From the IMG/VR virus record IMGVR_UViG_3300034062_001126, positions 1-35,716 of that record: DNA of 35,716 nt. One strand, 5' to 3'. The stretch comes from a virus. Below the pieces are notes generated by a model, which did no database searches, was not told the DNA's origin, and saw only the letters and a list, made by a program, of their open reading frames with translations. Positions within the stretch are counted from its first letter, which is position 1, and each line of letters begins with the position of its first letter. A program made the position numbers and the translations under genes. Below are positions 1-35,716 of this stretch, piece by piece.

Positions 1-206
1 TCAATGTTCAATGCCGATTGAACAGCAGAGGCACTCCAGCACTCAGCCCTTTCCTCATCCGTCAGCCCAACCCATTCTTTCTTTTTTGGTGCGGGTTGCG
101 CTAGTCGGTCACGCAGGGCTTCAAGCAATGTTTTACTGCCATAGCCAACATCGGCAAGGTCCTCTAGTTCTTCCCACGCCCAGTGCAAAAGTTCACGATC
201 TGTCAT
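1..206 (-). CDS. Small early protein, cut by the window edge
   Basis: At least 68 residues are visible, beginning MTDRELLHWAWEELEDL and continuing past the left edge. The start is chosen because an AAGGAG ribosome site lies just upstream, and this site overlaps the stop of the neighbour at 219-605, so the two are translationally close. The N-terminal helix followed by a Pro/Lys linker and a WVGLTDEERAE segment is a layout I associate with short early proteins of proteobacterial phages. No catalytic motif is visible and the function is unknown. It is the last gene seen in the leftward early cluster. Confidence 0.8.
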   Translation of the reverse strand, partial: MTDRELLHWAWEELEDLADVGYGSKTLLEALRDRLAQPAPKKKEWVGLTDEERAECWSASAVQSALNI

Positions 207-218
207 GTGTTCTTCTCC

Positions 219-605
219 TTACTTCACACGAAGCAGCGTTGTTGCAGTCCTATCTTCAGTCTGCTCGGTCATGTAGCCACCCTCGCCCCACAGCCTACGC
301 GCTTGATTGCACACGACTGACCGCATGGTGCCGTAGTGGTATTTGTTCGGTATTGTCACCATCTGTCCAGGCTCTAAGTCTTTGATAAGCGGCATGACAT
401 ACTCTGTCGGCTCACCATGCTTGACGCCAGGGTTGCGTGGCTCACCGCGTTTGCCTTTGACTTTGCCTTCAGGCTTCTTTGGGTCTATCAGGTTGTTGGG
501 GTCATGCACGATGATTTCACCATCGGCAAGAATGATTTTGAAGGAAGCCCCAATGTTACGAAGGAAGGCCAGTTGCACATCAGTTGCTTTTTTGATCAGG
601 CTCAT
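219..605 (-). CDS. Hypothetical early phage protein, 128 aa
   Basis: The protein starts MSLIKKATDVQLAFLRNIGA and contains a central Lys/Gly/Pro-rich linker (about residues 42-60) between a predicted compact N-terminal part and a C-terminal part with a KYHYGTMRSVVCNQARRLWG segment. That last segment resembles a basic helix that could contact nucleic acid; this is inference. A GGAGAG-like ribosome site precedes the start. It sits between the 47-aa membrane peptide gene and the edge gene in the same leftward cluster. A 29-nt palindrome (625-653) lies 20 nt upstream of the start codon, the same spacing as at the gene starting at 4105, so both may share control. Function unknown. Confidence 0.8.
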   Translation of the reverse strand: MSLIKKATDVQLAFLRNIGASFKIILADGEIIVHDPNNLIDPKKPEGKVKGKRGEPRNPGVKHGEPTEYVMPLIKDLEPGQMVTIPNKYHYGTMRSVVCNQARRLWGEGGYMTEQTEDRTATTLLRVK

Positions 606-624
606 TTGTACTCTCCAAGGTTAA

Positions 625-653
625 GAACATTTCCGTGGTTCACGGTTTTGTTC
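625..653. repeat. 29-nt two-tier palindrome, copy A
   Basis: Structure GAACA-N3-CCGTG-N3-CACGG-N3-TGTTC with both arms perfectly complementary. It lies 20 nt upstream of the gene starting at 605 (minus). Copies B, C and D are at 2402-2430, 2928-2956 and 4126-4154. The inner arm reads CCGTG/CACGG here but CCGCG/CGCGG in copy B, so both positions of a pair have changed together. It could be a protein-binding operator or an RNA hairpin in the 5' leader. Confidence 0.85.
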
Positions 654-655
654 GG

Positions 656-799
656 TTAGTAAGACAACATTACAAAAACTACATAAAGCAAAGCAGCGGC
701 GAAGCCTAGCCCCACCACCCCCATCACATCAATAAAGATTGCACGCATCTCCTGCGCCCTGCGGATACGCCTGCGGCGTTCTGTTGAGTTAAGTCTCAT
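656..799 (-). CDS. 47-aa basic membrane peptide
   Basis: The peptide begins MRLNSTERRRRIRRAQEMRA, a strongly basic head, followed by one hydrophobic segment at about residues 21-45 (IFIDVMGVVGLGFAAALLYV and on). This predicts a single-pass inner-membrane peptide with the basic N-terminus in the cytoplasm by the positive-inside rule. The start ATG overlaps the stop TGA of the gene at 796-1128 (ATGA), and a GGAGGAG ribosome site precedes it, so it is very likely translated by coupling. Function unknown; superinfection-exclusion or membrane-modulating roles are possible but unsupported. Confidence 0.75.
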   Translation of the reverse strand: MRLNSTERRRRIRRAQEMRAIFIDVMGVVGLGFAAALLYVVFVMLSY

Positions 800-1128
800 T
801 TCAACTCCTCCGGTATCTCCACTTCATCGCCTAACTTACTTGCCACATAACATCTCATAGCGGCAATCAGGGGTGTTGGGCCTTGTTCTTCAAAACACTC
901 AACACCACCAAACTTTTTGTCCTCACATGTGAGCGTGGCTACCCAAACATCTGCACCTGTATCCCCTGCTCCATGCAGATGTTCCAACGTGATCTTCTCC
1001 CGCTCGATGATCGGCCCACCATCACCCCAGTACTCGGACGGCTCAAACACATCCTCAACAAACTCCTCACACTGCATCACCGCCCAGTCAAGGGCTTTGT
1101 CTTGTAGTTCACTCGTTTTCACTTTCAT
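796..1128 (-). CDS. DUF2591-like phage protein, 110 aa
   Basis: The start MKVKTSELQDKALDWAV is preceded by GGAGG at ideal spacing, so I prefer it to upstream in-frame starts. The K(T)SEL-x-ALDWAV opening, the GGPIIERE motif in the middle and the GPTPLIAAMRCYVASKLGDE ending match what I know of the phage DUF2591 family, which is common in accessory regions of proteobacterial phages. The family has no established biochemical role. Its length is usual for the family. It overlaps the downstream membrane-peptide gene by 4 nt. Confidence 0.85.
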   Translation of the reverse strand: MKVKTSELQDKALDWAVMQCEEFVEDVFEPSEYWGDGGPIIEREKITLEHLHGAGDTGADVWVATLTCEDKKFGGVECFEEQGPTPLIAAMRCYVASKLGDEVEIPEELK

Positions 1129-1129
1129 C

Positions 1130-1378
1130 TCATTCCTCCATTGCTTCGCGTACATCGTTAAACATCTGATCAATGTGTGGATCATCGTCAAGGTAGAACC
1201 CTTCCAACTCCCAACGCATTCTCGTGTAGCCAGCGGCTAGTCCATACTCACGCTCTCCCTTGTGATACACGGCATGTGCCGTGTCCCTGTCGGTGAAGTA
1301 GGCTTCAAAAATGACTTCGTTTTCACCTTCGTAATTAATCAAGGTGCCGCGTGCGCGCCATACGCTTTTTTGTTTCAT
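1130..1378 (-). CDS. Hypothetical early protein, 82 aa
   Basis: The start MKQKSVWRARGTLINYEGEN follows an AGGAGGTGTGAG leader, the same leader seen before the gene at 1556, which shows the starts in this cluster are well defined. The sequence looks like a small alpha/beta fold with an acidic C-terminal helix (FNDVREAMEE). No known motif is recognised. The stop is only 2 nt from the start of the DUF2591-like gene, so the genes form one transcription unit. An in-frame extension upstream lacks its own ribosome site and was not used. Confidence 0.75.
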   Translation of the reverse strand: MKQKSVWRARGTLINYEGENEVIFEAYFTDRDTAHAVYHKGEREYGLAAGYTRMRWELEGFYLDDDPHIDQMFNDVREAMEE

Positions 1379-1379
1379 C

Positions 1380-1556
1380 TCACACCTCCTTGTAAGAAAC
1401 CACTGGTTTGCAATGGATACGGGCATACCGCTCGTCCTCAGTCTCATCGGGAAAGCACTCCCGTGCATAGCGCTCGGCTTCTATCTTTGTCTCAAACACA
1501 TGGTCAACCCAGTGGAACCCACCGTTGCCGTCGTTGACATACCAAATCTCGCTCAT
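1380..1556 (-). CDS. Hypothetical early protein, 58 aa
   Basis: The protein begins MSEIWYVNDGNGGFHWVDHV and has a central acidic/aromatic helix (FETKIEAERYARECFPDE). The start codon overlaps the stop of the gene at 1553-1777 (ATGA), and AGGAGGTGTGAG precedes it. The compact size with a WYVND strand followed by an amphipathic helix suggests a small alpha/beta domain, but I recognise no family. Function unknown. Confidence 0.75.
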   Translation of the reverse strand: MSEIWYVNDGNGGFHWVDHVFETKIEAERYARECFPDETEDERYARIHCKPVVSYKEV

Positions 1557-1777
1557 CTCACACCTCCTTCCTCTGGACCATCCCAGGCACACTCTCGCTC
1601 CCGCTCGTTGGTAAACTCCCAACTGTCTTTCAGAAACTCCTTGGCCTTCGCCACATCACCACCGACCGTGACCAAAAGATCTTCGTAGTCGGTCTGGCTC
1701 CAGCACTCCACTATCCAATGCCCACCACACTCGTAGTGCTCGGTGGCATACGCGATCAGTTCTTCAGTTTTAGTCAT
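1553..1777 (-). CDS. Hypothetical early protein, 74 aa
   Basis: The protein begins MTKTEELIAYATEHYECGGH and looks largely helical, with an acidic C-terminus (WDGPEEGGVR). Start support is a G-rich GGGGGTGTGAG leader. It overlaps the next gene by 4 nt and its start lies 2 nt from the end of the 27-aa membrane peptide gene. The helix-rich N-terminus with repeated Glu-Leu is seen in many short phage early proteins. No function can be assigned. Confidence 0.75.
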   Translation of the reverse strand: MTKTEELIAYATEHYECGGHWIVECWSQTDYEDLLVTVGGDVAKAKEFLKDSWEFTNERERECAWDGPEEGGVR

Positions 1778-1778
1778 C

Positions 1779-1862
1779 TCACACCCCCCAAATATTCAAA
1801 AGAATCAGCCCACCGCAAACGGTAAGCACAAGGAAATAAAACACAAAAAGCATCTGTCCCAT
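1779..1862 (-). CDS. 27-aa single-pass membrane micropeptide
   Basis: The reading frame MGQMLFVFYFLVLTVCGGLI plus LLNIWGV is almost entirely hydrophobic and would span the inner membrane once. Support for it being real: an AAGGAG ribosome site at good spacing, its stop lying just before the start of the next gene with the same GTGAG leader, and its place in a gene cluster with no other gaps. It fills exactly the space between the genes at 1553-1777 and 1864-2124. Function unknown; peptides this short are often missed by gene callers. Confidence 0.65.
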   Translation of the reverse strand: MGQMLFVFYFLVLTVCGGLILLNIWGV

Positions 1863-1863
1863 C

Positions 1864-2124
1864 TCACACTCCTTCGGTCACTAGACCGCCTTTGTTGTTG
1901 ATGCCCACCGCCGCCTCTCGTGCAAACGATGGGGTAAAGAACATCGGGCCTTGCTTGTGTGGGGTCAGAACCGTCCAACTTTTCCGCTCGGCACGGGAAT
2001 GTTCTTCGCCACAGTAGAGACAAACCTGGCCCTTGATGGCAACCCGTTGCAGAGATACGGCTTCCCCGCAGTAGATGCAGTCAAGGTGATCAGGGTTTGG
2101 TTGGTCGGTAACGCTGTCGTACAT
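1864..2124 (-). CDS. Zinc-ribbon early protein, 86 aa
   Basis: Two CxxC pairs are visible, CIYC and CLYC, about 20 residues apart in the N-terminal half, a Cys4 zinc-ribbon or rubredoxin-like knuckle. The rest (TPHKQGPMFFTPSFAREAAV) is not recognised. The start MYDSVTDQPNPDHLD is chosen for the AGGAGG site just upstream. Zinc ribbons of this size in phages often bind nucleic acid or RNA polymerase, but that is inference here. It is the second gene downstream of the strong leftward promoter at 2510-2538. Confidence 0.75.
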   Translation of the reverse strand: MYDSVTDQPNPDHLDCIYCGEAVSLQRVAIKGQVCLYCGEEHSRAERKSWTVLTPHKQGPMFFTPSFAREAAVGINNKGGLVTEGV

Positions 2125-2126
2125 GA

Positions 2127-2453
2127 TTACACCTCCTGATTCTCTAGAATGAAAGAAACATTGAAAAAATCGGTTACACCAGGCACGCGCACCGATTGAA
2201 GTCTCCCGCGTTGGTTGAGGCATGTGTGCAGGTTGGAGAGGTAAAGGTTGTAACCGTTGAGTCGGTCGCGCAGACGGGCGAACTTGGTGTCGCGGTCAGG
2301 CATGGATGAAGGCAGGTCGTAAGTGGTGATGCTGGAGTCAGCACCGGAGAAACGGAAGGTCAACCGGATGGTGCGGTTGGGGTACTTGGTGTCGGGTGTG
2401 GGAACAAAACCGCGAAGCGCGGGAATGTTCTTGGCGTGCCATGAGTGAGACAT
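2127..2453 (-). CDS. First gene of the leftward early operon, 108 aa
   Basis: The start MSHSWHAKNIPALRGFVPTP has a GGAGG site upstream and lies about 50 nt downstream of the expected start point of the consensus promoter at 2510-2538, so this should be the most strongly expressed early gene. Codons 9-17 fall inside copy B of the 29-nt palindrome, so NIPALRGF is encoded by the repeat itself. The rest looks like a beta-rich domain (TIRLTFRFSGADSSITTYDL) followed by helix (DRDTKFARLRDRLNGYNLYL). No family is recognised; a role in host takeover or in regulating the control region is possible from position only. Confidence 0.75.
   Translation of the reverse strand: MSHSWHAKNIPALRGFVPTPDTKYPNRTIRLTFRFSGADSSITTYDLPSSMPDRDTKFARLRDRLNGYNLYLSNLHTCLNQRGRLQSVRVPGVTDFFNVSFILENQEV
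2402..2430. repeat. 29-nt two-tier palindrome, copy B (inside a gene)
   Basis: Structure GAACA-N3-CCGCG-N3-CGCGG-N3-TGTTC, perfect in both arms. It lies inside the N-terminal coding part of the gene at 2127-2453 and encodes the residues NIPALRGF there. The orientation on the minus strand matches copy D. Confidence 0.85.
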
Positions 2454-2495
2454 GAAAACCTCCGAAAGTGAAAAAGTACTGCGTTGCAAATTCCA

Positions 2496-2512
2496 AATGA
2501 CCTTCGGTCATT
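2496..2512. promoter_or_regulatory. 7-bp dyad over the leftward promoter start site
   Basis: AATGACC-TTC-GGTCATT is a perfect inverted repeat that overlaps the -10 box of the leftward promoter and its expected transcription start. Placement suggests a repressor operator, or a hairpin at the extreme 5' end of the transcript. Confidence 0.5.
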
Positions 2513-2538
2513 ATATCACATAAAGTTACATTTGTCAA
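2510..2538 (-). promoter_or_regulatory. Perfect-consensus sigma70 promoter, leftward
   Basis: Read on the minus strand: TTGACA (2538-2533), 17-nt spacer, TATAAT (2515-2510). Both hexamers match the consensus exactly. It faces the early gene cluster, whose first start codon is at 2453, and is the obvious driver of genes from 2453 down to position 1. Confidence 0.9.
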
Positions 2539-2558
2539 GTTAAAAACACATGAAAGGG

Positions 2559-2873
2559 TAATGTTCTGGAACAATAGGGGTAATGTTCCGGATGATTGGA
2601 ACAATCTGAGAGGGCTTGTGGACGCCATTTGAGTGTTCAAAAAATGCGTAATGTTCTAATGTTCTATGTTTTTATATATATGCGGTCTTACTGAACTTTG
2701 CGTAAAAAAAGATGAGAATAGGCTGTTGCACTTGCAGGGTTGCACGAAGAAAGAAAAAAATTTCGTTTCAGGACCGTTGTTGCCGAAAACCCTGGAACAT
2801 TAGAACATTTCAATGAAATCATGGAGTTACGCTGGAACAATTACCTGGAACATTAAGGAACATTGGAACATTA
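2559..2873. repeat. Opposed array of GAACATTA / TAATGTTC 8-mers
   Basis: TAATGTTC occurs at 2559, 2581, 2649 and 2657. The reverse complement GAACATTA occurs at 2795, 2848 and 2866, with one-base variants at 2803 (GAACATTT) and 2858 (GAACATTG). GAACAAT occurs at 2569, 2599 and 2835. Three pairs are exact head-to-tail 8-mers (2649/2657, 2795/2803, 2858/2866). The left half carries one orientation and the right half the other. The outer arms of the 29-nt palindromes begin and end with the same GAACA. This fits iterons for an initiator or clustered operator half-sites. Confidence 0.8.
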
Positions 2874-2880
2874 GGGGGGC

Positions 2881-2909
2881 TTGACAAACGAAAATGAAGG
2901 TGCTATGCT
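2881..2909 (+). promoter_or_regulatory. Strong sigma70-like promoter, rightward
   Basis: TTGACA (2881-2886), a 17-nt spacer, then TATGCT (2904-2909). The -35 box is perfect and spacing ideal. It points right, where the genes up to 4105 are on the opposite strand, so its transcript has no obvious protein product. It may make a short RNA, or an antisense transcript towards the gene at 3133-3354. Confidence 0.75.
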
Positions 2910-2923
2910 GTGCCCAGCATAGC
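2902..2923. promoter_or_regulatory. 9-bp perfect dyad over the rightward promoter
   Basis: GCTATGCTG-TGCC-CAGCATAGC is a perfect 9-bp inverted repeat with a 4-nt centre. It covers the whole -10 box and the expected start site of the rightward promoter, as an operator would. Palindrome copy C starts 5 nt further on. Confidence 0.65.
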
Positions 2924-2927
2924 AGTT

Positions 2928-2956
2928 GAACAATACCGCGTTGCACGGTTTTGTTC
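2928..2956. repeat. 29-nt two-tier palindrome, copy C
   Basis: Structure GAACA-N3-CCGCG-N3-CACGG-N3-TGTTC with one C/A mismatch in the inner arm. It would lie about 12 nt into the transcript from the rightward promoter. Confidence 0.8.
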
Positions 2957-2960
2957 GGGA

Positions 2961-3078
2961 CTCCCGCGTTGTTTCAATGGGCCTCCCGCGTTGTTTCTCT
3001 GAGAAACTGGTCAGGCAAGGGAACTAAAGTGCAACCTCGTCTTCGTCAAAGTGACATCTGATTCTCTCGCGTTGGTTG
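2961..3078 (+). repeat. CTC(C/T)CGCGTTG(T/G)TT repeats and GAACTGGTCA repeats
   Basis: CTCCCGCGTTGTTTC is found at 2961 and 2983, and the variant CTCTCGCGTTGGTTG at 3064; a further CTCCCGCGTTGGTTG lies at 2203 inside the first early gene. AACTGGTCAG occurs at 3005 and again as a tandem GAACTGGTCA pair at 3087-3106. These fill the stretch downstream of the rightward promoter. Meaning unknown; they could be binding sites or elements of a structured RNA. Confidence 0.6.
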
Positions 3079-3110
3079 CTACTCAAGAACTGGTCAGAAC
3101 TGGTCAGAGA

Positions 3111-3126
3111 CCCCGCCGAAGCGGGG
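3111..3126 (-). terminator. GC hairpin with TTCG loop after the 73-aa gene
   Basis: On the minus strand the sequence CCCCGC-TTCG-GCGGGG forms a 6-bp GC stem closed by a very stable C(UUCG)G tetraloop. It lies 7 nt past the stop of the gene at 3133-3354. There is no real U-run after it, so it may end transcription weakly or protect the mRNA 3' end. Confidence 0.55.
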
Positions 3127-3132
3127 CGAAGA

Positions 3133-3354
3133 CTACAAATCAAACAATGTGCCCTTCCTGAGGTTACCGTATCGAATCATGATCCCGGTATACCCGTCTT
3201 TTTTGAGGGCCTCAGAATCACGGGAACTGAGATAACCCTGAAAGGTAAGGCCTTGGGCGTAAAAATCTTTGCCTGAATCCCAGTCAGCCCGTGCGGCTTT
3301 TGCACTCTTGTAATCGCGGCCATAAGCAGGCATTACTGTTAAATGGTTTACCAT
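3133..3354 (-). CDS. Hypothetical small phage protein, 73 aa
   Basis: The protein starts MVNHLTVMPAYGRDYKSAKA, preceded by AAAGGA at good spacing. It appears to be a small alpha/beta domain: an LTV strand, a PAYGRDYKS loop, a helix with DWDSGKDF, and a C-terminal GYTGIMIRYGNLRKGTLFDL. I recall close relatives of the PAYGRDYKSAK opening across phages and bacterial genomes, always without assigned function. It is flanked on both sides by TTCG-loop hairpins (3111-3126 and 3384-3403), so its mRNA may be processed as a separate unit. The rightward promoter at 2881 points at its 3' end, raising the chance of antisense control. Confidence 0.8.
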   Translation of the reverse strand: MVNHLTVMPAYGRDYKSAKAARADWDSGKDFYAQGLTFQGYLSSRDSEALKKDGYTGIMIRYGNLRKGTLFDL

Positions 3355-3383
3355 GATGAATCCTTTCTAAAGAATGGGGAACC

Positions 3384-3403
3384 CGCCAGCCCGAAGGCTG
3401 GCG
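3384..3403 (-). terminator. 8-bp hairpin with TTCG loop between two early genes
   Basis: On the minus strand CGCCAGCC-TTCG-GGCTGGCG forms a perfect 8-bp stem and tetraloop 16 nt after the stop of the gene at 3419-4105 and about 30 nt before the start of the next. No U-run follows, so partial termination or RNA processing is as likely as full termination. Confidence 0.55.
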
Positions 3404-3418
3404 AGAGACTGTCGACTA

Positions 3419-4105
3419 CTACTGTTTTGGTGGCTCGAAATCACCCAACATCACGACCAGATCAGCCAACCCGCGCTGATCCTTCTGTGCAATCAGGTGA
3501 TCCATGACCCGCTTGAACGAGTCACGCGCCGCCGCGACTAACGGCTTCATCTGGGAATCGACCGCGTCCTTCTCCTGCTTCTCTACAAGCTTGATCACCG
3601 CATCGAGGGCGCGCGCCTGAGCAATCGACTCCGCAGTCGCTTGCGCGAACAGGGCCATCTGGGCCTCAGCCAACTCAGCCGCCGACCGACCAGCCGCAAC
3701 CTCCAAGGCTTTCGCCGCATCGGCCTCGCGCTTCGCGCGCATGCGCTCCGCGTCACCGCCTTCTTTCTTGGGTTTCTCTAGCCCCAAGACTTCTTTGTTG
3801 CGCCTAGTGATCCGATCCCAGACATCACCCGCCGCGCCCTTGGGGTCTGCCGTGCCATTATCACGGGCGCGGACTTCGCCGACCGTAACGAACTTGACCC
3901 GCACAACTTCCCAAGACTCATACGACAAGAGACCCGCCGCTTTGAGGGACATGAAGACATCGCCGACCGCATCGCAGGCTTTCGAGAAATCGAAAGTCGC
4001 ATCGACCGACATCTCAGCCGCAACCGAAATCCGCTCAGCCTGATCGGCAGACAGAGAGAACGCAACAGCAGTAGGAACAGCAGAAACAGCAGGAACTGTA
4101 CTCAT
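3419..4105 (-). CDS. Ala/Lys-rich helical early protein, 228 aa
   Basis: The start MSTVPAVSAVPTAVAFSLSA has a GGGAG site upstream. The chain begins with a low-complexity Ala/Val/Ser stretch (residues 1-18), then a helical domain with CDAVGDVFMSLKAAG and DVWDRITRRNKEVLG, then a long charged Ala/Glu/Lys helix region (about 125-200) likely to form a coiled coil, ending VMLGDFEPPKQ. No enzymatic motif is seen. Its GC content is clearly higher than that of the late fibre genes. It has its own candidate promoter (4199-4228) and palindrome copy D 21 nt upstream of its start. A nucleic-acid-binding or replication-accessory role is possible by position only. Confidence 0.8.
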   Translation of the reverse strand: MSTVPAVSAVPTAVAFSLSADQAERISVAAEMSVDATFDFSKACDAVGDVFMSLKAAGLLSYESWEVVRVKFVTVGEVRARDNGTADPKGAAGDVWDRITRRNKEVLGLEKPKKEGGDAERMRAKREADAAKALEVAAGRSAAELAEAQMALFAQATAESIAQARALDAVIKLVEKQEKDAVDSQMKPLVAAARDSFKRVMDHLIAQKDQRGLADLVVMLGDFEPPKQ

Positions 4106-4125
4106 TTTGATACTCCCAAAGAATT

Positions 4126-4154
4126 GAACAAAACCGCATAACGCGGGAATGTTC
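4126..4154. repeat. 29-nt two-tier palindrome, copy D
   Basis: Structure GAACA-N3-CCGCA-N3-CGCGG-N3-TGTTC with one inner mismatch. It lies 21 nt upstream of the start codon at 4105 on the minus strand and in the leader of the candidate promoter at 4199-4228. Read in the same frame as copy B it would encode NIPALCGF, though here it is upstream of the chosen start. Confidence 0.8.
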
Positions 4155-4198
4155 GCACTGGTCGCGCTAGTCAATCGCTCCGCATCACCAGAGAACCA

Positions 4199-4228
4199 AT
4201 TATAACACAATGGCGCACATGGTGTTAT
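4199..4228 (-). promoter_or_regulatory. Candidate promoter for the 228-aa early gene
   Basis: On the minus strand a perfect TATAAT (4204-4199) is preceded at 18 nt by ATAACA, a 4/6 match to the -35 consensus. The transcript would start near 4192 and carry palindrome copy D in its leader. Confidence 0.5.
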
Positions 4229-4671
4229 TTTTTCGCACAGACCGCCACGCCTCGAATCCTCGCGCCAGACCAGGCCACCACCGACCGAAACGCGCCAGGC
4301 TGGACCCCACCACCCCCCGACCCCCCAAGCCCAGGCAGATGGAACCAAAACTTCTTCTACACAATGATTTGCACTGTCAATACCAACTTTTTGAATTCAT
4401 CTCCCCCCCTCCCCCATCTTAGTTTTTAGCGATAACTTTGCTAACTTCTTTATAAAAGTACCCCCCATGGTTTTTCTGGAGTCCCGTCTCCTTTTGGTAT
4501 ATATTTTCCACGGGGGTAGGCGTCGGCTCGGCGACGTTAAATAGCCTGTATCCTTTGGCTAAAGGTGCAAATGAATCCTACCCCCACCCCCTTTGCATTT
4601 TTTAGAAGTATGTATATACTTCGCGCTATTGAAACGCACCCCCCTTCATTTTTTGGAGTCCCGTTTCCTCC
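4229..4671. other. Gene-free stretch before the terminase genes
   Basis: About 440 bases with no credible gene. It holds C-runs (near 4402-4416, 4461-4466, 4580-4591, 4639-4644), T-runs, three GTATATA elements (4497, 4612, 4674), an imperfect direct repeat described separately, a CGTCG/CGACG dyad (4521-4536) and a CCTTT/AAAGG hairpin (4552-4565). Being directly upstream of the small terminase gene, it is where late promoters or a packaging-initiation site would be expected. Confidence 0.6.
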
Positions 4672-4680
4672 ATGTATATA
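4460..4680 (+). repeat. Imperfect direct repeats ending in GTATATA
   Basis: Copy 1 (4460-4503) and copy 2 (4638-4680) share, in order, a six-C run, a T-run, GGAGTCCCGT(C/T)TCC (13 of 14 identical, at 4478 and 4655) and GTATATA, with identical 19-nt spacing from GGAG to GTATATA. A third, shorter version (4586-4618) has the C-run, the T-run and GTATATA but lacks the GGAGTCCCG core. Copy 2 contains the start codon of the small terminase gene. Confidence 0.7.
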
Positions 4681-5331
4681 AACATCACGCCAGATAATTC
4701 TGTCGCTCTGCCGGACTCTCCGCATGACGACAAGCCGAAAGACGTTAGAGAAGCAGTAGAGGTTTCTGCTGCAACGGCTATGGTGTTAAATGAGCTTGGT
4801 CTTGGGTTTACTATGACCCCTGAAGACGAAGCAAAAGCTGAAAAGATGTTTGAGGACTTGCGTAAGTCCCCTGCCGTTAAGAACTTTCCACAAGATATAA
4901 ACACCCCTGAGATCGCAGCGCGTGTCGGTGCGCTATTAAAGACATACGATCAAAACGTAGTAGCGGATGCGGTGCAGCTACGCACGGTAATTACTAACAA
5001 GCTACTACTTATTTCTGACTGTGGAGACCCTCGGTTTGAGCTAAAAGCTCTAGAAATGCTAGGCAAGATTAGCGACGTGGGACTGTTCACAGAAAAATCA
5101 GAAGTCACTATTCGCCACACCACTACAGAGTCGCTGGAAAATGCGATCCGTGAAAAGGTACGTAGGCTTATTCATTCAAACACCGTGGATGTAGAGCCTA
5201 TTGTGGATGACTTAGAAGCAGAGTTAGGGCTTACTAACCCTGAAGAAGCTAAAGAGTCAGAAGAGGATTATGCAAGCACCGACGATACAGGAACTGACGA
5301 CACTCCTAGCGGTTCTGCCCAACCTACCTGA
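4672..5331 (+). CDS. Terminase small subunit (probable)
   Basis: A 219-aa protein directly upstream of, and overlapping, the large terminase gene. The small terminase recognises phage DNA and loads the motor. The N-terminal part (about 25-60) is helical, the central part (about 75-155) contains TPEIAARVGALLKTYDQN and a helix-rich ITNKLLLIS...LEMLGKISDVGLFTEK region, and the tail from about 180 is very acidic (EEAKESEEDYASTDD), as in several small terminases that contact the motor. The start is the first Met of the frame, but no good ribosome site is close: GGAG lies 13 nt upstream, inside a direct repeat that contains the start codon. A start further in, at the Met of MVLNELG, cannot be excluded. 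The call rests on position, size and overall family resemblance. Confidence 0.7.
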   Translation: MYINITPDNSVALPDSPHDDKPKDVREAVEVSAATAMVLNELGLGFTMTPEDEAKAEKMFEDLRKSPAVKNFPQDINTPEIAARVGALLKTYDQNVVADAVQLRTVITNKLLLISDCGDPRFELKALEMLGKISDVGLFTEKSEVTIRHTTTESLENAIREKVRRLIHSNTVDVEPIVDDLEAELGLTNPEEAKESEEDYASTDDTGTDDTPSGSAQPT

Positions 5332-6796
5332 AGCAGATAAGCGCAAGCTTGATGCCCAACTAGACGCATACATGCGTCTAGAGGAACAGGAGAAGGCAAA
5401 AAAGAACTTTATGGAGTTCGTGACTCGTGTCTGGCCTACATTTATAGGCGGCAGGCACCACAAGCGCATGGCTCGTGCGTTTGAGAGAGTGGCTCGTGGG
5501 GAGCTAAAGCGCCTAATTATTAATATGCCACCCCGGCATACGAAGTCAGAGTTTGCCTCGTACCTGCTTCCAGCATGGTTTTTGGGCAACTATCCCCACA
5601 AAAAGGTCATTCAGACCTCTCACACAGCCGAACTAGCCGTAGGATTCGGTAGAAAGGTACGAAATCTTGTCGATCAACCAGCTTATAGAGAAGTATTTTC
5701 GGGAGTTGAGCTACAGCAGGACTCTAAAGCTGCTGGCAGGTGGGCGACCAACGCTGGGGGAGACTATTTCGCTATCGGTGTTGGGGGCGCTGTTACGGGT
5801 AAAGGTGCGGATCTACTTATTATTGATGACCCTCACTCGGAACAAGAGGCGGCCTTAGCAGAAACTAACCCCGACATCTACGATAAGACCTACGAGTGGT
5901 ACACATCTGGGCCTCGGCAGCGTCTACAACCAGGGGGGTCCATCGTAATAGTGATGACTCGGTGGTCTAAGAGGGACTTAACAGGTCAAGTTCTTAAGGC
6001 AAGTGCCCAAAGGGGTGGAGATGAGTGGGAAGTTATCGAATTTCCTGCACTTTTGCCGTCTGACGCCCCTCTATGGCCTGAATTTTGGTCTCAAAAAGAG
6101 CTTTTTGCTCTAAGAGAAGAGCTTCCTAACGCTAAATGGCAGGCGCAGTACCAACAAAACCCAGTTTCTGAGTCTTCAGCCATAGTAAAACGTGAATGGT
6201 GGAAGATTTGGGAGGAAGATGACCCTCCGTACTGCGAATACACCCTTATGGCATGGGATACAGCCTTTGAAGCTAACAACCGTGCTGACTATTCTGCCTG
6301 TACGCTATGGGGCGTGTTCTATAAAGACGATGTTAATGGGGTATCTAGGCCGAACATAATCCTTTTGAACGCATTTCGTAAGCGCATGGAGTTTCCTGAA
6401 CTAAAACAGAGGGCGCTAGACGACTATAAAGAGTGGGCACCCGACTCTGTGATTATTGAGAAGAAAGCTTCAGGGGCACCGCTAATATATGAGATGCGTG
6501 CTATGGGTATACCTGTGCAAGAGTTCACGCCATCAAAGGGTAATGACAAGATAAGTAGGCTTAATGCCGTCTCTGATATGTTTGCCTCTGGGTTTGTCTG
6601 GGCACCTAATACTAGATGGGCCGATGAAGTCATTGATGAGGTTGCAAGTTTTCCAGCAGGCGAGCATGATGACTACGTTGACTCTGTTTCTCTAGCACTG
6701 ATGCGCTTCCGCAAGGGTGGGTTCATAAGAACCGCACTAGACCAGGAAGATGAGATTCAATATTTCAAAAGCCGACGGGCTGTCGGATTTTATTAA
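5270..6796 (+). CDS. terL: Terminase large subunit (packaging ATPase/nuclease)
   Basis: A 508-aa DNA-packaging motor subunit that docks on the portal, pumps DNA using ATP and cuts the concatemer. Visible motifs: adenine/Walker A region MPPRHTKSE (86-94), Walker B LLIIDD (182-187), coupling motif MTRW (229-232), and RNase-H-like nuclease acidic residues D330 (AWDTAF), E397 (IIEKKASG) and D467/D468/D471 (EHDDYVDS). The Walker A is the deviant PPRHTKS form common in one large branch of phage terminases. Length is normal for a full protein. Its start lies 62 nt inside the small terminase gene, after an AGAAGAGG site, so translation is probably coupled. Confidence 0.97.
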   Translation: MQAPTIQELTTLLAVLPNLPEADKRKLDAQLDAYMRLEEQEKAKKNFMEFVTRVWPTFIGGRHHKRMARAFERVARGELKRLIINMPPRHTKSEFASYLLPAWFLGNYPHKKVIQTSHTAELAVGFGRKVRNLVDQPAYREVFSGVELQQDSKAAGRWATNAGGDYFAIGVGGAVTGKGADLLIIDDPHSEQEAALAETNPDIYDKTYEWYTSGPRQRLQPGGSIVIVMTRWSKRDLTGQVLKASAQRGGDEWEVIEFPALLPSDAPLWPEFWSQKELFALREELPNAKWQAQYQQNPVSESSAIVKREWWKIWEEDDPPYCEYTLMAWDTAFEANNRADYSACTLWGVFYKDDVNGVSRPNIILLNAFRKRMEFPELKQRALDDYKEWAPDSVIIEKKASGAPLIYEMRAMGIPVQEFTPSKGNDKISRLNAVSDMFASGFVWAPNTRWADEVIDEVASFPAGEHDDYVDSVSLALMRFRKGGFIRTALDQEDEIQYFKSRRAVGFY

Positions 6797-6805
6797 GGGT
6801 AAATT

Positions 6806-9292
6806 ATGGCAATTGAGAAAGCACTAAACCCAGCGCCTATGGGCATGTCACTTGAAGATATGTCTATGGAACCCGCCATTGAGATCGAGATTGAAGATCC
6901 TGAGCGTGTAGAGATAGGTGTTGGTGGGTTAGAGATTATTCTAGAACCGGGCAAAGAAGACGATGGGGACTTCAACGCTAACCTCGCAGAGTCAATGGAG
7001 GAAGATGACTTAACTGAGCTTGCCTCTGATCTTATTAGTTCGTTTGACGACGACATTTCTGCGCGTAAAGACTGGATGCAGACATATGTAGATGGTCTAG
7101 AACTTCTTGGGTTAAAGATCGAAGAGCGCACAGAGCCTTGGCCTGGCGCGTGTGGGGTCTATCACCCGATGCTCTCTGAAGCACTTGTACGGTTCCAAGC
7201 CGAGACAATGATGGAGACATTTCCAGCTGCGGGGCCAGTAAAGACGCAGATTATTGGTATGGAAACAGTAGATAAGATGGAGGCTGCTCAGCGTGTCAAG
7301 GATGACATGAACTATGAGTTGACCGAAGTCATGGTTGAGTACCGGCCTGAGCATGAGCGGATGCTCTGGGGCCTGGGTTTGTCGGGTAATGCGTTTAAGA
7401 AGGTCTACTTTGACCCGAGTCTAGACAGGCAGGCTTCCATCTATGTACCAGCGGAAGATGTCGTGGTGCCCTATGGAGCATCTAGTCTAGAGACAGCCGA
7501 GCGTGTCACACATGTGATGCGTAAGACGCCAAATGATATGAGGAAGTTACAGGTGGCTGGGTTCTATAGGGATATAGAGCTTGGTGATCCGGTGGATACG
7601 TTTGACGATGTCGAGAAGAAAATTGCTGAGAAGATGGGATTTAAGGCATCTTCAGATGACCGATACAAGATCCTTGAGATGCACGTGGACCTCGACCTCC
7701 CTGGTTACGAGGACAAAGACAAAGATGGCGAGCCGACGGGCATTGCACTGCCTTACGTCGTTACTATCGAGAAGCACACCCAAGAAGTCTTAGCTATCCG
7801 CCGCAACTGGCACCCTGATGATGAGCTTAAGCAGAAGCGTCAGCACTTCGTACACTATCCGTACATCCCTGGGTTTGGGTTCTATGCCTTTGGTCTTATT
7901 CATTTGATCGGAGCGTTTGCTAAATCTGGTACGTCTCTCATTCGTCAGTTGGTTGATGCGGGCACGTTGTCAAACCTTCCCGGTGGCTTTAAGACCAAAG
8001 GGCTGCGCGTTAAGGGCGATGACACACCGATTGCACCGGCTGAGTGGCGAGATGTGGATGTGGCCTCTGGCACCATCAAAGACAACATCATGGCGCTCCC
8101 CTACAAGGAGCCAAGCCAGGTTCTCTATAGCCTCCTAGGCACTATTGTCGAAGAAGGGCGTAGGTTTGCTAGTGCTGCTGACCTCAAAGTCAGCGATATG
8201 TCAGCCCAGTCTCCTGTGGGTACGACACTAGCTATTCTAGAGAGAACGCTCAAGGTCATGAGCGCAGTTCAGGCACGTGTCCACTACGCGATGAAGCAGG
8301 AGTTCAAGCTCCTGAAAAACATCATCCGTGACTACACCCCTGAAGAGTACGACTACGAGCCGACCGATGCGATGCCTCATGCTAAGCGGTCTGACTATGA
8401 CATGGTGGAGGTTATACCTGTCTCAGATCCCAACGCAGCAACAATGTCGCAGAAGGTCGTGCAGTATCAGGCTGTGTTGCAGTTGGCGCAGACTGCGCCT
8501 CAGTTGTATGACTTACCGTTGTTGCACCGCCAGATGTTAGAGGTACTAGGCATTAAGAACGCAGCTAAGCTGGTACCGACGGAAGAAGATCAGAAACCGA
8601 CTGATCCTGTGTCTGAGAACATGGATATGTTTACGGGTAAACCCGTGAAGGCGTTTATCTATCAGGACCACGCAGCACACATCACGGTCCACATGTCAGC
8701 ACTGCAAGACCCCATCACGGCGCAGATCCTCGGGCAGAACCCGCAAGCGCAGCAGGTCTCAGCGACATTCATGGCGCACATCATGGAGCACTTTGCCTTC
8801 CAGTACCGCAAGAATATTGAAGAGAAACTGGGCGTTCCGTACCCAGAACCCAACGAAGAGATGCCTGAAGAGATGGAGGTTGAGATCTCCCGTCTGGCTG
8901 CGGCAGGAGCGCAGAAGTTGTTACAGGCTAACCAGGCAATGATGGCGCAGCAGCAAGCCCAGCAACAGGCACAAGATCCGATTGTGCAGATGCAGCAACA
9001 AGAACTTCAACTTAAGGCAGCTGAAGTACAACGCAAGGCTCAGAAAGATCAGACCGACGCGCAACTCAAGGCCGCGCAGATTCAGACAGAGCAGATGCGG
9101 ATACAGCAGCAAGCTGAGATTGAGGGGGCACGCCTTGGGGCGCAGATAGCCAAAGATCAGACAGAACAGCAGTTTAAAGCGGCTGTACAAGCAGTAGATG
9201 AGCAGATAGAAGGCACACGCCTTGGCGTGCAGATAGCGCAGCAGATGTCGCAGCAACAACAAAATCAGAAACCTGAACAAAAAGGAAAGTAA
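6806..9292 (+). CDS. Portal protein
   Basis: An 828-aa protein right after the large terminase, forming the dodecameric ring through which DNA enters and leaves the head. An acidic N-terminal stretch (1-75) is followed by the signature EPWPGACGVYHPMLSEALVR (about 110-130) and METFPAAGPVKT, seen in large P22-type portals. From about residue 700 the chain becomes Gln/Ala-rich with heptad-like helices, ending QQQQNQKPEQKGK; this resembles the helical barrel extension into the head known for P22-like portals. Length is larger than siphovirus portals and usual for podovirus ones. It starts 9 nt after the terminase stop with GGGT spacing and ends flush against the next gene (TAA then ATG). Confidence 0.93.
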   Translation: MAIEKALNPAPMGMSLEDMSMEPAIEIEIEDPERVEIGVGGLEIILEPGKEDDGDFNANLAESMEEDDLTELASDLISSFDDDISARKDWMQTYVDGLELLGLKIEERTEPWPGACGVYHPMLSEALVRFQAETMMETFPAAGPVKTQIIGMETVDKMEAAQRVKDDMNYELTEVMVEYRPEHERMLWGLGLSGNAFKKVYFDPSLDRQASIYVPAEDVVVPYGASSLETAERVTHVMRKTPNDMRKLQVAGFYRDIELGDPVDTFDDVEKKIAEKMGFKASSDDRYKILEMHVDLDLPGYEDKDKDGEPTGIALPYVVTIEKHTQEVLAIRRNWHPDDELKQKRQHFVHYPYIPGFGFYAFGLIHLIGAFAKSGTSLIRQLVDAGTLSNLPGGFKTKGLRVKGDDTPIAPAEWRDVDVASGTIKDNIMALPYKEPSQVLYSLLGTIVEEGRRFASAADLKVSDMSAQSPVGTTLAILERTLKVMSAVQARVHYAMKQEFKLLKNIIRDYTPEEYDYEPTDAMPHAKRSDYDMVEVIPVSDPNAATMSQKVVQYQAVLQLAQTAPQLYDLPLLHRQMLEVLGIKNAAKLVPTEEDQKPTDPVSENMDMFTGKPVKAFIYQDHAAHITVHMSALQDPITAQILGQNPQAQQVSATFMAHIMEHFAFQYRKNIEEKLGVPYPEPNEEMPEEMEVEISRLAAAGAQKLLQANQAMMAQQQAQQQAQDPIVQMQQQELQLKAAEVQRKAQKDQTDAQLKAAQIQTEQMRIQQQAEIEGARLGAQIAKDQTEQQFKAAVQAVDEQIEGTRLGVQIAQQMSQQQQNQKPEQKGK

Positions 9293-9487
9293 ATGACCAA
9301 TGAGGTACTAAAGCATTTGTCTAAGTCCATCCATGAAGAGCGGCTTCGGATTATTGAAGACCTTGGGGATGGCAAGGCGAAGGATCTTGCGGAATATAAA
9401 TACTCCGCAGGTGTAGTGCGTGGCCTATTAATGGCTAATAACTTGATTGCCGAAATGGCAGAAAGGCTGGAAGGCTCAGATGAGTGA
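9293..9487 (+). CDS. Small helical protein between portal and GroES-like gene, 64 aa
   Basis: The gene starts immediately after the portal stop and its stop overlaps the ATG of the GroES-like gene (ATG inside GATGAGTGA). AAAGGAAAG precedes the start. The protein, MTNEVLKHLSKSIHEERLRI and on, is predicted to be two helices with mixed charge (EERLRIIEDLGDGKAKDLAE and VVRGLLMANNLIAEMAERLE). I have seen similar short helical genes after portals in environmental phages; no function is established. Could be a minor head protein. Confidence 0.75.
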   Translation: MTNEVLKHLSKSIHEERLRIIEDLGDGKAKDLAEYKYSAGVVRGLLMANNLIAEMAERLEGSDE

Positions 9488-9887
9488 ACTTTTAATCGGT
9501 TCTACAAGCGATCCGAACGAAGCAACAGTATTACCAACAACCGCAGAAGAGAAGGCTAAACAGGTACCAGACCCCTCTGGATACCGCATTCTTTGTGGCA
9601 TTCCTGAAATTGAGGATAAGTTTGAGAGTGGCCTAGTTAAGGCAGATATAACCATGCAGCATGAAGAATTGCTGACTACGGTTCTATTTGTAATGAAAAT
9701 GGGTCCAGATTGCTACAAAGACCCAGCGCGGTTTCCATCAGGTCCGTGGTGTAAAGAGGGTGATTTTGTCCTTGTTCGCCCACACGCCGGTACTCGCCTG
9801 AAGATTCACGGGCAAGAGTTTCGGATTATTAACGATGATTCTGTTGAGGGTGTTGTAGAAGATCCTCGCGGCATCAGTCGCAAATAA
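9480..9887 (+). CDS. GroES-like co-chaperonin
   Basis: A 135-aa protein. From residue 34 it follows the Cpn10 pattern: GYRILCGIPEIEDKF opening strand; a mobile-loop region (about 50-63, GLVKADITMQHEEL); then VLFVMKMGPDCYKDPARFPS; PWCKEGDFVLVRPHAGTRLK; and FRIINDDSVEGVVEDP closing. Bacterial GroES caps GroEL; phages such as T4 (gp31) bring their own to fold their capsid protein. The gene sits between portal and scaffold, just upstream of the head genes, matching that job. The first 30 residues are an extension absent from typical GroES. The start is MSELLIGSTS with GGAAGG upstream; a longer in-frame start at 9447 lacks such a site. Confidence 0.85.
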   Translation: MSELLIGSTSDPNEATVLPTTAEEKAKQVPDPSGYRILCGIPEIEDKFESGLVKADITMQHEELLTTVLFVMKMGPDCYKDPARFPSGPWCKEGDFVLVRPHAGTRLKIHGQEFRIINDDSVEGVVEDPRGISRK

Positions 9888-9897
9888 GGAGTAGAAA

Positions 9898-10851
9898 ATG
9901 GCTGACCAAGAAAACGTAAAAGAGCAAGAATCAGTAGCGGAAGAGAAAGAATTTGAGCTAGAGATTGAGGATGACACGCCTGAAGAGGATCGTGGACGGC
10001 AACCTCTACCTAAGGAAGTAGTCGAGGAACTAGAGCAAGATGAGCTAGAAGACTACTCTGAGAAGGTAAAAACCCGCCTCAAGCAGATGAAAAAGGTCTG
10101 GCATGACGAGCGGCGGGAAAAAGAACGTGCGCTACGAGAGCAGCAAGAAGCCCTTGCTATGGCTCAAAAGGCACTAGAAGAGAACAAAGCACTTAGAAGC
10201 AAGCTTACCGAGGGCGAGAAATCTCTAGTAATGACAGCCACCAGCGCTGCTGAATTAGAGATGGAAATGGCTAAACGGGCCTATAAAGAGGCCTATGAAG
10301 CTGGAGATTCTGAGAAGCTAGTTGATGCTCAGGCTAAGCTAAATTCAGCAAATTATCGACTAGAGAGGTTAAAAGGATATAAGCCCCCTTTACAACCCCA
10401 ACCAACACCTGATATAAATACGGCAAGAGTGCAACCTCAGGCTCCGCAGTTAGACCGCAAAACTGCTGAATGGCGTAGCAAAAATACGTGGTTCGGTCAG
10501 GATGAAGAGATGACTGCAACAGCTTTAGGGTTGCACCAGAAATTAGAAAAACAGTACGGTAGTGGTTATATCGGCACTGACGAATATTGGAATACGGTCG
10601 ATAAGACCATGCGGAAGCGGTTCTCTGATTATTTCGGGGAAGACGAAGAAGCAGAAACGACTGACAGGGGCGGCAAGCCTGCTCAGCGCACCGAGACTAA
10701 ACCGGCCACAGTTGTAGCTCCGGTATCTAGAAGCACTTCTGCCAAGAGGATAGTGCTAAAGCAATCGCAACTAAACATTGCGAAACGGCTTGGATTAACC
10801 CCTCAGCAATATGCTGAAGAAATGGTGAGACTGGAGAAACAAAATGGCTGA
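9898..10851 (+). CDS. Capsid scaffolding protein (probable)
   Basis: A 317-aa protein with the features of a phage scaffold: very acidic N-terminus (1-60), a long charged coiled-coil region (about 53-165, VKTRLKQMKKVWHDERREKE and following), a Pro/Gln-rich linker (165-185), and a C-terminal basic helix, IAKRLGLTPQQYAEEMVRLE, of the sort that binds coat protein. It lies two genes before the decoration and capsid genes, where scaffolds usually are. An AGGAG site precedes the start. Scaffolds guide assembly of the procapsid inside the cytoplasm and then leave or are digested. No protease gene is seen nearby, so release rather than cleavage is more likely. Confidence 0.8.
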   Translation: MADQENVKEQESVAEEKEFELEIEDDTPEEDRGRQPLPKEVVEELEQDELEDYSEKVKTRLKQMKKVWHDERREKERALREQQEALAMAQKALEENKALRSKLTEGEKSLVMTATSAAELEMEMAKRAYKEAYEAGDSEKLVDAQAKLNSANYRLERLKGYKPPLQPQPTPDINTARVQPQAPQLDRKTAEWRSKNTWFGQDEEMTATALGLHQKLEKQYGSGYIGTDEYWNTVDKTMRKRFSDYFGEDEEAETTDRGGKPAQRTETKPATVVAPVSRSTSAKRIVLKQSQLNIAKRLGLTPQQYAEEMVRLEKQNG

Positions 10852-11293
10852 AAATAGACTTGCACGCGAACTTGAGAGTAGGGAAAAAACTGAGAGACCT
10901 AAGCAGTGGCAGCGTCCAGAAACGCTACCGCAGCCGAATAAGCAGCCTGGGTATGCGTACCGTTGGGTTCGTATATCGGCTCGTGGGCAATCTGATGCTA
11001 AAAACGTTTCCTCTAAATTTAGGGAAGGTTGGGAGCCAGTGCGGATTGAGGAACAACCTCAATTTAAGTTTCTCGTAGACCCTAATAGTCAGTTCAAAGA
11101 TAACATTGAAGTTTCGGGGTTGTTGCTCTGCAAGATGCCAGAAGAGTTCGTAGAACAGCGCTCGCAGTACTTTGCGAAGATGTCTAGGGACAACATGGAC
11201 GCTGTAGACAGCAGCTTTATGAAGGAGAACGATCCACGGATGCCTCTCTTTGCAGAGAGAAAAACCAAGGCATCGTTCGGAAAAGGAATTTAA
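10844..11293 (+). CDS. Conserved head-region protein of unknown role, 149 aa
   Basis: The start overlaps the end of the scaffold gene by 8 nt and follows GGAG. The protein opens with a charged helix (MAENRLARELESREKTERPK), has a central GYAYRWVRISARGQSDAKNV segment, a FREGWEPVRIEEQPQF motif, and ends KTKASFGKGI. I recall relatives with the same RWVR...SSKFREGWEPV pattern located between scaffold and capsid genes of environmental phages, without assigned function. Its place suggests a minor head or assembly protein. It is not a recognised protease: no catalytic Ser/His pattern can be defended. Confidence 0.75.
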   Translation: MAENRLARELESREKTERPKQWQRPETLPQPNKQPGYAYRWVRISARGQSDAKNVSSKFREGWEPVRIEEQPQFKFLVDPNSQFKDNIEVSGLLLCKMPEEFVEQRSQYFAKMSRDNMDAVDSSFMKENDPRMPLFAERKTKASFGKGI

Positions 11294-11312
11294 CTTTTAA
11301 ACGAGGTCAACT

Positions 11313-11993
11313 ATGGCTTATCCTACTGTTAATGGCCCTTACGGGCTAATCCCGATCAACTTGATCGGCGGTCAGGTATTTGCTGGTGCTACTCGTCAGA
11401 TCCCCATTGCTTCGGCTTATGGCACCGGTATTTTCTTCGGTGACGTTGTTAAGCTCTCCAGCGACGGTGTTCTGGTGAAAGAAACCGGCACGTCTACCGC
11501 TACTCCTGTTGGTGTGTTTCTTGGCTGTTCTTACACTGATCCTACCTATGGTAAGGTCTTCCGTCAGAACTACCCCGCCAGTACAACTGCTTCTGACATC
11601 ATGGCTTATGTCCAAGATGATCCTGACGCGCTGTACAAAGTAGCTATTGTTTCTTCTGGTACTACCATTGGTACTGTTCAGCGTACGGCTGTTGGTAACA
11701 ACGCTGCTCTGGTTCAGAACCCCGGTAACACGACCACTGGTAACTCTGGTGTAGCTATTGACGACACCGTTGCTACTACGGCTACCCTGCCGATTCGTAT
11801 TATTGATCTGGTGCCTGAGACATCTTATGTTTCTGGCGGTAATGTCGTGTATCAGGAAGCGATTGTTAAGTGGAACGCCCCGTACGTAGTTTCAACGTCA
11901 ACGTCTACTTCTGACGGTGGCATTACTACTACGACTACTACCACTAGCGTCGTGACCGGTGGCCATCAGTATCTCAACCCTGTTGGCGTATAA
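11313..11993 (+). CDS. Capsid decoration-like protein, 226 aa
   Basis: The protein begins MAYPTVNGPYGLIPINLIGG and has short beta-rich segments (GDVVKLSSDGVLVKETG; GVFLGCSYTDPT; IMAYVQDDPDALYKVAIVSS), ending with a Ser/Thr-rich stretch. The small beta-rich fold and position immediately before the major capsid gene fit a head-decoration protein that binds the outside of the expanded capsid. The DDPDALYKV motif recurs in proteins I know from this position in environmental phages. A GAGG site precedes the start. An internal Thr-run (TTTTTTTS near residue 208) may be a flexible spacer. Confidence 0.7.
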   Translation: MAYPTVNGPYGLIPINLIGGQVFAGATRQIPIASAYGTGIFFGDVVKLSSDGVLVKETGTSTATPVGVFLGCSYTDPTYGKVFRQNYPASTTASDIMAYVQDDPDALYKVAIVSSGTTIGTVQRTAVGNNAALVQNPGNTTTGNSGVAIDDTVATTATLPIRIIDLVPETSYVSGGNVVYQEAIVKWNAPYVVSTSTSTSDGGITTTTTTTSVVTGGHQYLNPVGV

Positions 11994-12005
11994 GGAGAAA
12001 CTTAA

Positions 12006-12914
12006 ATGGCTATTTCACGCGCACAACTACTTAAAGAACTCCTTCCTGGTCTGAACGCTCTGTTCGGTATGGAATATGCACGCTACGGCGAAGAGCATAA
12101 GGAGATTTATGAGACCGAAACCTCCGAGCGTTCGTTTGAAGAGGAAACCAAACTGTCTGGCTTCTCCGCCGCACCGGTGAAGAACGAAGGCAGTGCGATT
12201 GCCTACGATAACGCGCAAGAGGCCTGGACGGCTCGCTATACGCACGAGACTATTGCTCTTGGTTTCTCGCTGACAGAAGAGGCGATTGAGGACAACCTCT
12301 ATGACACCCTTTCTTCGCGTTATACCAAGGCTCTGGCTCGCGCTATGGCCTACACCAAGCAGGTTAAGGCTGCTGCTATCCTCAACAACGGGTTTGACTC
12401 CAGCTACGCAGGTGGTGACGGCAAGCCTTTGTTTGATACCCAGCACCCCCTGGTTTCTGGTGGCGTTAACTCCAACGAGCCTGCTACCCCGGCTGACCTG
12501 AACGAGACTTCTCTTGAAGCCGCCGTTATTCAGATCGCCGCGTGGACGGATGAGCGTGGTCTCCTGATCGCTGCTCGCCCCCGCAAGCTTATTATTCCTC
12601 CGTCATTGCAGTTCGTTGCAACCCGCCTGTTGGACACTGAACTTCGTCCGGGTACGGCTGATAACGACATCAATGCTCTGAAGAATAATGGCGCGATCCC
12701 TGAGGGTTACGCTATTAACCACTGGCTGACGGACAGCGACGCTTGGTTCCTGACCACTGATGTGCCTAACGGTATGAAGCACTTTGTTCGTACCCCGCTT
12801 GCACAGTCAATGGATGGAGACTTCGACACGGGCAACGTTCGTTACAAGGCTCGTGAGCGTTACAGCTTCGGCTGGTCCGATCCGCTTGGTATGTTCGGTT
12901 CGCCCGGCGCTTGA
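12006..12914 (+). CDS. Major capsid protein (HK97 fold, Mu gpT-like)
   Basis: A 302-aa protein with the look of the Mu gpT-type capsid family: MAISRAQLLKELLPGLNALF N-arm, E-loop region around YETETSERSFEEETKLSGFS, then QEAWTARYTHETIALGFSLT, a central GDGKPLFDTQHPLVSGG motif, PRKLIIPPSLQFVATRLLDT and the closing KARERYSFGWSDPLGMFGSP. This forms the icosahedral shell. AAGGAGA precedes the start by 9 nt. It is the last gene before an intrinsic terminator (12927-12950), consistent with very high expression of the capsid message being limited there. No N-terminal delta domain is evident, in line with the separate scaffold gene upstream. Confidence 0.92.
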   Translation: MAISRAQLLKELLPGLNALFGMEYARYGEEHKEIYETETSERSFEEETKLSGFSAAPVKNEGSAIAYDNAQEAWTARYTHETIALGFSLTEEAIEDNLYDTLSSRYTKALARAMAYTKQVKAAAILNNGFDSSYAGGDGKPLFDTQHPLVSGGVNSNEPATPADLNETSLEAAVIQIAAWTDERGLLIAARPRKLIIPPSLQFVATRLLDTELRPGTADNDINALKNNGAIPEGYAINHWLTDSDAWFLTTDVPNGMKHFVRTPLAQSMDGDFDTGNVRYKARERYSFGWSDPLGMFGSPGA

Positions 12915-12926
12915 TGATGTAAAGAA

Positions 12927-12950
12927 GGGGGGTTGCAAAACCCCCCTTTT
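12927..12950 (+). terminator. Intrinsic terminator after the capsid gene
   Basis: GGGGGGTT (12927-12934), loop GCAA, AACCCCCC (12939-12946), then TTTT. Stem of 8 bp with 6 G-C pairs followed by a T-run; 12 nt past the capsid stop. Confidence 0.9.
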
Positions 12951-12960
12951 GTTGTATGCT
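12933..12960 (+). promoter_or_regulatory. Candidate promoter overlapping the terminator
   Basis: TTGCAA (12933-12938, in the terminator loop) and TATGCT (12955-12960) are 16 nt apart. The -10 box is identical to that of the strong rightward promoter at 2881-2909. It would restart transcription near 12967 and give the next gene an 80-nt leader. Confidence 0.4.
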
Positions 12961-12980
12961 GTCTTTAGTCTAGGAATTTA

Positions 12981-13037
12981 CTTGCATCGACTGGCCTAGC
13001 AGACTTTAGTAGAGACGATGCAAGGATGTGCTACTAA
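12981..13037 (+). promoter_or_regulatory. Predicted H-type pseudoknot in the leader of the next gene
   Basis: Stem 1: CTTGCATCG (12981-12989) pairs perfectly with CGATGCAAG (13016-13024), 9 bp. Stem 2: TTAGTAG (13006-13012), inside the stem-1 loop, pairs perfectly with CTACTAA (13031-13037), 7 bp, beyond stem 1. Loops are 16, 3 and 6 nt. The second stem ends 3 nt before the GAGG ribosome site of the gene at 13050, so folding could affect its translation. It may be a cis-regulatory RNA. Confidence 0.6.
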
Positions 13038-13049
13038 CACGAGGAAAAT

Positions 13050-13538
13050 ATGAGCGTACGCCCATCTACCACCCAGTCTATTTGGCGCTCGGGTGCTGAC
13101 TCCACACGTCAAGCCTATTGCGGTTCTATGGTTATGACGGCCCAATTTCACATTGCCGATGTTGGTCCTGCTTCAACTACCAATGTCAAAGTATCTTCCG
13201 CTTCTGGTGCTCCTGACCTGATTCTGCCTGCTGGTGCTGTTGTTATGTCGGTTGTTGTTAGCGCCGTCACCAACGCCACTGGTACGTTCGATCTTGGCTG
13301 GGCTACTACTTCAGCCTCTGCGTCAGATACTGACGGACTTGTTGACGGTTACACCAGTGCTGTTGGCACTGTGACGGTTGGTACTGCTACGACTGCCGGT
13401 AACGATCTTGGCCTGGTTATGGACGCTGATGAGAACGTATACATCACCGTAACTGACGGATCTTCTGGCGGCGGCACGGCTTCTGGTTATATCGTATACT
13501 ACGTTACTGATCCGCTGGTCGGCCAACAGTCCGTTTAA
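13050..13538 (+). CDS. Virion surface-type beta protein, 162 aa
   Basis: The protein begins MSVRPSTTQSIWRSGADSTR and is rich in Thr, Ser, Gly and Val with repeated beta-strand patterns (PAGAVVMSVVVSAVTNATGT; DENVYITVTDGSSGGGTASG; YIVYYVTDPLVGQQSV). No signal peptide or enzymatic motif is visible. This composition and its place right after the capsid gene suggest a head decoration or fibre-base protein. It is the first gene of a new transcription unit behind the terminator and its ribosome site GAGG abuts the predicted pseudoknot, so its expression may be specially controlled. Confidence 0.75.
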   Translation: MSVRPSTTQSIWRSGADSTRQAYCGSMVMTAQFHIADVGPASTTNVKVSSASGAPDLILPAGAVVMSVVVSAVTNATGTFDLGWATTSASASDTDGLVDGYTSAVGTVTVGTATTAGNDLGLVMDADENVYITVTDGSSGGGTASGYIVYYVTDPLVGQQSV

Positions 13539-13550
13539 TAGGAGGCTCAA

Positions 13551-13571
13551 ATGCCTACTATAGGAGAGTAA
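13551..13571 (+). other. Six-codon mini-frame with a strong ribosome site
   Basis: The frame MPTIGE ends in TAA and is preceded by AGGAGG at good spacing; the GGAGAG within it serves as ribosome site for the gene at 13575. It may be a leader for coupled translation, or the remnant of a short gene. Too short to be called a gene. Confidence 0.35.
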
Positions 13572-13574
13572 GTC

Positions 13575-13901
13575 ATGCGGCCAATTGTTTTGTCTAAAAC
13601 GGGCACGGGGGCGTCTAGTGTAGCCCCGATGGATACTTACATGCCTGTGTTTAACGTATCCATAGGTGTGGTTGTCTCTGGAACCGTTAATTACACGATC
13701 CAACATACGTTTGATAACGTTTTTGCGTCAGACTTTAGCCCTTCAACGGCAACATGGTTTAACCATGAAACATTGGTAAGCCAGACAACCAACCAAGACG
13801 GGAACTATGCGTTTCCAGTTCGTGGGATTAGGGTAAACGTAAACTCAGGATCTGGTACGGCGACCGCAACAATTATCCAATCTGGTATGCCTGGAGCTTA
13901 A
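13575..13901 (+). CDS. Small structural protein, 108 aa
   Basis: The protein begins MRPIVLSKTGTGASSVAPMD and contains VNYTIQHTFDNVFASDFSPS and GNYAFPVRGIRVNVNSGSGT, alternating hydrophobic and polar residues as in a single beta-sandwich domain. I recall near-identical architecture (VVVSGTVNYT-QHTFD, then GIRVNVNSGSGT) in many environmental phages between capsid and receptor-binding genes; the function is not established. The stop is 1 nt from the GTG start of the next gene, so they are translated together. It may be a baseplate or head-spike subunit. Confidence 0.75.
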   Translation: MRPIVLSKTGTGASSVAPMDTYMPVFNVSIGVVVSGTVNYTIQHTFDNVFASDFSPSTATWFNHETLVSQTTNQDGNYAFPVRGIRVNVNSGSGTATATIIQSGMPGA

Positions 13902-13902
13902 C

Positions 13903-15225
13903 GTGGGCGTAGGTACCGCTGGGGTTTCAAGTTATTTCTACACCGGTGTATCCGGTGGGGATGTTTCTTTACCAATAGGTTTATCGGTACCTTACCCATC
14001 GTTAGACTTAAATTTTCAAAGCATGACCACGCTAGATTCGCGGATTACGTTTTCCCGTGCCTCTAGTGCAACTTACTTTGACAGTTCTGGTGTATTGCAG
14101 ACTGCGGCATCAGGCGTGGCCAGGTTCGATCACAACCCCACCACACTAGCGCGATTAGGCCTGCTGATAGAGGAGCAGAGGACGAATAGCATCAGAAACA
14201 ATACGATGCAGGGTGCTGTGGCTGGTACGCCTGGTACTGCCCCTACGAATTGGACGATGGTTAGCACTCTGAGTGGGTTAACAAGAGAGATAGTTAGTAT
14301 AGGCGTTGAGAACGGAATAAATTACATTGATGTTAAGTGGTCTGGAACTACATCGGCTGCGGTATCTTCTGCAATTTTGGCGCAAGCGGAGTCAAATGCT
14401 GCCGTAGCTGCGTCAGTAGGTCAATCGTGGTCTGGTTCGTGGTATTTGAGATTGGTTGGCGGTAGTGTTACTGGAATTAGTGCGCTTAATATTCAGTTAA
14501 CAGAAAGAAATTCGGCGGGGGCTTTGTTGGTTGCTCAATCTATCGGCGTTCTTTCTTCTGTTAACTCAAACGGTCTTGCCACACAGAGATACACAATTTC
14601 AAGAACTCTTACAGACGCTACTGTTGCACAACTTGGTTGCGAAGTAAGGCTTAGTATCCCTATATCAACGGCGGTTAACTTCACCCTCCGTATAGGTCTT
14701 CCCCAGTTAGAACAAGGTGCATTTGCCACTTCTGTTATCCCCACAACCACAGCCGCTGCCACCCGCAATGCTGATGCTGCGAGTATGACGGGTACGAACT
14801 TTAGTAGTTGGTATAGCTCTACGCAAGGGGCTCTGTATGGGGAGTATTCTGCTGTTACTTCTGGAATCCGAACGATTTGTGCAATAAACGATAGCACAGC
14901 AAACGAATCTATTAGATTAAGAACAGATGGCACAAACCCACTTTTTACAATTACTGACGGTGGATCAGACCAAGCAAATATAGACGCGGGAACAGTTGCT
15001 TCTAATACTTTTTATAAGTTTACCGGAGCTTTTGCAGTTAATGATTTTGCAGCATCTATTTCTGGTGGCGCGGTTGTTACCGACACCTCAGGAACATTGC
15101 CGACTGTTACTCAGCTTTTGATAGGAAATAGCTCTAGTAGCAACTATCTCAACGGCACCATCCGCAAGATCGCCTTCTACCCCACTCGCCTTAGTAACGC
15201 ACAGTTGCAAGCCCTGACGAGGTAA
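13903..15225 (+). CDS. Receptor-binding or head-fibre-like protein, 440 aa
   Basis: The start is GTG, supported by GGAG upstream and by tight spacing to the previous stop. The N-terminal part holds a segment I recognise from phage fibre proteins: SLDLNF, ITFSRASSATYFDSSGVLQT, then GLLIEEQRTN. The centre (about 100-380) looks like two beta-sandwich domains with lectin-like strands; the C-terminus (LNGTIRKIAFYPTRLSNAQL) is the closing strand-helix typical of LamG/concanavalin-like modules. It probably binds cell-surface carbohydrate. Codon composition is AT-richer in the middle (about 14190-15100) than at either end, which suggests a swapped central module. Its stop overlaps the next start (TAATG). 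Confidence 0.75.
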   Translation: MGVGTAGVSSYFYTGVSGGDVSLPIGLSVPYPSLDLNFQSMTTLDSRITFSRASSATYFDSSGVLQTAASGVARFDHNPTTLARLGLLIEEQRTNSIRNNTMQGAVAGTPGTAPTNWTMVSTLSGLTREIVSIGVENGINYIDVKWSGTTSAAVSSAILAQAESNAAVAASVGQSWSGSWYLRLVGGSVTGISALNIQLTERNSAGALLVAQSIGVLSSVNSNGLATQRYTISRTLTDATVAQLGCEVRLSIPISTAVNFTLRIGLPQLEQGAFATSVIPTTTAAATRNADAASMTGTNFSSWYSSTQGALYGEYSAVTSGIRTICAINDSTANESIRLRTDGTNPLFTITDGGSDQANIDAGTVASNTFYKFTGAFAVNDFAASISGGAVVTDTSGTLPTVTQLLIGNSSSSNYLNGTIRKIAFYPTRLSNAQLQALTR

Positions 15226-15515
15226 TGATGGACTACTACTTAAAGACTAACTCAGAAGCAGACCTGTGGAAGGTGCTAGAAGGCGCAGGATTGGCTCGCC
15301 AAGGTGAAGATGGCTACTATCCTGTAGATTGTGCTTTGGACGTTATAGGCACGATATACGAGCCTACAGGCAAGGTGCTAAAGACGAATGAGGGTGATAT
15401 GCCTGAGATGAAGGCTATCCCTGGCTTCCATGCCAATCTGCGGTGTGCTGAGTTACCGGAGGATCATGGCTTGCCTGTTGTGGAAGTGAACAGTCCTGTA
15501 AGGGTGTGGCTCTAA
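15225..15515 (+). CDS. Hypothetical protein after the receptor-binding gene, 96 aa
   Basis: The frame has two adjacent start codons (15225 and 15228); both are within reach of the GAGG site in the end of the previous gene. The protein (MMDYYLKTNSEADLWKVLEG and on) looks like a small alpha/beta domain with a YYPVDCALDVIGTIYEPTGK centre and CAELPEDHGLPVVEVNSPVR end. I know similar sequences next to fibre genes of environmental phages, sometimes guessed to be fibre-assembly helpers; that is inference. Its stop overlaps the next ATG. Confidence 0.7.
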   Translation: MMDYYLKTNSEADLWKVLEGAGLARQGEDGYYPVDCALDVIGTIYEPTGKVLKTNEGDMPEMKAIPGFHANLRCAELPEDHGLPVVEVNSPVRVWL

Positions 15516-15769
15516 TGGCTAAGACTCCAGCATGGCAGCGCAAAGAGGGCAAGAACCCTAAAGGTGGTCTTAATGCCAAGGGCCGAGCTTCCTATAACGC
15601 CGCCAACCCCGGCAAACCCGGTCTTAAAGCCCCGCAGCCTGAAGGTGGGGCTAGGCGAGATTCATTCTGTGCCCGTATGAAAGGCATGAAAAAGAAGCTA
15701 ACATCTGAGAAGACAGCCAAAGACCCGAACTCTCGGATAAATAAATCACTAAGAGCATGGAAGTGTTAA
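15515..15769 (+). CDS. DUF6321-like basic protein, 84 aa
   Basis: The sequence MAKTPAWQRKEGKNPKGGLN, then GRASYNAANPGKPGLKAPQP, DSFCARMKGMKKKL and the ending SRINKSLRAWKC match what I know as the DUF6321 family, widespread in phages and giant viruses. It is highly basic, with 15-20% Lys, a property of DNA-binding or virion-core proteins; the function is not known. The ATG overlaps the previous stop (TAATG). An upstream GTG at 15506 is possible but adds only three residues. Confidence 0.85.
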   Translation: MAKTPAWQRKEGKNPKGGLNAKGRASYNAANPGKPGLKAPQPEGGARRDSFCARMKGMKKKLTSEKTAKDPNSRINKSLRAWKC

Positions 15770-16018
15770 ATGGAGATGATGCTTTGGAATATCGCCTTAT
15801 CCGCGATAGTGGCGATTATGGGAATGATGCTTAAGGGCAAGTTCGACGAACTCAACCGCCTGAGTATTCTGCTTAACAGAACTCGGGAGGAAGTAGCCCG
15901 TGAGCATATTACCCGTGCGGAAGTACGGCAGGATCTAGACAAGATCCGTGAACACTTTGACGATGGCTTCCGCAGACTAGAGGCCAAACTTGACGCGATG
16001 GCGCAGAGGAAATCATGA
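15770..16018 (+). CDS. Membrane-anchored coiled-coil protein, 82 aa
   Basis: The chain starts with a hydrophobic segment, MEMMLWNIALSAIVAIMGMM (residues 1-21), followed by a continuous charged helix (FDELNRLSILLNRTREEVAR and REHFDDGFRRLEAKLDAMAQ). This predicts an N-terminal anchor with a coiled-coil domain, as in some i-spanins, but the lysis cassette lies far away (27598-28906) so spanin is only one possibility; a small virion or membrane-tethered scaffold is another. It is flush with the upstream gene and overlaps the next by 4 nt (ATGA). Confidence 0.7.
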   Translation: MEMMLWNIALSAIVAIMGMMLKGKFDELNRLSILLNRTREEVAREHITRAEVRQDLDKIREHFDDGFRRLEAKLDAMAQRKS

Positions 16019-16524
16019 AAAAACGTAAGTTTGCTGACGGCGGCTACTTAGATAGCGATGATGCTAAAAATCTGATGATGGCTGAAGAGCGCGAAAAGAA
16101 AGAGTACGAGCGCGGTCAGATGTCTGATGAGCCTGGTGCTACTGAGTCTTTAAAAACAGCAGCGGCGCGTATGGGGGCTAGACCTCCTATGGCGCGTACT
16201 TCTTCTACCAAAGGACCCATTGTTACCAAAGAGCAAATGAAGGCGGCTGGGTTTGACAACCTGCGTGACTATCTTAATGCTGAGCGTGGGCTGACTCGTA
16301 GAAAAGATACTTCTGCGCCTAAAGCCGCACCTGTCGCTACCCCAAAAGCTGAACCCGCTAAAACTCAACCTGCTAAATCTAGAATATCTCAGGCTAAAGG
16401 CAGCATGACTGAGAAAATGCGTGCTTTAGGGATAACTCGATACAAGTCTGGTGGTTCCGTCTCAGCATCTAAACGTGCTGATGGTTGCGCCGTCCGTGGT
16501 AAGACTAAGGGAAGGATGGTGTGA
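16015..16524 (+). CDS. Basic protein with shared C-terminal tag, 169 aa
   Basis: The protein begins MKKRKFADGGYLDSDDAKNL, has an Ala/Pro/Lys-rich linker (about 100-125) and ends with GGSVSASKRADGCAVRGKTK plus GRMV (from about residue 146). That C-terminal tag recurs in the next gene and, in part, in the one after. The body is not recognised; a helix AAGFDNLRDYLNAERGL is the only ordered-looking part. It probably belongs to the virion or DNA-binding set because of its basic charge and place, but this is inference. ATGA overlap with the upstream gene. Confidence 0.75.
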   Translation: MKKRKFADGGYLDSDDAKNLMMAEEREKKEYERGQMSDEPGATESLKTAAARMGARPPMARTSSTKGPIVTKEQMKAAGFDNLRDYLNAERGLTRRKDTSAPKAAPVATPKAEPAKTQPAKSRISQAKGSMTEKMRALGITRYKSGGSVSASKRADGCAVRGKTKGRMV

Positions 16525-16525
16525 G

Positions 16526-16960
16526 ATGGCTGAAAAATTGTCACCAAAAGAAATTATTGCACGTGATGCAAGTAAATATTTTGGTTCTAGTAGTCCTGCT
16601 AGTTTGTATGAGTTTGCCAAAATTCATGGGGGTAGTTATATCGACCCAAAATTAAATGCAGAAATGACAAGAATTTTAAAAGAAACCACACCCGAAACAA
16701 AAAAAGAATCTATGCGTGGGGAAAAGCAGCTTAGAGAGCTTATTGATAAAGAAGGTGTTTCTCGTAGTACTTCTGGAAAACTTACGTCTGGTGGCGGTCG
16801 TGGTAGTGCTGGTGGTGGCGGTATGAACCCAGCAGATATTGAAAAAGTGCCGGGTAAGCGGCAACTAAAATTCAAGTCTGGTGGTTCTGTTAAGTCTTCC
16901 GCATCTAAACGTGCTGATGGTTGTGCAGTTAAAGGTAAAACGAAAGGGAAAATGGTATGA
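16526..16960 (+). CDS. Second protein with the shared C-terminal tag, 144 aa
   Basis: The start MAEKLSPKEIIARDASKYFG follows AGGGAAGG; an in-frame GTG at 16451 would add 25 residues inside the previous gene and was not used. The body has a helical part (to about 85), a Gly-rich linker (GGGRGSAGGGGMNP), then KSGGSVKSSASKRADGCAVK and GKTKGKMV, nearly identical to the end of the preceding protein. DNA in the tag is also highly similar, pointing to a fairly recent copy of the 3' end. Function unknown. Confidence 0.75.
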   Translation: MAEKLSPKEIIARDASKYFGSSSPASLYEFAKIHGGSYIDPKLNAEMTRILKETTPETKKESMRGEKQLRELIDKEGVSRSTSGKLTSGGGRGSAGGGGMNPADIEKVPGKRQLKFKSGGSVKSSASKRADGCAVKGKTKGKMV

Positions 16961-17124
16961 AAAAGATGACTGGCATGGGCGCTACCAAAATGGGCGCTGT
17001 TAAGACCGCTGCTCCTAGCCGTGACGGTGTTGCTACTAAAGGCAAGACCAAAGGCAAGATGGTCAAGATGATGAACGGCGGTATGCCGAAGACCAAGATG
17101 ATGCGTGGCGGCGGGAAGTGCTAA
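16957..17124 (+). CDS. 55-aa Lys/Met/Gly-rich peptide with the tag core
   Basis: The start overlaps the previous stop (ATGA). The peptide opens MKKMTGMGATKMGAVKTAAP, holds SRDGVATKGKTKGKMV in the middle (the same core as the tag of the two upstream proteins) and ends KMMNGGMPKTKMMRGGGKC. It carries about 15 Lys and 11 Met in 55 residues and no predicted fold. Too basic and simple for an enzyme; DNA neutralisation in the head is a possible role by inference. Confidence 0.7.
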   Translation: MKKMTGMGATKMGAVKTAAPSRDGVATKGKTKGKMVKMMNGGMPKTKMMRGGGKC

Positions 17125-17409
17125 ATGAGAGCCTCGCGCGGGATGGGCGCAATACGCCCATCTAAAATGCCTAAAGGCAAAGTCAAGCACCGCAAAGATG
17201 GTGACGCGTTTCAGACGTTCAAAGATGGCGGGGAGGTCAAGTCTCGTGTCAATGAAGCAGGCACTTATACGAAGCCTTCAATGCGTAAGCGTCTTTTTGA
17301 ACAGATTAAGAGTTCGGCAACCCAGGGCACAGGGGCTGGACAGTGGTCAGCCCGAAAGGCTCAACTCCTGGCTAAGAAGTACAAAGCTGCGGGGGGTGGA
17401 TATAAGTGA
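17125..17409 (+). CDS. DUF5872-like protein, 94 aa
   Basis: The protein opens MRASRGMGAIRPSKMPKGKV and has a C-terminal block, AGTYTKPSMRKRLFEQIKSS then GQWSARKAQLLAKKYKAAGG, that matches the pattern I know as DUF5872, found in phages and large viruses. The function of that domain is not known; the basic helix with GQWSARKAQLLA might contact nucleic acid. A FKDGGEV stretch repeats the F-x-x-GG-x-V motif seen in neighbouring genes. It starts flush after the previous stop. Confidence 0.8.
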   Translation: MRASRGMGAIRPSKMPKGKVKHRKDGDAFQTFKDGGEVKSRVNEAGTYTKPSMRKRLFEQIKSSATQGTGAGQWSARKAQLLAKKYKAAGGGYK

Positions 17410-17570
17410 TTCGGGCACCGGTGTACGACCCGAAGAAGGACGGAAATGTGTTTTCGTGGGTTTTAAGAGCTGCGGAGATATACCGAGAGCGGAGAAGGAT
17501 TGAAGTAAATGCCACTAAAGAAGCCTCAGCAGAGCTTAAAAGACTGGACCAGCCAAAAGTGGAGAACTAA
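17406..17570 (+). CDS. Small protein from a GTG start, 54 aa (tentative)
   Basis: The frame starts at GTG overlapping the previous stop (GTGA), reads MIRAPVYDPKKDGNVFSWVL, then a charged helix AAEIYRERRRIEVNATKEAS, and ends in TAA at 17570, overlapping the next gene by 62 nt. A G-rich ribosome site (GGGGGGTGG) lies upstream. The gap it fills is otherwise about 100 nt. The large overlap with a convincing gene lowers confidence, but such overlaps occur here (terminase pair). Confidence 0.5.
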   Translation: MIRAPVYDPKKDGNVFSWVLRAAEIYRERRRIEVNATKEASAELKRLDQPKVEN

Positions 17571-17748
17571 GAGTGGGAAACCGTCTTCCGTTACTGGCGA
17601 ACGTTACCTCCCAGAGAAGGCGATCAAGTCACTATCTTCAGCTGAGTATGCAGCGACGACTAGAGCGAAAAGAGCTGGTAAGGCTAGTGGAAAGCAATTC
17701 GTTAAACAACCAAAATCTATTGCAGCAAAGACAGCGAGGTTTCGATAA
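17509..17748 (+). CDS. Conserved small basic phage protein, 79 aa
   Basis: The protein opens MPLKKPQQSLKDWTSQKWRT and continues KSGKPSSVTGERYLPEKAIK, SLSSAEYAATTRAKRAGKAS, ending KQPKSIAAKTARFR. The combination of a W-x-x-Q-x-WRTKSGKPS opening and TGERYLPEKAI centre is one I have seen repeatedly in environmental phages and cyanophages, always near structural genes and without a function. Very basic. GGAGAAGG lies 13-20 nt upstream of the ATG. Its stop overlaps the next ATG (TAATG). Confidence 0.8.
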   Translation: MPLKKPQQSLKDWTSQKWRTKSGKPSSVTGERYLPEKAIKSLSSAEYAATTRAKRAGKASGKQFVKQPKSIAAKTARFR

Positions 17749-17924
17749 TGGCGGAGAAGAAATGGATTCAGGAAGCGATTAGCAAACCTGGCTCTTTGCG
17801 TAAGCAGCTAGGTATCAAGGGCGATAAGAAGATCCCAGCAAAGATGCTGGATCGGGCTACAAAAGCCCCCGGCAAGCTGGGGCAGAGGGCACGGTTGGCT
17901 AAGACTCTTAGGGGTATGAAGTGA
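17748..17924 (+). CDS. Small basic protein, 58 aa
   Basis: The protein reads MAEKKWIQEAISKPGSLRKQ, LGIKGDKKIPAKMLDRATKA, then PGKLGQRARLAKTLRGMK. It begins at an ATG overlapping the previous stop and ends with TGA overlapping the GTG of the adaptor-like gene. The KKWI-x-x-AI-x-KPGSLR-x-x-LGIK pattern is familiar from short phage genes just before the head-tail adaptor. Strong positive charge suggests nucleic-acid contact; no function is known. Confidence 0.75.
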   Translation: MAEKKWIQEAISKPGSLRKQLGIKGDKKIPAKMLDRATKAPGKLGQRARLAKTLRGMK

Positions 17925-18664
17925 CCACTTCAGGTACCAATAGTTTCAATTTAGACTTCAACGAGATTGTCGAAGAGGCTTTTGAACGCTGTGGCGTAGA
18001 ACTACGCACGGGTTATGAGCTTCGTACGGCCCGTAGATCTCTAAATCTACTGACTATTGAGTGGGCTAACCGGGGTATTAACCTCTGGACTATCGAGCAG
18101 GGCGCAATCCCTATGGTGCAGGGGCAGATAACCTATGCTCTGCCTGTAGACACGATTGACCTTCTGGATAGCGTTATCAGGACACAGACTGGCGTAGAGC
18201 AGACTGACATCAATATCAGCCGTATTAGTGTTTCTACCTACGCCACTATCCCTAATAAGAACGCGCAAGGCCGACCGATTCAGGTCTGGATTAACCGGCA
18301 GTCGGGTGCTACATACCCCATAAACGGTAACCAGCCTAATACGACTAACACCTCTACTGGGGTAAACCCTCCCAATATCAACGTCTGGCCTGCACCAGAC
18401 CAGAGTAACTTCTACACCTACGTCTACTGGCGGTTGCGTCGTATTCAAGATGCGGGTAACGGTGTGGCTACTCAGGACATTCCGTTCCGGTTGTTACCGT
18501 GCCTTGTGGCTGGGCTGGCGTACTACCTGTCTATGAAGATCCCTGAGGCACTAGGCCGACTGGAGATGCTTAAGATGTCGTACGAAGAGCAGTGGATGCT
18601 GGCTTCTTCTGAAGATCGTGAGAAGGCTTCTCTACGGCTTGCGCCGCGTGAGATGTTTTATTAA
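17921..18664 (+). CDS. Head-tail adaptor-like protein (P22 gp4-like), 247 aa
   Basis: The start is GTG, overlapping the previous stop by 4 nt. The N-terminal half carries IVEEAFERCGVELRTGYELR then TARRSLNLLTIEWANRGINL, the CG-V-x-x-L ... LN-L-x-x-W-x-x-x-GI arrangement that resembles P22 tail accessory factor gp4 and related adaptors that close the portal. Then a beta-rich centre with PNINVWPAPDQSNFYTYVYW and a C-terminal helix (PEALGRLEMLKMSYEEQWML). The role would be to lock packaged DNA and join portal to tail. The gp4 link is by pattern and gene order only; tail tubular protein A-like proteins share this look. Confidence 0.65.
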   Translation: MTTSGTNSFNLDFNEIVEEAFERCGVELRTGYELRTARRSLNLLTIEWANRGINLWTIEQGAIPMVQGQITYALPVDTIDLLDSVIRTQTGVEQTDINISRISVSTYATIPNKNAQGRPIQVWINRQSGATYPINGNQPNTTNTSTGVNPPNINVWPAPDQSNFYTYVYWRLRRIQDAGNGVATQDIPFRLLPCLVAGLAYYLSMKIPEALGRLEMLKMSYEEQWMLASSEDREKASLRLAPREMFY

Positions 18665-19086
18665 TGCCTACCAAGTTTGCCTCTGGTAAATGGGCTATAT
18701 CGCAGTGCGATAGGTGTGGGTTTCGCTATAAGCTCAAGGAACTTAAGAGCATCGTTATTAAGACTAAGAACGTAAATCTCTTGGTCTGCCCTACATGCTG
18801 GGAACCTGATCAGCCGCAGTTGCAGTTGGGTATGTATCCGGTAAATGATCCACAGGCGCTTCGTAACCCCCGCCCAGATACTACGTATATACAGGCTGGT
18901 CTGACAGGGCTACAAATTGACTCTGGTGGCGGGCCGTTAGGTAGCGGTGACCCCTCTGGAGGTAGTAGAATCATTCAATGGGGGTGGGCACCAGTTGGCG
19001 GTTCTAGAGCTAACGATGCGGGTTTAACCCCGAATAATTTGGCGCTGGGCATTACGCTTGGCTCTGTAACTGTGTCCGTCTCATAG
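18664..19086 (+). CDS. Zinc-ribbon virion-region protein, 140 aa
   Basis: The N-terminal domain has the motif CDRCGF (about 15-20) and CPTCW (about 42-46), a Cys4 zinc ribbon, separated by YKLKELKSIVIKTKNVNLLV. It continues with DPQALRNPRPDTTYIQAGLT and a Gly-rich middle, ending in a short beta-rich tail. I know the first 90 residues as a recurrent phage protein located between the two adaptors, of unknown function. The start overlaps the previous stop (TAATG). The part after residue 90 (SGGGPLGSGDPSGGSRIIQW) looks like a flexible appendage. Confidence 0.75.
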   Translation: MPTKFASGKWAISQCDRCGFRYKLKELKSIVIKTKNVNLLVCPTCWEPDQPQLQLGMYPVNDPQALRNPRPDTTYIQAGLTGLQIDSGGGPLGSGDPSGGSRIIQWGWAPVGGSRANDAGLTPNNLALGITLGSVTVSVS

Positions 19087-19095
19087 GAGATTAAA

Positions 19096-19263
19096 ATGCC
19101 GTCAGATATTAAAAAAGCCATTAAGCAGCACGAAGCTGGCTCAAAGATGCACCGCATGGGCCTGAAAAAGGGCGGTATGCCCAAAGAGTCCATGATGGAG
19201 AAGAAAATGGGTAAGGGCATGACCAAGGTCATGATGCAGAAAAAAGCCGGAAGGGGCCGATAA
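19096..19263 (+). CDS. 55-aa Lys/Met-rich peptide
   Basis: The peptide reads MPSDIKKAIKQHEAGSKMHR, MGLKKGGMPKESMMEKKMGK, then GMTKVMMQKKAGRGR. AGGAGA precedes the ATG. It holds 13 Lys and 11 Met in 55 residues and no clear fold, matching the compositional class of the peptide at 16957-17124. The stop overlaps the next ATG (TAATG). Function unknown. Confidence 0.7.
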   Translation: MPSDIKKAIKQHEAGSKMHRMGLKKGGMPKESMMEKKMGKGMTKVMMQKKAGRGR

Positions 19264-19403
19264 TGAACAAGATGCCTACGCCTGTCCCCGTTAAGGACAC
19301 TAAGAACGGGTACCCCAACAACGTACCTAATACGCAGACTGTTCGCACGCGCGGGTGCGGGGCTGCAACAAAAGGCTGCAACTCTAGCAAGAAACTTGGC
19401 TAA
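19263..19403 (+). CDS. 46-aa Cys-containing small peptide
   Basis: The peptide reads MNKMPTPVPVKDTKNGYPNN then VPNTQTVRTRGCGAATKGCN and SSKKLG. Two Cys lie in a TRGCGAATKGCNSSKK tail that resembles a conserved end seen in short environmental phage proteins. It starts at an ATG overlapping the previous stop and ends flush against the next ATG at 19404, so the three genes are translated as one run. Function unknown. Confidence 0.7.
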   Translation: MNKMPTPVPVKDTKNGYPNNVPNTQTVRTRGCGAATKGCNSSKKLG

Positions 19404-20120
19404 ATGAACTACGCAACTCTGTTTGAGACGATCAAGGGGTATGTCGAGAATGACTTCCCCAATACACAGTACACGGATTCGTCTGGTACTTTGGTTGACT
19501 ACACGTCTAAAGAACAGATTGATACGTTTATACAACAGGCTGAGCAAAGGATATACAACAGCGTTCAGTTTCCGTCTATCCGTAAAAACGTAACAGGAAC
19601 TACTACTGCGAGTAACAAATATCTTTCGTCTCCAAGTGATTTTTTAGCTGTGTACTCTATGGCAGTTATTGATGGCAGTGGTAACTATGAGTACCTGCTA
19701 AACAAAGACGTTAACTTTATTCGTGCTGCTTACCCTAATCCGGCGTCTACTGGTATACCTAAGTACTACGCTTTGTTTGGTCCAACTACCACCAACGACA
19801 ATCCACCTGTAATTACAAACGAATTGACGTTTATTCTTGGGCCGACTCCAGATGATGCGTATTCAGTAGAGCTTCATTATTACTACTACCCGGAGTCAAT
19901 TGTTACGGCAAACACTACATGGCTTGGCGACAATTTTGATTCTGCGCTTCTTTACGGCGCGTTGATTGAGGCGTACACCTACATGAAGGGTGAGCCTGAC
20001 GTTATTGCTGGGTATAACAAACGGTATGAAGAAGCGATGATTCTGGCTAAACGTCTTGGTGATGGTATGGAGCGTCGTGACGCATACCGTTCTGGGCAGG
20101 TAAGGTTGTCGGTGAACTAA
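19404..20120 (+). CDS. Adaptor protein (phage SU10-like), 238 aa
   Basis: The protein opens MNYATLFETIKGYVENDFPN and has YTSKEQIDTFIQQAEQRIYN, then SVQFPSIRKNVTGTTTASNK with YLSSPSDFLAVYSMAVIDGS, the layout of SU10-type adaptors that sit between portal and nozzle in short-tailed phages. The C-terminal half has a beta strand-rich part (ELTFILGPTPDDAYSVELHY) and a final helix (GYNKRYEEAMILAKRLGDGM). It is placed well for a second head-tail connector ring. The match is by pattern memory; no structure comparison was run. Confidence 0.75.
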   Translation: MNYATLFETIKGYVENDFPNTQYTDSSGTLVDYTSKEQIDTFIQQAEQRIYNSVQFPSIRKNVTGTTTASNKYLSSPSDFLAVYSMAVIDGSGNYEYLLNKDVNFIRAAYPNPASTGIPKYYALFGPTTTNDNPPVITNELTFILGPTPDDAYSVELHYYYYPESIVTANTTWLGDNFDSALLYGALIEAYTYMKGEPDVIAGYNKRYEEAMILAKRLGDGMERRDAYRSGQVRLSVN

Positions 20121-20531
20121 ATGGCTTTTACTGGCAACTACACTTGCAATTCTTTTAAAAACGGCCTTTTAGAAGGTGCGTTTAACTTTGACTCGGGCAC
20201 GTTTTACATAGCTCTTTATACAAACAATGCGACACTAAACGCAGATACGACTGCGTACACCACTACAGGTGAAGTTGTTGCTTCTGGTTATACGGCTGGC
20301 GGAGAGGTACTTACGCCAACACAAAGTATTTCAAACGGTACAGCCTTTGTGTCGTTTGCAACAGTGTCGTGGTCTGGGGCTTTTACCGCAAGGGGCGCGC
20401 TAATTTATAAAGCTGGAGCTAATGGGGCGATTTGTGTACTAGATTTTGGCTCAGATAAAACGTCTACCAACACGTTTGCTATCACGTTCCCGACAGCATC
20501 TAGCACAGATGCTTTAATTAGAATTTCTTAA
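20121..20531 (+). CDS. Beta-sandwich virion protein, 136 aa
   Basis: The protein opens MAFTGNYTCNSFKNGLLEGA followed by FYIALYTNNATLNADTTAYT and the strand-rich rest (GTAFVSFATVSWSGAFTARG). I recognise this opening, N-x-F-K-x-x-L-L-x-G-x-x-x-F then the FYIALYT strand, from small tail-fibre or tip proteins of many phages. It starts directly after the adaptor stop. The next gene encodes a protein of similar strand pattern (WYLGLVSGSAPSNFAAGDTL), so the two may be related by descent and assemble together. Confidence 0.75.
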   Translation: MAFTGNYTCNSFKNGLLEGAFNFDSGTFYIALYTNNATLNADTTAYTTTGEVVASGYTAGGEVLTPTQSISNGTAFVSFATVSWSGAFTARGALIYKAGANGAICVLDFGSDKTSTNTFAITFPTASSTDALIRIS

Positions 20532-20541
20532 GGAGTTTAAG

Positions 20542-21108
20542 ATGAAAGACGCAGCGCAATTTACTGAGCGCGTAGCTGCAACCAAAGAAACAACGAGCAG
20601 CCACTGCGAAAAACTTGTTGGTGGCGGTATTTTTACTGTTTCTTGTTATGACAAAGACGGTAACCTAAAGTGGGAAGACAAAGCTAAGAACCTTGTAGTC
20701 AACCAAGGCTTGCAAGACATGAACACTAAATATTTTAGTGGCTCTACTTATACCGCTGCCTGGTATCTTGGGCTTGTCTCTGGGTCTGCGCCGTCAAACT
20801 TTGCCGCTGGAGATACGTTGGCTTCTAAGTCATGGACGGAGTTTACTAGCTATACGGGAAATCGTAAGGCGGTTACATTTGGTACTGCTACAACTGCTGA
20901 CCCGTCAGTAATAAATAACTCTTTGTCACAGGCGCAGTTCAGCATAAACTCTTCGGGTACTGTAGCTGGCGCGTTTTTAGCTAGTGTAGACACCGGCACA
21001 TCGGGCATTTTATTTTCCGAGGCTGACTTTGAGTCTCCTGGTGATCGAGCGGTCGTAAACGGTGACACGCTTAACGTGACTTACGAATTTAGTCTTGGCG
21101 ACGCTTAA
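20542..21108 (+). CDS. Related virion protein, 188 aa
   Basis: The protein has an N-terminal segment (MKDAAQFTERVAATKETTSS), a conserved-looking GGGIFTVSCYDKDGNLKWED beta stretch, LVVNQGLQDMNTKYFSGSTY, then a beta domain with AAWYLGLVSGSAPSNF and TSYTGNRKAVTFGTATT that echoes the previous protein. Similar phage proteins are usually annotated as structural and of unknown role. AAGGAG precedes the start. A virion surface or fibre-base role is inferred. Confidence 0.75.
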   Translation: MKDAAQFTERVAATKETTSSHCEKLVGGGIFTVSCYDKDGNLKWEDKAKNLVVNQGLQDMNTKYFSGSTYTAAWYLGLVSGSAPSNFAAGDTLASKSWTEFTSYTGNRKAVTFGTATTADPSVINNSLSQAQFSINSSGTVAGAFLASVDTGTSGILFSEADFESPGDRAVVNGDTLNVTYEFSLGDA

Positions 21109-21120
21109 AAGGGGGTAAAA

Positions 21121-21300
21121 ATGGCTACTATGTTTAAAAAAGGCGATGTAGTAAAGCTAAAAGCCGTTGTGCCCCAAGGCCCGGTTCTTGCGTTACGTAT
21201 GAGTGAAGATGGTGTTGTGTCTTACCTCATAGAGTGGGTTGATGCTAGTAACGTCACGCAGAGCCGTTGGTTTACTGAAGACGAACTTACGGCGGGGTAG
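21121..21300 (+). CDS. Small YodC/DUF2158-like protein, 59 aa
   Basis: The sequence MATMFKKGDVVKLKAVVPQG, then PVLALRMSEDGVVSYLIEWV and SRWFTEDELTAG, has the FKKGDVVKLK opening and closing W-F-x-E-x-x-L that recall the small SH3-like YodC/DUF2158 family. The function of that family is not known. An AGGGGG ribosome site lies upstream, and the stop is 3 nt from the start of the next gene. It appears in structural clusters of environmental phages, which suggests a virion or assembly role. Confidence 0.7.
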   Translation: MATMFKKGDVVKLKAVVPQGPVLALRMSEDGVVSYLIEWVDASNVTQSRWFTEDELTAG

Positions 21301-21303
21301 TAC

Positions 21304-22218
21304 GTGCCTGATGTCAGCGGCTGGGGTTCTGGCGGCTGGGGAGAAGCGGCTTGGGGGTATTCTTTTTATACTAGAGATGTAAAAGATGCCGCTGAAGGCG
21401 CAGATACTAACAGCGCTTTTTTAGTATTTGATAGATCGGTTTTAGAAGCCGCTCTTGGTTCAGACACGGTAGAAGCTACCAATACATTTGGTGCTGACGT
21501 TCAAGAGGCTGCTACAGGTAGTGATACAACTAGTGCTATTGCCGTATTCGGTTCAAGGGTAGATGAAGTTGTTGACGCAGCAGATACTACTTCTGGTTCT
21601 CAACAATATAGCGCCGCAGCATTAGACGCAGTAGAAACAAACGACACCATTTCCGCTAATGCAGATTTTAATAGCTCTGTTACGGAAAACGCGGAAGTTG
21701 CAGATAAAGCTACCGGTGGCCTCGTGCTTTCATCCTCATTGCTAGAAGAAGCTGAAGCTACGACACTTACAAGCGTTAGCATAGAATCTAGTGCAGTTAC
21801 ATTAGAGTTAGCAGAAGCAAGTAGTACAAATTCAGCACTTGCTATCTTTAATGTAACTACATTACAAAATGCCGCAGCACAAGACTCAACATCGACTCAA
21901 GCAGTTATATCTGTAAGTGTTTCAGAAGTAGCCTCTGGCCTTAGTGAAGTTTTTGGCTCAGCTTCTTTTGTAGCAGTAGCTAAATCAACTTTGACTGCGT
22001 CAGATAGTGTTTTTGCTAGATATTTATGGGAACCAATCAATACTTATGAAGTACCTGATTGGGGGAATATAAACTCGTATGAGGCAGTTGACTGGACTAA
22101 CATAGAAGCAAATAATTCAGTTAGTTGGGGTAATGTAAACACGTATGAACCCCTTGATTGGACAGCAATAAACACTTATGAGGCGGAGTCTTGGCAACCC
22201 GTTGTTACGAAAGATTAG
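21304..22218 (+). CDS. Periodic-repeat fibre-like protein, 304 aa
   Basis: The start is GTG with a GGCGGGG site. After a WG-rich head (SGWGSGGWGEAAWGYSF, to residue 24) come 11 consecutive 20-residue repeats (25-244) of the form D-V-x-E-A-A-x-G-x-D-T-T-S-A-x-x-x-F, degrading towards the end, and then 5 repeats of 11 residues (245-299) of the form I-N-T-Y-E-x-x-D-W-x-N. Exact periodicity without insertions suggests a solenoid or shaft, such as a fibre stem. A similar WG-rich segment is found in the nozzle-like protein (28907-30883), which might mean that the two share a contact. No family is recognised. Confidence 0.75.
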   Translation: MPDVSGWGSGGWGEAAWGYSFYTRDVKDAAEGADTNSAFLVFDRSVLEAALGSDTVEATNTFGADVQEAATGSDTTSAIAVFGSRVDEVVDAADTTSGSQQYSAAALDAVETNDTISANADFNSSVTENAEVADKATGGLVLSSSLLEEAEATTLTSVSIESSAVTLELAEASSTNSALAIFNVTTLQNAAAQDSTSTQAVISVSVSEVASGLSEVFGSASFVAVAKSTLTASDSVFARYLWEPINTYEVPDWGNINSYEAVDWTNIEANNSVSWGNVNTYEPLDWTAINTYEAESWQPVVTKD

Positions 22219-22227
22219 GAGCTTTAA

Positions 22228-23388
22228 ATGGCAAGTACGTATTCAAGCTTAAAAATTGAGCTTATAGGCACCGGCGAACAAGCTGGTACGTGGGGCAACA
22301 CAACCAACACTAACTTAGGTACTGCTATTGAAGAGGCCATAGTTGAGTCGGCTGATGTAGCATTTTCTAGTGCGGATGTGACCCTAACGCTTACAGATAC
22401 GAACGCTACGCAAACTGCACGGCATCTAAGGCTAAACCTCACAGGCACGTCTGGCGGTGCGCGTAATCTTATTCTTGGTTCTGGATGCCAAATTGAAAAG
22501 CCTTACCTAATCAACAACGGTTTAGCCGACACGGTTACCGTCAAAAATACGTCAGGTACTGGTATCGCAGTACCTTCTGGTAAGACTATGTGGGTCTACA
22601 ACGATGGGACAAACGTCGTTGACGCAGTAACGCACCTATCCTCGCTAAGCTTGAGCACTGCACTTCCAATTACTTCTGGTGGTACAGGTAGTACTTCTAC
22701 AACATTTGTTGACCTTACAACTAATGTTACTGGCGATCTTCCATTTTCTAACCTTACCCAAGGTTCAGCCCTTTCAGTTCTCGGTGTTACAGGTAACGCA
22801 ACCGCAGATGTAGCGAGTATTGCTGCCGGTACCGACAATCAAGTTCTTCGCAGGTCTGGTACGGATTTAGCGTTTGGTGCAGTCAATTTGGCCTCGTCTG
22901 ACGCTATAACGGGCGCTCTTCCTGTAGCTAATGGGGGTACTGGCAACGCATTTTTTACGGTTAGTGGTCCTGCTTCGTCAGCAAAAACTTATACGTTTCC
23001 CAATGAGAACATGACGGTAGCAGGCTTGAGTCAGACTCAAACCTTCACTAATAAACGAGTCACGCCGAGAATTGGTACTGTAGCTGATGCCGCTACAATT
23101 ACTCCAACTGGCGATGATAGCGATCAATATAACGTCACCGCTTTAGCTCAAGCCGCAACTATTGCCGCCCCGTCTGGTACTCCCACTAATGGGCAAAGGC
23201 TAGTTTTGCGTATCAAAGATAACGGTACGGGTAGGGTGCTTACCTGGACGACTTCTTCAGGGGCTTATAGGGCAATTGGTACGACTCTACCCATAACTAC
23301 TATAGCTAATAAAACGGTTTACGTCGGATGTATTTACAACGAAGCAGATACTTTCTGGGACGTTGTTGCGGTTGCACAACAAGCATAA
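22228..23388 (+). CDS. Tail-fibre-like protein with GGTG motifs, 386 aa
   Basis: The N-terminus MASTYSSLKIELIGTGEQAG plus TWGNTTNTNLGTAIEEAI is the familiar head of podovirus and myovirus tail-fibre proteins. The middle is beta-rich and contains two fibre-type motifs, LPITSGGTGST (GGTG at 151-154) and LPVANGGTGNA (236-239), common in fibres that trimerise. The C-terminal part (AQAATIAAPSGTPTNGQRLV) forms another beta domain ending in a conserved-looking GCIYNEADTFWDVVAVAQQ, a motif I know from phage structural proteins. Its role is host attachment. AGGAG precedes the start. Confidence 0.8.
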   Translation: MASTYSSLKIELIGTGEQAGTWGNTTNTNLGTAIEEAIVESADVAFSSADVTLTLTDTNATQTARHLRLNLTGTSGGARNLILGSGCQIEKPYLINNGLADTVTVKNTSGTGIAVPSGKTMWVYNDGTNVVDAVTHLSSLSLSTALPITSGGTGSTSTTFVDLTTNVTGDLPFSNLTQGSALSVLGVTGNATADVASIAAGTDNQVLRRSGTDLAFGAVNLASSDAITGALPVANGGTGNAFFTVSGPASSAKTYTFPNENMTVAGLSQTQTFTNKRVTPRIGTVADAATITPTGDDSDQYNVTALAQAATIAAPSGTPTNGQRLVLRIKDNGTGRVLTWTTSSGAYRAIGTTLPITTIANKTVYVGCIYNEADTFWDVVAVAQQA

Positions 23389-23399
23389 AGGAGAAAAAA

Positions 23400-23627
23400 A
23401 TGGCGCAAGAGATGATTAAGATTGATTTTCGTATTGATAACGGTACCCATAGTTTTTCTGATGCCCTGCATCTACCCGTTAATCACACCTACACGGATCA
23501 AGAAATTGAAGATATGAAGCAAGCTCGGTTCAATAATTGGGTGACAATTATTACTACACCTCCGGTAGAGGTTATTGAAGAGCCAAACCCAGATGTTGTG
23601 GATGTGGTCGATACTTCTGGGCAGTAA
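23400..23627 (+). CDS. Small protein between two fibre genes, 75 aa
   Basis: The start follows AAGGAGAAAAAA. The protein reads MAQEMIKIDFRIDNGTHSFS, DALHLPVNHTYTDQEIEDMK, then QARFNNWVTIITTPPVEVIE and an acidic tail. The TDQEIEDMKQARFNNWV helix is one I recall in short phage genes beside fibre genes. Such proteins can be fibre chaperones, but there is no direct evidence here. A stop and a short gap precede the giant fibre gene. Confidence 0.7.
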   Translation: MAQEMIKIDFRIDNGTHSFSDALHLPVNHTYTDQEIEDMKQARFNNWVTIITTPPVEVIEEPNPDVVDVVDTSGQ

Positions 23628-23642
23628 TTAAAGGGGTTTGAG

Positions 23643-26600
23643 ATGGCAGATAGATATTGGGTAGGTGGCACCGCTAACTGGGATGGAACGGCTGGTACAA
23701 AATGGGCTTTGACTTCTGGCGGGGCTGGTGGGCAGGCGGTACCAACAGCATCCGATGATGTTTATTTTGACGCCGCTTCTGGCGCAAATACTGTTACGGT
23801 AAGCGGTTCAAGGCCATGTCTTTCTTTTAATGCTACTGGATTTACAGGCACTCTTGCTGGAACTTCAACGCCCAATCTTCAGGTTCATGGGAACCTTACA
23901 CTAGGTTCTGGTATGACTGTAGCGGGTACGCTTACTACAGTTACGTTTTTAGGTGTCGGTAGCTTTACTATTACAACAAACGGTATATCACTTGTTAACG
24001 TAACCTTTAACAACGCTGGCGATACGTGGACATTACAAGATAATTTAACCGCTACCGGTACGGTTACCCTTACGGCAGGGACTCTTGCGTTAAGTTCATA
24101 CACGTTGGCGTGTAATGCGTTTGTTATGACTAGTACTAGCGTAAAAACTTTAGACTTTGGTACCGGTAAAATTAGTCTTAACGGCACAACAACAGGTACT
24201 GTATGGAACTCAGCAAGTAATACAAATACTACTTTGTCTGGAACAGTATTAATTGAAATTACTGCGCCAGGTTCAGGAGTTACTAAAACTATAAGCTCGG
24301 GAACTACAACAATATCCCCTAGCCTTAATTTTTCCGTTGTATCTGGTAGTACAGGGGGTACGATAACATTTGTAGCTTCGATGCAGATTGGTGACTTAAC
24401 TTTAGGTAATTTTAGCTACACAGTAAGCAATATCGCCATATCAATATATGGCAGTTTAAATGTAGGTGGTACAAATGTCACGTTAACCGCTGGTACGAAT
24501 GCTTGGACTTTTGCTGCTGCTTCTGGAACAGAAACACTTACATCTAATGGAGCTACGCTAGATTTTCCAATAACATTTAACGGGGCAAGCGGAACTTGGC
24601 AGCTTCAAGACGCTTTTACGGTAGCGAGTGGCAGAACCGTAACTTTTACTGATGGTGCTCTTGATCTTCAGTCGTATACGTTTACCACTGGTATTTTTTC
24701 GTCGTCAAACTCCAACACCAGATCTGTCGCCTTTGGCACTGGGAAGATTGTACTTACAGGTTCTGGAACAGTATGGAGTTGTGCTACAGCGACTAACTTT
24801 ACTACGACAGGCACAAACAAAACTGTCGAACCTGCGCTTGGCGCGGCTCAAACCATTACTCCTGGCACCCCAACAGAAACCGACGCTATTGATATTTCTG
24901 TACCTGCTACGGCAGGTAATTTCACACTTACGATTACAGGGTCTGATAACGTAAGAAATCTAACTTTTGCAAATGCTGTTTACACCGTAGCCAATACTGA
25001 AATAACAATATACGGTAGCCTTACAATTTTAGGCACATCTCCTACATTCACTGCTGGGACAAACACTTGGACTTTTTCTTCAGCAGCTACTACCCATCAA
25101 ATAACTACAAGCGGTAAGACACTAGATTTCCCAATTTCTGTCGCTGGTACAGCTCCTATTTTTCAGCTGCAAGATGCGTTAACAATGGGGCTTACCCGAA
25201 CTTTTGGTTTGGGTATCGGGACGCTTGATCTTCAGTCTTACACGTTTACTCTTGGTTTGTTTAGCTCATCAAACTCCAATACTAGGACCATTGCTTTTGG
25301 TACTGGAAAAATGGTTTTTAATGGAACGGTTACAGCCACATCGTGGACCACATCAACAGTAACCAATTTGACAATTACTGGTAGCAAAGTCTTAGAATCA
25401 ACGGCCCCCGCTTCTGGCACCAAGACGTTTACTTTTGGTTCAATTCCTGAAGCACAGACACTTAATTTAACAGTTATTACTGGGGGCGGTACGGGGACTA
25501 TAACTCCTAGTGGCAACATAAACAATTTAACTCTGCAAAACGCTAGTTATACGTTTGATACAGGAAACCTATCTGTATTTGGTAATTTATTGATAAATGG
25601 TACGTCACCAAGTTTTAGTTCAGCAAACACGTTGTCGATGGCGGCTACATCTGGTACTAAAACAATAACTACAAACGGATGTTCAATAGTTACCTTCATA
25701 ACAATTAATGGCGTTGGGGGTACATTTCAGCTAGAAGATGCTATTACGTTAGCCACTAACCGTACTTTTACATTCACTAATGGCACGTTAAACCTTCAGT
25801 CTTATACGTTAACCACCGGGGTTTTTACCTCAAACAGTACAAATTCTAGGACGCTTAATTTTGGTACTGGAAAAATATTAATTAGTGGTACGTCTACCAC
25901 TGCTTTTAATGGGACTAATTTTACTACTACTGGGAGTAAGTTAGTAGAGCGCACTGGAGCAGGCACCACAACTTTTGACACTACTTGGACCGAATCCAAT
26001 GCTTTGAACTTTAGTTTAGTTAGCGGTATTAGTGGTAATAACACTATAACGGGATATATAAACACTTTAAACGTAGGTAATTTCACGTTAAGTTTAGTCA
26101 ACATTAACATTAGTCTTTTTGGTAATCTGGTTTTAGGTGGTACAAATATTACTTGGTCTGTTTCAAATACCAACATAATATTTAGAGGGACTACCGGTAC
26201 TCAATTAATAACTACTAATGGGGTAACTATCCGCAATGGTATGACGTTTGAAGGTGGCGCAACGTATCAACTACAGGACGCGGTTACTTTAGCTGGCAGT
26301 GCTACTATTTTCCCCGCGTTGACTCTAAACGCTGGTACCTTAGATTTAAACGACTATACTTTTACAACAGTTAGATTTGCTACAAGTGGGACTACAGCAA
26401 GATCTATTGATTTTGGTACAGGTAAAATTGTACTGACTTGTAGTGATACTGCTCAAAGCGCCATGAATATGAGTGGTACTACTAACTACAGTGTGTCTGG
26501 TACTAATTTATTTGAGCTATCTTCTACTTATAACGCTAGAACTTTTCCTGGCGGAACCGCGAGTAACGCCCCAAATTTAAGTTTTCTTGCTAGTGCAATA

Positions 26601-27590
26601 GCTGCTGGTTTATCTGGAGAAGTTAATGACTTTACCGTTGCTGGCTCTGGTAATCAGATAACTAGCGAAGGGACGCTTACGGTTTACGGTGACTTTACAG
26701 TCAACGGAACTGGCCTTACATTCTTTTTAAGTTCAACCAGTAGATCATTAAACATAACATTTGCAGCGACATCAAGTACACAAACTATTACGACTAACGG
26801 CGCAAATATAGATGCAAATGTAACTTTTAATGGCGTTGGTGGAACTTGGATTTTTGCAGATAATTTTGAACAAACTCTTCAACTGTCTAAGGGAACTTTT
26901 GAAGATTTTGGGATAACTCTTACCAATGGGGCGCTGCAACTCAACGGTAACACTTTATTTATTAATTTTTTCCGGTCTAACAACACCAATACTAGAGGAT
27001 TAGACTTTACTGGCGGTGGTGATATAAGAATAATAAGTGATAACACGGTATACACAGGTACCAACCTGTTAGATATAAACTGCTCTAATTTAACTGTAAC
27101 TAATCCTGGTGTTGGTTTTATAACCGCCGATAACCAATCAAGTTCAACCCCCAAAGAGTTTCTGGTCGGTAAAGGTACTACTACAACTACTTTACCAACA
27201 ATAAGGAATGTAAGCTCTTCTGTAACTTTATACATAAACTCTGGTGGTGGCGTTAGACTATATAACTTAGCTGGCACACCAAGCGCCAATCAGTCTTATA
27301 CTTTTAACACCACTGCTAATGGTGTTTATTATTTTGATAATTTTGGAGTAACGCCAAACGTAGGCAGCACAGTAACTTTTAATACTAATACTGGTACGGG
27401 GCAATTTACTTTTTCACAAAGTGGCGGCGTAATAGATAACCAAAGGTTAAACATCACTAACTCAATAGCTACTGGTGGTGCTACTTGGTATGCTGGTTCA
27501 ACATCTACTGATGGTGGCAACAATTCAGGCTGGATTTTTTCCAATGCGCCTACAGATACCGGCAACGCAATGTTTTTAATGTTTATTTAG
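23643..27590 (+). CDS. Giant repeat-built fibre/adhesin, 1315 aa
   Basis: The head MADRYWVGGTANWDGTAGTK plus VPTASDDVYFDAASGANTVT is a domain I know from phage fibres and bacterial adhesins. Then six long repeats follow, marked by W-T/Q-L-Q-D at residues about 129, 319, 507, 695, 875 and 1069 (about 188 apart), each with the consensus LDLQSYTFTTG-x-FSSSNSN then FGTGKIVL. It ends with DGGNNSGWIFSNAPTDTGNA. The Gly/Thr/Asn-rich beta pattern predicts a long solenoid. It is AT-rich against the lysis genes that follow. Its likely role is a long fibre for host surface contact. Repeat copies at the DNA level could recombine. Confidence 0.8.
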   Translation: MADRYWVGGTANWDGTAGTKWALTSGGAGGQAVPTASDDVYFDAASGANTVTVSGSRPCLSFNATGFTGTLAGTSTPNLQVHGNLTLGSGMTVAGTLTTVTFLGVGSFTITTNGISLVNVTFNNAGDTWTLQDNLTATGTVTLTAGTLALSSYTLACNAFVMTSTSVKTLDFGTGKISLNGTTTGTVWNSASNTNTTLSGTVLIEITAPGSGVTKTISSGTTTISPSLNFSVVSGSTGGTITFVASMQIGDLTLGNFSYTVSNIAISIYGSLNVGGTNVTLTAGTNAWTFAAASGTETLTSNGATLDFPITFNGASGTWQLQDAFTVASGRTVTFTDGALDLQSYTFTTGIFSSSNSNTRSVAFGTGKIVLTGSGTVWSCATATNFTTTGTNKTVEPALGAAQTITPGTPTETDAIDISVPATAGNFTLTITGSDNVRNLTFANAVYTVANTEITIYGSLTILGTSPTFTAGTNTWTFSSAATTHQITTSGKTLDFPISVAGTAPIFQLQDALTMGLTRTFGLGIGTLDLQSYTFTLGLFSSSNSNTRTIAFGTGKMVFNGTVTATSWTTSTVTNLTITGSKVLESTAPASGTKTFTFGSIPEAQTLNLTVITGGGTGTITPSGNINNLTLQNASYTFDTGNLSVFGNLLINGTSPSFSSANTLSMAATSGTKTITTNGCSIVTFITINGVGGTFQLEDAITLATNRTFTFTNGTLNLQSYTLTTGVFTSNSTNSRTLNFGTGKILISGTSTTAFNGTNFTTTGSKLVERTGAGTTTFDTTWTESNALNFSLVSGISGNNTITGYINTLNVGNFTLSLVNINISLFGNLVLGGTNITWSVSNTNIIFRGTTGTQLITTNGVTIRNGMTFEGGATYQLQDAVTLAGSATIFPALTLNAGTLDLNDYTFTTVRFATSGTTARSIDFGTGKIVLTCSDTAQSAMNMSGTTNYSVSGTNLFELSSTYNARTFPGGTASNAPNLSFLASAIAAGLSGEVNDFTVAGSGNQITSEGTLTVYGDFTVNGTGLTFFLSSTSRSLNITFAATSSTQTITTNGANIDANVTFNGVGGTWIFADNFEQTLQLSKGTFEDFGITLTNGALQLNGNTLFINFFRSNNTNTRGLDFTGGGDIRIISDNTVYTGTNLLDINCSNLTVTNPGVGFITADNQSSSTPKEFLVGKGTTTTTLPTIRNVSSSVTLYINSGGGVRLYNLAGTPSANQSYTFNTTANGVYYFDNFGVTPNVGSTVTFNTNTGTGQFTFSQSGGVIDNQRLNITNSIATGGATWYAGSTSTDGGNNSGWIFSNAPTDTGNAMFLMFI

Positions 27591-27597
27591 GTGAACT

Positions 27598-28011
27598 ATG
27601 GAAAACGAACTTAAAACTTTAATGGTGCAAGCCAAGATTGAACTAGCCAAAATGGAGGCTCAGTCTCCTGCTAAAGACGTAGCCGGTAAGGCTATTGGTA
27701 AACACGGCCTTCCTTACATCACTGCCATAGTAGTCATCGGCGTGGTGGCTAGTATCTTCCTAGAGGAAAGCAAGATGGCAGCGGTCATGGGGCTACTCGG
27801 TGCTTCTCTGACGGCACTAATCTCAATGCTCAACGGCATCGCCGGAACGGCACCTAAACAAGAGCGGCCTGAGTTTGAAGTAATCAAGACCCTGATCGAC
27901 CGGCTGGATAGGATTGCTGATAAGGCCGAGCCTATGGCGGTTACTGTTGATGGTGATCGGGTCACGGTTCGCAAGGGTGACGACATAGTTACTACAGGAA
28001 AGGAAAAGTAA
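27598..28011 (+). CDS. Lysis-cassette membrane protein, 137 aa
   Basis: The protein has an N-terminal helix (MENELKTLMVQAKIELAKME), two hydrophobic segments (about 38-55 GLPYITAIVVIGVVASIF and 60-82 MAAVMGLLGASLTALISMLN) and a charged C-terminal tail. Its stop overlaps the start of the 3TM-type holin gene (TAATG). The arrangement, membrane protein then holin then endolysin, suggests a second holin, an antiholin or a pinholin-like partner. Sequence alone cannot decide between them. GC content rises sharply here against the preceding fibre gene. Confidence 0.7.
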   Translation: MENELKTLMVQAKIELAKMEAQSPAKDVAGKAIGKHGLPYITAIVVIGVVASIFLEESKMAAVMGLLGASLTALISMLNGIAGTAPKQERPEFEVIKTLIDRLDRIADKAEPMAVTVDGDRVTVRKGDDIVTTGKEK

Positions 28012-28442
28012 TGCTGCCTCTTGCTGCCATCCTATCAATCGGGGAAAAGGTACTAGATAAGGTACTACCTGACCCCAACGCTAAGGCAGAAGCCCAGGCC
28101 AAACTCATGGAGCTTGCCCAAAAGGGTGAGTTAGCGCAATTAGACTTCCAGGCAAAAGAAATGGACTCGGCCCGTGACCGTGAGGTGCAGATTGCCACCA
28201 GCGAATTTGCGCCGATGCTCAATAAGATCGTCACGCCGATTCTTGCCCTGGGTACGGTGGCGCTGACCTTCATGCTCTACGCCGTGATCATTTTTGTGGA
28301 TGTTGACGAGCAGTCTAAAGACATCTTGATCTACGTGCTCGGTGCACTGACCTCTGCCGTGACAATGGTTCTCGGGTACTACTTCGGCAGTTCTGCGGGT
28401 AGCAAGGAAAAAGACCAGAAGATCAAGGATCTAATGAAATGA
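28011..28442 (+). CDS. 3TM-type holin (GTA holin-like), 143 aa
   Basis: The protein starts MLPLAAILSIGEKVLDKVLP, continues with a charged helix (DPNAKAEAQAKLMELAQKGE), then two clear membrane segments (about 74-96 VTPILALGTVALTFMLYAVI and 105-126 LIYVLGALTSAVTMVLGYYF) and ends in a Lys-rich tail, the usual plan of the phage/gene-transfer-agent 3TM holin family, where the first N-terminal helix is the third segment. It makes holes in the inner membrane at the programmed time. It overlaps the endolysin start by 4 nt (ATGA). Confidence 0.85.
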   Translation: MLPLAAILSIGEKVLDKVLPDPNAKAEAQAKLMELAQKGELAQLDFQAKEMDSARDREVQIATSEFAPMLNKIVTPILALGTVALTFMLYAVIIFVDVDEQSKDILIYVLGALTSAVTMVLGYYFGSSAGSKEKDQKIKDLMK

Positions 28443-28906
28443 CACAATTAACCAAGAACTTTTCCCTGGCGGAGATGGTGAAGTCCGAGACGGCGCTACG
28501 GCATGGCATGGAGAACAACCCAGGACCGGACGAACTTAACAATCTGTTGCAGCTATGCGCCAATGTCCTCCAGCCGATCCGTGACCACTACCAAAAAGGC
28601 GTAAAGGTCAACTCGGGCTATCGCTCGCCGGACGTAAATGCTAAAGTAGGGGGATCACGGACCTCGGACCACTGCCGAGGAATGGCGGCTGACATAGAAA
28701 TCCCAGGGGTGCCAAATGCAGATCTTGCTGCTTATATTCGAGACCATCTTCAATTCACTCAACTCATTCTTGAATTTTATACTCCTGGTGTACCTGATTC
28801 TGGTTGGGTTCATGTTAGTTATGATGGCGAAGCTTTAAAAAAACAAGTGCTGACTGCTACTAAAAAAGACGGTAAAACTGTTTATTTGCCCGGATTGGTT
28901 GCCTAA
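28439..28906 (+). CDS. M15 peptidase endolysin, 155 aa
   Basis: The protein carries the M15-type zinc peptidase motif: SGYRSPDVNAKVGGSRTSDH then HCRGMAAD (H78, D85, HxxGxAxD) and WVHVSY (H125), giving the His/Asp/His zinc site; a Glu before the last His could be the base. It cuts the peptide crosslinks of peptidoglycan. Size matches single-domain M15 endolysins of Gram-negative phages; there is no signal peptide, so it needs the holin. By eye, the DNA is GC-rich to about 28718 and clearly AT-richer from there to the stop, without a frameshift, suggesting a recombination joint within the gene. Confidence 0.92.
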   Translation: MTQLTKNFSLAEMVKSETALRHGMENNPGPDELNNLLQLCANVLQPIRDHYQKGVKVNSGYRSPDVNAKVGGSRTSDHCRGMAADIEIPGVPNADLAAYIRDHLQFTQLILEFYTPGVPDSGWVHVSYDGEALKKQVLTATKKDGKTVYLPGLVA

Positions 28907-30883
28907 ATGTCTTTTATAAAACTAATCTTCAAGCCTGGTATCAACCGAGATACGACCAACTACGCCAATGAAGGTGGTTGGTATGAGTGCGACAAGATTA
29001 GGTTTTATTCTGGTTATCCACAAAAATTAGGTGGTTGGGTTAAGGCTTCGCCTAGTTCATTTTTAGGCGTTTGCAGGCAAATGTGGAACTGGATAACTTC
29101 ATACCAGGATAACTTTGTTGCTGTAGGTACCAACAAAAAAGTCTACATAGAAGTTGGGGCTAATTTCTATGACATTACGCCAATCCGTGATCCACTAGCT
29201 GCTCCAAATACCCAATACACGTTTATCACTCCAGACACAGACGACTGTGTAAGTACTACTAACGGCTCTACGATAATAAACATAACTGTTATAGACCACG
29301 GGTGTTTGGTAGGTGACTACGTAACTATTGCTGGTGTTACTGGAACTGTTGGCGGGATTCCTGACAGTGAAATAAATGCGGAGCATGAGGTTATTAATGT
29401 TGTAGATGCTAATAACTTTGAGATAGAAGTTTCCACGGCAGCTACCTCCACAGTGGCTAATGATGGCGGCTCGGCAATTAAAATTGGGTGCCAAATACAC
29501 CCCGGTCTTGCTACCGGTAATTATGGCTATGGCTGGGGTACCGGTGGTTGGGGGGATGATGATTGGGGTTTGTCTAGTAATGAACCCGTTTATTTTCCCC
29601 AGAGGGATTGGTGGTTTGACAATTTTGATAACGATTTAGTTATGAATATACGGGCGGTTTTAGCGCCTACCAGCAATGTACCTACTGGTGGTCCGATCTA
29701 CTACTGGGCCAGGGGTAGCACACTAATACCAACTACAGCGCTTGAAACAAGGGCTGTTCTTTTATCATCTTTATCTGGTGCCGCTGATGTACCAGAATCC
29801 GCAGGACAGATATTAGTATCTCAAAACGATAAACACCTATTAGCCTTTGGGGCGCATCCTTATACCGGCTCTGCTGGTGACTACGACCCACTACTTATTC
29901 GCTGGGCTAGTCAAGACGAGCCTCAATACTGGACCCCCACTGGTACTACACCAGATGGGCGAGTTAGTTCTGCTGGGTTTTTACGGGTGTCTCGCGGATC
30001 AAAAATAGTTCGCGCCATACCAACGCGCCAAGAGATTGTTGTATTTACTGACACCCATTTGTATTCATTACAGTTTTTAGCCACTACAGAAATATTCGGG
30101 CTTCAAGAGTTGTCAGATAGCATTTCTATAATGGGGCCAAGATCAGTCTCTGCGGTTAACAACGTAGTGTTTTGGATGGGTAAAGACAAGTTCTATATGT
30201 ACGACGGTAGAACTCAGGTACTTCCCTCAACCCTTCGTGAGCATGTCTTTAAAGATATTAACCTTCAGCAGTTTGAACAGGTTATTTGTGGAATTAACGA
30301 GAGCTACAATGAAGTCTGGTGGTTCTACTGTAGTGCTAACTCTAATGTTGTAGATAGCTATGTAGTTTACGGTTACTTAGAAAACGTTTGGTACTACGGT
30401 AGCCTTGAGCGTACGGCTTGGTTGGATAAAGGGTCTAACGGCAAACCAATCGCTACTTATGCCGAGCCTATTGACAATGAGTATGCTGAAACTAGCTTTT
30501 TGTACTTACATGAAACCGGGGTAGACGCTGATGGGGATGTAATGGAGTCGTATATTCAGTCTTCAGACTTTGACCTTGGAGACGGTGAAAAGTTTATGCT
30601 TACTCGGCGTATCATCCCAGATGTTAACTTTGTGTCGTCTACGGCGGAAAGCCCAGAGGTCAACATGACTGTACGGCCTAGGAATTGGCCTGGGTCTAAC
30701 TTCACTAACGACCCTTCTGATACTCAGCGGGTTATTCAGACTTCAATTAACCAGTACACCAACCAAGTGTTTGTTCGCGCCCGTGCTCGACAGATGGCTA
30801 TAAAGATTTCTTCTGACGACCTGGGGGTTTTCTGGCAGTTGGGTGCGTTGCGCCTTGACGCTAGAGAGGATGGTAAACAGTAA
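28907..30883 (+). CDS. Tail nozzle-like protein (P22 gp10-like), 658 aa
   Basis: The protein opens MSFIKLIFKPGINRDTTNYA and GGWYECDKIRFYSGYPQKLG, the F-x-PGI and KIRF-x-x-G-x-x-x-K-x-GGW pattern of podovirus nozzle/stabilisation proteins. The centre contains beta-propeller-like strands (ILVSQNDKHLLAFGAHPYTG; SKIVRAIPTRQEIVVFTDTH; VFWMGKDKFYMYDGRTQVLP), and the C-terminal half ends RQMAIKISSDDLGVFWQLGA. It would form the distal tube closing the short tail. An unusual WG-rich insert (GYGWGTGGWGDDDWGLS, about residues 206-222) echoes the repeat fibre at 21304. It starts flush with the endolysin stop. Confidence 0.75.
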   Translation: MSFIKLIFKPGINRDTTNYANEGGWYECDKIRFYSGYPQKLGGWVKASPSSFLGVCRQMWNWITSYQDNFVAVGTNKKVYIEVGANFYDITPIRDPLAAPNTQYTFITPDTDDCVSTTNGSTIINITVIDHGCLVGDYVTIAGVTGTVGGIPDSEINAEHEVINVVDANNFEIEVSTAATSTVANDGGSAIKIGCQIHPGLATGNYGYGWGTGGWGDDDWGLSSNEPVYFPQRDWWFDNFDNDLVMNIRAVLAPTSNVPTGGPIYYWARGSTLIPTTALETRAVLLSSLSGAADVPESAGQILVSQNDKHLLAFGAHPYTGSAGDYDPLLIRWASQDEPQYWTPTGTTPDGRVSSAGFLRVSRGSKIVRAIPTRQEIVVFTDTHLYSLQFLATTEIFGLQELSDSISIMGPRSVSAVNNVVFWMGKDKFYMYDGRTQVLPSTLREHVFKDINLQQFEQVICGINESYNEVWWFYCSANSNVVDSYVVYGYLENVWYYGSLERTAWLDKGSNGKPIATYAEPIDNEYAETSFLYLHETGVDADGDVMESYIQSSDFDLGDGEKFMLTRRIIPDVNFVSSTAESPEVNMTVRPRNWPGSNFTNDPSDTQRVIQTSINQYTNQVFVRARARQMAIKISSDDLGVFWQLGALRLDAREDGKQ

Positions 30884-31569
30884 TGGGGATGCTTAGATTT
30901 AGTGCCCCAGCACTACCGCTACCTCGTTCAGCCTATGAAAGGCAGTACTTTGACCAGCTTATACGCGTACTAACCCTATATTTTAATCAGCTAAACTCTA
31001 CTACGCCGATTGAGGCAGAGGCTTTTTACGGCGGGGTTTTCTATGGGGATGGTTACGGGTTAAAATTACCCCATATTGCTGCATCAGACAGCACAGATCA
31101 GGTAGCTGGCGGTAACAACACCGCTACGGTAGTTAATTTTAACACGTTGGATTCGGGATATGGCTGGACATTAAACTCGCCTGGTTCGGCTACGGCTGAC
31201 ATAGCTGGCGTGTACACCATAAGATACAGCTTACAGTACATAAATACAGCAAATGCTATTCACTATGCAGATGTATGGTTAAAACTAAACAACACAAACG
31301 TGGCTAACTCAACTACTAGATTTTTTGTCCCGGCTCGTAAAAGTGCTTCTGCGGGTGAAGAGGGGTACATTTGTGCATATTCTGAAGCCACGTTTTCTGT
31401 AGAGGTTGGGGACGAAATAGAGCTTTACTGGGCTACAGATTTGGCAGGAAACCCAACAACCCCGACTAACGGGGTGTACATGTTCCACGATGCCGCAAGC
31501 GCCAGCCCTTACAGCAGACCTGCCATACCGTCTGCAATTGGTTCAATTACTTTTGTATCTGCGAGTTAA
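30883..31569 (+). CDS. C1q/TNF-like jelly-roll virion protein, 228 aa
   Basis: After an N-terminal helix with RSAYERQYFDQLIRVLTLYF (about 16-36), a beta domain follows with AASDSTDQVAGGNNTATVVN, FNTLDSGYGWTLNSPGSATA and DIAGVYTIRYSLQYINTANA, the order of strands typical of C1q/TNF-like jelly rolls in phage fibres. It ends with SAIGSITFVSAS. The helix could trimerise or dock on the nozzle. The start overlaps the previous stop (TAATG). It probably sits at the tail tip or as a receptor-binding knob. Confidence 0.7.
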   Translation: MGMLRFSAPALPLPRSAYERQYFDQLIRVLTLYFNQLNSTTPIEAEAFYGGVFYGDGYGLKLPHIAASDSTDQVAGGNNTATVVNFNTLDSGYGWTLNSPGSATADIAGVYTIRYSLQYINTANAIHYADVWLKLNNTNVANSTTRFFVPARKSASAGEEGYICAYSEATFSVEVGDEIELYWATDLAGNPTTPTNGVYMFHDAASASPYSRPAIPSAIGSITFVSAS

Positions 31570-31571
31570 TT

Positions 31572-34500
31572 ATGGCTGAAAAAACCCCTGAAGAAATTGC
31601 TCAAGCTTATGCGTCTGGTGAACTTGGTCCTAGAGAGGCTAAGGCGTATAGAAAAGCTATGCAGCAAGACTTTTCTAGTCGTTTGTGGAACGACGTTTAT
31701 AAACCACAAATAAGCGCTGAAATTTCACCTATTTTCGCTCAACTTGAAGACATTAAAAACAGGTATGCAGAAGCTCAAGCTGGCGAGGCCGACTATGTTA
31801 ACGCCGCTGTAGAAAGAGCCAAGCAAGGGGTTTTAGCTGATTATCAGAATAGAGCGAATACTTTTCTTAACAACGCTGCTCAACTAGAAAGCATTTCTCC
31901 GCAGCAGTTTGCACTACAGATGTATGGTGCCTCTTCTATGCAAGATCTACTTGCAAAAAGCGATGGGGATCAAAATTACTTAAACATGCTTTTAAGGGAT
32001 GCTGAAAATAGTAGGCAGAATCAGATTCAAGGCGCCAAAGGTATGGCGCAGAGTGTTTTATCCGACGGTCAAACTGCGGCTGATATGTTTGTAAGAGACA
32101 ACTCTTCTGATATTGGTATGCAGGCAGCGATGCAGTATAGGGATCTTTACCTAGACCCAATTGATAAAGAAGGCAATCGTCTAAACGCCCAAGCGCTTAA
32201 AGCTCAAAACAAAGTAACCGATAAATACGAACGTGAGCACCTTAAAGATGTGCTTGGGCGTGTTGAGTATTTTGAAGCTTTTGATAAACAAAACCCCAAC
32301 GCAGATGTTACAGAGCTTAGGCAGGTCTACGCTGATCTATTTAATTACGACAAACCTTTTACTCCTTCAGATTTTGAGAATTATCGGCAGCAAGTAGATC
32401 AGGAATTTACTGCAAAAGCTAACAAAGAGGCCCAGTTTAAACAGCAATACGCGGCTGATAAAGCAGTTTTATCCCCTGAGGAAATGTATGCTAAGTACGG
32501 GGTAAAGCAGGCAAGGGGTATTGCAACGGGCATTGAGCCTACTAAATTTATACCCGATCCTGAACCTATAGCAGTCCCAAAACTACCCGTTCCAGCTACT
32601 CCTTCTCAGGCTGCGTCTTTAGTACCAAAATCTCAAGCCGATGAGGTTGCTAAATATCTAGTATCTAGGGGTGATTTTGTACTTAGCGACGTTACAGACA
32701 ACCCAATAGACTACTTAAGTAGCGCTATTCAACGCATGGGAGTTGATGACGTAGTAGCTGAACTACAAAAAAGCGGGGCTAATTTTAGTGGGTTTACTCC
32801 AAAAGTAGCGCCGTCGATTGCGACAGAATTTGCCAAAGCGGTAGTTGGCGTCCTTCCTGCTAAATCTGGTTATTTACCACCTGACCCCAATAAGACACCC
32901 CCTAGCTACAGTAGAATTATCCAAAACTTAGGTTTTGAAGAGGGTGTTAAATACTTAGCTGAACTTAACAACGCATCTGCGGATGATATTATCTCTAAGC
33001 TTACGGCTAAAAAACCAGGCATAAGATCAGAATCAGACTATGACGTGTCAGAATCAGACTATGACGTGTTTAAAGATTATGCAGATAGAAACGTCCCCGC
33101 ACTTGAAGCTTATACAAAAGCAGGGCAAGAGACGTTTGACAAAACTGTAGAAGACATTCTTGCGGGTAAATATTCTTTACCAACTGCTCCTACAGGCTTA
33201 TCGGCAGAACAAGCGGTTAAACAAATATTTAATCAAAGAAACATAAGCACTACAGAAAACGCCGGTCAATTTTCTAACTGGGTAGATATATTTAATAGAT
33301 ACGGTAACGATGTTGGTTTGGCTATGCTTAATGAGCGTCAAGCTGGCCTAGGGTTTAATCGTTTTGGTGAAGAGTTAGGACTTACTCGACCAATTACACC
33401 CTTTGAATCTTCCGGTGCTTATACAACCCCCGCCACGCCTAGTACGCCTAGTACGCCTAGTACGCCTAGTACGCCTTTTACTGGTGGCTATACCACGCCG
33501 ATTTCATATACACCCGGCCCAAGCGCGGGTACTGGTACAGGCATAGGTGCTATTGCACCTTCAACGCCAACGGCTCCTCCCGCACAGATGTCGCCGTATG
33601 CTCCTCCACCGTTGGTAAGTACACCAGAAGCTGCAAGATTAAATATAGCTGAAGCAATTTATGAGATACCTACAAGTGAACAACAAATGGTCTTGTACGG
33701 CGCTAATGAAACTAATCCAACGGAAACTACTACTACTATGAGAAAAGGTGGGCAAGTCAAACAGGTTGCCAAAGGTTTAGCTGCGTTAGGGCGTAATGGA
33801 GACACTATTCTCGCCCACATAAACCCTGAGGAAGCCGGAATACTTAAAGCTTTAGGTGGCTCTGGAACCATAAACCCCAATACTGGATTACCTGAATTTG
33901 GATGGAACCCTAAAAGAGATCTACAAAAAGCTTATAGAAAAGTAGTACCTAATGAAATTAAACCCTTCGTGCCAATGATCGTCGGTGCTTTAGGCGCGCC
34001 TTATTTAGGTGGACTTATACCCGGTCTTTCAGGTGCTGCAACTGCTAGTCTTTTAGTCGGTGCCGGTACTATGTTAGGTGGCGGCAATTTTCAACAGGGT
34101 CTAATGCAAGGTCTTGGTGCTTATAGTGCTGCAAATATAGCGCAAGGACTTGGGTATCAAGGGTTTGGTGGTGCGCCTGGGCAAACTTCAATGGGTTTTG
34201 GTGGCGGTCCTGGAGGAAGTGGTCCTGGCGGCGGTCCAGGAAGTGCTAGTCAAGTAAAATCAAACTATGGTGGCGTTGATTTATCAGCACCTGATGCGTA
34301 TGTACAACAAGATGTTCTTTCACCGGGGGATTACGCACCTAATTTATTACCACCTTCTACCGCGCCTCTTACACCTTCCTCCACAGTTCCTTCCGCAGCT
34401 GCTACACAAACAGCAGCTGCCCCCACTTCCAACAAAATACTTGGTATGTCTCCCTCAACCGCATTGATCGGCGGGACTATGCTTGCTGGGCTTTCTGAAG

Positions 34501-34964
34501 GTGAAAAAGAACGGGATATGTATGAGGAAGAAATGCGTAGGCGAAGGGAAGAGGAAGAACGTCGTAAACGTCTCGGTATGGAGTCTTTTGAACGTGGAAA
34601 CCAACCGGTAAATACTAGTACTTTATACGGCGCTGGGGGTGGTTTGGTTGCTTTAGCCCGTGGCGGTATGACTTATATGGAAGCTGGTGGTACTACGGGG
34701 CCGACAGGTGAGCCAAGAATGGTGGCTGGCACAGGGGATGGCATGAGTGATAGTGTCCCGGCTACAATAGAAGGTGTGCAGGAAGCTCGGCTTGCTAATG
34801 ATGAGTTTGTGATACCGGCTGATGTTGTCGCTGATATAGGCAACGGATCTAGTAGCGCAGGAGCAAAGAAACTTTACGACATGATGGACAGAATACGTGA
34901 GGCTCGACACGGCACTACAGAACAGCCCCCAGAAATTAAAGCTGAACAATACATGCCTGCTTAA
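31572..34964 (+). CDS. Large internal virion/ejection-type protein, 1130 aa
   Basis: A long helical N-terminal half (1-320; Ala/Gln/Glu rich, EDIKNRYAEAQAGEADYVNA) is followed by a Pro/Thr linker (about 615-690, including the TPS repeats), a basic KGGQVKQVAKGLAALGRNGD block, a hydrophobic Gly/Ala-rich stretch (about 797-860, IVGALGAPYLGGLIPGLSGA), a Gly/Pro-rich linker, then a charged coiled coil (EKERDMYEEEMRRRREEEER) and a C-terminal block with GGMTYMEAGG, VPATIEGVQEARLANDEFVI and DVVADIGNGSSSAGAKKLYD. The hydrophobic Gly/Ala stretch, large size, and placement after the nozzle suggest an ejected inner-core protein that crosses the host envelope. The function is inferred. Confidence 0.75.
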   Translation: MAEKTPEEIAQAYASGELGPREAKAYRKAMQQDFSSRLWNDVYKPQISAEISPIFAQLEDIKNRYAEAQAGEADYVNAAVERAKQGVLADYQNRANTFLNNAAQLESISPQQFALQMYGASSMQDLLAKSDGDQNYLNMLLRDAENSRQNQIQGAKGMAQSVLSDGQTAADMFVRDNSSDIGMQAAMQYRDLYLDPIDKEGNRLNAQALKAQNKVTDKYEREHLKDVLGRVEYFEAFDKQNPNADVTELRQVYADLFNYDKPFTPSDFENYRQQVDQEFTAKANKEAQFKQQYAADKAVLSPEEMYAKYGVKQARGIATGIEPTKFIPDPEPIAVPKLPVPATPSQAASLVPKSQADEVAKYLVSRGDFVLSDVTDNPIDYLSSAIQRMGVDDVVAELQKSGANFSGFTPKVAPSIATEFAKAVVGVLPAKSGYLPPDPNKTPPSYSRIIQNLGFEEGVKYLAELNNASADDIISKLTAKKPGIRSESDYDVSESDYDVFKDYADRNVPALEAYTKAGQETFDKTVEDILAGKYSLPTAPTGLSAEQAVKQIFNQRNISTTENAGQFSNWVDIFNRYGNDVGLAMLNERQAGLGFNRFGEELGLTRPITPFESSGAYTTPATPSTPSTPSTPSTPFTGGYTTPISYTPGPSAGTGTGIGAIAPSTPTAPPAQMSPYAPPPLVSTPEAARLNIAEAIYEIPTSEQQMVLYGANETNPTETTTTMRKGGQVKQVAKGLAALGRNGDTILAHINPEEAGILKALGGSGTINPNTGLPEFGWNPKRDLQKAYRKVVPNEIKPFVPMIVGALGAPYLGGLIPGLSGAATASLLVGAGTMLGGGNFQQGLMQGLGAYSAANIAQGLGYQGFGGAPGQTSMGFGGGPGGSGPGGGPGSASQVKSNYGGVDLSAPDAYVQQDVLSPGDYAPNLLPPSTAPLTPSSTVPSAAATQTAAAPTSNKILGMSPSTALIGGTMLAGLSEGEKERDMYEEEMRRRREEEERRKRLGMESFERGNQPVNTSTLYGAGGGLVALARGGMTYMEAGGTTGPTGEPRMVAGTGDGMSDSVPATIEGVQEARLANDEFVIPADVVADIGNGSSSAGAKKLYDMMDRIREARHGTTEQPPEIKAEQYMPA
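33027..33068 (+). repeat. 21-nt perfect tandem duplication (SESDYDV x2)
   Basis: Two identical 21-nt units (33027-33047 and 33048-33068) encode SESDYDV twice in the 1130-aa protein. In frame, so probably a recent slippage event. Confidence 0.95.
33435..33476 (+). repeat. 9-nt tandem repeat (TPS)n
   Basis: ACGCCTAGT occurs 4 full times plus a partial (33435-33476), coding TPSTPSTPSTPSTP in the Pro/Thr linker of the 1130-aa protein. Copies are identical, so copy number is likely to vary. Confidence 0.95.
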
Positions 34965-34974
34965 AGGATAAATT

Positions 34975-35716
34975 ATGGCTACGCAAACAACTACAGTATC
35001 CGGCGATATACCGAGTGTATTAGAACCATACTATACGGGCACTGATAAATACCCAGGTCTTTTAGAAAAAGCGCAACAAGCTATTTATGGTGGTGGTACT
35101 GGCGCTGTAGGGTATGACAAAACTTTTGGTGCCCTTGCAGAAGCTGGGTTAGCTGGAAGAGGCCAGATTGCAGGCATACAACCAGGCTCGTTTACTGATA
35201 TAGCAGGGCAACGTTTAGCTGTTATGGGGCAAGGATTGCCTTCAGCTTTCGGTACGGCTGAGGCTTTTGGTGGCGCGGCTGGTAGTGCTCTACAGGGTCT
35301 TACCAATCTACAAGCCCAAGGTGTTTCTGCTCCCGAACTTATGATGTATCAGATGGCTGCGCCAGAGACTTTTGGTTCTGAACAAGCCCAACGGTACATG
35401 GACCCTTATATGCAGGGTGTTGTTGATGTTCAGCAACGCAAGGCTAGGGAAGCTGCACAACAATCTCAGTTAGGGGCAAATCTTGCTGCGGCGCGGCAAG
35501 GCACTTATGGTGGTGCTAGGCAAGCAATACTTCAGGGTCAAAGAGAGTCTGGGCTTCGTACGCAGTTAGGCGACATTCAAGCGCAAGGGCTACAGTCTGC
35601 GTATCAAAACGCACAGCAACAGTTTGAGCGTGACCGTGCTGCACAAATGGGTGTAGGTCAACAAAATCTATCTGCCGCTCTTGGTGTACAGCAACTCGGT
35701 GCTGGGCAGAGTCTTG
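34975..35716 (+). CDS. Internal virion-like protein, cut by the window edge
   Basis: At least 247 residues, beginning MATQTTTVSGDIPSVLEPYY with AAGGAT upstream, and running off the right edge. The sequence is Gly/Ala/Gln-rich, with YIDP-like and Q-rich helices (RYMDPYMQGVVDVQQRKARE; AAQQSQLGANLAAARQGTYG; YQNAQQQFERDRAAQMGVGQ). Such Ala/Gln helices after the nozzle and a large core protein are common in ejection or internal core proteins. It forms a run with the 1130-aa gene, 10 nt away. No enzymatic domain is seen in the visible part. Confidence 0.75.
   Translation, partial: MATQTTTVSGDIPSVLEPYYTGTDKYPGLLEKAQQAIYGGGTGAVGYDKTFGALAEAGLAGRGQIAGIQPGSFTDIAGQRLAVMGQGLPSAFGTAEAFGGAAGSALQGLTNLQAQGVSAPELMMYQMAAPETFGSEQAQRYMDPYMQGVVDVQQRKAREAAQQSQLGANLAAARQGTYGGARQAILQGQRESGLRTQLGDIQAQGLQSAYQNAQQQFERDRAAQMGVGQQNLSAALGVQQLGAGQSL

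Follow-up and report, generated by a model that had tools for sequence, protein, structure and literature searches.

A putative double-pseudoknot leader of the cement gene in freshwater and marine phages

Pseudoknots close to the ribosome site are found in several translational operators, including those of T4 gene 32, the E. coli S4 alpha-operon and the S15 leaders. preQ1 and SAM-II are translational riboswitches with H-type pseudoknots, and pseudoknots beside the Shine-Dalgarno (SD) sequence are typical of translational riboswitches. Mu-gpT-DE was described as an element lying downstream of gpT, with no function known for it; in Rfam (RF03012) it is typed 'Gene; sRNA', and its consensus ends in GGAG and AUG. 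Mu-gpT-DE is also listed among the RNAs in which base pairs that the database structure lacks are supported by covariation (PMC7657543).

The leader RNA analyzed here lies in a stretch of viral DNA, referred to as the window, which corresponds to positions 1 to 35,716 of IMG/VR record IMGVR_UViG_3300034062_001126 (35,716 nucleotides). Like the T4 gene 32, S4 and S15 operators, the window leader has a pseudoknot that lies near the initiation site or overlaps with it; however, its topology is different, and there is no Rfam model or sequence match between them. Like in preQ1 and SAM-II, the 3' strand of a pseudoknot adjoins the SD; different from them, the window leader has no Rfam match and a structural gene is located downstream. 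Mu-gpT-DE shares the place of the window leader, both of them following a Mu gpT-like capsid gene and ending at the SD and start codon of the next gene.

The capsid protein of the window matches PF25209 (1.8e-15), PF10124 (5e-11) and PHROG 371, major head protein. The next gene starts with the ATG at 13050. In phage DSL-LC04, the gene at the same place is annotated as cement protein, and the window protein gave weak profile matches to the cement proteins 7eel_H and 7dn2. Its best structure match is also 7eel_H, the Pam1 cement protein; as the AlphaFold model is weak (pLDDT 60.8), this match is supportive in nature. The coordinates of all features are listed in Table 1.

Table 1. Features of the capsid-cement region of the window.
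Feature	Positions	Strand	Evidence
Major capsid gene, 302 aa, Phage_capsid_4 / Mu gpT-like	12006..12914	+	Pfam, PHROG
Intrinsic-terminator-like hairpin GAAGGGGGGTT-GCAA-AACCCCCCTTTT and U-tract	12924..12950	+	Letters; hairpin also in capsid-anchored relatives
Putative -35 box TTGCAA, overlapping the terminator loop	12933..12938	+	TTG in terminator loop, 18/61 capsid-anchored loci
Putative -10 box TATGCT, spacer 16	12955..12960	+	-10 enrichment 7-11 nt before H1, freshwater relatives
H1 5' strand CTAGG, pairs with 12995-12999	12970..12974	+	Descriptor, covariation
H2 5' strand CTTGCATCG, pairs with 13016-13024	12981..12989	+	Descriptor, covariation
H4 5' strand CTG, pairs with 13000-13002	12991..12993	+	Descriptor, covariation
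H1 3' strand CCTAG	12995..12999	+	Pairs with 12970-12974
H4 3' strand CAG	13000..13002	+	Pairs with 12991-12993
Probable 2-bp mini-helix, 5' side CT	13004..13005	+	With AG 13013-13014; pair counts, 166 leaders
H3 5' strand TTAGTAG	13006..13012	+	Pairs with 13031-13037
Probable mini-helix, 3' side AG	13013..13014	+	With CT 13004-13005
H2 3' strand CGATGCAAG	13016..13024	+	Pairs with 12981-12989
H3 3' strand CTACTAA, ends 3 nt before SD	13031..13037	+	Pairs with 13006-13012
SD GAGG	13041..13044	+	SD-H3 distance in 147 leaders
Cement (decoration) protein gene, 162 aa	13050..13538	+	Annotation in relative, weak profile and structure matches

The initial annotation proposed an intrinsic terminator after the capsid gene, followed by an overlapping promoter, TTGCAA-16-TATGCT; all of these elements are present in the letters of the window. 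The putative terminator is a G+C-rich hairpin followed by a U-tract. The TTG of the -35 box, which had been placed in the terminator loop, begins in the last part of the hairpin's 5' arm and runs into the loop. A TTG in the terminator loop recurs in 18 of 61 capsid-anchored loci, the window included. The predicted transcription start is at about 12967. Paired sigma-70 hexamers 16-18 nt apart are found in the window and kept in its freshwater relatives, but not in many marine ones ('freshwater' and 'marine' are working labels taken from named relatives and leader types, not from sample records). The promoter gains further backing from the position of the -10-like hexamer (at least 4/6 matches), which lies 8-9 nt before H1 in 33% and 49% of the capsid-anchored freshwater loci; at every other offset, the value is 21% or lower. 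Several loci with a gene inserted after the capsid carry a near-consensus promoter directly before the leader, such as TTGACA-17-TATAAA; most of the loci with a gene between terminator and leader have TTCG as the terminator loop instead. Many marine relatives have the RNA but no recognisable -10 box near H1, so the RNA need not begin the transcript there. In the marine loci collected by core pattern (see below), a hairpin with a poor U-tract was mostly observed a few nt before H1, again without a -10 box.

As depicted in Table 1, the leader contains four helices, H1 (5 bp), H2 (9 bp), H4 (3 bp) and H3 (7 bp). The strands follow each other in the order H1 5', H2 5', H4 5', H1 3', H4 3', H3 5', H2 3', H3 3', SD and ATG; the H1 3' strand sits inside the H4 loop. 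H2 and H3 of the window are the 9-bp and 7-bp stems already noticed in the initial annotation; both are perfect, they cross each other, and GAGG follows after a gap of 3 nt. The two stems had been taken for an H-type pseudoknot. Although both of them exist, H1, H4 and a probable mini-helix were missed, and the actual RNA is predicted to be a double pseudoknot, with four helices and, probably, one 2-bp mini-helix. Among 166 leaders, the inner pair of the mini-helix is C-G in 158 and T-A in 3; the second pair is G.A in 111, T-A in 24, G-C in 22 and A-T in 2. The double pseudoknot begins at about +4 and ends 3 nt before the ribosome site, thereby filling the 5' UTR. Taken by itself, the nested fold of this region is only mildly unusual (z -1.87 versus shuffles), and a generic consensus scan of the window listed neither the terminator nor the promoter. 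Therefore, the support comes from relatives rather than from the single sequence.

Using the capsid protein, we fetched 80 IMG/VR loci, in which the region ahead of the next gene repeatedly showed one arrangement that includes the two further helices. The descriptor finds the full geometry in 63 of 84 capsid-anchored sequences, and one covariance model built on H2 and H4 only matches most of the remaining loci, except truncated contigs and a few others; these and all other counts are of sequences from related phages, not of independent events. Since an unconstrained descriptor search produced artefacts in about one quarter of the loci, the geometry was constrained. Only anchored hits were counted, because whole-locus scans give chance descriptor scores of 38-45; shuffle, swap and slide controls are given since descriptor hits are selected for pairing. 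As an independent entry, a DNA pattern for the H4/H1 core retrieved 120 IMG/VR places. With a descriptor score of at least 38, the full structure is present in 108 of these 120 loci, compared to 0 of 480 sequences in which the core was kept and the flanks were shuffled, which bears out the earlier remark that such crossing helices are unlikely by chance.

Covariation in relatives had been set as the test of the two noted stems, and both of them pass it in alignment, swap and shuffle controls. When 54 leaders were aligned by MAFFT without structural information, 85.1% of the cells pair; shuffling the partners lowers this value to 61.7%, and sliding them to 30-44%. The covariation score is 0.567 against 0.190, and both-sided changes occur in 9/9 H2 pairs and 2/3 H4 pairs. 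Compensatory changes are seen in all helices, including CTG/CAG, CAG/CTG, CCG/CGG and CCA/TGG for H4, and CTAGG/CCTAG, CTGGG/CCCAG, CCGGG/CCCGG and CCAAG/CTTGG for H1. H3 was tested separately, because MAFFT partly misaligns it: in 60 loci found by H4 and H2 alone, an H3 run of at least 6 occurs in 60/60 (swap control, 20%) and an H1 run of at least 5 in 57/60 (95%; swap control, 23%). With the placement chosen on Watson-Crick pairs only, the H2 cells contain 38 G-U but 4 A-C pairs; this excess indicates that the plus-strand RNA is under selection. The fold and its strand, like the cement-gene link, the SD adjacency and the freshwater promoter, are thus shown by comparison, at the level of sequence.

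The RNA does lie between the capsid gene and the next gene, as noted initially, but the gene it serves is the cement gene downstream rather than the capsid gene. Wherever the downstream ORF of a structured hit could be read, it is cement-type; the ORFs fall into blastp groups of 117, 25, 17 and 2 proteins. The upstream ORF is of the capsid group in 145 of 156 cases and an HNH-type gene in 10 of 156 (a few of the upstream ORFs are other-frame readings). The HNH-type (homing-endonuclease-like) genes, about 200 aa in size, were observed between the capsid terminator and the leader in ten loci. There, the RNA is at least about 700 nt away from the capsid gene and still directly before the cement gene. 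As the HNH-type genes split the RNA from the capsid gene and never from the cement gene, the RNA is the leader of the latter. Separate blastp groups of cement protein stand behind one conserved leader; identity goes down to 17% within one group, and profile matches between groups are weak. This suggests that the cement protein was replaced or diverged very fast at a fixed site.

The leader fold is present in the cultured Pelagibacter phage HTVC023P. Pelagibacter phage HTVC027P and its relatives carry one divergent form, in which H1 is CTATAC/GTATAG and H3 is CCTAG/CTAGG; the topology is kept, 94.9% of the cells are paired (25-48% when slid), and most members have an H4 of just 2 bp. Other leaders compared with named phages by blastn gave no match, and in bacterial genomes the structure was found in 0 of 119 pattern matches. 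Using cement proteins, independent of any RNA, we fetched another 80 loci. Among these, the descriptor recognises the double-pseudoknot fold, including its divergent forms, in 25; some additional loci have divergent-form leaders that it missed, 27 have a second kind of leader, and most others have a third type.

The second kind of cement leader is Mu-gpT-DE: 18 of 20 tested loci are above the RF03012 threshold, including those of the Roseobacter phages CRP-901 and CRP-902. RF03012 was seen in 19 of our loci. The initial annotation recognised no known riboswitch class in the pseudoknot; this holds for the fold, although in sister phages its place is taken by the published Mu-gpT-DE. The riboswitch, leader and ribozyme models of Rfam 15 match neither the window nor other loci of the same leader type. 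Searched at gathering threshold and at E up to 10, Rfam gave no meaningful match for the window, and RF03012 itself had no match in the leader region at E up to 10; conversely, our model of the double-pseudoknot class (R1) finds no Mu-gpT-DE leaders.

Like the double-pseudoknot class, Mu-gpT-DE has one hairpin inside an outer helix and one helix at the SD. In both, the outer helix is followed by A and the inner hairpin by AC, and GA stands ahead of the closing strand of the outer helix. These junction bases occur in 23/23 Mu-gpT-DE-type leaders and in 138/144 double-pseudoknot leaders, the latter agreement being partly by construction because the descriptor required A plus C/T after H4. The outer helix of Mu-gpT-DE, CCUG/CAGG, overlaps the SD, whereas H2 of the window is CTTGCATCG/CGATGCAAG and the SD follows H3. 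Different from Mu-gpT-DE, the double-pseudoknot class has a variable 9-bp H2 and two additional pseudoknots formed by H1 and H3, and it is H3 that reaches the SD. Common descent is supported by these likenesses but not proven, as the models do not find each other; the window fold, absent from Rfam, looks like a pseudoknotted variant related to Mu-gpT-DE. Given that GGAG and AUG stand at the end of the RF03012 consensus, Mu-gpT-DE is likely to be a cement gene leader too, and its annotation should probably be changed to cis-regulatory leader.

The third kind of cement leader was noticed in 16 loci. It has one 4-bp helix around the SD, with compensatory CTAT/ATAG, CAAC/GTTG and CTAC/GTAG versions counted by script; RNAalifold found no consensus on the MAFFT alignment of this type.

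In all 147 leaders measured, the first base of the SD lies between -5 and +5 nt relative to the H3 end; the SD overlaps the last H3 bases in about 60% and adjoins H3 in about 40%. The distance from the H3 end to the ATG is mostly 9-14 nt, and the 30S footprint covers roughly the 20 nt ahead of the start codon. H3 is thus inside the expected footprint, and the folded leader should limit or time cement initiation; the H3 3' strand would have to be displaced or accommodated during the process. A helix is present on or around the SD in all three leader types, which makes gating of initiation the best-supported reading. Taken together, we infer, with a probability of about 0.6, that the element acts in cis as the 5' leader of the cement gene and limits or times translation initiation. 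Since about 40% of the leaders have the SD beside H3 rather than partly inside it, an effect that promotes initiation, and not one that limits it, is also conceivable.

The gating could proceed as follows. In freshwater phages, transcription would start about 2-4 nt before H1, so that the RNA fills the whole 5' UTR. H2 carries H4, the loop of which pairs with the upstream strand through H1; the next short loop pairs, through H3, with the strand touching or overlapping the SD. The terminator and the overlapping promoter may uncouple cement expression from the capsid transcript, and the leader would set the level of the following genes. We tentatively extend this to a distinct and widespread double-pseudoknot RNA class that may sense one conserved phage or host factor and time cement production in abundant freshwater and pelagic phages; equally tentative is the accompanying picture, in which the two hairpin loops of one small junction are locked by upstream and downstream strands.

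One specific form of the gating explanation is a protein-bound operator, comparable to those of T4 gp32 or of ribosomal proteins. Here, the double pseudoknot would be bound by a protein of phage or host origin (capsid, ribosomal or another conserved factor) that represses or permits cement translation. The compact pseudoknot at the ribosome site and the nearly invariant junction bases (A, AC and GA) are in line with it, and we consider it possible but doubtful. The same fold precedes separate blastp groups of cement protein, which would require the partner to be some conserved factor. Binding by the cement protein itself is unlikely, as the cement proteins behind this RNA differ strongly from each other. 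It is rather unlikely that the leader is instead an mRNA stabiliser, whose 5' fold guards the short cement mRNA against decay that depends on the 5' end and whose SD adjacency merely follows from a short leader. The transcription start set just before H1 by the freshwater promoter would suit such a role; however, the fold is kept in relatives without the adjacent -10 box, and the distance between leader and SD varies less than a role in stability would call for.

A small-molecule riboswitch appears improbable. A pseudoknot adjoining the SD and the lack of any matching Rfam class would be compatible with one, but conserved unpaired bases are few, and the fold is found only before a structural gene, never before metabolic genes, with no case among the bacterial pattern matches. 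The 'Gene; sRNA' type of RF03012 would point to one trans-acting small RNA made from the promoter; we give this very little credence, as GGAG and AUG close this very consensus, gene insertions upstream leave the leader in place before the cement gene, and there is no terminator between leader and cement gene in the window. Least probable of all are a DNA-level site (protein-binding palindromes or a recombination site) and a self-cleaving ribozyme, which the repeated complementary blocks and the nearby insertion of HNH-type genes could have suggested, but which were dropped because G-U pairs far exceed A-C pairs, with one RNA strand selected, and topology and core match no Rfam ribozyme.

With gating of cement initiation as the preferred reading, the window leader adds one covariation-supported RNA fold that is missing from Rfam. 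The fold precedes the cement gene in many freshwater and marine phages, with the base pairs kept and the letters changed. The so far unexplained Mu-gpT-DE gains a testable role, namely that of a cement gene leader, rather than of a small RNA or a capsid 3' element. The replacement of RNA type and of cement protein at one fixed site would provide natural replicates for studying how phages balance capsid and cement synthesis.
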